Source: Chromatiaceae bacterium
GTDB lineage: Bacteria; Pseudomonadota; Gammaproteobacteria; Chromatiales; Chromatiaceae
DNA length: 64,000 nucleotides
Assembly: GCA_027078745.1 (NCBI GenBank)
Contig: JALWWO010000009.1
Location: forward strand, 62,001-126,000
Reading direction: 5' to 3'
In this document: positions 1 through 64,000 of the stretch, in pieces
How positions within the stretch are numbered: position 1 is the stretch's first letter
How the letters are laid out: each line of letters opens with the position of its first letter
Notes under the pieces: model-generated
Told to the model about the DNA's origin: nothing
The model's database searches: none
Seen by the model: only the letters and a program-made list of their open reading frames with translations
Position numbers and translations under genes: made by a program

Positions 1-1856
1 TCACTGCCCAGAATGCGCCCCCGCCGTCCTGACAGATCGCCGGCGAGATCTCCCATGGCGCTGTCCTGGGCGGAGATGCGGATCTTCACGATGGGTTCCA
101 GGATCACGGGCTTGGCTTTTTTCACCGCAGCCGCAAAGGCCCGACGGCCTGCGGTGACAAAGGCGATGTCCTTGGAGTCCACCGGATGGGACTTGCCATC
201 GTAGAGGGTCACCCGAATATCCTGTAGGGGATAGCCTGCTACCACCCCTTCCGCCATCACTTGACGCACACCCTTTTCCACCGAGGGAATGAACTGGTTG
301 GGGATCACCCCACCCACGATGGCATCCACAAATTCGAAGCCCGCCCCTCGTTCCAGGGGTTCCACCCGCAGAAAGACTTCTCCGAATTGGCCCGCGCCGC
401 CGGTCTGCTTCTTGTGGCGGTGATGCCCTTCCGCCGGCGCGCTGATGGTCTCCCGATAGGGAATGCTCGGGGGCCTGGTATCCACCTCCACATGAAATTG
501 CTCCTTCATGCGCCGCAGCAGGATCTTGAGATGCAGTTCTCCCAGTCCACGCATGACGGTTTCATTAGCGGCAGCATTGTGCTCCACATGAAAACAGGGA
601 TCTTCGTCCTGGAGCTTGCGGAGGGCATCCGCGAGCTTCTGTTCATCTCCTCGCTTTTTTGGGGTAACTGCCAGCCCGAACAGGGGTACCGGACAAGCCA
701 TGGTGTTGAGGTGGTAATGGTCTTCGTCATGGGAATCGTGGAGCACCGCATCGAAGTGCAATTCTTCCACTCGCGCCACCGCTAAAATGTCTCCGGGCAC
801 CCCTTCTTCCACTTCGATCTGCTGCTTCCCATGCAAACGATAGAGATGATTGACCCGAAAGGGCTTCCGGGCGTTGCCGATGAAAAGCTGGCTGTTGGGG
901 GTGATGCGCCCCTGATGGATGCGGAAGATTCCCAACTTACCCCGGAAAGGATCGTTGAGGATCTTGAAGACATGGGCGAGGGCATGGCGGTTGGGATCCG
1001 GATAGACCGTGACCGGCTCGGCCTCCGCCCCTTCTCCCTTCCGATAGGGGGGCGGGTTGCCCTCGGCGGGATTGGGCATGAGCCGCGCGAAGATCTCGAT
1101 GAGTTCGGGAATCCCTGCACCCGTCTTCCCAGAGGTGTAGCAGATGGGAATCAAATGAGCTTCCCGCAAGGCGGCTTCAAAGGCATCGTGGAGCTGTTCC
1201 GGTGCCAGTTCCTCCCCCTGTTCCAGATACAGTTCCATCAGCGCCTCATCCATCTCCACCACCTGATCGATGATTTGGCTGTGGGCGGTTTCCACCGAGG
1301 AGAAATCCACCGGTTCTCCACTGGGTTGAAAGAAGCAATCGATGACCCGCTTGCCTCCTTCTGCGGGCAGATTGATGGGCAGGCATTCGGCCCCGAAGTG
1401 TTCCCTCACCTGCTCGGTGAGGGCGGCGAGATCCACTTCTTCCCCATCGATCTGATTGATGATGATCATCCGGCAGAGATGGCGATGATCCACCGCCTGC
1501 ATCATGCGCTGGGTAACCGCTTCGATCCCCGCGCGAGCGTTGATGACAATCGCAGCGGTTTCCACCGCCGGTAGGATGGAGAGGCTCCGACCCAAAAAAT
1601 CGGGAAAACCCGGCGTATCGATCAGATTGACATGCTTGTCCTGAGCGTTGAAGCTGGTGATGCAGACATCCAGAGAATGGGCATATTCCTTTTCTATTGG
1701 ATCGAAATCGCAAACAGTCGTGCCCTTTTCTAGGCTCCCTGGTTCGGGGATCACACCGGCTTCGGCAAGCAGCGCTTCCACCAGGGTAGTTTTACCGGAA
1801 CCCGCATGACCGACGAGTGCAATGTTGCGCACGTTCTCTGGATTGTAGTCAGACAT
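1..1856 (-). CDS. Elongation factor G-like GTPase (EF-G2 type), 3' end cut by window
   Basis: A translational GTPase of the EF-G family. It begins MSDYNPENVRNIALVGHAGSGKTT (written here in two parts: MSDYNPENVRN, then IALVGHAGSGKTT), so the P-loop GHAGSGKT lies near residue 16, followed by the G3 motif DTPGF and the G4-like NQID. The frame is open for 618 codons to the window edge, so the C-terminal part is missing. The P-loop GHAGSGKT, instead of the AHVDAGKT of canonical EF-G, and the standalone position away from rpsL-rpsG-tuf fit the EF-G-like FusA2 group, whose cellular role is poorly defined. The ATG at 1856 follows an AAGG about 7 nt upstream. The gene diverges from pilT. A second EF-G-like gene lies at 30760-32811; neither sits in a str operon. 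Confidence 0.85.
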   Translation of the reverse strand, partial: MSDYNPENVRNIALVGHAGSGKTTLVEALLAEAGVIPEPGSLEKGTTVCDFDPIEKEYAHSLDVCITSFNAQDKHVNLIDTPGFPDFLGRSLSILPAVETAAIVINARAGIEAVTQRMMQAVDHRHLCRMIIINQIDGEEVDLAALTEQVREHFGAECLPINLPAEGGKRVIDCFFQPSGEPVDFSSVETAHSQIIDQVVEMDEALMELYLEQGEELAPEQLHDAFEAALREAHLIPICYTSGKTGAGIPELIEIFARLMPNPAEGNPPPYRKGEGAEAEPVTVYPDPNRHALAHVFKILNDPFRGKLGIFRIHQGRITPNSQLFIGNARKPFRVNHLYRLHGKQQIEVEEGVPGDILAVARVEELHFDAVLHDSHDEDHYHLNTMACPVPLFGLAVTPKKRGDEQKLADALRKLQDEDPCFHVEHNAAANETVMRGLGELHLKILLRRMKEQFHVEVDTRPPSIPYRETISAPAEGHHRHKKQTGGAGQFGEVFLRVEPLERGAGFEFVDAIVGGVIPNQFIPSVEKGVRQVMAEGVVAGYPLQDIRVTLYDGKSHPVDSKDIAFVTAGRRAFAAAVKKAKPVILEPIVKIRISAQDSAMGDLAGDLSGRRGRILGS

Positions 1857-2060
1857 AATCAACCTTTTTTCTGGCAATCGGCACCGGACGGAACCGGCCT
1901 GGCTGGAATGGGGATCGGGAAAGGAGCATAACAAAGAAGCTCGATCCGTGCTATGCAGCCCCTGGCTTGTTCGTAGCATCCCTGGGGATCGTCTGCTATT
2001 CTGCCTTCGAACCCTTCTTTCGGCGAAAGAGACCGTTTCCCCAACATCGCGAGGTGCATC

Positions 2061-3098
2061 TTGGACATCGCAGAATTGCTTTCCTTTTCCGTGAAAAACA
2101 ATGCCTCAGACCTGCACCTTTCGGCGGGTCTCCCGCCCATGATCCGGGTCGATGGGGACATGCGGCGGATCAATGTGCCTCCGCTGGAACACAGGACGGT
2201 GCATGCGCTGGTCTACGACATCATGAACGACAAGCAGCGTCGGGACTATGAGGAATTTTTGGAGACAGACTTCTCCTTTGAGATTCCCGGCATCGCCCGT
2301 TTCCGAGTCAACGCCTTCAATCAGAAGCGCGGTGCGGCGGCCGTCTTTCGAACGATTCCCTCCAAGGTGCTCACGCTAGAGGAGCTAAAGGCACCGGAAA
2401 TCTTCAAGGAAATCGTGAGCGTGCCCAGAGGATTGGTGTTGGTCACCGGTCCCACGGGTTCCGGTAAATCCACGACGCTCGCTGCCATGATGGACTACAT
2501 CAACGACAATCGATATGAACACATCCTCACCATCGAGGATCCCATCGAATTTGTGCATGTAAGCAAGAAATGTTTGGTGAACCAACGCGAGGTGCACAAG
2601 GACACCCTGGGCTTTAGCGAGGCCCTGCGCTCTGCTCTCCGTGAAGATCCGGATATCATCCTGGTGGGGGAAATGCGCGATCTGGAAACCATCCGGCTGG
2701 CGCTCACCGCTGCGGAAACCGGCCATTTGGTGTTCGGCACCCTGCACACCACCTCGGCAGCCAAGACCATCGACCGCATCATCGACGTGTTCCCAGCAGC
2801 GGAAAAGGACATGGTGCGGTCCATGCTCTCTGAATCCCTGCGAGCAGTCATCTCCCAGACTCTGCTGAAGAAGATCGGCGGGGGGCGAGTCGCGGCCCAT
2901 GAAATCATGATCGGCACGCCCGCCATTCGAAACCTGATCCGAGAAGCCAAGGTGGCCCAGATGTATTCTGCCATTCAGACCGGCCAGGCCTACGGGATGC
3001 AGACCCTGGATCAGAACCTGATGGATCTGGTTCGACGCGGACTCATCACCCGCCAGGATGCCAAGGCCAAGGCACACAACAAGGACGCGATCAATTAG
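2061..3098 (+). CDS. pilT: Type IV pilus retraction ATPase PilT
   Basis: Hexameric cytoplasmic ATPase that depolymerises type IV pili and drives twitching motility. The 345 residues match the family length. Walker A GPTGSGKST is at about 130-138, followed by an Asp box, a Walker B region (ILVGEMRD) and a His box (GHLVFGTLHT). The C-terminal AIRNLIRE motif needed for retraction is present. The start is a TTG at 2061 with GAGG 6 nt upstream; no better ATG aligns with the conserved N-terminus. It is followed 29 nt later by pilU on the same strand, the usual arrangement, so the two are probably one operon. Assignment is secure from motifs and synteny. Confidence 0.96.
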   Translation: MDIAELLSFSVKNNASDLHLSAGLPPMIRVDGDMRRINVPPLEHRTVHALVYDIMNDKQRRDYEEFLETDFSFEIPGIARFRVNAFNQKRGAAAVFRTIPSKVLTLEELKAPEIFKEIVSVPRGLVLVTGPTGSGKSTTLAAMMDYINDNRYEHILTIEDPIEFVHVSKKCLVNQREVHKDTLGFSEALRSALREDPDIILVGEMRDLETIRLALTAAETGHLVFGTLHTTSAAKTIDRIIDVFPAAEKDMVRSMLSESLRAVISQTLLKKIGGGRVAAHEIMIGTPAIRNLIREAKVAQMYSAIQTGQAYGMQTLDQNLMDLVRRGLITRQDAKAKAHNKDAIN

Positions 3099-3127
3099 AG
3101 CTTCTTTGACCGGATGGGGGAATCTTG

Positions 3128-4252
3128 ATGGATTTCAATAAATTATTGCTGCTCATGGCCCAGAAGAAGGGTTCGGACCTCTTCATCACCGTGGGGCGAC
3201 CGCCCTGCATCAAGATCGATGGGGTGCTCCGACCCGTGGGCAATAAATCCCTCACCTTGCGGGATGCCCATGACCTCATCTACAGCGTGATGAATGAAAA
3301 ACAGCAAAAGGAATTCGAGGAGACGAAGGAATGCCAGTTCGCCATCGATGCCAAGGGGATCGCTCGGTTCCGGGTAAGCGCCTTGGTGCAGCGGGATGCG
3401 CCCGCCATGGTGCTGCGCCGGATCGAATCCAAGATCCCGACTTTGGAAGAACTGCGCTTACCTCCGATCATTCGGGACCTGGCTATGACCAAGCGGGGCA
3501 TGGTGATCTTTGTGGGCGCCACGGGCACGGGGAAATCCACTTCCTTAGCCGCTATGATCGGCTATCGCAATCATCATAGCTCCGGACACATCATCACGAT
3601 CGAAGATCCCATCGAATTCGTACACGAGCACGACGGCTGCATCATCACCCAACGGGAAGTGGGGGTGGACACAGAATCCTTTGAAGTCGCCCTGAAGAAC
3701 ACCCTGCGCCAAGCGCCGGATGTGATCCTCATCGGGGAAATCCGCACCCGCCAGACCATGGAGCATGCCATCGTCTTTGCGGAAACCGGCCATCTGGTAC
3801 TAGCCACCCTCCATGCCAACAATGCAAATCAGGCCATCGACCGCATCATCAACTTCTTCCCGGAGGAAGCGCGGGATCAGCTCTTCATGGATCTCTCTCT
3901 AAACCTGCGAGGCATCGTCGCCCAGCAATTGGTACCTCGAAAGACCGGAAAAGGGCGGCGAGCGGTGGTGGAAGTGCTCGTGAACACCCCTCTGGTCTCC
4001 GACCTGATCCGCAAAGGGGAAGTGCACAAGCTCAAGGAACTGATGAAGCGCTCCCGAGAACAGGGCATGATTACTTTCGATCAAGCCCTGTTCGAGCTGT
4101 ATCAAGAGGGAGAAATCAGTTACGAAGACGCCCTCAAATATGCGGATTCCTCTAACGAAGTCCGGCTGATGATCAAGCTGGGTGGTTCTGTAGAGGAACA
4201 GGCGAGTTTCGAGCAGAGCTTGGAGAACATCTCCTTGGTGGATAAGGATTAA
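3128..4252 (+). CDS. pilU: Type IV pilus ATPase PilU
   Basis: PilT paralogue that assists pilus retraction through PilT. It has 374 residues from the ATG at 3128; a TTG directly before it at 3125 is also possible, and a purine-rich GGGGGAA precedes both. Walker A GATGTGKST is at about 130-138, Walker B reads ILIGEIR, and the His-box reads GHLVLATLH. In place of PilT's AIRNLIRE it carries PLVSDLIRKGE, as PilU proteins do, and it has an acidic C-terminal tail. It is co-directional with pilT and ends at the strong hairpin at 4281-4309. Confidence 0.95.
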   Translation: MDFNKLLLLMAQKKGSDLFITVGRPPCIKIDGVLRPVGNKSLTLRDAHDLIYSVMNEKQQKEFEETKECQFAIDAKGIARFRVSALVQRDAPAMVLRRIESKIPTLEELRLPPIIRDLAMTKRGMVIFVGATGTGKSTSLAAMIGYRNHHSSGHIITIEDPIEFVHEHDGCIITQREVGVDTESFEVALKNTLRQAPDVILIGEIRTRQTMEHAIVFAETGHLVLATLHANNANQAIDRIINFFPEEARDQLFMDLSLNLRGIVAQQLVPRKTGKGRRAVVEVLVNTPLVSDLIRKGEVHKLKELMKRSREQGMITFDQALFELYQEGEISYEDALKYADSSNEVRLMIKLGGSVEEQASFEQSLENISLVDKD

Positions 4253-4280
4253 ACTTGCCTGCCGTCCGGAAGCGAGGCAC

Positions 4281-4309
4281 AAAAAAACCGGCGGGAAGCC
4301 GGTTTTTTT
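4281..4309. terminator. Bidirectional Rho-independent terminator
   Basis: An AAAAAAACCGGC / GCCGGTTTTTTT hairpin with a short GGAA-type loop. Runs of seven A on one side and seven T on the other make it functional in both directions. It closes pilU on the plus strand and the ispB-tRNA-Pro transcript on the minus strand. Confidence 0.9.
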
Positions 4310-4311
4310 AT

Positions 4312-4388
4312 TGGTCGGGGTGAGAGGATTCGAACCTCCGGCCCCTACGTCCCGAACGTAGTGCTCTACCAGACTGAGCTACACCCCG
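4312..4388 (-). tRNA. tRNA-Pro (anticodon CGG)
   Basis: A 77-nt cloverleaf with encoded CCA. The acceptor stem CGGGGTG/CACCCCG is perfect, the D arm contains GCTCAG...GAGC, the anticodon stem CTACG/CGTAG carries the loop TTCGGGA (CGG), and the T arm carries the loop TTCGAAT. The 5' end lies only 4 nt after the ispB stop codon on the same strand, so it is very likely released from an ispB-tRNA co-transcript by RNase P. Confidence 0.97.
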
Positions 4389-4392
4389 TTTT

Positions 4393-5361
4393 TTAATAGG
4401 TGCGCCTGACGGCAAAGTCCGCAAGCCCTGCGAGCGCTGCCCGCTGGGGAGAAGGGGGCAAGATCCCCAAAGCTTCCTGGGCTTTTTGCGCGAACTGCTG
4501 TGCAAGCAAAATAGTATATTCGATTCCACCGGTGGTATCAATGATCCGGGAAACTTCCGTCATCTTATTCCGATCCCCCGAGCGAATGGCCTGGCGCAAC
4601 ACTGCCTGTTGCTCTGGGGATGCAGTTTCCAAGGCGTGGATGAGAGGTAAGGTAGGCTTGCCCTCCGCTAGATCGTCCCCCAAGTTCTTTCCCAGCACAG
4701 CTCCTTCCGCCCGATAATCCAAGGCATCGTCCACGAGCTGAAAGGCGATGCCCAAATTTTTTCCGTAAGCCGCCAGGGCAGCTTCTGTCTCTGGATCGGC
4801 ATCTGCTAACACGGCGCCCAATCGGGTACCCGCCTCGAAAAGGGTGGCAGTCTTGCGCTCGATGACCTCTTGATAGCGCTGTTCTGTGGTCTCTGGATCC
4901 CCGCAGTTCAGGAGTTGCAGCACTTCCCCCTCCGCGATGCGGTTGGTGGCATGGGAAAGGATCTCCATGACCCGCAGCAAACCCACCTCCACCATCATTT
5001 CAAAGGAACGGGAGTAGAGAAAATCTCCCACGAGCACGCTGGCTTCGTTGCCCCAAACCGCGTTGGCGGTCTCCCGATTGCGGCGCAGCTCAGAACCATC
5101 CACCACATCATCGTGCAGCAAGGTCGCTGTGTGGATGAACTCCACTACGGCTGCCAGATCGATATGCCGATCTCCTCCATAGCCGCAGGCTCGGGCGGAT
5201 AGCAGCACTGCCAGAGGACGCAGGCGCTTGCCGCCGCTGTTGACGATGTAATGGCCGATCTGGTTGATGAGTACTACCTCGGATTCGAGCCGTCGCAAGA
5301 TCAGCCGATCCACCGCTGCACTGTCTTCCGCGACCGTGCTGCGGATCTGGGAGAGTTCCAT
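4393..5361 (-). CDS. ispB: Octaprenyl diphosphate synthase
   Basis: Trans-polyprenyl diphosphate synthase making the C40 side chain of ubiquinone from FPP and IPP; cytosolic. It has 322 residues. GGKRLRP is at about 43-49, the first aspartate-rich motif DDVVD at 84-88 and the second DDALD at 211-215, all catalytic and intact. No clear Shine-Dalgarno precedes the ATG at 5361. Upstream on the same strand is the small gene at 5413-5610, 51 nt away. Downstream, tRNA-Pro begins 4 nt after the stop. The chain-length call (octaprenyl) is from family similarity, not measured. Confidence 0.93.
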   Translation of the reverse strand: MELSQIRSTVAEDSAAVDRLILRRLESEVVLINQIGHYIVNSGGKRLRPLAVLLSARACGYGGDRHIDLAAVVEFIHTATLLHDDVVDGSELRRNRETANAVWGNEASVLVGDFLYSRSFEMMVEVGLLRVMEILSHATNRIAEGEVLQLLNCGDPETTEQRYQEVIERKTATLFEAGTRLGAVLADADPETEAALAAYGKNLGIAFQLVDDALDYRAEGAVLGKNLGDDLAEGKPTLPLIHALETASPEQQAVLRQAIRSGDRNKMTEVSRIIDTTGGIEYTILLAQQFAQKAQEALGILPPSPQRAALAGLADFAVRRTY

Positions 5362-5412
5362 AAAAACACGTTTGCATCGATTAAACCCGCAAGGATGCTA
5401 GGGAGGCAAAGC

Positions 5413-5610
5413 CTAGGTGTCAAGGGATTCCAAACCCAAGCGTTCTTCAATAGATAGCTCGGGATCGTTGAGATCCTGAAGGGACAGGCTGCCCTTTTCC
5501 AACATTTGGTGCAGTTGTGCCCCCTGCCAGCGCAACAATTCCTCACCCGTCTCGCAATCGAGCACACGCAAAACGGGTTCCCTTCGTTCTAGCCAGGCGT
5601 CGATGTACAT
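5413..5610 (-). CDS. Small conserved-looking protein of unknown function, Fur-box upstream
   Basis: A 65-residue acidic soluble protein beginning MYIDAWLERREPVLRV and ending SIEERLGLESLDT. The ATG at 5610 has GAGG 7 nt upstream; a TTG at 5616 would be too close to that site. It has no signal peptide or membrane segment, and its one cysteine is in the LDCETGEE segment. I do not recognise the family. It is the first gene after the Fur-like site at 5679-5700 and precedes ispB on the same strand. Coding evidence is the ribosome site, the promoter-side iron box and its place in a tight co-directional row. Function unknown. Confidence 0.6.
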   Translation of the reverse strand: MYIDAWLERREPVLRVLDCETGEELLRWQGAQLHQMLEKGSLSLQDLNDPELSIEERLGLESLDT

Positions 5611-5678
5611 GGACAATCCTCGAATTCTTTAGTGGTTGTGGAAGCCTCTCGGCTGATTCCTGCGGAACAGATGAATTT

Positions 5679-5700
5679 CAAATGATAATGAATCTCATTT
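5679..5700 (-). promoter_or_regulatory. Putative Fur box
   Basis: The sequence AAATGATAATGAATCTCATTT fits the 7-1-7 Fur model, with TGATAAT as one perfect half and AATCTCA matching 5 of 7 in the other. It lies about 70 bp upstream of the small gene at 5413-5610 and downstream of the 3' end of the giant gene at 5711, so the small gene is the natural target. Compare the feoA site at 30663-30682. Confidence 0.55.
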
Positions 5701-5710
5701 AGATGTCAAG

Positions 5711-8700
5711 CTATAGGGTAGGAATGCGCACCCGAGGCGGCGGATTGCCCGCTTCATCCGGATACTCCCCCAGTCCCCGCACGATGTGCAGGCTCGCCTC
5801 CAGTTCCAGAATCCCCAGGGTTTGTACCGTGCGCAGAGTCACCAACTGCTCCGTCAGCACGGACAGATTGCGCAGATGCCGATCCAGCAGAGCGAGAGCA
5901 GCGGCGCGGGGCGCAAAATCGTTTTTTACCGCCAGTTCGACGAGCTGAGCGAGTGCCCCCGCATCCCACAGCCACCAGCGCATGACCCAAGCTCGAGCTT
6001 TCCTCTCATCGACGGCCTTGGGCAAGAAATGCTGTCCCTGCCGTTCCCACCAGCGCTGAAAATCCGCCCGATGATAGCGATAGCGCCGCCAAACCTGGGG
6101 CAATATCCATAGCGGTTCGAACCTGCTTTTTTTCTGAGGAACCTGACCCCTTTGTGCGATCGCTTCGCGCACACACTGTTTCAACAGTTTGGGCAATTGG
6201 AACAATCGGCGCAGCTCTTCACAATTTGTGAGATAGAGCAGGGAACAGGCCCGCAGGGCCTCCCGCCTGCGGTGATCGGGAAAATCAGGGTACAGGGTTT
6301 GCAAGCGCTGGCTAATGAAACCCCCAGGCGCGGCTAGTGCATCCCAAAGTTCGCCCAGTTCTCCCAGCGCAGTCTGCTGCTGTTCCCGCAGTTGCTGAAA
6401 GGCCTTGCGTTCTTCAGGAGAAGCCTGAATGCGGCGGAGATCCTGATGCAACGCCTGATCCATGGGCTGAAGTCCCTCGGACTCTGGCAGAAGCAACCCC
6501 AGGTACTCGGGATCGACCTGGGCCCGCAGCCGGATGCCTGCGAGGAGCACCGGCTTGTGCATCCGCAGGATCTTGCGGCGGGCGATGCGGTAATCCGAAT
6601 ACACAGTCTCTTCCGCGGGAATACAGCGGATCTGGGGGCGGCGCAGATCTTGGAAGGTGTGCCAGAGCCAGCGCAACCCCCATTTCACCAGACCCATCAG
6701 GCCCACCAGCAAGCTGAAAGGCAGCCAAAACACCCGCCCGTTGGCGAGCAGCTGTTGATAGAGGGCATAGGGGTTGAGGGAACGCCTGGGAATCTCTCGC
6801 AGATGATGGGGCGGCACTCCAAAGATCCGATGGATCAATCGGCGGCGATCCAAGGCCACCAATTCCGCGATTTCTTCCCCAAACTGTTGGCGAATCGCTG
6901 CCGAGCGGGCGGGATCGTTGCTGAGGAAGTCCAAAGAGGTGAACACTGTGGTGGCATAGCGGGCGGCGCGGTCCGGTGGTTCCTGACATTCATCCCCCTG
7001 CACCGGTTTTCCCTGTCGCCGATCCAGCCAACGGCGAAAGCGTTCGATCTCCTCGGGGGTGCGGGGCGGCGCCGTGCGCGCCCACAAGGGCAGGGCGTGT
7101 CGGTTGTATTCCTCCACTAGCTGGCCCGTGTACTGCGTGATTGCCAGGGTGATGAAGCGAGGCCAAAGGCTCGGCCCCAGAAAACCGCCTGCTTGCTTAG
7201 GATCCAGCTGTTGCAATTCCTGATCCCCTGCCGCCTGCGGACCTAGAAATTGGGTGCGGAGATTGTGCACAGCGGGATCGCCGAGCAAGAGGGCGAGGCT
7301 GCCTGTATTGCAGTCGTGAAAGGGTACATCGTGCAGATAATCCTGATAGAGGAGATACACCCGCTCTGCCAAGCTGCCCAGACCACTATCTTCCTCTTTC
7401 AGGTGAAACACCTGCCGAACCAGGCGGGAAAATCCTGCTAGGGTTTCCGTGGCACCCTGATCTAGCCGAATGGCCTCTTCCGGCAAGCCCCGAATTCGCG
7501 CTTCCGGCACGAGGACCCGTTCCAACAGCATCTGTTGATCGAAGGCGGCCCGATCCCGCTTGATCTCCCCTAACAGTCCCAAGGATTTAGCCTTGGCGAT
7601 GCGGGTGAAGAACTCCGCATTGGTCTGAGCGAGGGCCCGCAGGCGGGTGCCCAACCAGACCGCTATCAGAGCGAAAACTCCCAAGAGCAGGATAGGCCAA
7701 CCCAGGGTTTGCCGCAGCCAAGCCGCCGCCACCTCTAACCAACGGGCATGGATCAGTTCCACCAACAGAGAGACCAGCATGAAGCCGCTGCCCAGGATCA
7801 ACAAGCGATTGCGGGGCCGGCGCATGGATTCGATCAGGGCAGCGCCGATGCGATCCAGGAGTTGTGCCGGCGTGATCACGCCCTGCATATCGGCGAAGAA
7901 GTGGGCCAACTGATTCAGACGGTAGAGCCGGGCACCGATGCGCCGTGCAGCTGCCTGGGTGAAGGCCAGATCATTCTGTCCCGCCTCCCGTCGGGCGGCC
8001 AGCAGATCGCTGAAAGGTGGGAGCCAGCGCAGGGGAGGCAGCCAGATCAGCCAGAGCAACCGATTGATGTGTTGGGGAAAGCGCTCCCCCAGCAGTTCCA
8101 AGAGCTGATCGCCTTCAGCTCGCAGCAAGCGTTTCGACAGGGATTCCACCGGAATACAGCGGTTTCGGATCGCGGGGGGGTGGCGATGGAAAATCGGTGC
8201 TTCCTGAAGCTGGGCATCCGCTGCTCGGATACTGAGCCAGGCGAGTTGGCGATGAAACCGCTGCTGCACATGGAACCGGTCCCAAGCGGCTAAATGAGTA
8301 TGGCGCACCGCTTCCAATCGCCGGTGGAGCCGGTGCCAGTCTTCTTCCAACCCCACTTCTTCTTGAGGCTGCGGTTCAAAGAACAGGATGTTCCAATCCA
8401 AGAGCCGGCGATAGCGGCGCACCAACCGATCCATGCCCCGAGCGGCGAAGAGAACGATTCGAACCAGTTTGATGAGGGGGCGCGCCTTGCGCAGGAAGAT
8501 GGTGAGCACCCGCACCAATCGCAGCGCATAGAGGGTTTCCGCCTCCAGAATCAGGCTTTGGAGTCCGTGCCCGATGGCACCGAAAGGGATGGCGGGCAAG
8601 AGATCTGTCAGCCAGTGGCGGCGGAAATAATCCCCCCGATCCGGCGAAAAATAGAGGCGCAGGAGAAAATCGCTCAACAGGAAGACACAGATCGCCGTAT

Positions 8701-9838
8701 CTGCAACTAAGATCTGAAAGAGTTGCTCTTCCGTGAGGGAAAGAGAAACCTCGATCCCCAAGAGCAAGATGGCCAGGAGCACCGCAGCCAAGACCCCGAG
8801 ATCCAGCCGATGTTCGAATTGGGGCCCGAAGCGATGATGCAGGCGCAGGGATAAGGTTCGTTCCACCCAATCCGCCCGGAACCGTTTGGTGAGACGGCGC
8901 AGTCCCCGGAAGTCCAGCAGTTGGCGGCGCTCGGAGTCGTTGGCGATCACCGCCTGAAAGCGCTGCAAATGGCGATAGGCGCGTTGGCTGGCGAAGGTTT
9001 CCAACAGGGGAAATCGATCGTCATCTTGGCTGGCGAGCTCTGCAGCAAAATCCCCCATCTCCCGATAGTACCGCCCTACCCAGCGCCGAAACTGATTCCG
9101 AGGCAATCGCCGAATCGCCTGGATCAGGCGATCTACCTGTCCATCGAGGCGCCGGGCTAGCTCACTTAATTGCTGCACCGCCGGTCGGACCTCCTGAGAC
9201 AACTCGGCTGGACTGCGCTGCGACTTCTCCAACAGATGCAAAAAAGGGGATTCCCCGTGGAGCATCAGGAGTTCATGGAGGAACGATAGGAGCAGCTGTT
9301 CCCCGTGGCGCACCTGGGGCCACAAGGCATGGATTTCGGACAGCGGTTTGCCCACTGGCCCCGCTGGATAAGCCCTGGCGAAGGCTTTGAGCTGTGCACC
9401 GATCAGTCGAAGGCGCAATCGGTGGAGCCTAGCGATGCCATAGGACGCTGGCGACAACCCAGGGCCCAATCGGTATTCCAAGGCCTTGAGAGCGGAGAGC
9501 AAGTAGCGATGCTCATCCCAGGGCTGTCCATCGGCTACCGAGGCCAAGGGTTGCAATAGGGCAAGCTGAATCTCCAGGATAAACAACTGATTGTCCAGGG
9601 CTTCGGGAGAACTTTTTTTCAGCCGCTGCAACCGTTCTTCCCATTGCTGGAAAGCTTGGCGGATGGCTGCTTCCAGGGTTCGGTTGGGCTCCCCTTCCAG
9701 CAGGGGCAGCAACGTTCTGTGGACCTGCTTCAGCAATCGGGCTGCTACTTGGATCAATTGCCCCCGATCCAGGGGCTTTTGGTAAACGGACAACCCGTTC
9801 CAATCTCGGAGAAAAGTTTCCCAAAGCCTCTGATCCAT
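5711..9838 (-). CDS. Giant membrane protein with voltage-sensor-like S1-S4 segment, function unknown
   Basis: A 1375-residue protein I cannot assign to a named family. Residues 1-340 are helical and Arg/Leu-rich with no signal peptide. Residues about 345-480 look like an ion-channel voltage sensor: S1 near 346-366, an S2 with acidic residues (about 372-396), a short S3 (408-424), and an S4-like helix (about 434-478) with arginines or lysines at three-residue spacing (ALRLVRVLTIFLRKARP). No pore loop or K+ filter follows. Further membrane segments lie near 678-697, 714-730 and 1036-1058, separated by long soluble stretches. The ATG at 9838 has AGGGGA close upstream. It is transcribed divergently from dgt. 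It could be a mechanosensitive or voltage-responsive scaffold; that is a guess. Confidence 0.75.
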   Translation of the reverse strand: MDQRLWETFLRDWNGLSVYQKPLDRGQLIQVAARLLKQVHRTLLPLLEGEPNRTLEAAIRQAFQQWEERLQRLKKSSPEALDNQLFILEIQLALLQPLASVADGQPWDEHRYLLSALKALEYRLGPGLSPASYGIARLHRLRLRLIGAQLKAFARAYPAGPVGKPLSEIHALWPQVRHGEQLLLSFLHELLMLHGESPFLHLLEKSQRSPAELSQEVRPAVQQLSELARRLDGQVDRLIQAIRRLPRNQFRRWVGRYYREMGDFAAELASQDDDRFPLLETFASQRAYRHLQRFQAVIANDSERRQLLDFRGLRRLTKRFRADWVERTLSLRLHHRFGPQFEHRLDLGVLAAVLLAILLLGIEVSLSLTEEQLFQILVADTAICVFLLSDFLLRLYFSPDRGDYFRRHWLTDLLPAIPFGAIGHGLQSLILEAETLYALRLVRVLTIFLRKARPLIKLVRIVLFAARGMDRLVRRYRRLLDWNILFFEPQPQEEVGLEEDWHRLHRRLEAVRHTHLAAWDRFHVQQRFHRQLAWLSIRAADAQLQEAPIFHRHPPAIRNRCIPVESLSKRLLRAEGDQLLELLGERFPQHINRLLWLIWLPPLRWLPPFSDLLAARREAGQNDLAFTQAAARRIGARLYRLNQLAHFFADMQGVITPAQLLDRIGAALIESMRRPRNRLLILGSGFMLVSLLVELIHARWLEVAAAWLRQTLGWPILLLGVFALIAVWLGTRLRALAQTNAEFFTRIAKAKSLGLLGEIKRDRAAFDQQMLLERVLVPEARIRGLPEEAIRLDQGATETLAGFSRLVRQVFHLKEEDSGLGSLAERVYLLYQDYLHDVPFHDCNTGSLALLLGDPAVHNLRTQFLGPQAAGDQELQQLDPKQAGGFLGPSLWPRFITLAITQYTGQLVEEYNRHALPLWARTAPPRTPEEIERFRRWLDRRQGKPVQGDECQEPPDRAARYATTVFTSLDFLSNDPARSAAIRQQFGEEIAELVALDRRRLIHRIFGVPPHHLREIPRRSLNPYALYQQLLANGRVFWLPFSLLVGLMGLVKWGLRWLWHTFQDLRRPQIRCIPAEETVYSDYRIARRKILRMHKPVLLAGIRLRAQVDPEYLGLLLPESEGLQPMDQALHQDLRRIQASPEERKAFQQLREQQQTALGELGELWDALAAPGGFISQRLQTLYPDFPDHRRREALRACSLLYLTNCEELRRLFQLPKLLKQCVREAIAQRGQVPQKKSRFEPLWILPQVWRRYRYHRADFQRWWERQGQHFLPKAVDERKARAWVMRWWLWDAGALAQLVELAVKNDFAPRAAALALLDRHLRNLSVLTEQLVTLRTVQTLGILELEASLHIVRGLGEYPDEAGNPPPRVRIPTL

Positions 9839-9860
9839 CGTTCCCCTAGAATGCTATGCC

Positions 9861-11201
9861 ATGCACTGGTCTACTCTGCTTTCCCGTCGACGGCTCGGCG
9901 TGCCGGATGCGCCGGAAGGTTCCATCGCGCGAACGGAGTTCCAGCGGGATTTCGACCGCATCGTCTTCTCCTCTTCCTTCCGGCGCTTGCAGGACAAGAC
10001 CCAGGTCTTTCCCCTCGCCCGCAACGATTATGTGCGCACCCGCCTCACCCATAGCCTAGAGGTTTCCAGCGTCGGGCGCTCTCTGGGTACCCTGGTGGGT
10101 CAGGTCATCTTGGATCGCCATTCCCTGCCGGGCTATGCTCCTTCAGATGTGGGGGATCTCTGTGCCGCCGCCTGTCTCGCCCATGATCTGGGCAATCCCC
10201 CTTTCGGCCATTCGGGAGAAGATGCGATCCGGCATTGGGCGGGCAACACAGTTTCGGGTAGGGATCGAATCCAGGGCTTTTCTCAAGCCCAACGGGAAGA
10301 TTTCCTTCGATTCGAGGGGAATGCTCAGGGATTCCGGCTCCTCAGCCGCCTACAACATCGGGATAATCCCGGGGGACTGCAACTCACCTGTGCCACCTTA
10401 GGGGCTTTCAGCAAATATCCCCAGGGTTCCGAAGTACCCGCCGAAGCGGGTTGGAAAAAATTCGGTTTTTTCTCCGCAGATCAAGCCAGTTTCACCCAGG
10501 TTGCGGAAACCCTGGGCTTGGAACGGCGGTCGGGTACTGCGCCGAGCTGGTGCCGCCATCCCCTCGCCTTTTTGGTAGAAGCAGCGGATGATCTCTGCTA
10601 CCGGATCATCGACATCGAGGACGGCTTCCGATTGGGTAAGCTTTCCGAAACGACCGTTCGGGAACTGTTCCTGCCTCTGGTCCCCGAGCAGGCGCGGAAT
10701 GCTTGGAAGCGCTTCGGAAATCCTATGGATCGAATCAGTTTCTTGCGGGCAAAGGCGATCCATCAGGGGATTCTACAAGTACGGGATTGTTTTCTTTCGG
10801 AAGAAGAGAATCTGCTAGCCGGTCGGCTCTCCGGTCCTCTGATCGAACGGATTCCCCTGCGCGAGCCCCTGGCACAATTGATCGAGGTAGCCCAGGAGAA
10901 CATCTATTGTGCGCCGGAAGTGGTGGAGATCGAAACCGCAGGGTTCGAAGTGTTGTGCACCCTTTTGGATCGGTTAGTACCCGTGTTGGACGAACTGGCG
11001 GAAGCGGGGGAAGCGAGCAGCCCCAGGAGCCGCATCATGGCTTTGCTGATCCCTGAACAGTTCATCGGGCCGGGTCGCAAGCCTTTGGCCGATCCCTATC
11101 TGCGGCTCCTGTCCCTCACGGATTTCCTCTCGGGCATGACGGATTCCTATGCGGTGGCGCTCTACAAGAAGATCACCGGCATTTCCCTGCCTGGCGGCTG
11201 A
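9861..11201 (+). CDS. dgt: dGTPase-like deoxyribonucleotide triphosphohydrolase (HD domain)
   Basis: HD-superfamily enzyme that cleaves dNTPs to deoxynucleoside and triphosphate, helping control dNTP pools. It has 446 residues. The N-terminal RTEFQRDFDRIVFSSSFRRLQDKTQV stretch (about 24-49) is characteristic. Metal ligands are visible as H64 (RLTHSLEV), the HD pair at 108-109 (AHDLGNPPFGH) and H117. The ATG is at 9861. The stop overlaps the tmcA start by one base, so translation is likely coupled. The 446-residue length fits the dGTPase-like subgroup, whose nucleotide preference may be broader than dGTP. Confidence 0.9.
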   Translation: MHWSTLLSRRRLGVPDAPEGSIARTEFQRDFDRIVFSSSFRRLQDKTQVFPLARNDYVRTRLTHSLEVSSVGRSLGTLVGQVILDRHSLPGYAPSDVGDLCAAACLAHDLGNPPFGHSGEDAIRHWAGNTVSGRDRIQGFSQAQREDFLRFEGNAQGFRLLSRLQHRDNPGGLQLTCATLGAFSKYPQGSEVPAEAGWKKFGFFSADQASFTQVAETLGLERRSGTAPSWCRHPLAFLVEAADDLCYRIIDIEDGFRLGKLSETTVRELFLPLVPEQARNAWKRFGNPMDRISFLRAKAIHQGILQVRDCFLSEEENLLAGRLSGPLIERIPLREPLAQLIEVAQENIYCAPEVVEIETAGFEVLCTLLDRLVPVLDELAEAGEASSPRSRIMALLIPEQFIGPGRKPLADPYLRLLSLTDFLSGMTDSYAVALYKKITGISLPGG

Positions 11202-13342
11202 TGGAAGATTTCGCCGCGCTGGTAGCAGAAGTTCGCCGGATCGCCCAGCGTTCCCGCCACCGCTGGACCTTCGTCCTGTCGGGCAGCTCGGATTGGAGTG
11301 TGCGCGCGGTCCGCATCGCCTTGGACGAAACCCAGAGCAGCACCCTTTGGCTGTCGGATCGCACCCTGCCCGTCCCCGCCGAGCCCTCACGGGCTGCACA
11401 TCGATGGTTGGGTAGGGAACTGGACTTTCTGATCTACGACGCGCACGGCGGCTTTGATCCCGATGCCTTTGGAGCGGCTGCCGGCGCCCTGCGGGGCGGT
11501 GGTCTGCTGTTTCTCCTCACGCCAGAATGGACCCATTGGCCCGATCTGCCTGATCCCCAAGCCCGCCGGATTGCCGTGTTCCCCCAGGGGCCGGAATCCC
11601 TTTCTCAGCGATTTCTGGAACGCTGGATCAGCTTTTTACAAGATCCGGGACTTTTGCACATCCGGCAGGGACAACCCCTTCCTCCGCCACCTCCCTGCAA
11701 GACAGCGCCCCCGCTGGGGAATTTCGGAGATTGCCGCACGGCGGATCAGCAACAGGCGGTGGAACAAATCCTGCGCACTGCCCGAGGCCGCGCCCATCGT
11801 CCCCTGATCCTCCTCTCGGATCGGGGCCGAGGTAAGACCGCCGCCCTGGGCATCGCCGCCGGAATCCTATTGCGCACCGCGCCCCGCAGGATTCTGGTCA
11901 CCGGGCCCCGACTCTACGCCCTGCACCCCCTCTTCCAGCAAGTGCGCTGCTTGCTCCCTTCGGGCACTTGGGAAAAGGACCATCACGTCCGCTACGAGGG
12001 AGGAGAACTCGCCTTCTTTCCGCCGGATGTCCTGGCACAGCAGCCACCCCCCGGGGAACTCCTGTTCGTGGATGAAGCAGCCGCTCTGCCCGCACCCCTG
12101 CTCGAAGCCTTGCTTCTCCGCTATCCGCGGATCGTATTTGCCACCACCTTGCACGGCTACGAGGGCACGGGCCGAGGCTTTGAGATCCGATTTCGCCAGA
12201 CCTTGGAAATTCAGACCCCGAACTATCGGCAATGCTGGCTGCGAACGCCCATCCGCTGGGCGCCGGAAGATCCTTTAGAACAATTCGCAAATCGCGCCCT
12301 GCTGCTGAATGCTTCGCCTGCACCGGATGCAGCGCTGCGAGGCAGGACACCGGCAGATTGCTGTTTCGCATGGCTGGACCGGGATCAGCTGGTCCGAACG
12401 GAAAGCATCCTCTCCCAAGTGTTCGGCTTGCTAGTAGTGGCGCACTATCAGACGCGCCCCTTGGACCTGCGCCATCTGCTCGACGGCCCCAACCTGGGGA
12501 TCGCCTGTCTGCGCTGGCAGTCCTACATCGCTGCCGTAGCCCTGGTGGCCCGAGAAGGAGCGATTGGGCCGGCGCTCGCCCAGGCGATCTTTCGCGGGGA
12601 ACGCAGGGTGCAGGGCCATCTGCTGCCCCAAACCCTCTGCGTGCACGGCGGATTGGAACGGGCACCAGAACTGCGCTATGGGCGGGTGGTGCGCATCGCT
12701 GTGCATCCCGCACTGCACCGGCGGGGTTTTGGCCGCCGGTTACTGCGGGAATTGACGCGTTGGGCAGGGCATGCGCAGTTGGATCTGTTGGGAGCGAGCT
12801 TTGGCGTAACCGAAGATCTGCTAGGCTTCTGGGAAAGCTGCGGTTTTCTACCTGTCCACCTGGGCACCCGAAAGAACGCGGCGAGCGGTGTCCAAGGGGT
12901 GGTGGTCTTGCAAGCGCTGGGAACCGAAGGGCGCACGCTGCTTCGGGAAGCGCTGGCGAAGTTTCGACAGGCTTTCCCCATCCTGCTGGCAGGTCCCCTG
13001 CGGCTGCTAGAACCCGCTATCGCCGCTCGGATGCTGCAGGCCACGGCGCCGGATGCGCCCCCAGCAATTGCTTCCGAGATGCGGCGGGCGCTCCTGGCTT
13101 TCGCCCGACATCATCGACCCTGGGAGGCGAGCTTAGGAACGCTGCATCCCTTCCTCTGCCAGCAGCTAGGGGCTGCCCTGCGGGTCGGTCGCCTGGACTT
13201 CCCAGAAGCGAGCTTGCTCATCGCCCTGGCGCTGCAACAGCGAGATTGGCGGGAAACTGCCCGAATATTCCATTGCTCGGGCCGGAAGGCTTTGGTGCAA
13301 CAGCTGCGCCAATCGGTGAGGAAAATGCTTGGAGAAGCTTGA
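11201..13342 (+). CDS. tmcA: tRNA(Met) cytidine acetyltransferase TmcA
   Basis: Acetylates the wobble cytidine (ac4C34) of elongator tRNA-Met using acetyl-CoA and ATP or GTP. The 713 residues carry an N-terminal DUF1726-type region, a helicase-like ATPase with P-loop DRGRGKT at 207-213 and a DEAA-type Walker B (FVDEAAALP), then a GNAT acetyltransferase region with VVRIAVHPALHRRGFGRRL, the acetyl-CoA binding pattern. The start overlaps the dgt stop (TGATG). The stop overlaps the sulfotransferase start (ATGA). Length and order match the E. coli enzyme. Confidence 0.93.
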   Translation: MEDFAALVAEVRRIAQRSRHRWTFVLSGSSDWSVRAVRIALDETQSSTLWLSDRTLPVPAEPSRAAHRWLGRELDFLIYDAHGGFDPDAFGAAAGALRGGGLLFLLTPEWTHWPDLPDPQARRIAVFPQGPESLSQRFLERWISFLQDPGLLHIRQGQPLPPPPPCKTAPPLGNFGDCRTADQQQAVEQILRTARGRAHRPLILLSDRGRGKTAALGIAAGILLRTAPRRILVTGPRLYALHPLFQQVRCLLPSGTWEKDHHVRYEGGELAFFPPDVLAQQPPPGELLFVDEAAALPAPLLEALLLRYPRIVFATTLHGYEGTGRGFEIRFRQTLEIQTPNYRQCWLRTPIRWAPEDPLEQFANRALLLNASPAPDAALRGRTPADCCFAWLDRDQLVRTESILSQVFGLLVVAHYQTRPLDLRHLLDGPNLGIACLRWQSYIAAVALVAREGAIGPALAQAIFRGERRVQGHLLPQTLCVHGGLERAPELRYGRVVRIAVHPALHRRGFGRRLLRELTRWAGHAQLDLLGASFGVTEDLLGFWESCGFLPVHLGTRKNAASGVQGVVVLQALGTEGRTLLREALAKFRQAFPILLAGPLRLLEPAIAARMLQATAPDAPPAIASEMRRALLAFARHHRPWEASLGTLHPFLCQQLGAALRVGRLDFPEASLLIALALQQRDWRETARIFHCSGRKALVQQLRQSVRKMLGEA

Positions 13343-14118
13343 TGAACCTTCCTGTTTTTCAGGTCAATGCACTGATTGCAGGCACTCAAAAGGGCGGTAC
13401 CTCGGCCCTCGCACATTTTCTCGGACAGCATCCGGAAGTCTGCCTACCCAATCGGAAAGAAGCTCATTTCTTTGATAATTATTCGGATTCTCCCTATCGA
13501 CCAGACCTTTCCGACTCAGAGATTGCAAGCCTGTATCAGGCATATTTCCCGGATTATCGGGGGCAAAAAGTCGTGCTCGATGCCACCCCGAGCTACATGT
13601 ATTTTCCTCAGGTGGCCGAACGGGTTTATCGCTACAACCCGCAGATGAAATGGATTCTTCTGCTCCGGGATCCGGTAGAACGAGCGCTTTCCCACTACGC
13701 GATGGAGTATGGTCGGAGCTTTGAATCGCTTTCCTTAGGCAGGGCGTTGCTGTTAGAACCCTGGCGACTCCGCAGGGATCGCACGAAATTTCATGAAGGA
13801 CTTCGTCGATATTCTTATCTGGATCGGGGGAAATATGCGCGTCAAATCCGGCATATCCTGCGCTTCTTCCCGGCGGACCAGCTCTGCATCCTCTCTTCTC
13901 AGAACCTTTGGGAGGCGCATGAAGAGACGCTGGAACAGGTCTATGCGTTTCTGCAGATCTCTAGACCGCCACAGCTTCCCCCCCGTCAGCGCATTTTTGC
14001 AGGAAGGAAGCGGGAAGAATATCCCGTACTCAGGTTTTTTTTACGGTTTTATTATCTACCCGAAAAGATACGAATGGGCTATCTGGCACGCCAGTTGGGG
14101 CAGAGCAAGTTATTGTGA
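13342..14118 (+). CDS. PAPS-dependent sulfotransferase family protein
   Basis: A 258-residue cytosolic enzyme expected to move sulfate from PAPS to an alcohol or sugar acceptor. The 5'-phosphosulfate loop is visible as AGTQKGGTSAL near residues 13-23, and the 3'-phosphate site as LLRDPVERALSHY. The start at 13342 overlaps the tmcA stop in an ATGA, so the long upstream extension in the same frame is only tmcA read out of frame. The acceptor is unknown; heparan-type and bacterial glycan or lipid sulfotransferases share these motifs. Its coupling to a tRNA acetyltransferase gene has no obvious functional reason. Confidence 0.85.
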   Translation: MNLPVFQVNALIAGTQKGGTSALAHFLGQHPEVCLPNRKEAHFFDNYSDSPYRPDLSDSEIASLYQAYFPDYRGQKVVLDATPSYMYFPQVAERVYRYNPQMKWILLLRDPVERALSHYAMEYGRSFESLSLGRALLLEPWRLRRDRTKFHEGLRRYSYLDRGKYARQIRHILRFFPADQLCILSSQNLWEAHEETLEQVYAFLQISRPPQLPPRQRIFAGRKREEYPVLRFFLRFYYLPEKIRMGYLARQLGQSKLL

Positions 14119-14175
14119 AACTGGTCCCCACAGGGAAGTCCGTCTACCCCAACTGGAAAAATCTCATATTAACCG

Positions 14176-14679
14176 CTATTTCCGCACATAATACCACTCC
14201 CCATCTATTTTTCTCCAAGTTTCCTTGGTGAAACGTTCGCTGTTAATCACGCCTTCTCCAAAAGGATTGGCATAGGAGCCGACGAAAATCACCCCCACTT
14301 CGGCTAGATCGGGATCTTTGGTATCGAAGTGGATGTATTTCACTCGAGCGGATTTCCAAGTAACCAAGGAGCCATAGTTATTGTAAAACATCGCTAGACT
14401 ATGGGTGCTTCGATAGGCCGGGGTCTCAAAGAGATAGACGAGATCCAGCCGACGAGCGATGAATTGATCCCAGCGGGCCAATACGCGCTTTTTCAAGGCT
14501 TGGTAATCCGCTTCCCGCTCCGGCGGGATCTCCTCTGTCTTCACGGTATCCTTCTGAACCTTCGCCGGTACAGGGCCGATGGATGGTTTCAGAATAGGCG
14601 ATCCGGCATTTGCCGATGTATTTGCCCAAACATGGCTCCCGAAAACCAGACAGAAGAAAGAAAACCAGATCTTACGCAT
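14176..14679 (-). CDS. Secreted protein with NTF2-like C-terminal domain
   Basis: A 167-residue protein with a signal peptide (MRKIWFSFFCLVFGSHVWA, cleavage likely after WANTSANA or WA). A helix with DYQALKKRVLARWDQFIARR is followed by a YLFETPAYR...YNNYGSLVTWKSARV...FTKETWRKIDGEWYYV pattern, which resembles NTF2-like or SnoaL-like folds in exported proteins. The ATG at 14679 has GAGGG 8 nt upstream; the longer TTG start at 14694 would overlap the ppiC stop. It follows the isomerase gene directly, so it is likely in one operon with it. Ligand unknown. Confidence 0.75.
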   Translation of the reverse strand: MRKIWFSFFCLVFGSHVWANTSANAGSPILKPSIGPVPAKVQKDTVKTEEIPPEREADYQALKKRVLARWDQFIARRLDLVYLFETPAYRSTHSLAMFYNNYGSLVTWKSARVKYIHFDTKDPDLAEVGVIFVGSYANPFGEGVINSERFTKETWRKIDGEWYYVRK

Positions 14680-14690
14680 GAGCTTTTCCC

Positions 14691-15653
14691 TCAATGACTC
14701 GGGGTTCTTGTGGAAGAAGTCATGGATGAAGATGCATCCAGTTCCCGTAGCAGTTGCCTAGCTTGCTCCAGATCGAGATACCGAGGATCTGCATAGGTGG
14801 GACCTAAGTATTCCTGAGCCTTCTCCATCACATAATTCTTTCGTACGGTCTTCAATACCCGACCCTTCACTTGTTCAAAGGGCATGGGTTGGGCGGGTCG
14901 ATGGGCGATGAGCTTAATAATGTGAAACCCGTAGCGCGTCCTCACCGGTTCACTAAGATCACCTGGAGCCTTCAGGGCAAAGGCAGCTTTCTCAAAAGAC
15001 GGTACGAAGGTACCTGATTTTGCCCAGCGGTTGATCAATCCTCCTTGGACAGCGGTAGGATCTTCGGAGTACTTTTTCGCAAGTTCAGAAAAATCCGCCC
15101 CTCCTTTGAGCTCTTCCAAAATGGCGGCTGCCTTTTCCTCTGCTTCCGCCCAAGCTGCCTTTGGTCCCGCTTGCTTGCGGGTACAGGGATCCGGCTTGAT
15201 GAGGATATGGGCAACCTTCACAGCTTCAGGTTGGCTGAAGAGGTCTTCCCGATGGGCGAGATAAAACTCTTTTGCCAATTCCTGAAAATCCGGCATGGGC
15301 AGGGATTCAAGATAGCGAGTTCGCAGTTCATTGGCGAGAATGCTGCGGGTTTTAACCTCAATCTGTGCTCGAACCCGAGGATCTTGGTCTAAGTGCATGG
15401 CTCGTGCTCGATTCGCCAGCACAGTGGCCGCATGAAAATCAGTGAGGAAGTCTTTCAAGGCGATATCATCCTGCAACAGGCGCTTCCGCTCTTGGGGCGT
15501 GAAGGAAAGAAAGATTTCCCGATATTCCTCAGCGCTTAGCTGTAGATCTCGGCTACGGGTGATCGGGGATGGGGCTTCTTGGGCATTTATACCGAGGGGA
15601 ACCAACAGAAACAGTACGGTAAAAAAATAGGGGCTGATATTTTTCCCGAACAA
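14691..15653 (-). CDS. Periplasmic PpiC-type peptidyl-prolyl cis-trans isomerase
   Basis: A secreted parvulin-family folding factor. It has 320 residues: signal peptide MFGKNISPYFFTVLFLLVPLGINA, a helical SurA-N-like chaperone region (about 35-140), then one parvulin domain from about 142 (VKVAHILIKP) with the usual GADFSELAKKYSEDPTA, GG and GYHII-like (GFHIIKL) landmarks near 195-250, and a helical tail. The start is a TTG with AGGAG about 8 nt upstream. A 45-aa disordered, Cys-containing insertion sits after HILIKPDP. It is transcribed after a terminator that separates it from the surface protein gene. Confidence 0.88.
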   Translation of the reverse strand: MFGKNISPYFFTVLFLLVPLGINAQEAPSPITRSRDLQLSAEEYREIFLSFTPQERKRLLQDDIALKDFLTDFHAATVLANRARAMHLDQDPRVRAQIEVKTRSILANELRTRYLESLPMPDFQELAKEFYLAHREDLFSQPEAVKVAHILIKPDPCTRKQAGPKAAWAEAEEKAAAILEELKGGADFSELAKKYSEDPTAVQGGLINRWAKSGTFVPSFEKAAFALKAPGDLSEPVRTRYGFHIIKLIAHRPAQPMPFEQVKGRVLKTVRKNYVMEKAQEYLGPTYADPRYLDLEQARQLLRELDASSSMTSSTRTPSH

Positions 15654-15682
15654 CCTTTGCTCTCCTGTTCCGTCGCGGAGGG

Positions 15683-15727
15683 TTAAAAATAGAAAACCGG
15701 CACGGGAAAAAGGTTCCCGTACCGGTT
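15683..15727 (-). terminator. Rho-independent terminator after surface protein gene
   Basis: A hairpin pairing ACCGGTACGGGAA with TTCCCGTGCCGGT across a short loop, followed on the minus strand by TTTCTATTTTT. It lies between the surface protein stop (15762) and ppiC (15653). Confidence 0.8.
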
Positions 15728-15761
15728 CAACTTCAACAGCTAGGCTGCCGTCAGCCTGAAG

Positions 15762-17702
15762 TTAGGGCGCCGAAGTGACGTCTCCCCGGACATAGCGATG
15801 ATCCACCACATAGGCATGGTTCAGCACAGGATCGTTATAGGTCCGCTGCTTCATCATGCCCCCGATCACCGGCAAGCCAGAGAACCGAAGATTGTCTGGG
15901 GTCCCCCCATAGGGTGTTGAAGGGATGCCTTCGACTGCGGGGGAACCTGCTAGAGGATTGTTGCTAGAATCCACTTGGTAGAGACCTAGGCTCATCCAAC
16001 CCACGTTGCCTGGGACCCCGCTGGTATCGATATCCCGCGCCAACTTAGACCCGAAGACGGAATTACCCCGGAAGGTAAGGATATTGGTTTCCCAACACAG
16101 GGTGTCCACTTCCGCCGGCGGAGGGGGCGGGGCTGGGGAAATGATCGGCTGATCATCCGGCGTATTTGGGTTCGGCGAATTTTCAGAACGGTCCCAATAG
16201 GCGATGGTGATCGGCTCACAGGCCTTGTAGTCCACAGCAGTGGAAAGCGTGGGATCTACAAGGATATCTACTGGATCGTCATTGGCATCCACCGGCTCCC
16301 AAGGCCGTTCGAAGGGCTCATAAGGGACCGTCATCCTATAGAGGATTGCCTCTTCCCGACCCCCATCTGCTTCCCCGACAGTACCGTCATTATAGGGAGG
16401 CATGGCGGCTTGCACATGGGTGTTAGGATCCACATAGAAGAGTTTGGTAGGGAAGGTGAGCCACCAATCGGTGACTGCCCCCAGCCCAGCACCCGTCACA
16501 TTGGTCGCCCACTCCCCAATGACACTGTAGCGCTGAATGGTCAAGCTGAGCGCATCCACTCCGCGGGCCGGGAACTGTGAATCCTGGGTTGAGTTCGAGG
16601 GCTGGCGCTCATAATCTGTATTCGCCGAGTCGTCCCACCAAGCGCCAACCGGGGGGAAAGCATCGTTCAGCGTGGGCTCCAAGAACTGCTTGTATTGCTG
16701 AGCCGTGACTAGATTGGGACAGGAGCCTGCTCCCCCCGGCACCCACGGATTAGGCCCTGGTGCATGCAGTTCCCGATTGTCCCCTCGCTGTACTAGGCAG
16801 CCGGGATCGGGATAAGCTACATTGGGTTGACCTGGTACCTTCGCTTCATAGGGCAGCGCTGCGATCGCTTTAGCCGTGGTCAGCGGTCCGGTCATACCAT
16901 CCGCCGGAAGATCCGGAGCAACAGCTGTCGGATCCAGGTTCCAGAAGTTGGCCCAGGTAGTAGATTGACCGGCCGCACCTACCCCCCGTTCCAGGTTGAT
17001 CAGGTTGTAGTTGAAGGCCAGTGAATTGATGGGTTCTCCGAACTGGGCGGCGGTCTCGTGAATCCGAGAAGTCACAAAGGCCTGCGACACCAGATCGCAC
17101 TGATGATCTTCGATAGCTTCCGGCACATCGATCACGTTCCCCCCTGCGGGATCTCCGGTACGGGGATATTCGTAGACCCCATCCCCATCAGCTTGTCCAT
17201 ATCCCATGACGATGAATTCCACATAGCCCTCCCGCAAGCGGTCGATGTTATCCGCCGAGGTAGGGGGTGTGGGCAGGCCAGCTTTATCATCACTGTCTCC
17301 GGTGAAGGCCAGCACGCCGGAACTCGCAAAATCCACCCCATTGCCTAACTGGGGAATGGTGCAGGTGTCCGTATCCACGATATTCAACCGCGGACCATTG
17401 GCACCTTCGCTCAGATAGAAGGCGAACACATCTCGACTCGAGAGGGCTACGTTGAAGTCCAAGATGTCCCGAGAGTTCTGGCCTTCATGGAACCGCACCT
17501 TCACCACGATGGGTACATTTCGCGTGTTGGTCAGATTGAACAGGGTTTCCCACCCGTTCCGGATAGTGAAGTAAGGTGCGATAGCCACCTCGCCAATGCC
17601 GTCGGTAGCTAGATTAACGGCCCCTACCTGAGGGGACACCGCAAGAGTACCCATGGCCGCCGCTAGGGCGACGCTTAGGCGCGATTTCCGAAAATTATTC
17701 AT
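15762..17702 (-). CDS. Large secreted or surface protein of unknown function
   Basis: A 646-residue protein with a clear Sec signal peptide (MNNFRKSRLSVALAAAMGTL, then AVSPQVGA, cleavage near residue 28). The mature part is acidic, rich in Asn, Asp, Gly and Pro, low in Lys, and contains a proline tract (PAPPPPPAEV). The N-terminal ATDGIGEVAIAPYFTIRNG ... LFNLTNTRNVPIVVKVRF ... LDFNVALSSRDVFAFYL section reads like a beta-sandwich seen in predicted surface proteins of aquatic Gammaproteobacteria. No anchor, LPXTG or PEP-CTERM tail is visible. The ATG at 17702 has AGGAG 10 nt upstream, and the frame extends further upstream without a good start. It has its own terminator. Possibly a cell-surface or outer-membrane-associated structural protein. 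Confidence 0.7.
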   Translation of the reverse strand: MNNFRKSRLSVALAAAMGTLAVSPQVGAVNLATDGIGEVAIAPYFTIRNGWETLFNLTNTRNVPIVVKVRFHEGQNSRDILDFNVALSSRDVFAFYLSEGANGPRLNIVDTDTCTIPQLGNGVDFASSGVLAFTGDSDDKAGLPTPPTSADNIDRLREGYVEFIVMGYGQADGDGVYEYPRTGDPAGGNVIDVPEAIEDHQCDLVSQAFVTSRIHETAAQFGEPINSLAFNYNLINLERGVGAAGQSTTWANFWNLDPTAVAPDLPADGMTGPLTTAKAIAALPYEAKVPGQPNVAYPDPGCLVQRGDNRELHAPGPNPWVPGGAGSCPNLVTAQQYKQFLEPTLNDAFPPVGAWWDDSANTDYERQPSNSTQDSQFPARGVDALSLTIQRYSVIGEWATNVTGAGLGAVTDWWLTFPTKLFYVDPNTHVQAAMPPYNDGTVGEADGGREEAILYRMTVPYEPFERPWEPVDANDDPVDILVDPTLSTAVDYKACEPITIAYWDRSENSPNPNTPDDQPIISPAPPPPPAEVDTLCWETNILTFRGNSVFGSKLARDIDTSGVPGNVGWMSLGLYQVDSSNNPLAGSPAVEGIPSTPYGGTPDNLRFSGLPVIGGMMKQRTYNDPVLNHAYVVDHRYVRGDVTSAP

Positions 17703-18114
17703 GGTGCTTTTTCTCCTGCTGACTAAAGTCGCGATTTGAAAAAACGGGCGAGTTGCTCTCCCGGTCTCTCCGCTGCATCCAGATCTGATCCTACTGATTA
17801 ACACATCTCGTTATATCACAAACCCACTCCCCCTGCATCCTGATAGACGGATCAGCCTGCTTTTCGCCTGGAGGAGCAGTCTAGAGCGTCCATAGTACTA
17901 TGGAACAGAATTCCATTGTTTTCAATGCAATCGGAGGAAAAACTCAAGGAATTTGGAAAAGTGGCGGTCTGCCACGCTGTTCTATTGCCTGCCCAAAACT
18001 AGGATTTGTTTTTAACGTAGCAGAAAAGCAAATAGTCGTCAACTACACAACAGAAAAAGGAAATGATGGGGATATCCCACCCATATTTGTATCTAATTTA
18101 CAACAGAATACCTG
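17703..18114. other. AT-richer intergenic region
   Basis: About 410 bp between the surface protein gene and the 3' end of tatC. It should hold the promoter for the surface protein on the minus strand. The GC content drops noticeably relative to neighbours. One 72-codon frame (17900-18118, plus) lacks a ribosome site and runs into the tatC 3' end, so I do not call it a gene. No tRNA, repeat array or strong terminator is evident. Confidence 0.5.
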
Positions 18115-19248
18115 CTAGCGCCCATCCATCTGATCCAGAATGTTGCGAGCGGTGCGGCGCTGGCTTTCATCGCCTATTTCCAACACCCGGTAGAGGAGCT
18201 TGCGGGCACCGGCTTCATCTTCTCGCTCCCGCAAGGTCATGATTGTTTCCAGCAGGACATCCACGGGGTCCTTCTCCGCCCGCTCGATGGCATCCAGTTC
18301 CGCATCCATTTCTTCTTCCGTCATGGGGCGGAAGCGCTCGGGGTCTGAAATGCCCCCACCGGCGATCTCCTTGCCCACCGGATCGCCCCCGCTGCTCCTG
18401 GGTCCTTCGGGGGCAAACTGCATGCCTAGCCCCTCCCCCGGGGGGGTGTCTGGTTCATCCGGCGGCAGGGAATCGGTCGGTTCGGGATCGGGTCCTTCCG
18501 GCTCCTCTTCCGATTGCACAAAGAATCGGGAGAAAAAGATGCCCGCTTCATAGAGCATCCACATGGGAATAGCCAGCAGGGTCTGAGAAATCACATCCGG
18601 TGGCGTGAGCAACATGCCTACCACGAAAACCCCCACGATGACATAGGGTCGCTTGTCGGCGAGCTGTTCCGGTGTGGTGATCCCCACAGCTACCAGCAAA
18701 ACGGTAGCGATGGGGATCTCGAAGGCGATGCCGAAGGCGAAGAAGAGTTTCAGGACGAATTCCAGATAGAAGGCGATGTCCGGCATCTGGGCCACGTCTT
18801 GGGGGGTCACTGAGGCGAAGAAGGCGAAGACCAAAGGGAAGACCACGAAATAGGCGAAGGCCATGCCCAGGTAGAACAGCAGGATGCTCGACACCAACAG
18901 GGGTAGAGCAAACCGTTTTTCATGTTGATAGAGCCCGGGAGCCACAAAGCCCCAGAGCTGAAACAGCAGATAGGGCATGGCGAGGAAAACTGCCGCGATC
19001 AACGCCAGCTTAAAGGGGGTGAGGAAGGGAGAAGCCACCTGGGTGGCGATCATCACGGAACCTTCAGGAAGTTGGGCCCGGATCGGTTCGGCGATCAGGG
19101 TGTAGAGATCGTTAGCAAAGGGAAAGAGGACCAAGAACACCAACACCACAGCGACCACCATGCGCAACAGGCGGTCCCGCAGTTCCATGAGATGGGCGAG
19201 AAAAGGTTGTTCCTGATCAGATTCTTCCTGAGGCGCCGAGGGATTCAT
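18115..19248 (-). CDS. tatC: Twin-arginine translocase subunit TatC with long C-terminal extension
   Basis: Membrane receptor of the Tat system that binds RR signal peptides. Residues 1-245 hold the six-helix core, including [14 protein letters not shown] and the conserved [12 protein letters not shown] (E110), with TPPDVISQ before helix 6. The family normally ends near 250; here 132 further residues follow: a Pro/Glu/Gly-rich linker (246-305) and a charged helical end (308-377) with [20 protein letters not shown], similar in pattern to the C-terminal domain of FimV-type proteins. The gene is last of tatA-tatB-tatC. The extension is cytoplasmic by topology. Confidence 0.95.
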
Positions 19249-19275
19249 CGGTGCTGTGTTCCTTGGCCGGAGCCT

Positions 19276-19572
19276 TTAACTGGATTTTTCTTCCTTGACT
19301 GGAGATTGTGCGGGTTTAGACGCAGAAGGCTGCGTCGGCGTTTCGACAATGGTCTCCAACGGGTTCTGCGCCGCCTGCTTGGCGAGGATTTCCTTCAGTT
19401 CCTCCGCCTTGAGCTCTCGGTCGATCTCCGCCTTCACTGCAGCCAGCGCTTGGCGAGTGCGCCCGATCCAGAGTCCTGCCGTGCGGGCGAGCTTGGGCAA
19501 GCGTTCCGGCCCCACCACCAGCAGAGCGACCACGCCTACCAGAACTAATTCGAGAAAGCCGACATCAAACAT
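19276..19572 (-). CDS. tatB: Sec-independent translocase subunit TatB
   Basis: A 98-residue single-span protein that bridges TatC and the substrate. The N-terminal membrane helix MFDVGFLELVLVGVVALLVV is followed by the GPERLPKLARTAG amphipathic hinge typical of TatB rather than TatA, then a charged helix and a Pro/Ser/Lys tail. It is somewhat shorter than E. coli TatB. It lies 5 nt after tatA and 27 nt before tatC. Confidence 0.95.
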   Translation of the reverse strand: MFDVGFLELVLVGVVALLVVGPERLPKLARTAGLWIGRTRQALAAVKAEIDRELKAEELKEILAKQAAQNPLETIVETPTQPSASKPAQSPVKEEKSS

Positions 19573-19577
19573 AGGTT

Positions 19578-19820
19578 TCAGGCCCGCGTCTTCACCTCCT
19601 CACTACCTTTCTGTTCTGGTTCTCCTCGGCGTTGGGCGCTGACTTCCTCCAACCGCTTTGCCTCCCGCTCCTGCTCGCTCTCGTTGAGGGCGGCCCGGAA
19701 TCCCTTGATCGCATTGCCCAGATCGGAGCCGATGCCCTTGAGGCGCTTGGTGCCGAACAGGAGCAGGACGATCAACAGGATGATTAAGAGTTGCCAGATG
19801 CTGATGCCACCCATACCCAT
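19578..19820 (-). CDS. tatA: Sec-independent translocase pore subunit TatA
   Basis: An 80-residue protein, with membrane helix [19 protein letters not shown] followed by the [20 protein letters not shown] amphipathic segment (F-G-hinge, LG...IKGF) that defines TatA/E, and a charged tail. It is first gene of tatABC. The upstream 80 bp is shared with the divergent potassium channel gene. Confidence 0.96.
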
Positions 19821-19900
19821 ATCGTTTTCCTCCGAATAAAGGTTAAATTATAGAGAAATCCTAGGCCGGTCGCCGAGATCCTGTCTTCGATCCAGATCCC

Positions 19901-20353
19901 ATGCTTCTGCCTCTTTTGACGGGCATCGCCTTGATGATGCTCAATGTGGTCCTCCATGCTCTGGGCACCCTGGGCTTGATCCGCTATCTGGGCCGCCGAT
20001 ATACGGACGACCAGGGTAAAATCCGCGCTCACAAGGCCCTTTCTGCGGTGATCTCGATGATGGGAGGCTTGTTACTCCTCCACACCTTGGAAATCAGCCT
20101 CTGGGCGCTCAGCTATTATCGCTTCCTGCCCCAAAATACCCTGAGCACTTGGGAAGAATCCGTCTATTTTTCTTTTGTGACCTACACCACCTTGGGCTAT
20201 GGGGATATTAGCCTGCAAGTGCCCTGGTGGCGGCTGCTGAGCGGAATCGAGGCCTTGAGCGGGGTGCTCTTGCTCGGATGGTCCACCGCTCTGTTGTTCG
20301 CCCTGGTGCAAAAGAGCTGGCGTGATCTGGTCCGTCAGCAGTTCTGCGGATAG
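19901..20353 (+). CDS. Two-TM potassium channel-like protein
   Basis: A 150-residue membrane protein of the Ion_trans_2 type. The selectivity filter TTLGYGDI is preceded by a pore helix (SVYFSFVTYT) and flanked by membrane helices; two more helices at the N-terminus (residues 1-30 and 45-72) make four segments. There is no cytoplasmic RCK or nucleotide-binding domain, so gating is unknown. The TLGYGD filter is the K+-selective signature. The start is ATG at 19901, with no strong ribosome site. It diverges from tatA, and its stop lies 3 nt from the secF stop (convergent). Confidence 0.85.
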   Translation: MLLPLLTGIALMMLNVVLHALGTLGLIRYLGRRYTDDQGKIRAHKALSAVISMMGGLLLLHTLEISLWALSYYRFLPQNTLSTWEESVYFSFVTYTTLGYGDISLQVPWWRLLSGIEALSGVLLLGWSTALLFALVQKSWRDLVRQQFCG

Positions 20354-20356
20354 CGC

Positions 20357-21301
20357 CTAGGGCAGGCTATCCAACTCTGCCCCTTCTTTAGGCACGGGCA
20401 GGAGATCCGCCTTGCTCACCCCCATCATGACTACCGCTGCCGTAGCCACATAAATGGTGGAATAGGTCCCCACCACCACACCGATGATGAGGGCTAGGGA
20501 GAACCCGGAAATGCTCTGCCCCCCGAAGAGGAACAGAGCCAAGAGCACCAACAGAGTGGTGCCCGAGGTGATGATGGTGCGGGAAAGGGTTTGATTGATG
20601 GACAAATTGATAAGGTCAACCACTTCTCCCTTTCGCACCTTGCGGAAGTTCTCCCGAATGCGGTCGAAGATCACGATGGTATCGTTCAGGGAGTAGCCGA
20701 TGACCGCCAGCACCGCCGCCAGCACCGGTAGATCGAACTCGATCTGAGTCAGGGAAAAGAAGCCCACGGTGAAGAGTACATCGTGAATAAGGGCGATGAC
20801 AGCGCCCAATGCAAACCGCCATTCAAAGCGCAGGGCCACATAGATTAGGATGCCGATGAGGGAGAAGAGCACCGCAAGCCCCCCATCTTCCCGCAGTTCC
20901 TCCCCCACCTGGGGACCCACGAATTCCACCCGCCGCAACTCTAGCTTCTGATCCGTCGCCTCGCGGAGCAACCGAAAGACTCGGTCGCTCAGGGTGGCGC
21001 TCCCTGCTTCGTCTTTCTCCGGTGCCAGCCGGATGAGCACATCCCGAGAAGAACCGAAATATTGCACAGTCGCTCGGGGTAGATCGCCCTTTTCCAAAGC
21101 AGCGCGCACCTGGGCTAGGTCTACCGGTCGTTCGTAGCCCACTTCGATGACGGTGCCGCCGGTGAAGTCCAGGCCGAAGTTGAAGCCTCGGAAGACCATG
21201 GAGAGCAGGCAGACGCCGATAACGGTCAGGGAACCGATCACCGCGATGCGGCGTTTGCCCATGAAATCGATGTTCAGCTCTCGGAGAAGGCGAAAGTGCA
21301 T
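20357..21301 (-). CDS. secF: Protein translocase subunit SecF
   Basis: Inner-membrane partner of SecD; uses the proton gradient to pull secreted chains into the periplasm. The 314 residues show an N-terminal span (IAVIGSLTVIGVCLLSMVFRG), the FGLDFTGGT signature near residue 46, the periplasmic domain, and the C-terminal five-helix bundle with VLAVIGYSLNDTIVIFDRIREN. It starts 9 nt after secD. Confidence 0.97.
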   Translation of the reverse strand: MHFRLLRELNIDFMGKRRIAVIGSLTVIGVCLLSMVFRGFNFGLDFTGGTVIEVGYERPVDLAQVRAALEKGDLPRATVQYFGSSRDVLIRLAPEKDEAGSATLSDRVFRLLREATDQKLELRRVEFVGPQVGEELREDGGLAVLFSLIGILIYVALRFEWRFALGAVIALIHDVLFTVGFFSLTQIEFDLPVLAAVLAVIGYSLNDTIVIFDRIRENFRKVRKGEVVDLINLSINQTLSRTIITSGTTLLVLLALFLFGGQSISGFSLALIIGVVVGTYSTIYVATAAVVMMGVSKADLLPVPKEGAELDSLP

Positions 21302-21310
21302 GGCGAAGTT

Positions 21311-23167
21311 CTAGATCGATAGGGTTTGCAGACGGCGGCCCCCGTAGATCAGGTTGATCAGGGCGCGGCTGCCGAGGATGGCGGTGAACATGGAGGTGAG
21401 AATGCCGATGAACAGGGTGACAGCAAAGCCCTTGATGGGGCCGGTGCCAAAGCTGAAGAGAACGATGGCGGCGATGAGGGTGGTGATATTGGCGTCCAAA
21501 ATGGTAGACAACGCCTTGTCATAGCCAGCATGAATGCTCGCCTGGGGCGTGCTGCCATTGCGCAGTTCCTCGCGGATGCGCTCGAAGATGAGCACATTGG
21601 CGTCCACCGCCATGCCCACGGTGAGCACGATGCCCGCGATCCCGGGCAAGGTCAGGGTGGCCTGCAACAGGGAAAGCACGGCGACGATGAGGACCAGATT
21701 TGCGAAGAGCACTACATCGGCTACCAGCCCGAATACCCGATAGTAGAGGGCCATGAACACCACCACCAGGAGAAAGCCGATGACTACGGATTTGAAGCCT
21801 TGTTCGATATTATCTTGTCCTAGGCTGGGCCCGATGGTCCGTTCCTCTACGATCTCGATGGGAGCAGCCAGGGCACCGGCTCGCAGCAGCAGGGCGAGAT
21901 CGTGGGCTTCCTCGCTGCTGTCCAGTCCCGTGGTCTGAAAGCGCCGCCCGAAGGGTTCCAGAATGTTGGCGATGCTGATGACCTCCTCCGTGCGCACGTT
22001 TTGCTTGACGGGTTTCCCATCCACCATCTTGGTGATGGTGCGGTTCTCGATGAAGACCACGGCCATGGGCTTGCCCGTGTTCTCCGTGGTCACATTCCGC
22101 ATCCGCCGCGCCCCCTGCCCGTCTAGACTGACGAAGACCGCGGGTTGACCGCTGCGTTGATCGAAACCCGCGGAAGCATCGGTGATCTGATCGCCGGTGA
22201 CGATGACCCGCCGCTTGAGCAGCACGGGCCGGCCCTCCCGATCCCGATAGAGCTTGCTGCCCACGGGCACCCGACCTTCCAAGGCATCCTGTACGCTGTG
22301 TTCCGTGTCCACCAGCCGATATTCTAGCGTTGCCGTAGCCCCCAACAATTCCTTGAGCTTGGCGGGATCCTGGGCACCGGGCAATTGCACCACGATGCGC
22401 CGATCCCCCTGGCGCTGAATGATGGGCTCCGCCACCCCCAGGGCATTGACGCGGTTGCGCAAGGTGGTGATGTTCTGCTGAAGGGCGAAGCGCTTGACTT
22501 CCAGTTCTTCTGCCTGGCTCATGGAGGCATAGAGGAAGTAGCGGCCGTTCTCTTCCGCCGTCTCCAAGATCAGGTTGCGGAACGCCCGATTGATCGTTTC
22601 CTCTGCCCGATCCCGAGATTGGGCATCTCGGAACCGCACTACCACCCGCTTTCCCTCTCGGATGATGCCCAGGTAGCGAATTTTCTCGCTCCGCAGGAGG
22701 GTGCGAATGTCCCCTGCATAGCGTTCCAAGGCCTGATCCACCGCTGCATCCATATCCACATCGATGAGTACATGAATGCCGCCCCGCAGATCCAAGCCCA
22801 AAAACATGGGTTGCAGGCCTAGGGCATCGAGCCAAGCAGGTAGATCCGGGGAAAGGGTGAGGGCCATGTTGTAGCGGTCGGAAAGGGTAGCTTCCAGGGC
22901 AGCTTTTCCGCGCAGCTGGTCCCCATTGCTGGCGAACCGCACCAACGCCTTGCCGTTTTCGAACAGTTCCACCGACTTATAGGACACCTGGGCATTTTCC
23001 AGGGCAGCTTTGAGTTCAGCGACCGTGCTTTCTGTCACTTCTTGCCCACGAGCGGGCGTGATCTCGATGGCAGGGTCCTGGGGAAACAGGTTCGGCAGAG
23101 CATAGAGCACGCCCAGGAGCAAGACGCTGAGAATCAGCAGATTCTTCCACAGGGGGTATCGATTCAT
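21311..23167 (-). CDS. secD: Protein translocase subunit SecD
   Basis: Inner-membrane RND-type subunit working with SecF. It has 618 residues: an N-terminal span (NLLILSVLLLGVLYALPNLF), the GLDLRGGIHVLI motif near 125, a large periplasmic P1 domain with YRLVDTEHS-type strands, and the C-terminal helices with GMAVDANVLIFERIREE. Length fits gammaproteobacterial SecD. The order yajC-secD-secF is canonical. The long frame 21810-22835 on the same strand is only this gene read in another frame. Confidence 0.97.
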   Translation of the reverse strand: MNRYPLWKNLLILSVLLLGVLYALPNLFPQDPAIEITPARGQEVTESTVAELKAALENAQVSYKSVELFENGKALVRFASNGDQLRGKAALEATLSDRYNMALTLSPDLPAWLDALGLQPMFLGLDLRGGIHVLIDVDMDAAVDQALERYAGDIRTLLRSEKIRYLGIIREGKRVVVRFRDAQSRDRAEETINRAFRNLILETAEENGRYFLYASMSQAEELEVKRFALQQNITTLRNRVNALGVAEPIIQRQGDRRIVVQLPGAQDPAKLKELLGATATLEYRLVDTEHSVQDALEGRVPVGSKLYRDREGRPVLLKRRVIVTGDQITDASAGFDQRSGQPAVFVSLDGQGARRMRNVTTENTGKPMAVVFIENRTITKMVDGKPVKQNVRTEEVISIANILEPFGRRFQTTGLDSSEEAHDLALLLRAGALAAPIEIVEERTIGPSLGQDNIEQGFKSVVIGFLLVVVFMALYYRVFGLVADVVLFANLVLIVAVLSLLQATLTLPGIAGIVLTVGMAVDANVLIFERIREELRNGSTPQASIHAGYDKALSTILDANITTLIAAIVLFSFGTGPIKGFAVTLFIGILTSMFTAILGSRALINLIYGGRRLQTLSI

Positions 23168-23239
23168 GGAGGTTTCAACCTATGGGAAAAAGTCTCGCTG
23201 GATACCGGTGTCCAGTGCCCTGAGTCTAACGCGCTGTGC

Positions 23240-23575
23240 TCAAAGCTCTTTCAGGGAACCCTTGGGTAAGACGGATTCCACTGCATTGCGACGGACCTTC
23301 ACGGAAACGCCCTCAGCGATCTCCAGCATCAAGAAGTTTTCACCCAGATCGGTGATCCGACCCAGCAGACCGCCGATGGTCGCCACCTCGTCCCCCTTGG
23401 CGAGGGCATCCACCATCTTCTTGTGCTCTTTCTGCCGCTTCACCTGGGGACGGATCATCAGGAAATAGAGCAGAACGATCAGCCCGATGGGAAAAAGGAG
23501 ACTGAGTAGGGGATCGCCCTGCTGCGCGGCGGCACCCGCTTCCTGAGCCAGGGCATCGGCGATGAAAAAAGACAT
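23240..23575 (-). CDS. yajC: Sec translocon accessory subunit YajC
   Basis: A 111-residue single-span protein that associates with SecDF. The ATG at 23575 has AGGAG 5 nt upstream; the longer frame reading from 23899 overlaps cysE and is not real. The membrane helix LLFPIGLIVLLYFLMIRP is followed by the signature QVKRQKEHKKMVDALAKGDEV...IGGLLG and the C-terminal KVRRNAVESVLPKGSL. It lies 72 nt upstream of secD. Confidence 0.96.
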   Translation of the reverse strand: MSFFIADALAQEAGAAAQQGDPLLSLLFPIGLIVLLYFLMIRPQVKRQKEHKKMVDALAKGDEVATIGGLLGRITDLGENFLMLEIAEGVSVKVRRNAVESVLPKGSLKEL

Positions 23576-23645
23576 AGGAACTCCTCGAAAAGCGCAAAAA
23601 ATATGGCGGCGAATTATGGCATAGATCGGGAAGACTGGGAAAAGT

Positions 23646-24416
23646 TCATCGAGACGGGCGCTCCTCCGTGGCAGACTGGATTTCGCAAGCCTCCAGATCA
23701 GGCAGATGTTCGAGAGGTTCAGTAATACCTCGTTGTTCCAGGGCCTTGGCCATGATTTCCAAGCGCTGATCCAACAGATGGATATGATCCAACATGCAGT
23801 TGATCGCATGGGCCACCGGGTCCGGCGTGTTGCGGGTAGCGCCGTAAGCGTCGAAACCCATGCGCTTGGCAGTGGTCGCGCGGCGGCGCTGTTGAGCATC
23901 CGTGGGGCGTTCCACCACTCGCCCGGGCACCCCTACCACAGTGGCGCCGGGTTCCACGGACTTGACCACCACTGCATTGGATCCGATGCGAACCCCGTCT
24001 CCGATCTCAATAGGTCCCAACACCTTGGCTCCTGCACCCACCACTACATCTCGGCCTAAGGTGGGATGGCGCTTTCCCTTCTCCCAGCTCGTGCCGCCCA
24101 GAGTGACCCCGTGATAGAGGGTGCAATCATCCCCGATGACGGCAGTTTCCCCGATGACTACGCCCATGCCATGGTCGATGAAGAACCGGCGTCCGATCTG
24201 GGCCCCCGGGTGAATCTCGATGCCGGTGAACAGGCGGGAGAGATTGGAGAGCATCCGAGCGAGCCACTTCCAATTTGCCCGCCAAAGCCGATGGGCCAAG
24301 CGATGGCTCAGCACCGCATGAATGCCTGGGTAGGTGGTGAGCACTTCAAATGTATTGCGCGCAGCGGGGTCTCGCTCGAACACACAGGCAATGTCTTCTC
24401 GTAGCCGTTCGAACAT
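23646..24416 (-). CDS. cysE: Serine O-acetyltransferase
   Basis: Acetylates L-serine with acetyl-CoA, the first step of cysteine synthesis. It has 256 residues: a helical N-terminal domain, then left-handed beta-helix hexapeptide repeats from about 68 ([60 protein letters not shown]). His residues of the active site are visible in [12 protein letters not shown] and YHGVTLGGT. Its C-terminal tail (about 60 residues after the repeats) is unusual for short SAT forms. It follows trmJ at 15 nt. Confidence 0.93.
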
Positions 24417-24431
24417 AGCGGAATTCCTTAG

Positions 24432-25169
24432 TTATGACAGATCTTTTTCCTTCTGAAGGCGTGCGACCGCCCGCAGGATGCCCCGCAGGATGTTGATTTC
24501 TGTAGGGTCGGGGCGGGCCCGATGCAAGAACCTGTACAGACGACCCGCCAGGGTCTTGGATTGTTGGGGATGGACAAAGCCGATGGTAATCAGGGTATTC
24601 ATAAGATGGGCGTGCAAGCCTGCTACTTGTTCGGCAGGTGCTGGCACATGGCTTGGGGCGGGAGGCAGACACTGGGAAGCAGCGCGCCGGATCTCATAGG
24701 CGAAGACTTGAGCGGCAGCTGCCAAGTTCAGAGAGCGGAAATCCGGTGCGGTGGGAATCCAGGCCAGATATTGACAGGATTGCAGTTCTCGATTGGTCAA
24801 CCCTGTGCTTTCTCGCCCGAACACGAGGGCGACTTCCCCGGCTTGCGCTTCTTTCATTAGCATCTGGGCACAATCGGATGGTTCCAGCAGGGGCCAATCC
24901 AGGGTTCTGCGGCGCGCACTGGATCCGATCACCAACCGACAGCCTGCCAGGGCCTGGGTTAAGTTCTCATGGATCCGGGCGGCGGCCAGCAGATCATCTG
25001 CCCCGGCGGCCCGAGCGATGGCCTGAGCATCAGGCGGTTGCTTGGGGCGCACCAGATGGAGTTGATGCAACCCCATGGTCTTCATGGCCCGAGCCACCGC
25101 GCCCAGATTTCCCGTGTGCGAGGTCTCCACCAATACGAAGCGGACTCGATCCAAAGGTGCTTGGCTCAA
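24432..25169 (-). CDS. trmJ: tRNA (cytidine/uridine-2'-O-) methyltransferase TrmJ
   Basis: SPOUT-class enzyme forming Cm32/Um32 in tRNA. It has 245 residues from the TTG at 25169, placed after an AGGAG about 11 nt upstream; the longer TTG at 25214 would overlap the divergent suhB start. Motifs: RFVLVETSHTGNLGAVARAMKTMG at the N-terminus, VFGRESTGLTNREL (motif 2) and the trefoil-knot SLNLAAAAQVFAYEIRR (motif 3). The C-terminal helical extension is typical of TrmJ. trmJ diverging from suhB is the usual gammaproteobacterial arrangement. Confidence 0.93.
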   Translation of the reverse strand: MSQAPLDRVRFVLVETSHTGNLGAVARAMKTMGLHQLHLVRPKQPPDAQAIARAAGADDLLAAARIHENLTQALAGCRLVIGSSARRRTLDWPLLEPSDCAQMLMKEAQAGEVALVFGRESTGLTNRELQSCQYLAWIPTAPDFRSLNLAAAAQVFAYEIRRAASQCLPPAPSHVPAPAEQVAGLHAHLMNTLITIGFVHPQQSKTLAGRLYRFLHRARPDPTEINILRGILRAVARLQKEKDLS

Positions 25170-25208
25170 TCTTTGCGATTCTCCTCGTTTTGCCGTAAGG
25201 TGTGATCC

Positions 25209-26006
25209 ATGCAACCTACGCTACATATAGCCATTCGAGCCGCCCGCGCTGCGGGCCGCATTCTATTGCGCTACGCCCATCAGATCGACCGGATTCCGGT
25301 GCAGACCAAGCGCTATAACGATTTTGTCAGCGAAGTCGACCGCCAGGCGGAGGCGGCGATTATTCGAGAACTGCAGGCGAAATTCCCCCACCATGCCATC
25401 TTGGCTGAAGAAACGGGTGCTCAGGGAAAAGGAGAATTCGAATGGATCATCGATCCTCTAGATGGTACAACTAATTACCTGCACGGTTTCCCCCAATTCG
25501 CAGTCTCCATCGCTTTGCGCCGCCGCGGTCGCCTGCTCTGCGGGCTGGTCTATGATCCCCTGCGGGAGGAGCTGTTCACCGCTGCTCGTGGGGAGGGTGC
25601 GCAACTCAATAACCGTAGAATTCGCGTATCTGAGCGCCGTTCCTTAGAAGGGGCTCTGATCGGTACCGGCTTTCCTTTTCGGGATCATCGCTACCTGGAC
25701 CCCTATCTGGAGATGCTCAAGACTTTGGTGCAGACCACCGCCGGGGTGCGGCGGCCCGGTGCTGCTGCCCTGGATCTCGCCTATGTGGCCTGCGGTCGTA
25801 CGGACGGGTTCTGGGAACTGGGCCTAGCGGCGTGGGACATGGCTGCTGGCGTTCTGCTCATTCAGGAAGCGGGCGGTCAAGTATCTGACCTGCGCGGCGG
25901 GGATCGCTATCTGACCACGGGCAATATCGTGGCCGGCAATCCCTGGGTATATCAAGCCTTGTTAAAGACCTTGCGTCCCCATCTAAATGAAGATCTGCCC
26001 GCCTGA
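25209..26006 (+). CDS. suhB: Inositol-1-monophosphatase family protein SuhB
   Basis: Mg2+-dependent phosphatase; in E. coli SuhB also acts in rRNA antitermination complexes. It has 265 residues. The metal-binding signatures are visible: LAEETG (about 71), WIIDPLDGTTNYLHG (78-92) and the C-terminal WDMAAGVLLIQEAGG. The ATG at 25209 follows AAGGTG. It ends 4 nt before the convergent amidase stop, so no separate terminator fits between. Confidence 0.93.
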   Translation: MQPTLHIAIRAARAAGRILLRYAHQIDRIPVQTKRYNDFVSEVDRQAEAAIIRELQAKFPHHAILAEETGAQGKGEFEWIIDPLDGTTNYLHGFPQFAVSIALRRRGRLLCGLVYDPLREELFTAARGEGAQLNNRRIRVSERRSLEGALIGTGFPFRDHRYLDPYLEMLKTLVQTTAGVRRPGAAALDLAYVACGRTDGFWELGLAAWDMAAGVLLIQEAGGQVSDLRGGDRYLTTGNIVAGNPWVYQALLKTLRPHLNEDLPA

Positions 26007-26010
26007 TCCT

Positions 26011-27306
26011 TCAACCCTCGGGGATGGTCAACACCTGTCCCACGCGAATCAAATCTCCCTTGATCTGGTTGGCTTTGCGCAGGGCGCTGAGACTGACCCG
26101 ATAACGTTTGGCGATAAGCCCCAAGGTGTCCCCGGGACTGATCACATAGCGACGAGGTGCCCGATGCTGTGCGAACCAGGTGCCCGGGGGGGGATAGCGT
26201 TGGAAATAGGTCCGAATCCCCGCAAACAGAGCTTGCGCCAGTTGATCCTGGAATCGGGGATCGCGCAAGCGGGCTTCTTCCTTGGGATTGCTGATAAAGG
26301 CAGTTTCCACCAGCACGGAAGGAATATCCGGTGCCTTGAGCACCACGAACCGCGCCTGCTGTACCCGCCGATTGTGCACTTCGCCCAATTTAGCCAGCTT
26401 GGCTAACAGAGTTTTCGCCGCCAAATGGCTGTATTCCAGAGTGGCGCTCTGGACCATATCCAAGATAGTTTTAGTCAGGTAGGGATCCTTGTCTTCCAGT
26501 TCGATCCCACCGATGAGATCCGCACGGTTTTCTTTATCTGCTAGCCACTTCGCCGCCTTACTGCTGGCACCCTTTTGCGAAAGGATATAGACGGAAGAAC
26601 CCCGTACTCGGGGATCATTAAAGGCATCCGCATGGATGGAGAGGAAAAGATCCGCACGATGTTTCCGAGCGAGTCGGATGCGCTTGTACAAGCCCACATA
26701 ATAATCGCCCTTGCGGATGAGCACGGCCCGCATGCCGGGTGCTCGGTTGATCCGAGCGGCGAGCTTCCGCGCGATGCCCAAGGCGACCGTTTTTTCCTGG
26801 GTGCCCTTGGGTCCAATGGCGCCCGCATCCTCTCCTCCATGCCCCGCATCGATGGCAACGACGACTTTCCGCTGCGTCTTATCGTCATGTACGAATGCCT
26901 TGACCGGCTTCTGTTGCTGCTTGCGGGGACTGAGATCCAGAATCAGGCGATAGCCATAGCGATTGTTGGGATTTAACAGTTGGCTCTTCGCTCGCACGGG
27001 TTGTTTGAGATCCACCACGATGCGCAGATCGTCGCCTGCTCGAATACCGCTGCGCAAGCGCATGACCAGGGGATCATTCTTCACGCGGGGCAGCTTGCCT
27101 TGCAAGCGGGCATCGGGAATATCTACCACCAAGCGATCTGGATTGCGGAGGGAAAAGATGCGGTGTTCGATGGCCTCGCTCGCATCCAACACCAGGCGAG
27201 TTTGATCCGGCGCAGTCCAAAGCCGCACGTTGCTCACCTCTGCCTGATTAGCAAGGGCTAACAGAGGCAGGAGCAAGCTTAGTAACGAAACAATCTTTTT
27301 ACTCAT
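26011..27306 (-). CDS. amiC: N-acetylmuramoyl-L-alanine amidase with AMIN and LysM domains
   Basis: Periplasmic cell-wall hydrolase that splits daughter cells. The 431 residues from the ATG at 27306 begin with a signal peptide (KKIVSLLSLLLPLLALA); the ATG at 27342 would put twelve residues in front of it. AMIN domain about 22-125, then Amidase_3 from VVAIDAGHGGEDAGAIG with Zn ligands (H, E, H) and the VLVETAFISNPKE end, and a C-terminal LysM (YVISPGDTLGLIAKRYRVS). LysM-bearing amidases correspond to AmiB; the symbol amiC is a family-level guess. It is convergent with suhB. Confidence 0.88.
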   Translation of the reverse strand: MSKKIVSLLSLLLPLLALANQAEVSNVRLWTAPDQTRLVLDASEAIEHRIFSLRNPDRLVVDIPDARLQGKLPRVKNDPLVMRLRSGIRAGDDLRIVVDLKQPVRAKSQLLNPNNRYGYRLILDLSPRKQQQKPVKAFVHDDKTQRKVVVAIDAGHGGEDAGAIGPKGTQEKTVALGIARKLAARINRAPGMRAVLIRKGDYYVGLYKRIRLARKHRADLFLSIHADAFNDPRVRGSSVYILSQKGASSKAAKWLADKENRADLIGGIELEDKDPYLTKTILDMVQSATLEYSHLAAKTLLAKLAKLGEVHNRRVQQARFVVLKAPDIPSVLVETAFISNPKEEARLRDPRFQDQLAQALFAGIRTYFQRYPPPGTWFAQHRAPRRYVISPGDTLGLIAKRYRVSLSALRKANQIKGDLIRVGQVLTIPEG

Positions 27307-27471
27307 AGCCTCCGCGCTCTCAGCTGCCGAGAGAATATGCATTTTTAGGCTAGCACGGCGGAAGGCTATTTTCTAGTTAAAACCGTAGATTAACGCGCAC
27401 TCTTCAACTGAATCAGAAGGATTCGATCTGGCAGCGAAATGACAAAGGGAACCCCCGCAGCCGAGGGCAAT

Positions 27472-27500
27472 AAAAAAACCGCGCCGAAGCGCGGTTTTTT
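27472..27500 (-). terminator. Rho-independent terminator after sulfur-globule-like gene
   Basis: An AAAAAAACCGCGC / GCGCGGTTTTTT hairpin with loop CGAA, 16 nt past the stop at 27516. The T run lies on the minus-strand exit side, and A/T runs on both sides could serve either direction. Confidence 0.88.
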
Positions 27501-27515
27501 CTGCAGAGGAAAGGA

Positions 27516-27863
27516 TTACTTGGTTTCCGCTGCGGGGGCAGCCGGAACCGCCGGGGCTACCGGCGCTACGTAGGGGGGCACGCCGTAGGCGGGATAACCC
27601 CAGGGACCGCCCCACCAGTAGGGGCCGTAGCCGTACCAATCCCGATAGCGGTTGTAACCGCGGCCCCAGCCCCGACCGCCGCCGGACATGTTCAGGTTGA
27701 AATCGCCCCAGGCATCCCCGAACATGTCGTCCCACCAATCGCTATAAGTGTTGCCCCAGCCCGGGCCCCAGCCTGGACCCCAACCCGGACCCCACCAGGC
27801 GGTGGCAGTGGCGGAAGCGCCGAGGAGCGCAGCGATGGCAGCAGCACTGGCGAGTTTTTTCAT
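27516..27863 (-). CDS. Sulfur globule protein-like secreted W/Y/G/P-rich protein
   Basis: A 115-residue precursor with a signal peptide ([22 protein letters not shown], about 22 residues). The mature part is dominated by Trp, Gly, Pro and Tyr, with tandem GPGW units, WW pairs, and an Ala/Pro tail ([16 protein letters not shown]). This matches the composition of the Sgp envelope proteins of intracellular sulfur globules in purple sulfur and other sulfur-oxidising bacteria, but similar low-complexity exported proteins occur elsewhere. AGGAG lies 7 nt before the ATG at 27863. A promoter with an overlapping palindrome is at 27946-27979. Lipid, glycan or sulfur binding cannot be read from sequence. 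Confidence 0.7.
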
Positions 27864-27945
27864 GGATCTTCTCCTAGTCTCAACAGGTTTCTGGGTACAG
27901 CAAGCAGGAGGTTGTCGTCGGTGTAACCCCTCAACTTGAAGAGAG

Positions 27946-27979
27946 AGTATATTAGCACTTGATTAAATAATCAAGTGCT
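27946..27979 (-). promoter_or_regulatory. Sigma-70-like promoter overlapped by a 26-bp perfect palindrome
   Basis: On the minus strand, TTGATT (27969-27974) and TATACT (27946-27951) are separated by exactly 17 bp and precede the W/Y/G/P-rich gene. A perfect inverted repeat at 27954-27979, arms of 12 bp reading AGCACTTGATTA, covers the -35 and most of the spacer, the place where a repressor operator would sit. It begins 2 bp after the feoB stop. Arms include TTGAT and ATCAA but with 6 bp between them, not the 4 bp of an FNR site. Confidence 0.65.
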
Positions 27980-27981
27980 TT

Positions 27982-30363
27982 CTAAGTGCGCGATCCATTC
28001 GCAACCTGAACCCTGAGAGGAGGTTTTTCAGATCCATTGCGGCGTGCCCAAATGCGCAACCCTGCTAGAAGCAGGGTTAGCAGCAGGCCGAGCCCTGCGA
28101 ACCAGAGGCTGGACTGCAGGGGATGCTGTTCAAAGGTAGCGAACTGATAGAAAAGACTGGACACCACAAAGGCGATAGTTGTAGTCCAGAACGCCACAAA
28201 AGCTGCCCAAGCGCGGCTCGTCTCCCGCACGATCGCCGCCACCGTGGCCACACAAGGAAAGTACAGGAGCACGAAGAGGAGATAGGCAAAGGCACCGACG
28301 CGCCCGTCGAAACGGGCTTCCATCGCGCCGAAAGTGCCCGCAGATACCCCCTGTTCCTGCGCAGCCTGTTCCTGGTCAGAGAGATCCCCGAGATCCAAGC
28401 CCAAGGGATCAGTTAACCGCTCCCCTAAATCCGCGAGATTCGCGGGAATGGTTTCCGCAGCCTGTGCTAAGGCTTGGAAAAGGTGAAAAGGCGGTTTCTC
28501 TTCTTCTGATCCCTCCTGCGCCAATCGCCCATAGAGGGTATCTAAGGTGCCTACGATCACTTCCTTCGCTAAAACCCCGGAAAAAATGCCCAGCACGGCA
28601 GGCCAATTCTCTTCCCGCACCCCGAGGGGGGCGAAGATCGGGGTCGCCGCACGGCTGATGGCGCTGAGAATGGAATCTTCAATCTTCGTATCCCGTCCGA
28701 TCTGTCCGTTCGTGCCGATGGCGCTCAGGAGATTCAACGTGAGCACCATGAGGAGGATGATGCGCCCCGCTTCCCCCAGGAACAGCCGCACCCGATCCCA
28801 GGTGCGCAGCAAAATGCCTTGCAGGGTGGGCAAATGATAGGGGGGGAGTTCCATCATGAAGCCTGTGCTTTCTCCAGGGAGCAGAGTGCGCTTCATGAGC
28901 AGGCCCGTGAGCACCGCGATGACGATGCCCGTGAGATAAAGGGCAAAGACCACGTTTTGCCCGGAGTTGGGGAAAAAAGCGGTGGCGAAGAGCACGTACA
29001 CGGGCAGCCGGGCGCCGCAGGACATGAAGGGATTCATGAGGATGGTCAAACGGCGTTCTCGGTCATTTTCCAGGGTGCGAGTCGCCATGACGGCGGGCAC
29101 ATTGCAGCCGAACCCCACGATCAAGGGCACGAAAGCTTTGCCAGGCAGACCGATGGCCCGCATGAAACGATCCATCACAAAGGCCGCGCGGGCCATGTAG
29201 CCCGTATCCTCCAGGATGGACAGAAAGATATAGAGGCTGGCAATGATGGGGATGAAGGTCGCCACCACTTGCAGGCCCGCGCCGATGCCATCGGCGAGGA
29301 CGAGAATGAGCCAATCCGGCGCACCCAAATGTTCCAACAGCTGGGCCAAACCATCCACGAACAGGGCTTTGGCGGTACCGTCAAAGAAATCCACAAAGGC
29401 ACCGCCGAAATTGATGGTGAAGAGGAACATCAGGTACATCACCCCCAGGAAGAGGGGAATGCCCCAGATGCGGCTGAGCACCAAGCGGTCGATGCGATCC
29501 GTGAGGGTTTTTCCCCCATGCCCTGGTTTCTGAATCACCCGCTGGGCCAAACTGTGGGCATGACCGAAGCGGCTGTCCGCGATGTGGAGGTCTGCATCCT
29601 CTCCGGAACGCCGCCGAATCTCTTGTCGCCAGCGCGCTGCCAGGGCGCGGGCTTCCGGATTTGCAGCGGCTTCTGCGGCTTCATCCCCTTCCAATAGCTT
29701 GAGGGCTAACCAGCGGCGATTGCACTGCTGTAGTTCGGGCTGGTCGAGGAGAGGTGCGAGTTCGGCAAGGGCCTGTTCCACGCACTCTTCCTGGGCTAGG
29801 TTGAAACCGCCGTGCTGCCGGCCATCCGCTACCTCTAAGATGCGGGCTTGCAGCTCCGTGAGTCCTTCCCGCGTGACTGCCACCATGGGCACCACCGGTG
29901 CGCCGATCTCTCGGCTCAAGCGGTCCACATCGATCTGAATGCCCCGCTTGCGGGCCACATCCATCATGTTGAGGACCAGCACCAAGGGTACCCCCATCTC
30001 CAACAGCTGCACGGTGAGATAGAGATGCCGTTCCAGATTGGCCGCATCCACGATGTTGATGATGAGATCTGCTTCTCGAGAGAGCAGATAATCTCGGGTG
30101 ATCTGCTCGTCCAGGGAACCCGCATCCAGGGAATAAATCCCCGGCAAGTCGATCACTCGGATGATGCGCCCATCCAGTTCTAGCTGTCCTTCCTTGCGCT
30201 CTACGGTAACGCCGGGCCAGTTACCGGTCTTCTGACGGATCCCCGTGAGGATGTTGAACAGGGCGGATTTGCCGCAGTTCGGATTGCCCGCTAGGGCGAT
30301 GGTGAGTACCTCGGAACCCGAGGTTGCATCGGAGGGCGAGGCATTGGGATCACAACAACCCAT
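27982..30363 (-). CDS. feoB: Ferrous iron transporter FeoB
   Basis: Inner-membrane Fe2+ importer with a cytosolic GTPase. It has 793 residues. G1 motif GNPNCGKS at 26-33, G3 DLPG at 72-75, G4 NMMD and the G5-region ahead, then the GDI-like helical region, and about nine membrane helices from ~280 with the Gate motifs (GCNVPAVMAT; CGARLPVYVL), all intact. Starts 22 nt after feoA. A C-terminal FeoC-like piece is absent. The Fur-like site lies upstream of feoA. Confidence 0.97.
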   Translation of the reverse strand: MGCCDPNASPSDATSGSEVLTIALAGNPNCGKSALFNILTGIRQKTGNWPGVTVERKEGQLELDGRIIRVIDLPGIYSLDAGSLDEQITRDYLLSREADLIINIVDAANLERHLYLTVQLLEMGVPLVLVLNMMDVARKRGIQIDVDRLSREIGAPVVPMVAVTREGLTELQARILEVADGRQHGGFNLAQEECVEQALAELAPLLDQPELQQCNRRWLALKLLEGDEAAEAAANPEARALAARWRQEIRRRSGEDADLHIADSRFGHAHSLAQRVIQKPGHGGKTLTDRIDRLVLSRIWGIPLFLGVMYLMFLFTINFGGAFVDFFDGTAKALFVDGLAQLLEHLGAPDWLILVLADGIGAGLQVVATFIPIIASLYIFLSILEDTGYMARAAFVMDRFMRAIGLPGKAFVPLIVGFGCNVPAVMATRTLENDRERRLTILMNPFMSCGARLPVYVLFATAFFPNSGQNVVFALYLTGIVIAVLTGLLMKRTLLPGESTGFMMELPPYHLPTLQGILLRTWDRVRLFLGEAGRIILLMVLTLNLLSAIGTNGQIGRDTKIEDSILSAISRAATPIFAPLGVREENWPAVLGIFSGVLAKEVIVGTLDTLYGRLAQEGSEEEKPPFHLFQALAQAAETIPANLADLGERLTDPLGLDLGDLSDQEQAAQEQGVSAGTFGAMEARFDGRVGAFAYLLFVLLYFPCVATVAAIVRETSRAWAAFVAFWTTTIAFVVSSLFYQFATFEQHPLQSSLWFAGLGLLLTLLLAGLRIWARRNGSEKPPLRVQVANGSRT

Positions 30364-30385
30364 GGCGATTCCTAAATACAGGGTC

Positions 30386-30646
30386 TCAGGATGCGGCGGC
30401 TCGTCTATCCAAAGGTACCACCCGCAGCTTTTCCGCGATCCCGCCGCCCAGGGCGATGCGGGTGCCTCCGTGCAGGACGACTACTCCTGTGCCCCGATGG
30501 TGGAGCACCTGAATTTCACTGCCGATACGCAGCCCCAGGGCGAGCAAGCGGCGGGTCAGCTGCCGACCTCCCTGGATCTCCGCCAGACGGCCGGAACGAC
30601 CTGTGGAGAGTTGGGAAAGGGGAACGGCATTTTCTCGATGGGACAT
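30386..30646 (-). CDS. feoA: Ferrous iron transport protein FeoA
   Basis: An 86-residue SH3-like cytosolic partner of FeoB. The pattern RLLALGLRIGSEIQVLHH followed by VVLHGGTRIALGGGIAEKLRV is the FeoA fold. The ATG at 30646 lies inside a longer open frame whose upstream part has no support. No strong ribosome site is visible. A Fur-like site is 20 bp upstream. Confidence 0.9.
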   Translation of the reverse strand: MSHRENAVPLSQLSTGRSGRLAEIQGGRQLTRRLLALGLRIGSEIQVLHHRGTGVVVLHGGTRIALGGGIAEKLRVVPLDRRAAAS

Positions 30647-30662
30647 GGAATGCAGATGAACC

Positions 30663-30682
30663 AATTGAGAATCATTCACTTT
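30663..30682 (-). promoter_or_regulatory. Putative Fur box upstream of feoAB
   Basis: AATTGAGAATCATTCACTTT matches the Fur core (GATAATCATTATC) at 10 of 13 positions, with the ATCATT heart intact. It lies 17-36 bp upstream of the feoA ATG, where Fur would block transcription. Role inferred from position and family knowledge. Confidence 0.65.
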
Positions 30683-30759
30683 ATTATGAGACGAACATTC
30701 ATGAAATTGTAGCGTGGAAGCCCCCGACTTCAGCGGGGAAAGGCCGAAGCGATCCGGGT

Positions 30760-32811
30760 TTAAATCAGGTCGAAGCGCTCGAACTGCATGCTGAACTGAC
30801 CTCGTCCTTGGGTTTGGCTGCGCAAATCCGTGGTATAGCCGAGGATCTTTTCCAGGGCCACGAAGCACTCGATGGTCGCTGTGTTCCCTTCGGTCCGGGT
30901 ATCCCGAATGGTCGCCCGACGGGATTGGAGATCCCCTAGCACTGTGCCCAGATTCTCTTTCGGCACGACCACTTCCAAAGCCATGATGGGCTGCAGGAGC
31001 GCGGGTTCTGCCTGCGCTAACGCCTTCTGAACGGCCCGAAAAGCAGCAGCTTGCAGGGCTTCAGGCGTAGAAGCGGGCCCGAAGAGCTCTACTTCCTCTA
31101 TCCCCACTTGGACATCTTCCACTCGAGCGCCCTGCTGTGGTCCCGCTTCCAAAGCCGATCGAATGCCATTTTCCAGCGCAAGCCGCTGTTCTTCGCTGAG
31201 GACTGCGCCTTCCGGCAAGATTCTGGGTTGAATTTCCCATCGGACCCCAGAAGCTCGTTCCCCAGGTGCCACGGAGACCAGAACCCGAGCGGTTCGTTCG
31301 GGAATCCGCTGATCGGGCACCGGCGGCGGCGCATAGAGTATATCCGCTTTTGCGGACTGTTGGATGGTCTCCCGCACGGCTACTGCTGGCTTGCCGCTGC
31401 GGATGCGGACCCCGAATTCCCGTTCCAAGCGTTCGAGAACGATGGAGAGATGCAGTTCTCCCATACCCCGCAGCAACCGCTGGCCGGTCTCTGGGTCTTC
31501 TTCCAAGCGCAAAGTAGGATCTTCCTGCAATACTTTTTCCAGGGCTTCGAGAAATTTTTCCTCCTCTGTGCCCGCTGCGGGTTCCACCGCCAGACTCAGC
31601 ACGGGCTCCCGAGCGTCGATGCGTTCCAGACGCAAGAGATGTTCGGGATCGCACAAAGTATCTCCAGTGCTGGCAAATCGCAGACCGGCTAAAAGCACGA
31701 TTTGCCCTGCCTGGGCCTGGTGGAGCCGCGTTCGATGTCCGGCGTCCACGTCGAAAATGCGGGCCACCTGCTCCCGCACGACACGCCCCTCCGCATTGAG
31801 GAAAGCAACCCGATCCCCGGGGGATAAACGATTCCGGTAGATGCGGGTGAACACATGGCGGCGGCCGTCCCAGAGCTGGACTTTAAATGCGAGGGCGACC
31901 AGAGGCCCTTCCCCATCCATGGCCACTTCTTCCGGCGTGCCGTCCGGCCGAACGGCCAGGGAAGGCGGCCGATCCAGAGGCGCGGGCAACAGGCGCACCA
32001 CCCCATCGAGCAGGGGTTGCACCCCCAGGTTGCGCAGGGCGCTGCCCCCAAAGCAGGGGAACAGGGCGCCGGCTCTCGTGCCCTGCTGGAGCACCTGCCA
32101 AAGGCTTTCCGGATCGGGATCCTCCCCCTCCAACACGCAATCGGCCAGGGATTCATCTAGCTCCGCACAGGCGAGGAGCAAGCTTTCCCGATAATCGGTG
32201 AGTTCCTCCCAGATCGCCGCGGGGCAGGGTTCCACGATCAGTTCGCTGCCCTGGTTGCCGGTGAAGCGAATGAGCTGCCGTTCGATCAGATGAACCACCG
32301 CCGGTTCATCCATCAAAGGCACAGTGATGGGCACGGGCTCCGCCCCCAAGCGCCTTTGAATGCTCTCCAGGCTGTGGGAGAAACTCGCCCCAGGACGATC
32401 CATCTTATTGATGAAGAAGAGCACGGGCAGTTGAAACCGGCTGCGCTGCCGCCAAACGGTTTCCGTCTGGGGTTCCACCCCCCGTACCCCGTCCAGCACG
32501 AGAATGCAGCCATCCAACACCCGCATGGCCCGTTCCACTTCGATGGTGAAATCCACATGGCCCGGAGTGTCCACGATCTGCAACAGATGGTCCCGCCAGG
32601 GCGCCTTGGTCACGGCGGCTGTGATGGTGATACCGTGGCTCTGCTCCTCCGCCAGATAATCCATGTGGGCGGTACCATCATGGACTTCGCCGATCTTGTG
32701 GGAAGCGCCGGTATAGTAGAGGATTCGCTCCGTCAGGGTGGTCTTACCCGCATCCACATGGGCTGCGATGCCGATATTTCGAATATGGGAAAGTTGGGAA
32801 GCGGTGCTCAT
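30760..32811 (-). CDS. Elongation factor G-like GTPase
   Basis: A 683-residue translational GTPase. G1 AHVDAGKT at about 17-24, switch region HGITITAA, G3 DTPGH, G4 NKMD, and later the EF-G domain III/IV/V arrangement with GELHLSIVLERL and GRGQFSMQFERF. The true start is the ATG at 32811; the frame extends upstream to 32958 but would overlap the divergent transpeptidase gene. The complete EF-G length excludes a truncated copy. Domain IV and the AVAVRETI element hint at the EF-G2 group rather than a main elongation factor, and the gene lies outside any str operon. Specialised role (recycling, stress) is possible. Confidence 0.88.
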   Translation of the reverse strand: MSTASQLSHIRNIGIAAHVDAGKTTLTERILYYTGASHKIGEVHDGTAHMDYLAEEQSHGITITAAVTKAPWRDHLLQIVDTPGHVDFTIEVERAMRVLDGCILVLDGVRGVEPQTETVWRQRSRFQLPVLFFINKMDRPGASFSHSLESIQRRLGAEPVPITVPLMDEPAVVHLIERQLIRFTGNQGSELIVEPCPAAIWEELTDYRESLLLACAELDESLADCVLEGEDPDPESLWQVLQQGTRAGALFPCFGGSALRNLGVQPLLDGVVRLLPAPLDRPPSLAVRPDGTPEEVAMDGEGPLVALAFKVQLWDGRRHVFTRIYRNRLSPGDRVAFLNAEGRVVREQVARIFDVDAGHRTRLHQAQAGQIVLLAGLRFASTGDTLCDPEHLLRLERIDAREPVLSLAVEPAAGTEEEKFLEALEKVLQEDPTLRLEEDPETGQRLLRGMGELHLSIVLERLEREFGVRIRSGKPAVAVRETIQQSAKADILYAPPPVPDQRIPERTARVLVSVAPGERASGVRWEIQPRILPEGAVLSEEQRLALENGIRSALEAGPQQGARVEDVQVGIEEVELFGPASTPEALQAAAFRAVQKALAQAEPALLQPIMALEVVVPKENLGTVLGDLQSRRATIRDTRTEGNTATIECFVALEKILGYTTDLRSQTQGRGQFSMQFERFDLI

Positions 32812-32875
32812 AACTGCTGATGGTACTTCAAAAAAGTCGGGCAAAAGCCCGGCCACTGCTTCGAGGTGATTTGGA

Positions 32876-33829
32876 ATGCGAAAACAGGCACGTTGGAACC
32901 TATTCCGAACGATCTTACTCAACGCATGGCTGCTGGGAATACCGGATGCGTTCAGCACCGTGCAGACAGCCTATCCCCTGGCCCAAGGAAATGATGTCAT
33001 CGGACTGGCCTTCTATGTACGCGCTCGACAGGAAGATACCTTGTTGGACATCGGGCGGCACAACGGCTTGGGCTACGACGAGATGAAGCAAGCCAATCCC
33101 GATCTAGATATGTGGGTGCCCGGCGAGGGCCAGAATGTATTGGTGCCCACCTTCTTCGTGCTGCCGGATGCCCCCCGCAAGGGCATCGTGCTCAATTTAG
33201 CGGAAAAACGCCTCTACTACTTCCCTCCTGAGAACCCTCAGGAAGTGCGCACCTATGCCATCAGCATCGGTCGGGAAGGTTGGAACACCCCTTTGGGGCG
33301 TTTCTTCATCCTGCGCAAGGATAAGGATCCCGCTTGGTATCCTCCTGCCTCCATTCGCAGGGAACATGCGGCGGAAGGCCGCCCCCTGCCCGCCGTGGTT
33401 CCCCCAGGTCCCGACAATCCCCTGGGCCGGTATGCGCTGCGGCTCAGCGCTCGGGGCTATCTGATCCACGGCACCAACAAGCCTTGGGGGCTGGGCATGG
33501 AAGTGAGCCACGGTTGCATTCGCATGTATCCCGAAAATATCGCCGAACTCTTTCCCCTAGTTCCGGTGAAAACGCCGGTCAATATCGTCGATCAGCCCTA
33601 TAAATTAGGCTGGCTCGGGGAGGATCTCTATTTGGAAGTACACCGGAAGCGCGAGAAAAATGTCGAACCCCTGGAAAAGATCCTTCCCCCCCAACTCACC
33701 CAGATGCCCGGCGTGCAGATTGACTGGGAAGCGGTGAAGGCGGCGGTGAAAAAAAATACCGGCGTCCCACAATGGGTGGGAAGCCGGAACAAAAGGGGGA
33801 ATCCGCTTTACTTGGACATGATCTTCTGA
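32876..33829 (+). CDS. L,D-transpeptidase (YkuD) with signal segment
   Basis: Periplasmic peptidoglycan cross-linking or Lpp-attaching enzyme of the ErfK/YbiS type. It has 317 residues: an N-terminal hydrophobic segment (NLFRTILLNAWLLGIPDAFS), a LysM-like stretch (about 50-92, ending VPGEGQNVLVPT), and the YkuD domain with HGT (H198) and SHGCIRMYPEN, where H212, C214 and R216 are the catalytic set. C-terminal positively charged tail. The next gene, an Lpp-like lipoprotein, is convergent and shares 22 bp with its 3' end; the pair suggests a link between lipoprotein anchoring and this enzyme, which is inference. Confidence 0.9.
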   Translation: MRKQARWNLFRTILLNAWLLGIPDAFSTVQTAYPLAQGNDVIGLAFYVRARQEDTLLDIGRHNGLGYDEMKQANPDLDMWVPGEGQNVLVPTFFVLPDAPRKGIVLNLAEKRLYYFPPENPQEVRTYAISIGREGWNTPLGRFFILRKDKDPAWYPPASIRREHAAEGRPLPAVVPPGPDNPLGRYALRLSARGYLIHGTNKPWGLGMEVSHGCIRMYPENIAELFPLVPVKTPVNIVDQPYKLGWLGEDLYLEVHRKREKNVEPLEKILPPQLTQMPGVQIDWEAVKAAVKKNTGVPQWVGSRNKRGNPLYLDMIF

Positions 33830-33999
33830 TACATGCGATCCACCTTTTCCGCATTGCGGTCGCAACAAGCCTGTGCCGCTTCTGCCTTGGCCAGAGCATC
33901 CTGCGCCATATCCCGAGCCTGCTGATCCGCACAGCCGCCCAAGCCCAGGGCGAACACAGCGGCGGTGGACAGAACGGCCAGTCGAGCACTGGTAGTCAT
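33808..33999 (-). CDS. Small Lpp-like lipoprotein
   Basis: A 63-residue precursor. The signal peptide MTTSARLAVLSTAAVFALGLGGC ends with the lipobox LGGC, after which come about 40 residues with Ala-rich heptads (RDMAQDALAKAEAAQACCDR) suited to an alanine-zipper trimer, ending YQKIMSK, with C-terminal Lys as in Lpp/OprI. AGGAG lies 9 nt before the ATG at 33999. A CC pair in the coiled coil is unusual. It overlaps the 3' end of the L,D-transpeptidase gene by 22 bp. Peptidoglycan-linked Lpp-type role is inferred from size, lipobox and the C-terminal lysine. Confidence 0.8.
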   Translation of the reverse strand: MTTSARLAVLSTAAVFALGLGGCADQQARDMAQDALAKAEAAQACCDRNAEKVDRMYQKIMSK

Positions 34000-34156
34000 G
34001 GTAGAAATCTCCTCAATGTTCGTGGAATGCAATTACCAATATACCATGTTGTGGTGGTTTTTCCGATTCATTCCTCAAGAAAGTTTCAAAGACTTTCAGT
34101 AATTTGCAAGATCACAGCAGAAGGGATCCCCCTCCTATCGGTGCGGAGGCGCAACC

Positions 34157-34780
34157 TTGGTCAAACGCTATTGCAATCGAATGAATGCGCCTAGGGGACA
34201 AAATCCCTTTCGAAGCGGGGGATTTCTGCCCCAAGGCCTCTTGCGCCGAGCAGGCAAGAAACCCCTTCCCTTCGCCCAGTTACCCCCCTTCCTTCGGGCC
34301 TTGCTGGTGACCGACGGCACCGTAACCAAAATTCTGGAAGCCTATTATTGGGAATCCATTGAAGTCTGCACCCTGGAACAAGGCTTTGTGGCCGTCGAGC
34401 AACCCATGCCCTGGATTCAGGTGGTCCCTGGGGATTCGGTGCTCATCCGAAAGGCCCAGCTTCGGGGCCAGGAAAGCCAGCGGATCTATGCAAATGCCTT
34501 TTCCGCCATCCGCACCCAGTACATTCCTGAGCAGTTCCGCCAACAACTCATCGATCGGGAGATCGGGATCGGCGTGTTGATTCGGGACAGCGGTTTGGAA
34601 AGCTATCGGGAAGTGTTGGAAGTGGGGCTCGAGGGGGAAGCTTCAGCAGCGCGGGTGTTCCGAACCTATCGGATTTTCATCGGGAAGAAACCAATCATCC
34701 TGATCACGGAGAGCTTCCCCCTCGCCCTGTATGGGTTCGACGCCGAGGGCGGCAAAACGCTTCAAACGCCGCCGAGATAG
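34157..34780 (+). CDS. Chorismate lyase-like protein (DUF98/Rv2949c type)
   Basis: A 207-residue cytosolic protein. LRALLVTDGTVTKILEAYY, the RIYANAFSAIR stretch and the C-terminal PIILITESFP match the DUF98 family, whose mycobacterial member Rv2949c converts chorismate to 4-hydroxybenzoate. Such an activity would supply ubiquinone or another aromatic, and no classical ubiC is seen nearby, although it could be elsewhere. The start is TTG at 34157 with GGAGG 7 nt upstream; the ATG at 34181 is the alternative. Its last 19 bp overlap the convergent livF stop. Confidence 0.75.
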   Translation: MVKRYCNRMNAPRGQNPFRSGGFLPQGLLRRAGKKPLPFAQLPPFLRALLVTDGTVTKILEAYYWESIEVCTLEQGFVAVEQPMPWIQVVPGDSVLIRKAQLRGQESQRIYANAFSAIRTQYIPEQFRQQLIDREIGIGVLIRDSGLESYREVLEVGLEGEASAARVFRTYRIFIGKKPIILITESFPLALYGFDAEGGKTLQTPPR

Positions 34781-35484
34781 AGGCGGCGCACCGCTTCGTT
34801 CTCCAGCAAGGCGGAAGCCCGATCTGCGAAGCGATTGCGGCCCAACTCCAAGACATAGCCCCGATCTGCGATTTCCAAGGCGCGGGCAGCATTTTGCTCC
34901 ACCATCAGCAAGGTATGACCCTGATCCCGCAGAACGAGCAATTGTGCAAAGATTTGATCCACGTATTTGGGGGAAAGGCCTAGAGAAGGTTCATCCAACA
35001 TCAGCAGCTTAGGCCGCATCATCAGGGAGCGCCCGATGGCCAACATCTGCTGCTCTCCCCCGCTCAGATGCCCTGCCAGCACCTGGGCGCGGGCGGCGAG
35101 CTGGGGAAACTGGTCTAGAACCTCCTCCACCAGTCGCCGGCGCTCCCTGGGATCCTGTTGGAGAAACGCCCCCATCTCCAGATTTTCCCGCACCGTCATC
35201 CGAGCAAACAGGATGCGACCCTGAGGCACATAGCCGATGCCGTGCAGGGGCGCATGATGGGTAGCCATCCCGGTGATCTCTCGGCCTGCCAAGCGAATCT
35301 GACCCCGAAGCACCCGCACCAAACCGATGATGCTCTTGATGACCGTGGATTTCCCCGCGCCGTTCGGGCCGATGAGGGCCACAATCTCCCCGGGCTGGAC
35401 TTCGAGCTGAACGCTGAACAGCACCTGAATCGGACCGTAACTCGCATCGAGCTGCTGCAGGTGCAGCAGGGGCGGTGCGCTCAT
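34762..35484 (-). CDS. livF: Branched-chain amino acid-type ABC transporter ATP-binding protein (LivF)
   Basis: A 240-residue cytosolic ATPase. Walker A GPNGAGKST near 39-47, ABC signature LSGGEQQ and Walker B LLMLDEPS. The LivF-like EQNAARAL end is present. Translation likely couples to livG (ATGA overlap at 35481-35484). The true substrate of this five-gene importer cannot be read from the ATPases. Confidence 0.92.
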   Translation of the reverse strand: MSAPPLLHLQQLDASYGPIQVLFSVQLEVQPGEIVALIGPNGAGKSTVIKSIIGLVRVLRGQIRLAGREITGMATHHAPLHGIGYVPQGRILFARMTVRENLEMGAFLQQDPRERRRLVEEVLDQFPQLAARAQVLAGHLSGGEQQMLAIGRSLMMRPKLLMLDEPSLGLSPKYVDQIFAQLLVLRDQGHTLLMVEQNAARALEIADRGYVLELGRNRFADRASALLENEAVRRLYLGGV

Positions 35485-36209
35485 GATGCCGTCCGGTTGC
35501 GATGACCGAAGTAGGCGGCGAATACCTGGGGATCTTCTCGCACCTCCGAGAAGGTTCCCCGCGCGATGATCCGCCCCTCATTGAGCACATAGACCTCATC
35601 ACAGAGATCCGCGATGACTTCCATATGATGCTCGATGAGCATCAGGCTGGTTCCTTGTTCCTGCAACTGACGCACCAGCTCCCAGAGGGTCCGGCGCAGG
35701 GTGGGATTGACGCCGGCGGCCGGTTCATCCAATAAGATCAGCTTAGGGGATCGCATGAGGACACGCAGGAATTCCACCAGCTTTTGCTGCCCATAGGATA
35801 GCGCCTTGCCCAGGACATGCACTTGTCTTTCTAAATGCACCTGTCTCAAAAGGTTGTGGGCGCGATCCTCAGCTTCGGAATCATCGGGACGGCTGGCAAC
35901 CAATAGGTTTTCCAACACCGTGAGTCCGGGCAGCACCCGGCTGAGCTGAAAGGTGCGACCTAATCCCAAGGCGACAATCCGAGAAGGTCGCAGCCCGAGG
36001 ATGGAATGTCCGTCGAAGTAGATTCGACCGGTCGCTTCCCGGTCCATGCCGGAAACCGCTTGAAAAAGGGTTGTTTTTCCCGAACCGTTAGGCCCGATCA
36101 AGCCGGTGATCTTGCCGCGGCGCACCTGGAGATCAACCCCCCCCAAGGCCTGCACACCCCCAAAATCCCGCCGCAATCCTTGGATTTCCAGAATAGAAGG
36201 CTCAGCCAT
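35481..36209 (-). CDS. livG: Branched-chain amino acid-type ABC transporter ATP-binding protein (LivG)
   Basis: A 242-residue ATPase. Walker A GPNGSGKTT, signature LSYGQQK and Walker B LILLDEPAAGVNP. The ATG at 36209 is chosen because it overlaps the livM stop by 8 bp and sits at the conserved MAEPSILEIQGLRRDFGG start; the upstream 13-residue extension has no support. The longer LivG insertion (LGRTFQLSRVLPGLTVLENL) is typical of the family. Confidence 0.92.
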   Translation of the reverse strand: MAEPSILEIQGLRRDFGGVQALGGVDLQVRRGKITGLIGPNGSGKTTLFQAVSGMDREATGRIYFDGHSILGLRPSRIVALGLGRTFQLSRVLPGLTVLENLLVASRPDDSEAEDRAHNLLRQVHLERQVHVLGKALSYGQQKLVEFLRVLMRSPKLILLDEPAAGVNPTLRRTLWELVRQLQEQGTSLMLIEHHMEVIADLCDEVYVLNEGRIIARGTFSEVREDPQVFAAYFGHRNRTAS

Positions 36210-37119
36210 ATCGGCTGCCGATCCTTTTCCAGGCGCCCAAGAGTCCATCCGGCAAATAGAGCACGAGCAGAATCATCAGCAGCCCGAGCAATGCCAGATG
36301 CAGGGCAGGAAATTCTGCCCAAGTCAGTTCCTGCACACTCATGAGCAGGACGGCCCCCAGCACCGGCCCCCAGAGAGTGCCCCGTCCCCCGAGCAGCACG
36401 ACCACAATCATTTGCACGTTGAGGGCGGGCAAAAACACGGAGCTGGGATCGATAAAGCTCGTGTAGAAAGCATAGATCGCGCCCGCTGCCCCCGGGAGCA
36501 GGGCGCTGGCTGTGAAGGCGATGAGCTTGTTTCGGATCGTATCGATGCCCAGCATCTCCGCCGCCTCCTCATCCTCTCGGATGGCGCGCAACTCGAGTCC
36601 AAAGCGACTTCTTAGAATCCATCCCATGCCCAGGGTGGCGAGCACCGCTAGGGCGAGCATGGAAAAATAATTGGTGGCCAGGACGGGAGAGAGGAGGGGG
36701 GACAGGGCGATGCCATCGCCTCCGCCAGTGAGATCCACCCAGAGGTTGGCGAGGATCCGACCCACCTCGTTCAACCCTAGCATGGCGATGGCGAAATAGG
36801 GTCCCCGCAGGCGCAGGGTGAGCAAGCCCAGGGGCAGGGCGAGGGCAGCGGCCAGCAGGGCAGCGCTCAGGATGGCAACCCACCAAAAAGCCCCCCCCAT
36901 CAGAAGAAGGGCACCGGTATAAGCACCGACCCCAAAGAACACCCCATGCCCAAAGGAAATATAGCCCGTCATGCCGGAAATCAGATTCCAGGACTGAGCC
37001 AGGGTCACCATCATCAGCACTTGCAACAAAAAGCTGAGCTGGTAGTTGTTGAGAAACCCGGGCGCCAAGAGCGAGAAGAAGAGCAATAGGGCACCGATGC
37101 CCAGATCAGAATACCGCAT
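36202..37119 (-). CDS. livM: Branched-chain amino acid-type ABC permease (LivM)
   Basis: A 305-residue inner-membrane permease. Starts MRYSDLGIGALLLFFSLLAP; eight or so membrane helices and the EAA-like loop ELRAIREDEEAAEMLGID typical of LivM. The ATG at 37119 overlaps the livH stop by 14 bp; upstream in-frame starts lie inside livH. Confidence 0.9.
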   Translation of the reverse strand: MRYSDLGIGALLLFFSLLAPGFLNNYQLSFLLQVLMMVTLAQSWNLISGMTGYISFGHGVFFGVGAYTGALLLMGGAFWWVAILSAALLAAALALPLGLLTLRLRGPYFAIAMLGLNEVGRILANLWVDLTGGGDGIALSPLLSPVLATNYFSMLALAVLATLGMGWILRSRFGLELRAIREDEEAAEMLGIDTIRNKLIAFTASALLPGAAGAIYAFYTSFIDPSSVFLPALNVQMIVVVLLGGRGTLWGPVLGAVLLMSVQELTWAEFPALHLALLGLLMILLVLYLPDGLLGAWKRIGSRYG

Positions 37120-37990
37120 GGCGTTGTCCCAGGAGACCTCCAGGCCGCAAGAGTAAGACGAGAACAAGCAAGAGATAAGCCACAGCTTCCGCCCACTGGA
37201 CATTGAAAAAACCGCCCACAAAGGCTTCCACCAGTCCCAGGAGCAACCCGCCCAACAGGGCGCCCAGGAAGTTCCCCATGCCGCCGATGACGAGGACGGC
37301 GAAGCACTTGAGCAGAAATTCCCCGCCGGTCTCCGGGGAGAAAGAATAGAGGATGCTCAACAGGACGCCCGCAGCCCCTGCCATGGCAGCTGCGATGCCA
37401 AAAGTCATCTGGCGCACCTTCGCTACATCGATGCCGCAGATCATCGCCACTTCTGGTTGTTCGGACACTGCCCGAATGGCCTTCCCCATCCGGTGGTATC
37501 GAAGGAACCCGAAGATTCCCAGGGTGAGTGCCAGGGAAATCGCCCCAGCCACCGCCCTGGGCTTAGAGATCACCAGATCCAGGCTGGACAGGTAAAAACC
37601 GCCTTGCAATACGGGCACGGACCTGAAATCTGCGGAGAAGAGCAAGAGCCCCAGATTCATGAGGAGGATGGAAAGCCCATAGGTGACCAGCAGGGAGGTC
37701 AGCTCGTCCCTACCTGTGAGCCGCTCGATGAGCCAGCGTTGCAGCAGCACCCCGAAACCGTAGAGCAGCCCCATCACCAGGGGCAGAACGACCAGGGGAT
37801 GCAGGTCGATATAACGATAGGCCAGCCAGCTGAGAAAGGCACCGGCGATCATCAGCTCCCCATGGGCAAGGTTGATGACCCCCATGACCCCGAACACCAG
37901 ATTCAGCCCGCAGGCGAGCAAGGCATAGAGGGCGCCCGCCAACAACCCGCTCAAAGCGAGTTGCAGCAGCACGCTGGATTCCCAAAGCAT
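37106..37990 (-). CDS. livH: Branched-chain amino acid-type ABC permease (LivH)
   Basis: A 294-residue permease with about eight helices. The pattern LNLVFGVMGVINLAHGELMI near the N-terminus and the cytoplasmic loop GKAIRAVSEQPEVAMICGID are the LivH hallmarks. The ATG at 37990 is preferred to the TTG at 37996. It follows the substrate-binding protein gene at 20 nt. Confidence 0.9.
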   Translation of the reverse strand: MLWESSVLLQLALSGLLAGALYALLACGLNLVFGVMGVINLAHGELMIAGAFLSWLAYRYIDLHPLVVLPLVMGLLYGFGVLLQRWLIERLTGRDELTSLLVTYGLSILLMNLGLLLFSADFRSVPVLQGGFYLSSLDLVISKPRAVAGAISLALTLGIFGFLRYHRMGKAIRAVSEQPEVAMICGIDVAKVRQMTFGIAAAMAGAAGVLLSILYSFSPETGGEFLLKCFAVLVIGGMGNFLGALLGGLLLGLVEAFVGGFFNVQWAEAVAYLLLVLVLLLRPGGLLGQRHAVF

Positions 37991-38009
37991 CGACAACTAA
38001 GCCACCCCT

Positions 38010-39197
38010 TCAGCGATTCTGCCAGGGTTGGAAGGGATAGAGGATTTGATGGGTAGCATGTGCTCGGGGCAACACGATATGCCGTTTTCCCTCGATCCAT
38101 TGGATCGTGTAGCCGGGCTTTCCGATTTGCTTGCCCGCAGCATCCACCGCATAGCGCCCGAACACCGTGGTGATCTTCAGTTGAGACAGGGCCTTGCGCA
38201 GGGCGTCCCGATCCAGGGAACCGGCTCGTTTCACCGCTGCCTCCAACACCTGGCCGGCGCCATAGCCCCCCGCTGCATGATAGCCCGGGGCATGGCCGAA
38301 GCGCTGCTGATACCGCCGTGCAAATCGCTGGGCGCCGGGGAGCTTCAAGCTCGCTTCCCATTGCGTGTTGCCCATGACGCCTTCCGCGTCTGCACCCAGG
38401 TTCTCGCCGAAATCCGGCAGGCCAGGACCTACGGCAAAGGCCATGATCTTAGGGCTGAACCGATATTCCTTCGCCTGTCGCACGAACGCTGTGGAGTCTG
38501 GCAAATAGGAACCACCGATGAGCACCTCCGGCTTCCTGAGCCGCAGTTTCACCAGCATGGCGGAAAAATCCGTGGAACCCTTGCTGTATTCCTCTTCAAA
38601 GACCAATTGCATGCCGAGCTGTTTCACCAGGGCTTTGACGCCCTTGGCCACCGCGCGGGGAAAGGCTGTGTCTGCATGGATTAGCGCAACCCGGGATAAT
38701 CCCTTCCGCTTGGCGAAGAAGAGAATCTGATTCATGTAGCTTTCCGCCGGCGTGTACAGCCCGAACACATTTTTGTAGCCCCGAGCCCAGATCTTGCTGC
38801 TGGCAGCGCCGGTGGACACCATGGGGAACTGATGCTTCTCTGCAACCGTGCTGGCGGCTAGGGTAACCCCAGAGGAGTAGGGACCCAGCAGCAGATCCAC
38901 CCGATCCCCGCTGATGAGCTTTTCATAGAGCTTCGCACCTGTGAGGGGTTTGGATTCATCATCGTAATAGATCAATTGCACCGGCCTGCCCAACAGTCCG
39001 CCCCGCGCGTTCACATCCTCTACCCAGAGCCGATAGCCGTTGAGCTGTTCCTGACCCGTGCGAGAATATTTGCCGGTCAGCGCGACGGAGGCGCCGACCA
39101 AAATGGGTTTTTTCGAGCTTATAGCGGTATCCGATGCGATCAGACTGATCGCTGCCAACAGGCTGACACACCATGTGCGAACTGATCTTTGGAACAT
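38010..39197 (-). CDS. ABC transporter periplasmic binding protein (LivJ-like)
   Basis: A 395-residue periplasmic protein with a signal peptide (MFQRSVRTWCVSLLAAISLI, then ASDTA). The mature protein carries the peripla_BP_6 pattern: VGASVALTGKYSRTG near residue 35, LLGPYSSGVTLAAS, and PEVLIGGSYLPDS. The ATG at 39197 has GGGAG 7 nt upstream. It heads the liv-type operon. Alternatives include branched-chain amino acid, amide, urea or aromatic acid ligands; ligand unknown. Confidence 0.88.
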   Translation of the reverse strand: MFQRSVRTWCVSLLAAISLIASDTAISSKKPILVGASVALTGKYSRTGQEQLNGYRLWVEDVNARGGLLGRPVQLIYYDDESKPLTGAKLYEKLISGDRVDLLLGPYSSGVTLAASTVAEKHQFPMVSTGAASSKIWARGYKNVFGLYTPAESYMNQILFFAKRKGLSRVALIHADTAFPRAVAKGVKALVKQLGMQLVFEEEYSKGSTDFSAMLVKLRLRKPEVLIGGSYLPDSTAFVRQAKEYRFSPKIMAFAVGPGLPDFGENLGADAEGVMGNTQWEASLKLPGAQRFARRYQQRFGHAPGYHAAGGYGAGQVLEAAVKRAGSLDRDALRKALSQLKITTVFGRYAVDAAGKQIGKPGYTIQWIEGKRHIVLPRAHATHQILYPFQPWQNR

Positions 39198-39305
39198 CGA
39201 TGTTCTCCCGGATAGGCTCAAAATGTTAAGGCTAGCATTCTGAAGGGAAAATAGCAGGTGTTTCCCAACTGTTGCCGCACCGCTCAGCATCAGTCGCGCG
39301 ACTTC

Positions 39306-39950
39306 TCAGTCGAGCAGGTCCCGCACCTGATCCTTGCGGAGATAGCGCCCAGGTCTCGGCAACAGCCCGGGCACCAGGGCCCGATAACGGCGGTAGCGCT
39401 CGCCGTGATAAAATAAAAGTTTCTGTTCTTCCAGTCGGGAACCTAGAAAGAGATACAAGCTCACCCAGAGGGCGGACACGAACAGGGGCACATCCATATC
39501 TCGGGTCCAGATGAGCACCAGCCCGAGGCTGTACCAGGGATGGCGCACGAAGCGGTGCAGGGGGGAGAGTCGAAAGGATTCCTGATCTTCCACCGCGCGG
39601 CGGCCCGTCTGCAGCTGTCGAAAACCGAGGAATTCCGCGCTGTCGTAGTCGCGCAGGGTGAGGACAAAGCCCCAGATCGCGAGCAGGGCCAGGCCGTTGG
39701 CGAGCCACCAGAGCGGGCCGGTCCACTGCCACAGCCAAGGGCCGCGCTGGGCATAGGTCAGCCCTAGGGGTAGGGGCAATAGGGCGAAGGCGATCAGATT
39801 GAAGAACAGGCGGTAGGCGGGCATCCATCGGGGGAAATGGCGAGCTACCCAACGCTTTACTTTTAAGCTAGCCAGAAAGGAATGCACGCTCCCGTAGAAT
39901 ACCCAAGCCAAGCTGATGGCGATGAGCTGGGGCCAACGAATTCCTTCCAT
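39306..39950 (-). CDS. Isoprenylcysteine carboxyl methyltransferase-like membrane protein
   Basis: A 214-residue membrane protein with about five helices. The RFVRHPWYSLGLVLIW motif and the EEQKLLFYHGERYRRYRALVPGLLPRP end are the ICMT/PEMT-type SAM binding signature. Bacterial members methylate undetermined substrates. It lies 9 nt after the unknown gene at 39960-40418 and is probably co-transcribed. Confidence 0.75.
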   Translation of the reverse strand: MEGIRWPQLIAISLAWVFYGSVHSFLASLKVKRWVARHFPRWMPAYRLFFNLIAFALLPLPLGLTYAQRGPWLWQWTGPLWWLANGLALLAIWGFVLTLRDYDSAEFLGFRQLQTGRRAVEDQESFRLSPLHRFVRHPWYSLGLVLIWTRDMDVPLFVSALWVSLYLFLGSRLEEQKLLFYHGERYRRYRALVPGLLPRPGRYLRKDQVRDLLD

Positions 39951-39959
39951 CGCATGCTT

Positions 39960-40418
39960 TCAGTCCGCTTCAGGTAACTCGATCAACCGCGTCATGGTGC
40001 GCAGAAAGTAGTTGAGCCAATCTTCTTGATGAATGTACTCCCTTCGGACTGGCCGGGAAGCATAGGTATCCTGATCGACCTGATAGACTAGCTGTCCATT
40101 ATTTCCGAGGTTGACATAAAAGGCCATCTGACCCCCTGGCACGAGAAAACGCAGCCCATAGCGAACCCCCTGATCTTCGATAAAGCCGAGCAGCAGGGCC
40201 TCGAAGGTATCCCCGCGACGGTGATAGTCTTCTGGCCAGATCTCTTGTAACACCTGCAAGCGCACGAACTGATTGCGCAGATCCCGATAAGATTGGAATA
40301 AAGGTTCCGCGGCCTCTGCGAGCAAATGTAGCTTCGCCAAGCGCTTTTTCTTGTTTTGAGCGCGGTACTGATCTTCTTGATCAATCAAGGCTTTGATCTT
40401 GTCGAGCGTTTTATTCAT
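39960..40418 (-). CDS. Conserved-looking soluble protein of unknown function
   Basis: A 152-residue protein. N-terminal 60 residues are charged and helical (KIKALIDQEDQYRAQNKKKRLAKLHLLAEA), followed by a globular beta-rich part (DTFEALLLGFIEDQGVRYGLRFLVPG...) ending in an acidic tail. No signal peptide or membrane helix. The ATG at 40418 has AGGG about 10 nt upstream. It sits just before the ICMT-like gene. I do not recognise the family. Confidence 0.65.
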   Translation of the reverse strand: MNKTLDKIKALIDQEDQYRAQNKKKRLAKLHLLAEAAEPLFQSYRDLRNQFVRLQVLQEIWPEDYHRRGDTFEALLLGFIEDQGVRYGLRFLVPGGQMAFYVNLGNNGQLVYQVDQDTYASRPVRREYIHQEDWLNYFLRTMTRLIELPEAD

Positions 40419-41234
40419 CGGTAGGTTACCCTGGATTTTGGAAGAAGAGAGAACTTGGGAGAAACCGACTGGGACTTCGTTAGGATCCCGGGTTCAAGCG
40501 GGTTGAATGGCTGATCTCTCTCGGCGAGGAATGCGACCTGAAGCTCATCCTCTGTCCTTAGGCCTTGAAGATATCGGATCTCGGGGGCAGATGAAGTCGC
40601 ATCTGCTCGCTCGGTGCGGGCATTAGTCCCGTTTTGTACTGCACCAGACTGCGTTCTCTTCAATAGATCCGCTACCGTATTTCCCGCGCGCCCGAAATAG
40701 CTCTGGATAGCCTTCCCGTATTGATTCGGAAAGAAGCATGATCCCTCGGAACCCGATATCCTGCGACCTGTTTGTATGATAACACTTGCCCAACAGCGGA
40801 TCCCATAGGCACCTGATGTTACTGAGCCGAATCACAGAAACCATAAAGCTGAAGAAAACCGGTTTCAAAAGTGATGAGGGAAATTCCTTCATGCGGATCG
40901 ATCCAGGGAAGGGCACGATTTTCGTTTCTCGCCGCCATAGGTTTCGCATTCCCCCTGTCCAAATGCTGGCCCCCTTTTCTCCAACCGAAGCAGACTGAGA
41001 AGCAGGAAGCTGCTTTGCGGACCTCACTTTGCAATGAGATCTGATGCTTCATAGCCGCAGTTCGGACAGGATTCATCCAGATCCCGTCTGCACGCTAGCT
41101 TTCTCGAAGCTCGGCATAGCATGTGCTACAAAGGAACGCAACGGATGCCCAAAGGGAACAAGGTGCAATATAGCGATTTTTTCGGACAAAGGAGTAGAAT
41201 TTTCGGCTCGCACCATCGCCATCCCCGATCTCCT
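40419..41234. other. Long region without a supported gene
   Basis: About 815 bp between the unknown protein and malQ. Several short frames overlap here on both strands (for example 40623-41027 and 41044-41406), but none has a ribosome site, domain, or plausible amino-acid composition. It may hold promoters for the flanking divergent genes or eroded sequence. No tRNA, repeat array or transposase remnant is evident. Confidence 0.4.
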
Positions 41235-42707
41235 ATGCGCACCCAATCCCCCAGTCCTACGCTCGGCCCTCGTCAAGCCGGTGTGCTGCTCCATCTCAGT
41301 TCCTTGCCAGGTCCAGGGGAAAGCGGTTCCCTGGGGCCGGATGCGGAGCGATTCTTGGATTTCTTGGAAGCGGCCGGACTCAAAGTCTGGCAGATGTTGC
41401 CGGTAGGTCCCACGCAGTCAGGGCGATCCCCCTATCAGACCAGTTCTGTTCATGCGGGCGATCCCTTTCTCATCGCCCTGGAACCTCTGATCGAACAGGG
41501 CTGGTTAGCTCGGTTGCCTGGCTCACAGGATCGGGATGCAAAAACTGCCGCATTGCGGGAAGCCTGGCTGGGCTTTCAGCATCGAGCGGGACGAGAACAG
41601 CGGGAAGCGCTTCAGGCTTTCACGCAGGAAAACCGCTACTGGCTGGAGGATTACCGCCTGTTTCGGGTGCTGCGAGAAGAACAGGGAACGCCTTGGTGGG
41701 AATGGCCTTCCCCGTTGCGCCATCGGGATCCCGAAGCGCTGGCCGCAGCCCGCAGCCGCCTGTCAGAGGCGAGCGCCTTCGTCGCCTTCGAGCAGTTTCT
41801 CTTTTTTCATCAATGGTCCGCCCTGCGCCGTCAAGCCAATGCGCGCGGCATCCGGCTCTTCGGGGATATGCCCATCTTCGTCGCTCCGGACAGTGCGGAA
41901 GTTTGGGCGCGTCCTCAGGATTTTTGGCTGCGTCCCGACGGCACCCCTCAGGTGGTCGCCGGCGTGCCACCGGATTATTTCTCGGAGACCGGCCAGCGCT
42001 GGGGCAATCCCCTCTATCGCTGGGAACAGATGCAGGCGGATGGCTTTCGCTTCTGGCTCGACCGAGTCCGGACCCAGTTGCAACTATTCGATCTCATCCG
42101 CATCGATCATTTCCGGGGCTTTGAGTCCTATTGGGAGATCCCCGCAGAAGAACCCTTTGCGCAAAAAGGTCGTTGGGTCAAAGCGCTAGGAGACGAACTC
42201 TTCGAACGTCTGCAGCAACGCTTCGGAAAACTGCCCTTTGTGGCGGAAGATCTGGGGGTCATCACGCCGGAAGTAGAGGCGCTTCGGCGGAAATACCGAT
42301 TTCCCGGCATGAAGGTATTGCAGTTCGCCTTCTCTGGGGAAGGGGATAATCCCTATCTGCCCTTTCATCACGGCCGAAACGCGGTGGTCTACACCGGCAC
42401 CCATGATAATGATACGACCTTGGGTTGGTACCATAGCTTAGCGGCCTGGCAGCAAGAATATGTGATGGAGTATCTCGGTCATCCTCAAGAACCCATGCCC
42501 TGGCCGCTCATCCGAACGGCCTTCGCTTCCCGGGCCCAACTGGCCATCGTGCCCATGCAGGATTTTCTAGCTTTGGATAGCGAACATCGTATGAATGTGC
42601 CGGGCACGAGCCAGGGAAACTGGCGGTGGCGGTTCCACTGGGATCAGGTGAAACCGGAATTAGAGAAACGATTGCAGCGGATGGCCGCCCTGTACGGGCG
42701 ATTATGA
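41235..42707 (+). CDS. malQ: 4-alpha-glucanotransferase (amylomaltase)
   Basis: Transfers alpha-1,4-glucan chains; glycogen or maltodextrin metabolism. A 490-residue GH77 protein. The catalytic Asp lies in FDLIRIDHFRGFESYWE, the acid/base Glu in FVAEDLGVITPEV, and the third carboxylate in THDNDTT. The ATG at 41235 (MRTQSPSPTLGPRQAG) is placed by homology; the ribosome site is weak and the frame extends about 38 codons upstream. Next gene hldE is co-directional, 32 nt away. Confidence 0.94.
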   Translation: MRTQSPSPTLGPRQAGVLLHLSSLPGPGESGSLGPDAERFLDFLEAAGLKVWQMLPVGPTQSGRSPYQTSSVHAGDPFLIALEPLIEQGWLARLPGSQDRDAKTAALREAWLGFQHRAGREQREALQAFTQENRYWLEDYRLFRVLREEQGTPWWEWPSPLRHRDPEALAAARSRLSEASAFVAFEQFLFFHQWSALRRQANARGIRLFGDMPIFVAPDSAEVWARPQDFWLRPDGTPQVVAGVPPDYFSETGQRWGNPLYRWEQMQADGFRFWLDRVRTQLQLFDLIRIDHFRGFESYWEIPAEEPFAQKGRWVKALGDELFERLQQRFGKLPFVAEDLGVITPEVEALRRKYRFPGMKVLQFAFSGEGDNPYLPFHHGRNAVVYTGTHDNDTTLGWYHSLAAWQQEYVMEYLGHPQEPMPWPLIRTAFASRAQLAIVPMQDFLALDSEHRMNVPGTSQGNWRWRFHWDQVKPELEKRLQRMAALYGRL

Positions 42708-42739
42708 AATGCCGCGCTCCTGATCCTAAGTAATCCACC

Positions 42740-44245
42740 ATGTTTCAAGCGAGAGACGCCATCCTTCAGGCAGTGCGCGGCGGATTTTCCGGGCGCAGGG
42801 TGCTGGTCGCAGGCGATCTCATGTTAGATCGCTACCTCCGGGGACCGGTGCAGCGCATTTCCCCGGAAGCGCCGGTGCCCGTGGTGCAGCTCAAGCAACG
42901 TCAGGATTCCGCCGGCGGTGCGGCCAATGTGGCGCGCAATCTGGCCAAATTGGGCTTATCGATCTCTCTGTTCGGGGTGACGGGCCAAGATGCGCATCGA
43001 GAAGCCCTGGTCGAGGCGCTCCGGTCTGAGGGAATTTCCACGGAAGGTTTGATCGCCAGCCCCTATCGCACGACTACTTGCAAAACCCGCGTTCTCGGCG
43101 ATCATCAACAGATGCTCCGCATCGATGAAGAAGTGATTGCCCCCCTGATGCCGGAAGAGGAAACGCAACTGTTCCACCTCGTTTCGGCCGCGTTGGATGG
43201 GGCGGAAGCCCTGATTTTGTCGGACTATGGAAAGGGAGTATTCTCTCCGAACCTGACGCAACGTTTGATTCAGGCGGGAAAGGCACGGAATATTCCCGTA
43301 CTGGTGGATCCCAAGGGACAGGATTTTTCTAAATACCAAGGCGCTACCCTGATCACGCCCAATCAGAGGGAGCTGGGGCAAGCGCTGGGCCTTTCCCTAG
43401 CGGAAGACTCGATCCCTCGGGCACAGGCGGAAGCGCTGCGGGCGCAGCTCGATCTGGAATATTTGCTGGTAACCCTGGGGGAGCAGGGTTGTCTCCTCTT
43501 GGAAGCGGACGGATCGCACCACATTCCCGCTGTTGCGCGGGAGGTCTTCGATGTGTCCGGTGCCGGGGATACAGTCATCGCCACCTTGGCCGCCGGCCTT
43601 ATCTCGGGATTATCCCCCATGGATGCCGCCCAGCTCGCCAACTTGGCCGCTGGGGTGGTGGTGGGCAAACTGGGCACCGTGCCCATCACGCAGGAAGATT
43701 TGTGGGAGGCGCTGACTGGAGAAGCGGCTATAGAACAAGCCCATAAGATTCTCAGCCTGCCCCAGGCACAATCCAAAGTCGCTGCTTGGCGCAGCGCCGG
43801 CGCGCGCATCGTCTTCACCAATGGTTGTTTCGATCTTCTCCACGTGGGTCATGTAAGCTATTTAGAACAAGCCCGACAGCAGGGAGATCGCCTCATCGTG
43901 GGTTTGAACACAGACCGCTCGGTCCGAGCGATCAAAGGGGCAAGTCGTCCGGTGATCGGTCAGGAAGACCGAGCGCGGATCCTCGCCGCTCTCGCTGCGG
44001 TGGATCTGGTGGTTCTCTTTGATGAGGAAACGCCCCTTTCCCTCATCCTGGCCCTGCGACCTCAGGTGCTTGTCAAGGGGGCGGATTATCGGGAAGAAGC
44101 CATCGTGGGGGCCAGAGAGGTGCGCGCCTGGGGAGGAGAGGTGGTGCGCATTCCCCTGGTGGAAGATCGCAGCACCACCCGTACCCTGCAGCGACTAGAA
44201 TGCATTTTATGCAAGCCGGATCCCGCCCGATCCCCTGGGAGGTAG
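42740..44245 (+). CDS. hldE: Bifunctional D-beta-D-heptose 7-phosphate kinase / 1-phosphate adenylyltransferase
   Basis: LPS inner-core ADP-heptose synthesis. The 501 residues form an N-terminal PfkB kinase (RVLVAGDLMLDRYLRG near residue 20, GGAANVARN at about 59, FDVSGAGDTVIATL near 271) and a C-terminal cytidylyltransferase-like domain with FTNGCFDLLHVGHV near 355, where HVGH is catalytic. C-terminal tail extended (CKPDPARSPGR). Heads a likely operon with the PilZ gene at 4 nt. Confidence 0.95.
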   Translation: MFQARDAILQAVRGGFSGRRVLVAGDLMLDRYLRGPVQRISPEAPVPVVQLKQRQDSAGGAANVARNLAKLGLSISLFGVTGQDAHREALVEALRSEGISTEGLIASPYRTTTCKTRVLGDHQQMLRIDEEVIAPLMPEEETQLFHLVSAALDGAEALILSDYGKGVFSPNLTQRLIQAGKARNIPVLVDPKGQDFSKYQGATLITPNQRELGQALGLSLAEDSIPRAQAEALRAQLDLEYLLVTLGEQGCLLLEADGSHHIPAVAREVFDVSGAGDTVIATLAAGLISGLSPMDAAQLANLAAGVVVGKLGTVPITQEDLWEALTGEAAIEQAHKILSLPQAQSKVAAWRSAGARIVFTNGCFDLLHVGHVSYLEQARQQGDRLIVGLNTDRSVRAIKGASRPVIGQEDRARILAALAAVDLVVLFDEETPLSLILALRPQVLVKGADYREEAIVGAREVRAWGGEVVRIPLVEDRSTTRTLQRLECILCKPDPARSPGR

Positions 44246-44249
44246 ACCG

Positions 44250-44639
44250 ATGAAGGATACATTTAGAAGAGAGCAAGAACGGCGGGCATTTACCCGGGTG
44301 AAGATTCGGGCGCCGGTGGAAGTTCGTCAGGGGGAAAACTGTTGGCAGCTCGAACTCCTCAATCTCTCCCTCACCGGCCTTGCGGTGACCGAACCGGAGG
44401 ACTGGGATCCGGATTACCAGCAGCCCTTCGATTTCCTCATCTATCTCAATCGGGAGGAGCCGCTGGAAGTGCGCGCCCGCATCATCTATATCAACCCTGG
44501 CTATATGGGTTTTGAAATGGAACCTCTATCCGAAGCCCAACGCACGACGCTGGGGGAAGTGCTCGCCACCTATCTGGGGCAAGATCGGATCCGAGAAGAG
44601 TTAGATTTTCTCGCAGAACTGGAGCGGGAAGAGGATTGA
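44250..44639 (+). CDS. PilZ domain protein
   Basis: A 129-residue cytosolic protein, a probable c-di-GMP receptor. The RxxxR motif appears as ERRAFTRVKIRAPVEV near residues 10-25, and the second half as NLSLTGLAV (N-x-S-xx-G) near 39-47, both expected to bind the ligand. The C-terminal helix is acidic. It lies 4 nt after hldE and overlaps the regulator start, so it is likely co-translated. Confidence 0.88.
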   Translation: MKDTFRREQERRAFTRVKIRAPVEVRQGENCWQLELLNLSLTGLAVTEPEDWDPDYQQPFDFLIYLNREEPLEVRARIIYINPGYMGFEMEPLSEAQRTTLGEVLATYLGQDRIREELDFLAELEREED

Positions 44640-46048
44640 GCAACGCCTTCACAACGGAAGCAGTTCCCGATGGATCTGGGAATTCCCGCAGTCTCGATGG
44701 AATCCACCGTTTACAACACTGGAACTTGCTCGTTCTCGATGGCGATCCTAAGAGCCTGCGCAACCTGAGCCGCCTGTTGCGAGATCTGGGCGCGCAGGTT
44801 ACCGCAATGAGCAGCTTGCGGGAAGCCCGTCTGGCCTTGGAAAGCTTTGCGCCTGATGGGATCTTGACTAACCTACAGCTCAAGGATGGCAGCGGTCTGT
44901 CCCTGTTGCCCGAATATCTGAGTCGCCATCCCGACGGAGTCTTCTACATCCTCGCGAGCCATGGCAGCATCGAGCAGGCGGTGAAGGCCCTGCGGCAGGG
45001 TGCTCGCTACTTTGCGGAAAAGCCTTTCGATCCCGCCGTCCTCGTTCGGCAGCTCGCACAGGATCTGGCCGCAACTACCCGCTCCCATCATCGACTTTCC
45101 GAACAGCTGTCCCCCTATCTCAGCCTGTGCGATCCTAAGATGCTCGAAGCGTTGCAGGATCTGCCCCGCTTCGCCCGCAGTCGGGAATCCGTGCTCATTC
45201 AGGGGGAGACTGGCACGGGCAAGGAATTGGTCGCCCGCGCCCTGCACGGTCTGAGCCCCCGCGCTTCCGGTCCCTTCGTAGCGGTCAACTGCGGCGCGAT
45301 TCCGGCCTCCATGTTGGAAGCGGAGCTCTTCGGCTATGAAAAGGGTGCCTTTACCGGTGCGATTCGCCGCCATCGGGGCCGATTTGAACAAGCCCATCAG
45401 GGTACCCTGTTCTTGGATGAAATCGGCGAGATGTCCCCCGCTGCCCAGGTGAGCCTGCTGCGAGTGCTGGAAGAAGGGGTTGTCCATCGGGTGGGGAGCG
45501 AACAGGGTACCACTGTAGATGTGCGGGTGGTAGCAGCTACCCATCGACCGCTGGAAGAGCGGATCCAATCGGGTTTGTTCCGCCAAGATCTGTTGTTTCG
45601 GCTCAATGTACTGGTGGTTCAACTGCCCCCCCTGCGGGAGCGGCCCGAGGATGTGGCATGTCTCGCCCGCCGTTTCCTCGCCAAGAGTTTGGCGGATATG
45701 GATCGGTCGGGCTGTGTGCCCAGCTTCTCCCAGGAAGCCTTGGCCCTGCTCCGAACGTATCGATGGCCGGGGAATGTGCGGGAACTGCGCAATCTCATGG
45801 CCCGCCTCGCCATCCGGCTGCCCGAGGGCATGCGAGAGATCAGCCCCCAGTTTCTCCGTCCCCTCCTTCCCGTTCAACCTGTGGATCGATCCACCGGTGT
45901 GTTGATTCCTCGAGGTACCACCCTGGCAGAAGCGGAATGGCTTCTGATCGATGCCGCCCTCAAGGAGGCGAACTACAACCGCACCCGGGCGGCTAAGCTG
46001 CTAGGGATCAGCGAGCGAACCCTGCGGCGCAAGCTGAACGGCCATTGA
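44636..46048 (+). CDS. NtrC-family sigma-54 activator with atypical receiver domain
   Basis: Transcriptional activator of sigma-54 promoters. It has 470 residues: an N-terminal receiver (about 30-145), AAA+ domain with Walker A GETGTGKE and intact GAFTGA loop, and a C-terminal Fis-type HTH (NYNRTRAAKLLGISERTLRRKL). In the receiver the phospho-acceptor aspartate is replaced by N79 (GILTNLQLKDGSGL), and the acidic pocket reads DGD, although K129 remains, so control by phosphorylation looks lost. The start is a TTG overlapping the PilZ stop by 3 bp. No histidine kinase is nearby. Confidence 0.9.
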   Translation: MSNAFTTEAVPDGSGNSRSLDGIHRLQHWNLLVLDGDPKSLRNLSRLLRDLGAQVTAMSSLREARLALESFAPDGILTNLQLKDGSGLSLLPEYLSRHPDGVFYILASHGSIEQAVKALRQGARYFAEKPFDPAVLVRQLAQDLAATTRSHHRLSEQLSPYLSLCDPKMLEALQDLPRFARSRESVLIQGETGTGKELVARALHGLSPRASGPFVAVNCGAIPASMLEAELFGYEKGAFTGAIRRHRGRFEQAHQGTLFLDEIGEMSPAAQVSLLRVLEEGVVHRVGSEQGTTVDVRVVAATHRPLEERIQSGLFRQDLLFRLNVLVVQLPPLRERPEDVACLARRFLAKSLADMDRSGCVPSFSQEALALLRTYRWPGNVRELRNLMARLAIRLPEGMREISPQFLRPLLPVQPVDRSTGVLIPRGTTLAEAEWLLIDAALKEANYNRTRAAKLLGISERTLRRKLNGH

Positions 46049-46116
46049 GCCGGGGAACTTTTCCCAGGTTTTTTCCCTCTTCTAGCTGGGTAAACCATTC
46101 ATCCAAGGAGATTTTC

Positions 46117-46914
46117 ATGAAGTTGCGCAATCTAGTGCTCGCTTGTTCCCTGGCATGGCCCGCGGCTAACGCGCTCGCAGTGCCCCAGGATGCCCCCATT
46201 GAACCCGTGATGAAGCCCGCTGCTCAACAGCCTGTAACCAGAGGGGCGCATTTGGGGGTCATGGTGCGCACCGTGCCCCCCGCCTTGGCAGCCCAGCTGC
46301 CCGCTACCGTACCCCAAGGGCAAGGAGTCTTAGTGGTGCGGGTGCAGCCGGGTTCCCCCGCCGCTGCTGCGGGTCTCCAGCCCTATGACATCCTGTTGTC
46401 CTATGACGATCAGAAACTTTTCTCTGCGGATCAGCTCGCTGCCCTGGTCGCTGCAGATCAACCCGGCCGTTCGGTGCGTCTGAAACTGGTTCGGGGTGGA
46501 CAGGTACAGGAGATCCAAGCCCAGCTAGCCCAGGGTGCGCCCCAGCGGGCGAGCCATCCCCATCGCTGGCACGGGCCTTTCTCCCTGCCGCAGCGGCGAC
46601 TCCCTACCTGGGGAGGCACTGTAACCGAAAGCTTTGAATCCCTGAGCGTCCAGAAACTGGCGGATGGTCGGTACAAGGCTTCCATCGAATACCTGGATCA
46701 GGACGGCACCAAGCAGCGCTACGACTTTGAGGGCACCCGAGAAGAGCTGCGGAAGCAGATCAGCCGTGCTGACCAGCTGCCGCCCATCGCCCGCAAACAG
46801 CTGCTCAACGCCCTGAACCTGAAAAGCCCCTGGCAGATGCCCGGATTCTGGGGCCCCATGAATTTTGAGGATCTCTTTCGGACTTGGGAAGAAGGGGGCT
46901 GGCTCCAGTACTAG
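46117..46914 (+). CDS. Secreted PDZ-domain protein
   Basis: A 265-residue periplasmic protein with a signal peptide (MKLRNLVLACSLAWPAANALA) and AAGGAG 6 nt upstream of the ATG at 46117. One PDZ domain (about 44-135) contains LGVMVRTVPP, VVRVQPGSPAAAAGLQPYDILLSYDDQ. There is no protease domain, unlike DegP/DegS, so it probably binds or presents unfolded or C-terminal peptides. The C-terminal part is basic then Trp/Gly-rich (WQMPGFWGPMNF). Likely independent transcript from the NtrC-like gene. Confidence 0.8.
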   Translation: MKLRNLVLACSLAWPAANALAVPQDAPIEPVMKPAAQQPVTRGAHLGVMVRTVPPALAAQLPATVPQGQGVLVVRVQPGSPAAAAGLQPYDILLSYDDQKLFSADQLAALVAADQPGRSVRLKLVRGGQVQEIQAQLAQGAPQRASHPHRWHGPFSLPQRRLPTWGGTVTESFESLSVQKLADGRYKASIEYLDQDGTKQRYDFEGTREELRKQISRADQLPPIARKQLLNALNLKSPWQMPGFWGPMNFEDLFRTWEEGGWLQY

Positions 46915-46997
46915 GGCGCTGTCCCGTGCCGCTGCCCTGTGAAGAACGGGGGGATTTCCGGTAGACTGCCCCCCGTCTTCATCTGAGGTTTCCCCCT

Positions 46998-48359
46998 ATG
47001 CACCTGCACATTCTGGGCATCTGCGGCACCTTCATGGGGGGGCTTGCCCTGCTGGCCCGTGCCCTGGGTCATCGGGTTACCGGCTCCGATGCCCAGGTCT
47101 ATCCCCCCATGAGCACCCAGCTAGAAGCGGCGGGCATTTCTCTGTCAGAGGGCTACGAAGCCCATCATCTGGAACCCGCGCCAGATGTAGTGGTGGTGGG
47201 CAATGCCATGAAGCGGGGGATGCCCGTAGTGGAAGCCCTGCTCGACCGAGGCTTGCCCTATGTGTCCGGCCCCGAATGGCTGCGGCATCATCTGTTGCAG
47301 GATCGGCATGTGCTGGCGGTGGCGGGCACCCACGGCAAGACCACTTCGGCTAGTATGCTCGCCTGGGTGCTGGAATCCGCCGGCTTGCAACCGGGCTTTC
47401 TCATCGGGGGGATTCCCCTGGATTTCGGACGCTCCGCCCGTTTGGGCAAGCCACCCTTTTTCGTCATCGAGGCGGACGAGTATGACACGGCCTTTTTCGA
47501 CAAGCGTTCCAAGTTCGTTCACTACCGCCCCCGCACCCTGATCCTGAACAATCTGGAATGGGATCATGCGGACATCTTCGACGACCTCGGCATGATCCAA
47601 CGCCAGTTTCATCATCTGGTGCGCATCGTGCCCGGCACCGGCCGGATCCTGTATCCCGCCGGAGATGCTGCGTTGGAAACCGTATTGAATATGGGGTGCT
47701 GGACACCGTTGGAAACCTTCGGGCCCGGGGGCGATTGGTCTGCGCGAATCCTCGCCGAGGACGGTTCCCGCTTCCAGGTGCGCCACGGGGATCAGGTGTT
47801 GGGCACCGTGCGTTGGGGACTGAGTGGACTGCACAATGTGCAAAATGCGCTGGGGGTGCTGGGGGCAGCCCATCACATCGGCATCGACCCGAGAACGGCC
47901 CTCCAAGCCCTCTGTCGTTTTCAGGGGGTCAAGCGGCGCATGGAGCTTCGGGGAGAAGTGGGGCATGTGGCGGTCTACGACGATTTCGCCCATCATCCCA
48001 CCGCCATCGCCACCACCTTGGCCGGACTGCGGAAGCGGGTGGGCGAGGCGCACCGCATTCTAGCCGTGCTGGAACCCCGCTCCAACACCATGCGCTTGGG
48101 GATTCACAACGACCGGTTAGCATCTGCCTTGGAAACGGCAGATCGCATCTATGTCTATAGCCCACCGAGCTTGGATTGGGAGGCAAAACCGGTCTTCGCA
48201 CCCCTGGGCGAACGGGCGCAGATCTTTTCGGAAACGGAAACCCTGGTGCGCCAGCTCGTGACAGAGGCTCGGTCCGGCGATCAGATTCTCATCATGAGCA
48301 ACGGCGGGTTTGAAGGCATCCATGAACGGTTGCTGGAAGCGCTAGCTGCTGTGCGCTGA
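46998..48359 (+). CDS. mpl: UDP-N-acetylmuramate:L-alanyl-gamma-D-glutamyl-meso-diaminopimelate ligase
   Basis: Recycles murein tripeptide onto UDP-MurNAc in peptidoglycan recovery. It has 453 residues, Mur ligase fold: Rossmann-like N-terminal with GICGTFMGGLALLARALGH, the ATP loop GTHGKTTSAS near 112-121, and the C-terminal LEPRSNTMRLG. Length and the GICGTFM start separate Mpl from MurC. Confidence 0.93.
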   Translation: MHLHILGICGTFMGGLALLARALGHRVTGSDAQVYPPMSTQLEAAGISLSEGYEAHHLEPAPDVVVVGNAMKRGMPVVEALLDRGLPYVSGPEWLRHHLLQDRHVLAVAGTHGKTTSASMLAWVLESAGLQPGFLIGGIPLDFGRSARLGKPPFFVIEADEYDTAFFDKRSKFVHYRPRTLILNNLEWDHADIFDDLGMIQRQFHHLVRIVPGTGRILYPAGDAALETVLNMGCWTPLETFGPGGDWSARILAEDGSRFQVRHGDQVLGTVRWGLSGLHNVQNALGVLGAAHHIGIDPRTALQALCRFQGVKRRMELRGEVGHVAVYDDFAHHPTAIATTLAGLRKRVGEAHRILAVLEPRSNTMRLGIHNDRLASALETADRIYVYSPPSLDWEAKPVFAPLGERAQIFSETETLVRQLVTEARSGDQILIMSNGGFEGIHERLLEALAAVR

Positions 48360-48416
48360 GCAGGTTCCCCTCCCAGGGTTTATACTACCCTATTTCGCCT
48401 CTTTTCTCTGTTACCC

Positions 48417-49466
48417 ATGAAGAAGACCGACGATTTGCGCATCCAGGGGATCGAAAAAATCCTTCCTCCCAAAGCCCTTCACGAGGAGTATCCCCTCACC
48501 GAGGCCGCCGCCGAAACGGTCTACAACACCCGAGAAAGCATCAAGCGCATTCTCCACGGGCAGGATGATCGCCTGCTAGTGGTGGTGGGGCCCTGTTCTG
48601 TGCACGATCCCGAAGCCGCTCTGGAATATGCGGGGCATCTGAAGCAGATGCGGCTTTCGCTTTCGGATGCCCTGCTCATCGTCATGCGGGTGTACTTCGA
48701 AAAGCCCCGCACCACAGTGGGTTGGAAGGGATTGATCAACGATCCCCATCTGGACGGCAGCTTCCAGATCAATCAAGGATTGCGCCTTGCCCGCAAGCTC
48801 TTGCTCGATCTCAATCAGCAGGGCGTGCCTGCAGGCACGGAATTTCTCGATCTCATCACCCCCCAGTATTTCGCGGATCTCATCAGTTGGGGGGCTATCG
48901 GTGCGCGCACCACGGAAAGCCAGGGCCATCGGGAGCTGGCTTCTGGGCTCTCCTGCCCCGTCGGCTTCAAGAATGGCACGGACGGCAATGTGCGCATCGC
49001 CATCGATGCCATCCACGCTGCCGCCCGTCCTCATGTGTTCATCTCCCTGACCAAGGACGGCCATTCCGCCATCTTCCGCACATCGGGCAACGAGGACACC
49101 CACATCATCTTGCGGGGCGGCAGACGGCCCAACTATGACACGGAAAGCGTCAATATCGCTGCAGAAGAGATCATCGCTTCGGGGTTAATTCCAAAGATTA
49201 TGATCGACTTCAGCCATGCCAACAGCCGTAAGAAACCGGAAAAGCAAATCCAGGTGGGCCAGGACGTGGCGGGGCAGATCGCCCGGGGGGATCGGCGCAT
49301 TCTGGGCGTCATGATCGAAAGCCATCTAGTCGCCGGCAATCAAAGCATCCGACCGGGAGTTCCCCTGGTCTATGGCCAAAGCATCACCGATGCTTGCATC
49401 AGTTGGGAAGACACCCGGCCGCTTTTGGAAACCCTGGCGGATGCGGTGCGTCAGCGGCGGGCTTAA
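48417..49466 (+). CDS. aroG: 3-deoxy-7-phosphoheptulonate synthase (DAHP synthase, class I)
   Basis: First enzyme of the shikimate path, joining PEP and erythrose 4-phosphate. It has 349 residues of the AroFGH type: N-terminal IQGIEKILPP, VGPCSVHDPEAALEYA near 57-72, the metal/substrate sections GARTTESQGHRELASGLSCPVGFKNGTDG, and IMIDFSHANS with the PEP lysine region. The isozyme (Phe-, Tyr- or Trp-sensitive) cannot be told from sequence alone. It ends before a long inverted repeat (49495-49598). Confidence 0.93.
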   Translation: MKKTDDLRIQGIEKILPPKALHEEYPLTEAAAETVYNTRESIKRILHGQDDRLLVVVGPCSVHDPEAALEYAGHLKQMRLSLSDALLIVMRVYFEKPRTTVGWKGLINDPHLDGSFQINQGLRLARKLLLDLNQQGVPAGTEFLDLITPQYFADLISWGAIGARTTESQGHRELASGLSCPVGFKNGTDGNVRIAIDAIHAAARPHVFISLTKDGHSAIFRTSGNEDTHIILRGGRRPNYDTESVNIAAEEIIASGLIPKIMIDFSHANSRKKPEKQIQVGQDVAGQIARGDRRILGVMIESHLVAGNQSIRPGVPLVYGQSITDACISWEDTRPLLETLADAVRQRRA

Positions 49467-49494
49467 CGCCCTGAACGCCTTCAAATTCGTTGCC

Positions 49495-49598
49495 AGAAGT
49501 TAGGAGAGAGAAATGAGAAGATCGTCTCCGCTGCGTTCCGCTAGGAACGACCGGAACCGTTCTTCTCAATCTCCACCCCCTAACTTCTCTCTCCTAAC
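49495..49598. repeat. Long nested inverted repeat
   Basis: A perfect 14-bp inverted repeat (GTTAGGAGAGAGAA at 49499-49512 and TTCTCTCTCCTAAC at 49585-49598), with an inner imperfect pair GAGAAG / CTTCTC and a core (TCCGCTGCGTTCCGCTAGGAA) resembling the dispersed repeats near 52.2 and 53.5 kb. Without a T tract it is a doubtful terminator for aroG or the convergent GH13 gene, but it could insulate both. Confidence 0.6.
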
Positions 49599-49625
49599 GC
49601 CTATCCGCGCAAGCTCGCAAGCCAT

Positions 49626-50900
49626 CTAATCCCCTGCCGCCGCCCAGAGCACCCGACCCATGCCCGGGCCCAGCTCGAAATGAAAGGGCGTGGGCAGATA
49701 GTCCATGGCCCATTCCGGGGAGAGATCAATCAGGGGAGGTGGGGCTTGGATATGGCGGTAGAGGTCTTCGCAGAAGAAGGACTGGGGGTGGTTGGGATCC
49801 TTGTTCAGGATGAGCAGGGCTTCCCCCTGGCCTCGGGTAGAGGCTCGCCATAATAGCAAAATCTGTGGGTTCGGATGTTCCAACCGCTGGATCAGAGCTT
49901 CTTCCTGAAACAGGGGGTAATCCTGTTTGATGCGGTTGATTTTTGCGATGAACGACCGGAGATCCACCGCAGGTTCTTCCCAATCCTGGGGGCGGCTGTG
50001 CACCACATGGAGCCGCCGCCGAAAGCCGAATTCATAGCCGATGGGCATCATCACACCTGCGGAGAACAGGGCCGTAAACAGATAGCGTTGCTTCAGAGCG
50101 TGAACATTCTGCCCGGATTCCGCATAGAGGCGTTCTGTGTCATGGCTTTCGGGAAAGGCGATGGAGGGCACGAGCTGGCGGGTGAGCTCGTATTGCTCCA
50201 GGAGCCAAGGGCTTTGGAAATCCCACCATTTGGCGCTGTTGAAGATGGCATCGAATCCGGCCGAGGCGGTTTCCAGGGTCTGTTCCGGTGTGCAGCCCAG
50301 GGTTTCCGCCACAAAGCGCACTTCCGGATGCCGCTGGCGCACCTGAGCGATGAGCCGTTCCCAGAAGGGGCGGGGAACCTGATAGGCGGCATCGCAGCGG
50401 AATCCCTGAAATCCCAGCGCGATGAGAAATTCCACCACCGCCACAAAATAGGTGAACAATCCTTCGGGATCCTTGGTTCCCGAATGATCGAATTGGGCGA
50501 GATCCTCCCAGACGATCCGGTTGCCATCCGCTTCCACGCAGAAAGCGTTGGCCACCTGGCCCCCTTCCTGTAAAAACCATTCGGGATGCTGCTGCACCAG
50601 GGGTGCATCGATGGCGCAATGGTTGAGGACCAGATCGATCATCATCCGCAGGCCCAAGCGCTCCGCTTGGACCACCGCAGCCCGAACCTGTTCTCGGGGG
50701 GATATCGAAGCCTTGGGATCGATGAGGCTGGGATGGAAGTCGAAGTAGTCGGCGATGGAATAGAGGCTGCCGGAAGCGCCGGGCTTTTGGATGGGATTGA
50801 CAAAGACCCAATCGAAGCCCAGGGCTGCCGCCCGTTTCAGATGGGGCTGCCAAGCGCTGAAGGGGCCGGCGAGCAGAGGGAACAGATTGTAGATTCTCAT
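49626..50900 (-). CDS. GH13 alpha-amylase family protein
   Basis: A 424-residue alpha-glucan-active enzyme; no signal peptide, so cytosolic. GH13 motifs intact: DLVLNHCA (region I), GFRCDAAY with the nucleophile Asp (region II), FVAETLG with the acid/base Glu (III), and ESHDTER (IV). The N-terminal MRIYNLFPLLAGPF suits the glycosyltransferase-like members related to GlgE, but I would not name the activity. The ATG at 50900 lies 7 nt downstream of the ssrA terminator hairpin and lacks a visible ribosome site. Confidence 0.82.
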   Translation of the reverse strand: MRIYNLFPLLAGPFSAWQPHLKRAAALGFDWVFVNPIQKPGASGSLYSIADYFDFHPSLIDPKASISPREQVRAAVVQAERLGLRMMIDLVLNHCAIDAPLVQQHPEWFLQEGGQVANAFCVEADGNRIVWEDLAQFDHSGTKDPEGLFTYFVAVVEFLIALGFQGFRCDAAYQVPRPFWERLIAQVRQRHPEVRFVAETLGCTPEQTLETASAGFDAIFNSAKWWDFQSPWLLEQYELTRQLVPSIAFPESHDTERLYAESGQNVHALKQRYLFTALFSAGVMMPIGYEFGFRRRLHVVHSRPQDWEEPAVDLRSFIAKINRIKQDYPLFQEEALIQRLEHPNPQILLLWRASTRGQGEALLILNKDPNHPQSFFCEDLYRHIQAPPPLIDLSPEWAMDYLPTPFHFELGPGMGRVLWAAAGD

Positions 50901-50907
50901 CGACAAG

Positions 50908-50936
50908 GAAAAGGGGTTCTGGAAACCAGAACCCCT
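50908..50936 (-). terminator. Rho-independent terminator of ssrA
   Basis: An 11-bp perfect stem (AGGGGTTCTGG / CCAGAACCCCT) with TTT loop, followed by TTTTCC on the minus strand, 4 nt after the tmRNA CCA end. Confidence 0.88.
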
Positions 50937-50957
50937 GGATTGGTGGAGGCGGCGGGA

Positions 50958-51209
50958 CAGCGGATCCCTATCTTTCGATAGGGGCTGGACTATTCCTTCA
51001 CCTGCGGTTCCCCACAGGGGAGGGCGTGTTGTGGATCTTCATCCACCCTAGTACTCCCTGGGCTGGGTGCCGGTAGGAGCCTATGAGTCTCTAGCCGGCG
51101 GCTTGGTTTCCCATTGACCGGACGGCGTCGGCCTAGGATCGAATCCCGTAGCGTTCACCGTGTGAGCCCTCTGTTTCCGACGGGAATCGCTTCCCGTGGC
51201 GACCGTTCG
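50958..51209 (-). ncRNA. Group I intron in the tmRNA T-loop
   Basis: A 252-nt insertion after U of the 5' exon (…TTCGAT) and ending in G at 50958, as group I introns do (5'-exon U, intron terminal G). The intron core elements are recognisable on the minus strand: P-like CAATGGGAAACC (within 51100-51119), R-like AGAGACTCATAGG (51080-51092), S-like AAGGAATAGTCC (50987-50998), whose AGTC can pair with GACT for P7. GNRA-capped hairpins appear: CGGGAA-GCGA-TTCCCG near the 5' end and CCCTATC-GAAA-GATAGGG near the 3' end. A 4-bp P1 (CGAU with GUCG) includes the U-G pair at the splice site. No homing endonuclease ORF. Confidence 0.9.
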
Positions 51210-51427
51210 ATCGAACCCGCGTCCGCAGGCCCTCTGCCTGAGGCTCTACATGCTTAGCCCAATCTATTTTCTTTAACCTTCCGTTGCCCGACGGGCAGGG
51301 CAAGCGGTCGGCGATTCCGAATTGGTTTTAGCAGCCCGAGTCCGGACCCCTCGGGCGGCGATCTCATGTGCAGTTACCCCTGAAATCCGCCCCCCATGAG
51401 CAAGGAGCGGTCAGAGGCTCGCCGGAC

Positions 51428-51460
51428 TTAGGCGGCGAGAGCGTAGTTGTCGTCGTTGGC
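51428..51460 (-). CDS. tmRNA proteolysis tag reading frame
   Basis: Ten codons from the resume codon GCC to TAA encode ANDDNYALAA, near the E. coli tag ANDENYALAA. The LAA end marks tagged chains for ClpXP-type proteases. Lies inside ssrA, preceded by AATAGTT. Confidence 0.95.
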   Translation of the reverse strand, partial: ANDDNYALAA

Positions 51461-51570
51461 AACTATTGGTGTGCGGATGGATTTACGAGGTATCCCGCAC
51501 CTCGGCATGCACCCCAGGTTTCGCAACCCGCGTCGAAAGCCAGGTCGCCCCCAGATCATAGGAATGAGAC

Positions 51571-51599
51571 ATTCTAGAAAGGAATGAGTTCCCACGCAA
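51571..51599 (-). promoter_or_regulatory. Putative sigma-70 promoter of ssrA
   Basis: TTGCGT (51594-51599), 17-bp spacer, TAGAAT (51571-51576); transcription would begin about 10-12 nt upstream of the mature 5' end, fitting RNase P processing. Confidence 0.55.
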
Positions 51600-51620
51600 G
51601 CTAGTGGTGAGGAAAGAATT

Positions 51621-52106
51621 TCAATGGCTTTTCTTGAAGAAACGGGCTTTTTCCCGCTGCCAATCCCGATCCTTCTGGGCTGCCCGCTTATCGTACAGCT
51701 TTTTGCCCTTGGCTAAACCGATCTCCAGCTTTGCGCGACCCCGCTTCCAATAGAGGGCAGTGGGCACCAGGGTATAGCCTGCCCGCTCCGTGAGCCCGAT
51801 CAACCGGTTGATCTCCGCACGCTTGAGCAACAGCTTGCGGGTGCGGACGGGATCGGGGGCGATATGGCTGGAAGCGCTCGGCAAGGGGGAAATGTGGCAG
51901 CCCAGGAGGAAGGCTTCCCCCTGCAGGATGCGCACATAGCTTTCCTTGAGCTGCGCCCGCCCTGCCCGCAGGCTTTTCACCTCCCAGCCTTCCAGGCTCA
52001 AGCCCGCTTCAAAACGCTGCTCGATGTGGTAATCGTGGGAGGCCTTTTTGTTCAAGGCGATGGTGGCGCCGCCCCGACCGGATTTTCCTTTCTTTTTCTT
52101 TCCCAT
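51621..52106 (-). CDS. smpB: SsrA-binding protein SmpB
   Basis: Binds tmRNA and mimics the missing anticodon arm and mRNA in the ribosome. It has 161 residues: [39 protein letters not shown] is diagnostic, and the C-terminal [26 protein letters not shown] tail forms the helix in the mRNA channel. The start is ATG at 52106; no good ribosome site is seen. The gene directly precedes ssrA on the same strand, 68 nt away. Confidence 0.97.
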
Positions 52107-52190
52107 GGAGAACAGTGTATCAAAGCGACGCACGGCGCTCCCGATAAATCGTTCGGGGCTGTCGGGAAACGAACGGCCCATCTTCCCTGA

Positions 52191-52330
52191 TCCTTCGGTA
52201 CGAAGGAATCTTCCTATTCTTTCTTCGTCCTTCCTGCGAATAGCCTGCCCCTGCGAAAGCAAGGAGCGGGAATTCCTGGATTCCGGCTCTCCGCTGCGCT
52301 CTGCCAGGAATGACGATGGGGTGCATGTAT
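52191..52330. repeat. Dispersed palindromic repeat, REP-like
   Basis: Includes CTGCGAAAGCAAG and GGATTCCGGCTCTCCGCTGCG followed by GCCAGGAATGACG, a pattern also found at 53535-53820 and, in part, at 49520-49555. Inverted halves are visible (GGAATTCC, CCGGCTCTCCG). It separates smpB from the Cys-repeat gene. Confidence 0.65.
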
Positions 52331-53421
52331 CATTCTTCAAAAGCCTGACCCGGAATTATCTCTTGCGCAGAAATAGGGCGGGAACGCTGGCTCAGTATTT
52401 GCGCGTCGGGCACCATTTTGTTCAGGAATTGGATTCCTACCCGCGCCGCGCCGAAAGCGCCAGCGAAATAACAACCGTCGAGTGCATTGCACCTGTTTTC
52501 GCCGATATCCGTCACACCGAAAGCACCTGAGAAATAACAGGCACTCTCTCCCCTGCACGCATGAGCGCTGATATCGGCTAATCCAAAGGCGCCGGCGAAA
52601 TAACAGGCCTGATTTCCCTGACAGGAAGCTTTACCGATCCGAGCAGTATCATCATAACCCGCATACTCGCAGGCTCCATAACCCGTACAGGCTTGTGCAC
52701 CGATGCGAACTCGAGCTAGATTCCCCTGGTTCTTACTGTAACCCGCATAGGTGCAAGCTCGATACCCTGTGCAGCCCCCGTCGCCGACGGCGATTCTGGC
52801 GGAATCGCCGTTTGTCTCGCTATAACCTGTATATCCACAGGCTTTGTAACCATTGCAACTGCCTTCTCCGAGGGTTGCTACGGCAGAAGCGCCCCCCACT
52901 TCCGCATAACCCGTGCGATAGCAGGCATAAGGCCCTTTGCAGCTCCCATTACCGATGGAGGCTGTACCCCGCCGGCCCGCTTCATAGCAACTTTGTATGC
53001 CGTCGCACGCCTGTTCACCGATGGAAACCGCGCCCTGTTGACCAACATTTCGGCAAGCTTCTCGGGCGTTGCAGGCATGATCCCCAATTTGAACGCGCTC
53101 GCCGCCCACGCCTGCCCCTGCGCAAGCGTTCCAAGCATTACAGGCATCGCTGCCGATCCGGACCGATTCTCCGAGGTTTTGGCAAGCACCTTGGAAATTG
53201 CAGGAATTCGGACCAATGACAATCCCGTTTCCTGCACCGATCCAGCTGCAGTATTCGTTAGGAAGCTGATCTGCCCGCGCGCCTCCGCAGGCGTTTGCAC
53301 CAATCTGGGGCTTTCCGACCGAGACGAAGGAATCCTCATCGGGAAAGACTGAGGCAGCCACGACGAGAGGAGCCCATAGCATTCCGAAAAGAATCCAACT
53401 GCGCATCCGGCTAATGTTCAT
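52330..53421 (-). CDS. Secreted protein of ~12 cysteine-pair repeats
   Basis: A 363-residue precursor; signal peptide [20 protein letters not shown] followed by VAASV, and TGGAG 6 nt before the ATG at 53421. From about residue 40 on it consists of ~12 repeats of 19-28 (mostly 22) residues with the pattern IGxxxCxGxxACxxAGxxG, for example [17 protein letters not shown] and [17 protein letters not shown]. Spacing of C-x4-5-C and the IG/G positions suggest a disulfide-laddered beta-solenoid. It ends in about 35 non-repetitive residues. No family recognised. Confidence 0.75.
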
Positions 53422-53534
53422 CAAGTACTCCAGGCGTGAAAAACGATCATTTGGTGAAGCTTCGCATGAGGCAAGCAAAGTGGGTGCCATTTAAATTCTT
53501 TCTGAGAAAAGCGCAATCGGGGAATGGCTGGGGA

Positions 53535-53820
53535 GCTAGGCGGCTGCTATTCCTGCGAAAGCAGGAGGTAATACTCCCTGGATTCCGGCCCTCCGCTGCG
53601 GGCCGGTCTGAATGACGGTGGAGCAAACCCATCATTCATGACGACGGAGCGAACCCATCATTCCTGCGCTCTCCTCGTCCTTTCTGCGCAGGCGGGAATC
53701 TATGGATTCCGGCTCTCCGGCCAGAACGACATAGCAGGGTCATTCCTGCGCTCCTTCCCGTCATTCCCGCAAAAGCAAGAATCTATACTCTTCTTCATTC
53801 CTATTGTTATTCCTGTGAAA
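53535..53820. repeat. Cluster of dispersed palindromic repeats
   Basis: Several copies of TATTCCTGCGAAAGCAGG, GGATTCCGGCTCTCCGG and TGAATGACG in tandem, with units around 53540, 53610, 53700 and 53770, partly degenerate. They form the leader between the Cys-repeat gene and amrB; amrB begins at 53833 with its own ribosome site just after. Confidence 0.65.
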
Positions 53821-53832
53821 GGAGATCGGCAC

Positions 53833-54639
53833 ATGACAGCGATGCAAGCTCCCAATGTGGCGGGTCTGTTCTATCCCGCTGACCCCCAAGCCCTGAGCGC
53901 GGCGGTTCGTCAGTATCTGCAAGAAGCGCATACCTCTGTGCAGGGAAAACCCAAGGCGCTGCTGGTGCCCCATGCGGGCTATCCCTATTCCGGCCCGGTA
54001 GCAGCCAGTGCCTATGCTCAGTTGATCCCTCACCGAGATCAGATCTCTCGCGTTCTGTTGTTCGGTCCTTCTCATCGGGTGCCTTTTCGAGGGTTAGTCT
54101 ACAGTCGGGCAGAAGCCTTTCTCACGCCGTTCGGACCGGTGCCGGTGGATCTTCCGGCTTATGAAGCGCTGGCGGATCTGCCCCAGGTACGACCGGATGA
54201 AAGACCCTTTGCCGGCGAGCACTGTTTAGAGGTGCAGTTGCCCTTTTTGCAGCAGATTCTGGAAGACTTTCGAATCCTGCCCTTCCTGGTGGGGGACGCG
54301 AGTGCTGAATCCGTGGCTCAGGTCATGGAACGCCTCTGGGGCGGCGAAGAAACCTTGATCCTCATCAGCTCCGATCTCAGCCATTATCTGGCCTATGAGC
54401 AGGCGCAGCATCTCGACTTACAGACCAGCCGCGCCATCGAGTCCTTGCGGCCGGAAGCCATCGGCCCGGAACAGGCCTGCGGGAGAAATCCCCTGCGGGG
54501 GCTGTTAGCGGCCGCGAAGCGGCGCGGGCTGCGCCCCCATCGGCTGGACCTGCGCAATTCTGGAGACACCGCAGGTCCACGGGATCGGGTGGTGGGCTAT
54601 GCTGCCTATGCGTTTATCCCAGCGGAGAGACAGGCATGA
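53833..54639 (+). CDS. amrB: AmmeMemoRadiSam system protein B (MEMO1 family)
   Basis: A 268-residue protein, VAGLFYPADPQALSAAVRQYL, LLVPHAGYPYSGPVAASAYA and ISSDLSHYLAYEQA, all MEMO1-family marks resembling class III dioxygenases. GGAG lies 8 nt before the ATG at 53833; the frame extends into the repeat region upstream but without a start worth using. Its stop overlaps the amrA start by 4 bp. Biological function of the system is unresolved. Confidence 0.88.
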   Translation: MTAMQAPNVAGLFYPADPQALSAAVRQYLQEAHTSVQGKPKALLVPHAGYPYSGPVAASAYAQLIPHRDQISRVLLFGPSHRVPFRGLVYSRAEAFLTPFGPVPVDLPAYEALADLPQVRPDERPFAGEHCLEVQLPFLQQILEDFRILPFLVGDASAESVAQVMERLWGGEETLILISSDLSHYLAYEQAQHLDLQTSRAIESLRPEAIGPEQACGRNPLRGLLAAAKRRGLRPHRLDLRNSGDTAGPRDRVVGYAAYAFIPAERQA

Positions 54640-55217
54640 AGGGACGGTTCAACGAAACCGAGCGAAAGACGCTCCTGCACATCGCCCGAGCTTCCATAGA
54701 AACGGGTTTACGGGAGAAGCGCCCCCTGTCGGTAAATCCCCAGGATTTTCCGGCAAGCCTGCAAGCCTTGGGCGCTGCTTTCATCACCCTCAGCAAAGGA
54801 AGTCGATTGCGGGGCTGCATCGGTCATCTAGAAGCTATTCAACCCCTGGTGCAGGATGTGGCGGAAAATGCCTTCGCTGCGGCCTTTCGAGATCCCCGCT
54901 TCCCGCCGGTGCGGGAAGATGAGCTTCCCCGTATTCGCATCGAGATTTCTGTGCTCAGCCCCGCTACACCGCTGCACGCTCATTCCGAAGAAGAAGTCCT
55001 AGCCCAGCTCGTGCCTGGTCAGGATGGGTTGATTCTCGAAGATCGGGGCGCGCGTGGCACCTTTCTGCCTTCGGTCTGGGAGAGCCTGCCGGAGCCCAGG
55101 GACTTTCTGCGGCAGCTCAAGCGAAAGGCAGGGCTGCCAGAGGATTATTGGTCGGATCATCTGCGGATCAGTCGCTATCATACGGAATCCTTCGGAGAAA
55201 AATTGCTTGACGCTTAG
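54636..55217 (+). CDS. amrA: AmmeMemoRadiSam system protein A (AMMECR1 family)
   Basis: A 193-residue protein. LRGCIGHLEAIQPLVQDVAENAFAAAFRDPRFPPV contains the conserved LRGCIG motif (about 65-70), and the C-terminal KAGLPEDYWSD and end match AMMECR1 proteins. Translation couples to amrB (ATGA). The companion radical SAM gene is not in the window. Confidence 0.88.
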   Translation: MKGRFNETERKTLLHIARASIETGLREKRPLSVNPQDFPASLQALGAAFITLSKGSRLRGCIGHLEAIQPLVQDVAENAFAAAFRDPRFPPVREDELPRIRIEISVLSPATPLHAHSEEEVLAQLVPGQDGLILEDRGARGTFLPSVWESLPEPRDFLRQLKRKAGLPEDYWSDHLRISRYHTESFGEKLLDA

Positions 55218-55235
55218 GATCATTGTTTCTAAACT
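55207..55235 (+). promoter_or_regulatory. Putative sigma-70 promoter of tRNA cluster
   Basis: TTGACG (55207-55212), 17-bp spacer, TAAACT (55230-55235). It overlaps the last codons of amrA and places the start about 25 nt before tRNA-Pro. Confidence 0.6.
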
Positions 55236-55264
55236 AATTTAATTAGATCCTTAATTTTGGAAGG

Positions 55265-55341
<77 letters not shown>

Positions 55342-55362
55342 ATGCTCCGATCCCCGAGGGAT

Positions 55363-55439
<77 letters not shown>

Positions 55440-55642
55440 ACGGACAGCGATCTTCGGTGTCTGGAATCATTTGCTGGACACAAAAAGCCCTATGGCACAG
55501 GGGGCGCTGCTCGGGTTTTTGTTGTCATGCTCCTTTGGACCGCGGGTTCGAAGCATCCCGCGTCGCAGGCACAGCAGCCGCTGATTCCCGCGGGAATTGC
55601 TGTCGAGGGGCGCCGAGGGTTCCCTCAGAGATCAAAAACTAT

Positions 55643-55719
55643 GGTGGACGTAGCTCAGTTGGTAGAGCGCAGGTTTGTGGCATCTGTGGTCGTGGGTTCG
55701 AGCCCCATCGTCCACCCCA
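55643..55719 (+). tRNA. tRNA-His (anticodon GTG)
   Basis: The 5' G extra base (G-1, at 55643) pairs with the discriminator C, as in tRNA-His. Acceptor GTGGACG/CGTCCAC, anticodon GTG in loop TTGTGGC, encoded CCA. About 200 nt of non-coding sequence separates it from tRNA-Arg. Confidence 0.96.
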
Positions 55720-55767
55720 ATACAGGTTCTCAGCGAATGCCTCTCAGGGCAAAAATTCATCGCCGTC

Positions 55768-55843
55768 GGGTCGTTAGCTCAGCTGGTAGAGCAGTGGACT
55801 CTTAATCCATTGGTCGAAGGTTCGAATCCTTCACGACCCACCA
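55768..55843 (+). tRNA. tRNA-Lys (anticodon CTT)
   Basis: A 76-nt cloverleaf with CCA. Acceptor GGGTCGT/ACGACCC, anticodon stem GTGGA/TCCAT with loop CTCTTAA. Confidence 0.96.
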
Positions 55844-55847
55844 TTTG

Positions 55848-55877
55848 AAAAGGCTTAGGCATTCCCTAAGCCTTTTT
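55848..55877 (+). terminator. Rho-independent terminator of tRNA cluster
   Basis: AAAAGGCTTAGG / CCTAAGCCTTTT stem with CATTC loop and a T run; it may also end the convergent DHOD-like gene, since A-runs flank the other side. Confidence 0.9.
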
Positions 55878-55890
55878 TCTTTAGGGCATT

Positions 55891-56901
55891 TCAAACCCGC
55901 ACGCCGGAAGCATGGCTGTAGTTATCTAAGATCTGCACATAGTTCGCCCGCTCGAAGGCAGCGGGATCGGGCACAGACAGAGCGCTGACCCGCCCCCGGA
56001 AATCTTCCACCGTCTCAAAGGAATGTTCTTCCATCCAGTGCTCGATGCCTTGGCGAATGGTGCCCAGGGCCCCCACCCCCTGATCTAACAACACGCTGCA
56101 CAGGTGCACCACATCCGCGCCGGCCAATAAGAGCTTGATGGCATCTTCCGCCCTGTGCACGCCGCCGGTCGCCCCCAGAGATAGATTCGTGCGCCCATAG
56201 AGCAGGGCGATCCAACGCATGGCTAGCAAGGCTTCCGCCGATGTGGAAGGATGAAGACTCGGCTGCAGACGCAAGCTATCGATCTGAATATCCGGCTGAT
56301 AGAAGCGGTTGAACAGAGCGACCCCGTCCGCGCCCGCCTGCTCCAAGCGCTTCACCAGATTGGCGAGGGCGCTGAAACTGGGAGAGAGCTTCATGTTGAT
56401 GGGGATCTGGATCTGATCCCGCAGATCCCGCAACAGGCTGAGATAGCGTTCTTCTACCTCGGCGCCCGTCTCCTCCGGATCCCCTGCCACATAGTACACA
56501 TTGAGTTCCAGGGCATCTGCCCCCGCCTGTTCCAATTCCTTGGCGTGCCGGATCCAGCCCCCGCGGGTGACCCCGTTGAGGCTGGCGATGACCGGAATTT
56601 CCAAGCCTTCCTTGAGCCGCCGCAAATTTTCCAAATAGATCTCCAAGCCGGAGGGGAAATCCTGATGATCCGGCAGGAAGCTGCTTGCTTCTGCAAAACC
56701 CGTGTGCTGCTCGCTGAGGAAGCGGGCCGCGCTTTCAGATTCTGCGGTAAGGGCTTCTTCGAACAGCGACCACATGATGATGGCACCGGCCCCTTGATCC
56801 TCTAGGGCTTTGCACAGATCCAGGCTGCGGCTCAGGGGCGAGGCGGAGGGCACCAGGGGGCTTTGGATTTCCAGCCCCAAATATTGGGTTGTGAGGTCCA
56901 T
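55891..56901 (-). CDS. Dihydroorotate dehydrogenase-like FMN protein
   Basis: A 336-residue TIM-barrel oxidoreductase of the DHOD superfamily: YLGLEIQSPLVPSASPLSRSL (N-terminal), PVIASLNGVTRGGW, DALELNVYYV, IPINMKLSPSFS, and ATGGVHRAEDAIKLLLAGAD for phosphate/FMN binding. No membrane helix (so not the PyrD2-type quinone-linked membrane form). The ATG at 56901 has GGAG 6 nt upstream. It follows nifJ by 62 nt on the same strand, a pairing frequent in other bacteria, which suggests an electron partner for the ferredoxin pool rather than pyrimidine synthesis. Confidence 0.82.
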   Translation of the reverse strand: MDLTTQYLGLEIQSPLVPSASPLSRSLDLCKALEDQGAGAIIMWSLFEEALTAESESAARFLSEQHTGFAEASSFLPDHQDFPSGLEIYLENLRRLKEGLEIPVIASLNGVTRGGWIRHAKELEQAGADALELNVYYVAGDPEETGAEVEERYLSLLRDLRDQIQIPINMKLSPSFSALANLVKRLEQAGADGVALFNRFYQPDIQIDSLRLQPSLHPSTSAEALLAMRWIALLYGRTNLSLGATGGVHRAEDAIKLLLAGADVVHLCSVLLDQGVGALGTIRQGIEHWMEEHSFETVEDFRGRVSALSVPDPAAFERANYVQILDNYSHASGVRV

Positions 56902-56963
56902 GGGATTCTCCAAGCAATGAAATTTAGGTGTCTGAAGATGCGGGGCTGCAAGCCCCGTCCCTC

Positions 56964-59900
56964 TCAAACCTTTTTCACCGGTGCCGGGGATTTCTGCACC
57001 GCCAGATGAGCGAGTTGTTCATAGAGATGGAAGCGGGTTTCCACATGCTTTTGGGCGCGCTGCAGGAAACGTTCGGCTGCTTCGGGATGGGTGCGGTTGA
57101 GCACGCTGAAGCGGGTTTCTGTGGAGATGAAATCCCGATAGGGCAGGCTCGGCGCTTTGGAATCGATGTGCAAGGGATTTTCTCCCTGCGCGGTCTTCCT
57201 GGGATCATACCGGAACAGAGGCCAATGACCAGAACTCACCGCCAGATCCTGCTGGCGCAGATTGTTGGAGAGATCCACCCCATGAGCGATGCAAGGGGAA
57301 TAGCAGATGATGAGCGAGGGGCCTGCATAGGATTCCGCTTCTAGGAAGGCCCGGATGGTCTGCACATCCTTGGCACCGAACGCCACCTGAGCCACATAGA
57401 CGTTTTCATAAGCCATGGCCATCATGGCCAGATCCTTCTTGAAGGTGGGCTTGCCGCCCGCCGAGAACTTGGCCACAGCGCCCAAGGGAGTCGCTTTCGA
57501 AGTCTGGCCGCCGGTGTTGGAATAGACTTCCGTATCCAGCACCAGCAGGTTCACATCCCGACCGGAGGCGAGCACGTGATCCAAGCCCCCATAGCCGATG
57601 TCATAGGCCCAACCATCTCCGCCGATGATCCAGACGCTGCGGCGGGCTAGGTTTTCACAGATGCCCGCTAGGGTTTCCGCCTCTGGTAGATCAAGGGTTG
57701 CCAGCTTCTCTTTCAAGGCGGCGATCCGCTGCCGTTGTTCGAAGATCCCCGCCTCATCCCGCTGATCCGCCTCTAACAGGCCATCGGCTAGATCTTGGCC
57801 GATGCGGTCCGCCAGCTTGGCCACCAGTTCCCGGGCGTGCTCGGTCAGCTTGTCCACAGCCAGGCGCAGGCCCAAGCCGAATTCCGCATTGTCTTCGAAC
57901 AGGGAGTTGTTCCAGGCGGGGCCCCGTCCCTCGGGGTTCTTGGTGTAGGGGGTGGTGGGCAGATTGCCCCCGTAGATAGAGGAACAGCCCGTAGCATTGG
58001 CGATGAGCATGCGATCCCCGAAGAGCTGGGTGGCCAGCTTGATATAGGGGGTTTCCCCACAGCCCACGCAGGCGCCGGAAAACTCGAACAGGGGTTGCAG
58101 CATCATAGCGTGCTTGATCTTGCTGGGCACCAGGCGGGTGCGATCGTACTCCGGCAGGCGGAGGAAGAAATCCCAATGGGGTTGCTCGATCCCGTGGCGT
58201 TCCTCAGCGGGATGCATGTTGAGCGCCTTGCGCTTGGGATCCTTCCGATCCCGAATGGGGCAGACCTCCACGCAGAGACCGCAGCCGGTGCAATCGTCCG
58301 GTGCCACCTGGTAGGTGATGTGATAGCCCTGGGGAAAATCTTTGCCCCGAACGGGCACATGCTGGAAGCCCTCGGGGGCCTGTTCTGCCAATTCCGCCGG
58401 ATACACCTTGGACCGGATCGCTGCATGGGGACAGACCAAGGGACATTTGCCACAATGGGTGCAGAGATCCTTTTCCCATTTTGGCAGTTCCAGGGCGATG
58501 TTGCGCTTCTCGAAACGGGTGGTACCCGTGGGCCAGGTGCCATCTGCCGGCATGAGGCTCACGGGCAGTTCGTCCCCCCGATGCGCCATGAGCACGGCGG
58601 TAACCTTGCGCACGAATTCCGGCGCATCCTCGGGAACGACCGGCGGCCGGTCGAAGGTGCTGGTAACCTGCTCGGGGATTGGCACCGGATGCAGCCCTGC
58701 AACCGCCGCATCGATGGCAGCATAGTTGCGCTCCAACAGGCGCTGCCCCTTCCTGCCGTAGGTCTTTTTCACCGCTTCCTTGATCTTGGCGATGGCCGCT
58801 TCCGGCGGCAGGATGCCGGAGATGAGGAAGAAGCAGGTCTGCATGATGGTGTTGATGCGCCGCCCCATGCCGGTCTCTCGGGCGATGCGGTAGGCGTCGA
58901 TGGTGTAAAAGGACAAGCGCTTGTCCAAGATCTGCTGCTGCATGCGTCGGGGCAGATCATCCCAGACCCGATCCGGCGGCGTGGGGGAGTTGAGCAAGAA
59001 GACGCCGCCTTCCTTCGCTTTGTCCAACAGATCGTAGCGCTTCAAAAAGGTGGGCTGATGGCAGGCTACGAAGCTGGCCTCGTTCTCCCCGATGAGATAG
59101 GTGCTGTGGATGGGCTTGGGGCCAAACCGCAAGTGCGAGATGGTCACTGCACCGGCTTTCTTGGAATCGTATTCGAAATAACCCTGCCCATAGTTCGGGG
59201 TAGCCTCGGCGATGATCTTGATGGAATTCTTGTTGGCAGAAACTGTGCCATCGGAGCCCAGCCCGTAGAACACACAGGCAGTGACCCCCTGCAAGGCGTC
59301 CGGTCGGAAACTGGGATCCCAAGGCAGGCTGGAATGGCTCACATCGTCTTGAATGCCCAGGGTGAATGGGTTCTTAGGCCGTTCCTTCCTCAGCTCATCG
59401 AACAGGCCCTTGACCATGGCCGGCGTGAATTCCTTGGAAGACAGCCCATAGCGGCCCCCCACCACCTGGGGAAGGCTGTCCCGTTCCCCGGATGCGAACG
59501 CTTGGGCGAGGGCGCTGAGTACATCTTTGTACAAAGGTTCCCCATCGCTGCCCGGCTCTTTGCAACGGTCGAGGACAGCGAGCTTCCGCACTGTCTCCGG
59601 TAGAACGTCCAGCAGATGCTTGGGACTGAAGGGCCGGAACAGGCGCACCTTCACCAGGCCCACCCGTTCTCCACGGCGCGCCAGGTGCTGCACGGTTTCT
59701 TCCGCCGCCCCGATCCCGGAACCCATGAGCAAGATCACCCGCTCTGCATCCGGCGCGCCCACATATTCGAACAATCGATATTGACGACCTGTATGGGCGG
59801 CGAAGCGATCCATGATTTGCTGGAGAAGAGCGGGCAGCCGCTGATAATAGGGATTGACCGTTTCCCGCCCCTGGAAGTACACGTCGGGATTCTGAGAGGT

Positions 59901-60554
59901 GCCCCGAATCACCGGATGATCGGGGTTCAAGGCCCGTTCCCGATGGGCTTTGACGAGCTTTTCATCGATGAGTGCCCGGACTATCTCCCGCGGAATCTGG
60001 GCGATCTTGGCGATCTCGTGGGAAGTGCGGAACCCGTCGAAGAAGTGGAGGAAGGGCACTCGGCTTTCCAGCGTGGCCATCTGGCTGATGAGGGCGAAAT
60101 CCATGACTTCCTGGACAGAGGCAGAGCAGAGCATGGCGTAGCCCGTGGCCCGACAGGCCATCACATCCGAATGATCCCCGAAGATCGAAAGGGCTTGGGC
60201 AGCCAGAGACCGAGCGGATACATGCAAGACTGTGGGCGAAAGCTCGCCCGCGATCTTGTACATGTTGGGGATCATGAGGAGCAACCCTTGGGAGGCCGTG
60301 AAGGTGGTCGCCAGGGAACCGCCCTGCAAGGCGCCGTGGATGGCGCCGGCAGCCCCCCCCTCGCTCTGCATCTCTACCACTTCGGGCACCGTGCCCCAGA
60401 GGTTTTTCACGCCCAGAGAAGACCATTCATCCGCCCATTCCCCCATGGGAGAAGCGGGGGTGATGGGATAGATGGCGATGACCTCATTGGTCAAGTGAGC
60501 GATGTAAGCGGCAGCTTCGTTGCCGTCCAGGGTAACCATGGGTTGATTCGACAT
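56964..60554 (-). CDS. nifJ: Pyruvate:ferredoxin (flavodoxin) oxidoreductase
   Basis: Oxidatively decarboxylates pyruvate to acetyl-CoA, reducing ferredoxin or flavodoxin; homodimer with TPP and 4Fe-4S clusters. It has 1196 residues, matching the single-chain form. Landmarks: TPP-domain N-terminal (NEAAAYIAHLTNEVIAIYPITPASPMGEW), the two-cluster ferredoxin segment CTHCGKCPLVCPHA and CTGCGLCVEVCP, CVGCGETPYIKLATQLFG, and GDGWAYDIGYGG with EVYSNTGGQTSKATPLG for TPP. The ATG at 60554 has AAAGGA 6 nt upstream. Oxygen-sensitive by family, so it points to low-oxygen metabolism. Confidence 0.97.
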   Translation of the reverse strand: MSNQPMVTLDGNEAAAYIAHLTNEVIAIYPITPASPMGEWADEWSSLGVKNLWGTVPEVVEMQSEGGAAGAIHGALQGGSLATTFTASQGLLLMIPNMYKIAGELSPTVLHVSARSLAAQALSIFGDHSDVMACRATGYAMLCSASVQEVMDFALISQMATLESRVPFLHFFDGFRTSHEIAKIAQIPREIVRALIDEKLVKAHRERALNPDHPVIRGTSQNPDVYFQGRETVNPYYQRLPALLQQIMDRFAAHTGRQYRLFEYVGAPDAERVILLMGSGIGAAEETVQHLARRGERVGLVKVRLFRPFSPKHLLDVLPETVRKLAVLDRCKEPGSDGEPLYKDVLSALAQAFASGERDSLPQVVGGRYGLSSKEFTPAMVKGLFDELRKERPKNPFTLGIQDDVSHSSLPWDPSFRPDALQGVTACVFYGLGSDGTVSANKNSIKIIAEATPNYGQGYFEYDSKKAGAVTISHLRFGPKPIHSTYLIGENEASFVACHQPTFLKRYDLLDKAKEGGVFLLNSPTPPDRVWDDLPRRMQQQILDKRLSFYTIDAYRIARETGMGRRINTIMQTCFFLISGILPPEAAIAKIKEAVKKTYGRKGQRLLERNYAAIDAAVAGLHPVPIPEQVTSTFDRPPVVPEDAPEFVRKVTAVLMAHRGDELPVSLMPADGTWPTGTTRFEKRNIALELPKWEKDLCTHCGKCPLVCPHAAIRSKVYPAELAEQAPEGFQHVPVRGKDFPQGYHITYQVAPDDCTGCGLCVEVCPIRDRKDPKRKALNMHPAEERHGIEQPHWDFFLRLPEYDRTRLVPSKIKHAMMLQPLFEFSGACVGCGETPYIKLATQLFGDRMLIANATGCSSIYGGNLPTTPYTKNPEGRGPAWNNSLFEDNAEFGLGLRLAVDKLTEHARELVAKLADRIGQDLADGLLEADQRDEAGIFEQRQRIAALKEKLATLDLPEAETLAGICENLARRSVWIIGGDGWAYDIGYGGLDHVLASGRDVNLLVLDTEVYSNTGGQTSKATPLGAVAKFSAGGKPTFKKDLAMMAMAYENVYVAQVAFGAKDVQTIRAFLEAESYAGPSLIICYSPCIAHGVDLSNNLRQQDLAVSSGHWPLFRYDPRKTAQGENPLHIDSKAPSLPYRDFISTETRFSVLNRTHPEAAERFLQRAQKHVETRFHLYEQLAHLAVQKSPAPVKKV

Positions 60555-60645
60555 GGAAAGTCCTTTGGTGAATCGCTGAAAAGAACGGGCCGTTGCGGGA
60601 AATTGCAGGTTATTTTCTCATAGCAAGATGACAGGATCGCGAAAG

Positions 60646-62076
60646 CTATGTCTGGGCTGCGCGGTGCTGGATATAGGCGAGGGCGCGATCGATGCGGCGC
60701 AGGGTCGCTTCCTTGCCCACCAGCTGCAGGGTTACATCGATGCTCGGAGAAGCCGCCCGCCCCACCAGGGCCACCCGCAGGGGCTGGGCCACCTTGCCCA
60801 GCTTGCGCTGCAAGCGTTCCGCCACCCCCTTGACCACCTGTTCCAAGGTGTAGGGTTCCCAGTCGTCCAGGGCGAGATCCTCCAGGGCTGCCCGCAGGGC
60901 TTCCAGGGGTTCCCGCGCCACTGGACGCAGATGCTTCTTTGCGGCGGTTTCGTCATAGTCCTCGAAATCCCGATACACAAAGGCGCTGATCTCCGCCAGC
61001 TCTACCAGAGTCTTCGCCCGAGGCGCCAGGACTTTCACCACCTGCACCAAGTCCGCACCCTGACTGGGATCGATGCCCAGCTTGCCCAGATGGGGGCTGA
61101 GGAGATGGGCGATGCGCTTGGGATCCGCCTGTTGCAGATAATGTTGGTTGAGCCAGGTCAGCTTTTCCCGATCGAAGGTGGCGGGGGACCGGTGCACCTG
61201 CTCCAGGTCGAACAGTTCGATCATCTCATCTAGGGAGAAAATTTCCTGATCCCCGTGGGACCAACCGAGCCGCACCAGATAGTTCAGCAGGGCTTCCGGC
61301 AGATAGCCTTGCTCCCGATAGGCCACCACGCTTACCGCCCCATGACGCTTGGAGAGCCGCGCCCCATCTTCTCCCAGGATCATGGGCACATGGGCATAGC
61401 GGGGCGGCTCCTGACCCAGGGCCCGCAGAATGTTGATCTGGCGGGGGGTGTTATTGAGATGATCGTCTCCTCGGATCACATGACTGATGCCCATGTCCCA
61501 ATCATCCACCACCACCGTCAAGTTATAGGTGGGGGAACCGTCGCTGCGCCGGAGGATCAGGTCATCCAATTCCTCGTTGTGAAACCGCAGCCGCCCGCGG
61601 ATCAGGTCTTCCACCACCACCACACCTTGATCGGGATTGCGGAACCGGATCACATGGGGTTGATCGGGGGAAACCTGCCGGTTGCGGCAATGCCCGTCAT
61701 AGCGGGGTTTGATCTTGGCCGCCATCTGCCGCTGGCGCAGGGCTTCCAAGCGTTCCTTGGAGCAGTCGCACCGATAGGCCAAGCCTTTCTGAAGCAAAGT
61801 TTCAATGACCTGTGCGTAGCGCTCGAATCGTTGGGTCTGATAGAAGGGCCCTTCATCGTATTCCAGGCCGAGCCAGGTCATGCCCTCCAGGATCGTATTG
61901 ACCGATTCTACTGTAGATCGGGTCAAATCCGTGTCTTCGATGCGCAGCACGAAGCGGCCCCCATGCTTGCGGGCGAAGAGATAGGAAAACAGGGCGGTGC
62001 GCGCGCCCCCCACATGGAGATAACCGGTGGGGGAGGGCGCAAAACGGGTGCGAACAGTGGTCATGAGGCGATCCAT
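60646..62076 (-). CDS. gltX: Glutamate--tRNA ligase
   Basis: Charges tRNA-Glu. The 476 residues contain the class I signatures: [11 protein letters not shown] (HIGH-like) at the N-terminus and RLSKRHG (KMSKS-like). The zinc-region Cys ([14 protein letters not shown]) is present. The ATG at 62076 (GGAA upstream) is used; the ATG at 62064, giving [12 protein letters not shown], is equally acceptable. Confidence 0.96.
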
Positions 62077-62116
62077 TTTTCCGAGGTTGGACGGGTTGCT
62101 TTGCCGCTCGCGGACC

Positions 62117-64000
62117 CTATTCCTGAATCTGTTTCAGTGCTTGGAGCAGGGGATCGAGCTTGGACAGCACCCCTTGCAAGCGGGGTTCTAGGGCCGCGCG
62201 CTCCCCCTGCTTCAGGGCATCTTCCAGGGCACGAGCGGCTTCCTGCACTTCTTGGGCGCCGATCGTGCCCGCAGTGCTCTTGAGATCGTGCGCAAGGCGG
62301 CGGGCTTTTCTCGGTTCCTGCTCCAAGGCCGCTCGAAAGGCGGGCCCGAAATTCTCTTGGCTTTTGAGAAAGATCCCCAGCAATTTCCGATATAACTTCT
62401 CATTTCGGCCGGCGATTTGCATCCCCTGCTGCACATCTAGCCCGGGGATGGTCTCTAAACAACGGAATTTGACTGCTGGTTGTTCCATGGTTTCTCCCTG
62501 CCTGTATTGCTTGGGTGGCAACCAGCGGGCGATGGTGGAAAACATCTGCGCTTCATTCAAAGGTTTGAGGATGTAATCGTTCATGCCCGCCGCCTTTGCC
62601 TGTTGCTGGTCACTGGGCAATACATTGGCGCTCATGGCGAGGATAGGCAGCTGCTGGAATCTGCGTTGCTCTCGAATTCTCTTCGCGGTCTGGTAACCAT
62701 CCAAGATGGGCATCTGAATATCCATGAGCACCAAATCAAACTCTGTTTGTGCCAACTGGGCCAGGGCCTCTTCTCCGTGTTGGGCCAGTTGTACCTGCGC
62801 ACCGCGCCTGCGCAACAGCGCCAACGCCAATTCTTGATTGAGCAGATTGTCTTCCACCAGCAGAATCCGCACCCCATCCAGGCGGATGGCAGCCGATTCA
62901 GGTTGATCCACGGGTTCAGGCAGCCCAGCTGCTTCGCCTCGGGGGAAAACTAGGAGAACTCGAAACTGAGAACCCCGATGCAAGGTGCTTGTTACCTGGA
63001 TTTCCCCTCCCATGAGATCGACCAGCCGTTTGCAGATGACCAAGCCCAGACCGGTGCCCCCGTAGCGGCGGCTGGTGGAATCGTCCGCCTGACTGAAGGC
63101 TTGGAACAGCGCCCGCTGTTGGTCTTCGGTCATGCCGATGCCTGTATCCCGTAGGTTAAAGGCAATCCGAACCTGATCGGCCTCTGCAGCGAGTTGCTGC
63201 ACCTGGAAGTGCACTTCTCCCGCGTTCGTGAATTTCACCGCATTGCCGCCCAAGTTGATCAGGATCTGCCGCAGTCGCAGGGGATCGCCTCGCAAGACCT
63301 CAGGCAATTTGGGATCCACCTCGATGCGCAGCTGCAACCGTTTCTGTTCCGCGAGGGGCTGGAGCAAAGCGACAAAATCATCGATTACCTCCGACAACCG
63401 AAAATCGATCGCTTCCAGCTTAAGCTTCCCCGCCTCGATCTTGGAAAAATCCAAAATATCATTGAGGATATCCAGCAGGGCCGTAGATGCACGGTGTACC
63501 TTTGCGATCAGCTGATTGCGCTCCTCGTCCTGATCGGTCTCCAGCGCCAGTTTGGACATACCGATGATGGCATTCATGGGCGTGCGGATCTCATGGCTCA
63601 TATTAGCGAGGAAGGTAGACTTCGCTCGATTGGCAGACTCCGCCTGATCTCGGGCTTCCTGCAATCGCCGTTTGAGCTCATATTCTGCGGTGATATCTTC
63701 TTGCACCCAGAGTATGCCGGCGCTGAGGTCCTCTTTCTTAAGGGACTTTCCCAGGATCCGGCACTGAAACGAGGTGCCGTCTCCCCGCCGCACGCGGTGT
63801 TCCCCTCGGTAGATGCCGCCTGCCCGCAGCTCGGAATAAATCGCGCTTTCGATGGCGGTGTAGTCCTCCTCAGAACGGTAGAACTGTCGCGGAGAAAATC
63901 CCTGAATCTGCTCCCGCGACAGGCGAAACATCTGGCAGAAGGCTTCATTGCACCAAACGATTTCCCATCGTCCCTTCTTTAAGCGAACATAGATGATGCC
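62117..64000 (-). CDS. Hybrid sensor histidine kinase (PAS-HisKA-HATPase-REC-Hpt), 5' end cut by window
   Basis: Membrane-associated or cytosolic signalling kinase with an intramolecular phosphorelay. The frame stays open to the window end (627 codons), starting [20 protein letters not shown] within a PAS domain. Then HisKA ([19 protein letters not shown], with the phospho-His), HATPase ([16 protein letters not shown]), one receiver (LVLMDIQMP with the Asp, and the K of YILKP), and a C-terminal Hpt ([15 protein letters not shown], His intact). The N-terminal sensing part lies beyond 64000. No partner regulator is near. The ATG at 63931 is internal. Confidence 0.93.

Follow-up and report, generated by a model that had tools for sequence, protein, structure and literature searches.

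We wondered whether the tmRNA gene (ssrA) of this Chromatiaceae bacterium, which is broken within its T-loop, carries a group I intron, and how such an intron would have reached it. In the window (the whole 64,000-nt stretch of DNA analyzed here), ssrA runs from 51552 to 50941 on the minus strand, 612 nt by sequence reading and the tmRNA model RF00023, and is interrupted by 252 nt. It is a single copy: a scan of the genome, which is 97.17% complete, gave no second match above the cut-off of RF00023. The RF00023 match (51552-51177, minus strand, 176.2 bits, E=4.5e-70) supplied the tmRNA check proposed in the initial annotation of the locus; its alignment misplaces the T arm because the insert interrupts the tmRNA. 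The features of the locus are as follows.

51210..51552, minus strand: tmRNA (ssrA) 5′ exon, 343 nt, 3′ end ...GCGGGTTCGAT (RF00023; junction read directly)
50958..51209, minus strand: group I intron, 252 nt, T-loop position 7 (junction, empty sites, homologues, covariation and exon join; 290.4 bits with R1, a model built from 11 introns of which this is one)
50941..50957, minus strand: tmRNA 3′ exon, 17 nt, TCCCGCCGCCTCCACCA (TCCCGC CGCCTCC ACCA; direct reading and exon join)
51428..51460, minus strand: tag reading frame ANDDNYALAA plus stop (ARAGORN on the joined exons)
51621..52124, minus strand: smpB, encoding the partner protein of tmRNA, upstream of ssrA in the same orientation (PF01668 SmpB, E=3.7e-58)
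50912..50936, minus strand: terminator-like hairpin 3′ of ssrA (consensus scan alone, which found 2 against 1.1 expected)

The insert follows the sixth T-loop nucleotide, so that the gene reads ...GCGGGTTCGAT, then 252 nt, then TCCCGCCGCCTCCACCA. Its boundaries are fixed, as the bases on either side (T|C...G|T) allow no sliding. Removing it in silico leaves a 360-nt tmRNA with the T arm GCGGG-TTCGATT-CCCGC (the joined T arm reads TTCGATTCCCGC) and a 7-bp acceptor stem, GGGGGCG/CGCCTCC. ARAGORN 1.2.41 called a tmRNA with the tag ANDDNYALAA on the joined exons; it called none in the window as it stands, nor in 18 homologue loci. The perfect rejoining of the T-arm halves, read from the letters in the initial annotation, is thus matched by a gene call that appears only after removal. 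Insertion after loop nucleotide 6, with an exact join that restores a TTCRANN loop, places the insert at T-loop position 7. The gene is in standard order, rather than having its 3′ piece before its 5′ piece as permuted tmRNA genes do. A pattern search in relatives recovered the empty site: 43 of 61 uninterrupted T arms read GGACGCGGGTTCGATTCCCGCCGCCTCCACCA.

The closest named relatives of the SmpB encoded here belong to Chromatiaceae, and the class sampled below was taken as Gammaproteobacteria on that ground. Beside smpB, positions 52330-53490 (minus strand) encode a 386-aa repeat-bearing protein with a DUF7640 match (E=2.9e-18).

Same-site homologues and the group I fold

A BLAST search with the 252 nt as query, run on 369 genomes of the class Gammaproteobacteria, gave matches over 220 columns in nine others (77-83% identity); additional shorter matches fell at the intron 3′ end. 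Homologous ssrA insertions, suggested earlier as a check, are therefore at hand: the 16 BLAST loci with both exons all share the same T-loop junction. R1 exceeded 200 bits in 20 of the 369 class genomes, the window's own included, and introns cut by contig ends were present in two further genomes of this sample (L043 and L046). In the order sample 13 of 195 genomes passed 200 bits, own included and all in the window's family; a 14th match was an uninterrupted T arm of 32 nt. Among the 398 genomes of the phylum sample only the window's own did so. Weaker R1 matches (20-45 bits; 14 in the phylum sample and 10 in the class sample) were considered as tmRNA introns and rejected; in the 18 of 24 that were read, by eye, they look like introns of tRNA genes or like tmRNA that is not interrupted. 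In the neighborhoods of 80 named smpB genes R1 found no intron; 29 of these loci gave a 25.5-bit, 32-nt match to the uninterrupted T arm, and 51 gave no R1 match. Cultured-phage and plasmid records held no relative of the window intron: the phages gave only 28-31-nt matches (E>=0.08) and the plasmids a single match (E=0.3).

Two observations concern tmRNA genes in this wider set. One genome of the window's family holds two high-scoring tmRNA genes (G028:C1:446132-446491 and 2191434-2191793). At L326:1501-1671, a second tmRNA-like 3′ end was seen by eye about 140 nt past an intact one; an integrated element might leave such a trace.

We then wrote a structure by hand from the window sequence and scored it on A2, an alignment of 17 introns. 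The predicted core comprises P1, P2, P3, P4, P5, P6, P7, P7.1, P7.2, P8, P9 and P9.0, with P3 and P7 crossing as a pseudoknot. Its elements, written as RNA, are listed here.

51200..51213, minus strand: P1, exon CGAU and intron C with GGUCG; splice-site U.G at 51210/51203 (U.G in 17/17 rows)
51180..51197, minus strand: P2 hairpin with a GCGA (GNRA) loop (two-sided changes in 7/7 pairs)
51166..51171, minus strand: P3 5′ strand GAGGGC, partner 51025-51020 (two-sided changes in 4/6 pairs)
51020..51025, minus strand: P3 3′ strand GCCCUC (hand-written structure and A2)
51122..51161, minus strand: P4-P5 domain, P4 being ACGG/CCGU (structure and A2; outer P5 pairs poorly across rows)
51095..51121, minus strand: P6 (CCGG/CCGG) with P6a (structure and A2; P6a paired in 71-85% of cells)
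51086..51089, minus strand: P7 5′ strand GACU, partner AGUC at 50991-50988, the guanosine-site helix (paired in 17/17, invariant)
50988..50991, minus strand: P7 3′ strand AGUC (structure and A2; partial RF00028 match at 50968-50993)
51053..51080, minus strand: P7.1 hairpin (two-sided changes in 4/5 pairs)
51031..51046, minus strand: P7.2 hairpin, the region where phage relatives hold LAGLIDADG genes (two-sided changes in 5/6 pairs)
51001..51018, minus strand: P8 hairpin (two-sided changes in 6/7 pairs; 79% of cells paired)
50966..50983, minus strand: P9 hairpin with a GAAA loop (two-sided changes in 5/7 pairs)
50958..50987, minus strand: P9.0 (CAGC 50987-50984 with GCUG 50961-50958) around P9; the last base is omega-G (two-sided change in 1/4 pairs)

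Pairing held in 93.4% of 1138 cells of A2, with two-sided changes in 41 of 68 pairs and a covariation score of 0.505; one row, L041, is off by one base in P3 and was scored as unpaired there. None of 500 shuffles reached these pairing and covariation values. Pairing fell to 33-46% when partners were slid by 1-3 columns, a control over which a fold derived from the window has an advantage. Most two-sided changes sit in P2, P3, P7.1, P7.2, P8 and P9. P7 is invariant in A2, so its support consists of position and complementarity only. A candidate P7, GNACUA before P7.2, was dropped: with GACU in its place both P7.1 and P7.2 fall between P7 and P3, and this strand sits in a motif of the type UAGAGACU, as in tRNA introns. 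P5a and P6a pair in 41-85% of A2 cells and may be drawn wrongly. MFE folding alone (z=-2.9) was set aside as evidence, the pseudoknot being invisible to it.

The junction GCGGGTTCGAT|TCCCGC, the U at -1 and omega-G recur in 32 of 32 introns (the window's, 19 further ones from the class sample and 12 from the order sample), more than chance would give; all were picked with R1, which includes flanking exon bases. These introns are 250-348 nt long, and a simple pattern finds the P9 GAAA in 30 of the 32. The U before the insert, the insert's final G and the U-G in P1, all pointed out in the initial annotation, hold up across the homologues; the GNRA hairpins mentioned there are present in the window intron (GCGA in P2, GAAA in P9).

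The same annotation had made a significant Intron_gpI match the measure of group I identity, and by that measure the window falls short: it scored 13.9 bits (E=0.37; gathering 50) over P7-P9 only, and a search across its genome gave no match at E<=1. Yet this reflects a limit of the model. Its cut-off marks what is detected and does not define a group I intron. In the homologue L042 the insert matched Intron_gpI from model position 1 to 253 (37.2 bits, E=1.7e-6, below the gathering score), and the viral relative L149 reached 35.9 bits (E=3.4e-7). Permissive Rfam settings were used on six homologue loci in all, and the five besides L042 gave no match at E<=1; none of 16 homologue loci attained the gathering score. 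With L042 passing and the window and five other homologue loci failing, we dropped Intron_gpI as a sole test because it is insensitive. Same-site homologues share a covarying fold, and L042 gives a full-length Intron_gpI match; for these reasons the 252-nt insert is, on sequence evidence, a group I intron that encodes no protein and sits in the T-loop of the one tmRNA gene detected in the genome. The covarying core with its P3/P7 pseudoknot, the P1 U.G and omega-G bear out the original assignment.

The window intron belongs to an already published kind, the group I introns that interrupt tmRNA genes at T-loop position 7. Williams reportedly treated these introns in 2002. With them it shares the gene, the loop site after nucleotide 6, the U at -1 and omega-G; its length is similar (252 nt against a published founding-set mean of 293 bp), and like most of them it has no homing gene. 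The initial annotation called such cases few, which is outdated: the text of PMC11915505 gives 883 unique intron-form tmRNA genes, all with T-loop introns and most at position 7, in 21 phyla, with homing-endonuclease genes in 36. The terms Gammaproteobacteria, Proteobacteria and Pseudomonadota are absent from its main text, and two passages there on phages are silent on introns. The 287-nt intron of Clostridium botulinum, stated in PMC2729099 to have been shown to self-splice, likewise lies in tmRNA, a likeness drawn from its description. The two hairpins between the P7 5′ and P3 3′ strands have counterparts in the P7.1 and P7.2 of group IA introns, of which PMC4227781 describes the IA2 subclass. 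We did not file the window intron as IA2 because it lacks the extended P9 domain (P9.1/P9.2) of that subgroup; its 3′ end shows P9.0 and P9 only. Bacterial and phage tRNA group I introns have similar core motifs around P7 and give weak R1 matches (20-45 bits), but their insertion sites differ, and those read look by eye like tRNA introns.

Intron and exon histories

Does the intron share the history of the gene that holds it? We compared trees of 28 introns and 26 exon sets, two sets having been left out for their shortness. In three exon rows, one of them the window's, a few flanking bases remain that the 5′-end pattern had missed. The window exons are 83-84% identical to those of the four g24 carriers compared, which belong to its own family, whereas its intron is only 52-54% identical to the g24 and g307 introns. 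Conversely, introns from eight other families and from g12 share 75-81% identity with the window intron, and the exons of these carriers, where their length allows a comparison, are 71-74% identical to the window's.

The trees give the same picture, with bootstraps that are not fully settled and many inner forks open. The window groups with 11 others in the intron tree (100/100) and with g24 and g307 in the exon tree (100/98). A constraint that unites the introns of the host family in a single clade is rejected (p-AU 5e-51). So is one that unites the exons of the window-type carriers (p-AU 4e-5), a group named after the introns had been seen. As the intron and exon trees conflict, the window's copy of the intron seems to have moved in horizontally.

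The conflict would also arise if two old intron types had been inherited vertically and lost many times. The intron tree does contain two deep types, separated by a 100/100 split, and 182 of the 195 order-sample genomes have no full intron match. This history is nevertheless improbable. L039 and L045, from the same genus (f46 g80), have sister exons (100/100) and introns of different types, and the window resembles L033, from another family, more closely in its intron (81%) than in its exons (72%).

Splicing and ribosome rescue

Group I splicing takes two steps, an attack by guanosine at the 5′ splice site and a second attack, by the exon set free in the first, 3′ of omega-G. We infer that the window intron is spliced in this way. 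The primary transcript would fold the intron core (P3-P9), and exogenous guanosine would attack 3′ of the exon U(-1), the U of TTCGAU, held in the P1 U.G pair. The 5′ exon would next attack 3′ of omega-G, so that TTCGA-U is joined to U-CCC and the T arm is made whole again. Only after splicing would the 3′ exon form the tRNA-like domain, to be followed by aminoacylation and trans-translation. The intron itself would have arrived in the window's lineage by horizontal transfer. Taken together, a group I intron without a gene, splicing that restores the T arm, and horizontal arrival make up an explanation that we regard as highly likely.

How far the cell would depend on this step was judged from two rescue factors, ArfA and ArfB. 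Neither ArfA nor an ArfB-sized RF-1 family protein was found in the window's genome; its two RF-1 family proteins, with frames of 378 and 344 aa, are RF1/RF2-sized. Because there is one tmRNA gene and ArfA and ArfB were not found, it is plausible that trans-translation, likely the genome's main rescue route, would depend on splicing. An RNA-catalyzed step thus appears to be placed between transcription and the only ribosome-rescue system detected in this genome.

If instead the intron were a fossil, its fold would persist in a copy that no longer splices, and the tmRNA gene would be dead. The very low Intron_gpI score would suit such a state, which we consider highly improbable: no defect shows in the exon pairings, the tag, the splice-site U.G, omega-G or the core, and losing the sole tmRNA gene found, in a genome where neither ArfA nor ArfB was found, would be costly. 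That mature tmRNA keeps the insert, with a T-loop enlarged by it, can be given almost no credence: a group I core whose two splice-site signals recur in all 32 of 32 carriers would go unexplained, and the tRNA-like elbow requires T-loop geometry. Intron-bearing tmRNA genes escape some tools: ARAGORN missed the gene in the window and in the 18 homologue loci, and Intron_gpI stayed under its gathering score; RF00023 catches the 5′ exon.

Relatives in viral contigs

A search with a core pattern gave 17 viral-contig stretches, 14 of which match R1 at 98-199 bits; four pairs among the 14 are identical over the match, leaving ten that are distinct. A second pattern gave at least 118 new loci. When 78 of them were given to R1, two scored 181 and 148 bits, and the rest stayed under 50 bits or had no match. 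By sequence, at least 12 distinct viral-contig tmRNA genes hold an intron between the T-arm halves (one, L154, is cut at its 5′ side). Of the ten scanned, Rfam placed six above a tmRNA gathering score (L146, L148, L150, L152 and L156 with RF00023, L149 with RF04321) and L151, L154, L158 and L160 below. The standard 5′-end motif lies upstream in eight of nine viral loci tested and is absent in L158. LAGLIDADG-like reading frames, antisense to the tmRNA and in the P7.2 region, were present in all three introns tested, with L158 just under the Pfam cut-off.

L148:1036-1479, L150:1496-2029 and L158:9447-9857, opposite to the tmRNA: LAGLIDADG-like reading frames in phage introns (LAGLIDADG family matches)

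A similar insert in the P7.2 region of the L146 intron was noticed by eye.

In an unrooted tree of 40 introns that includes the phage rows (L154 and L046, being incomplete, were omitted), a 100/100 split has the window type and the phage introns on one side and the second bacterial type on the other. A single phage clade is weakly rejected (p-AU 0.021, with long branches); the starred branches alone are compatible with one origin of the phage label. Four of the viral-contig loci had no relative at E<=1e-3 among 50,697 phage records. With intron and host trees in conflict and phage relatives at the same site, the route by which tmRNA introns spread becomes testable.

Two viral-contig tmRNA genes appear to be circularly permuted as well as intron-bearing in the T-loop.

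L149:1830-2400, minus strand: permuted-looking tmRNA with intron, the same intron being in L155 (order, acceptor pairing and tag)
L151:12350-12850, minus strand: permuted-looking tmRNA with intron (order, acceptor pairing and tag)

In L149, whose intron sequence recurs in L155, the T arm with its 281-nt intron and the 3′ end precede the 5′ piece. Three nucleotides past the CACTA end of L149, GGGGATA pairs 7/7 with TATCTCC, and the tag VNNIYPFSRKRALVAA follows. L151 has a 236-nt intron and a 30-nt spacer, an acceptor that pairs 7/7, and the tag ASNDSTYDQRLAA. The permuted-tmRNA model, in whose T-loop the L149 insert falls, gave 47.9 bits for L149, barely above the gathering score of 47, and 30.9 bits, under gathering, for L151. 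This model alone is not decisive because it also scores 27-42 bits on four standard-order homologue loci. The apparent permutation of L149 and L151 is instead argued from gene order, acceptor pairing, the tag and the missing 5′-end motif, no standard copy of which was found within 900 nt upstream of either. Of six neighboring proteins tested around the permuted-looking genes, five matched phage families, including RIIB.

Permutation combined with an intron is absent from Table 3 of PMC11915505, which lists tmRNA forms. A search by title and abstract, mainly of open-access literature, recognized no report on permuted and intron-bearing tmRNA or on phage tmRNA introns. We tentatively propose, with slightly more doubt than belief, that T-loop introns form a mobile lineage that passes between bacterial and phage tmRNA genes, that phages act as reservoir or vehicle, that the window intron is a gene-less arrival, and that L149/L155 and L151 represent a further form of tmRNA gene. 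If such genes are a further form, the RNA made from them would have to undergo splicing as well as permutation processing.

The viral contig of L149 has a second group I intron, in a tRNA-like gene at L149:2678-2860 (minus strand), some hundreds of bases away from its intron-bearing tmRNA; Intron_gpI scores this intron at 41.4 bits (E=7.9e-9), below gathering. In the viral contigs L163-L240, many group I core motifs were seen by eye shortly 5′ of tRNA-like 3′ halves; these are apparently phage tRNA introns.
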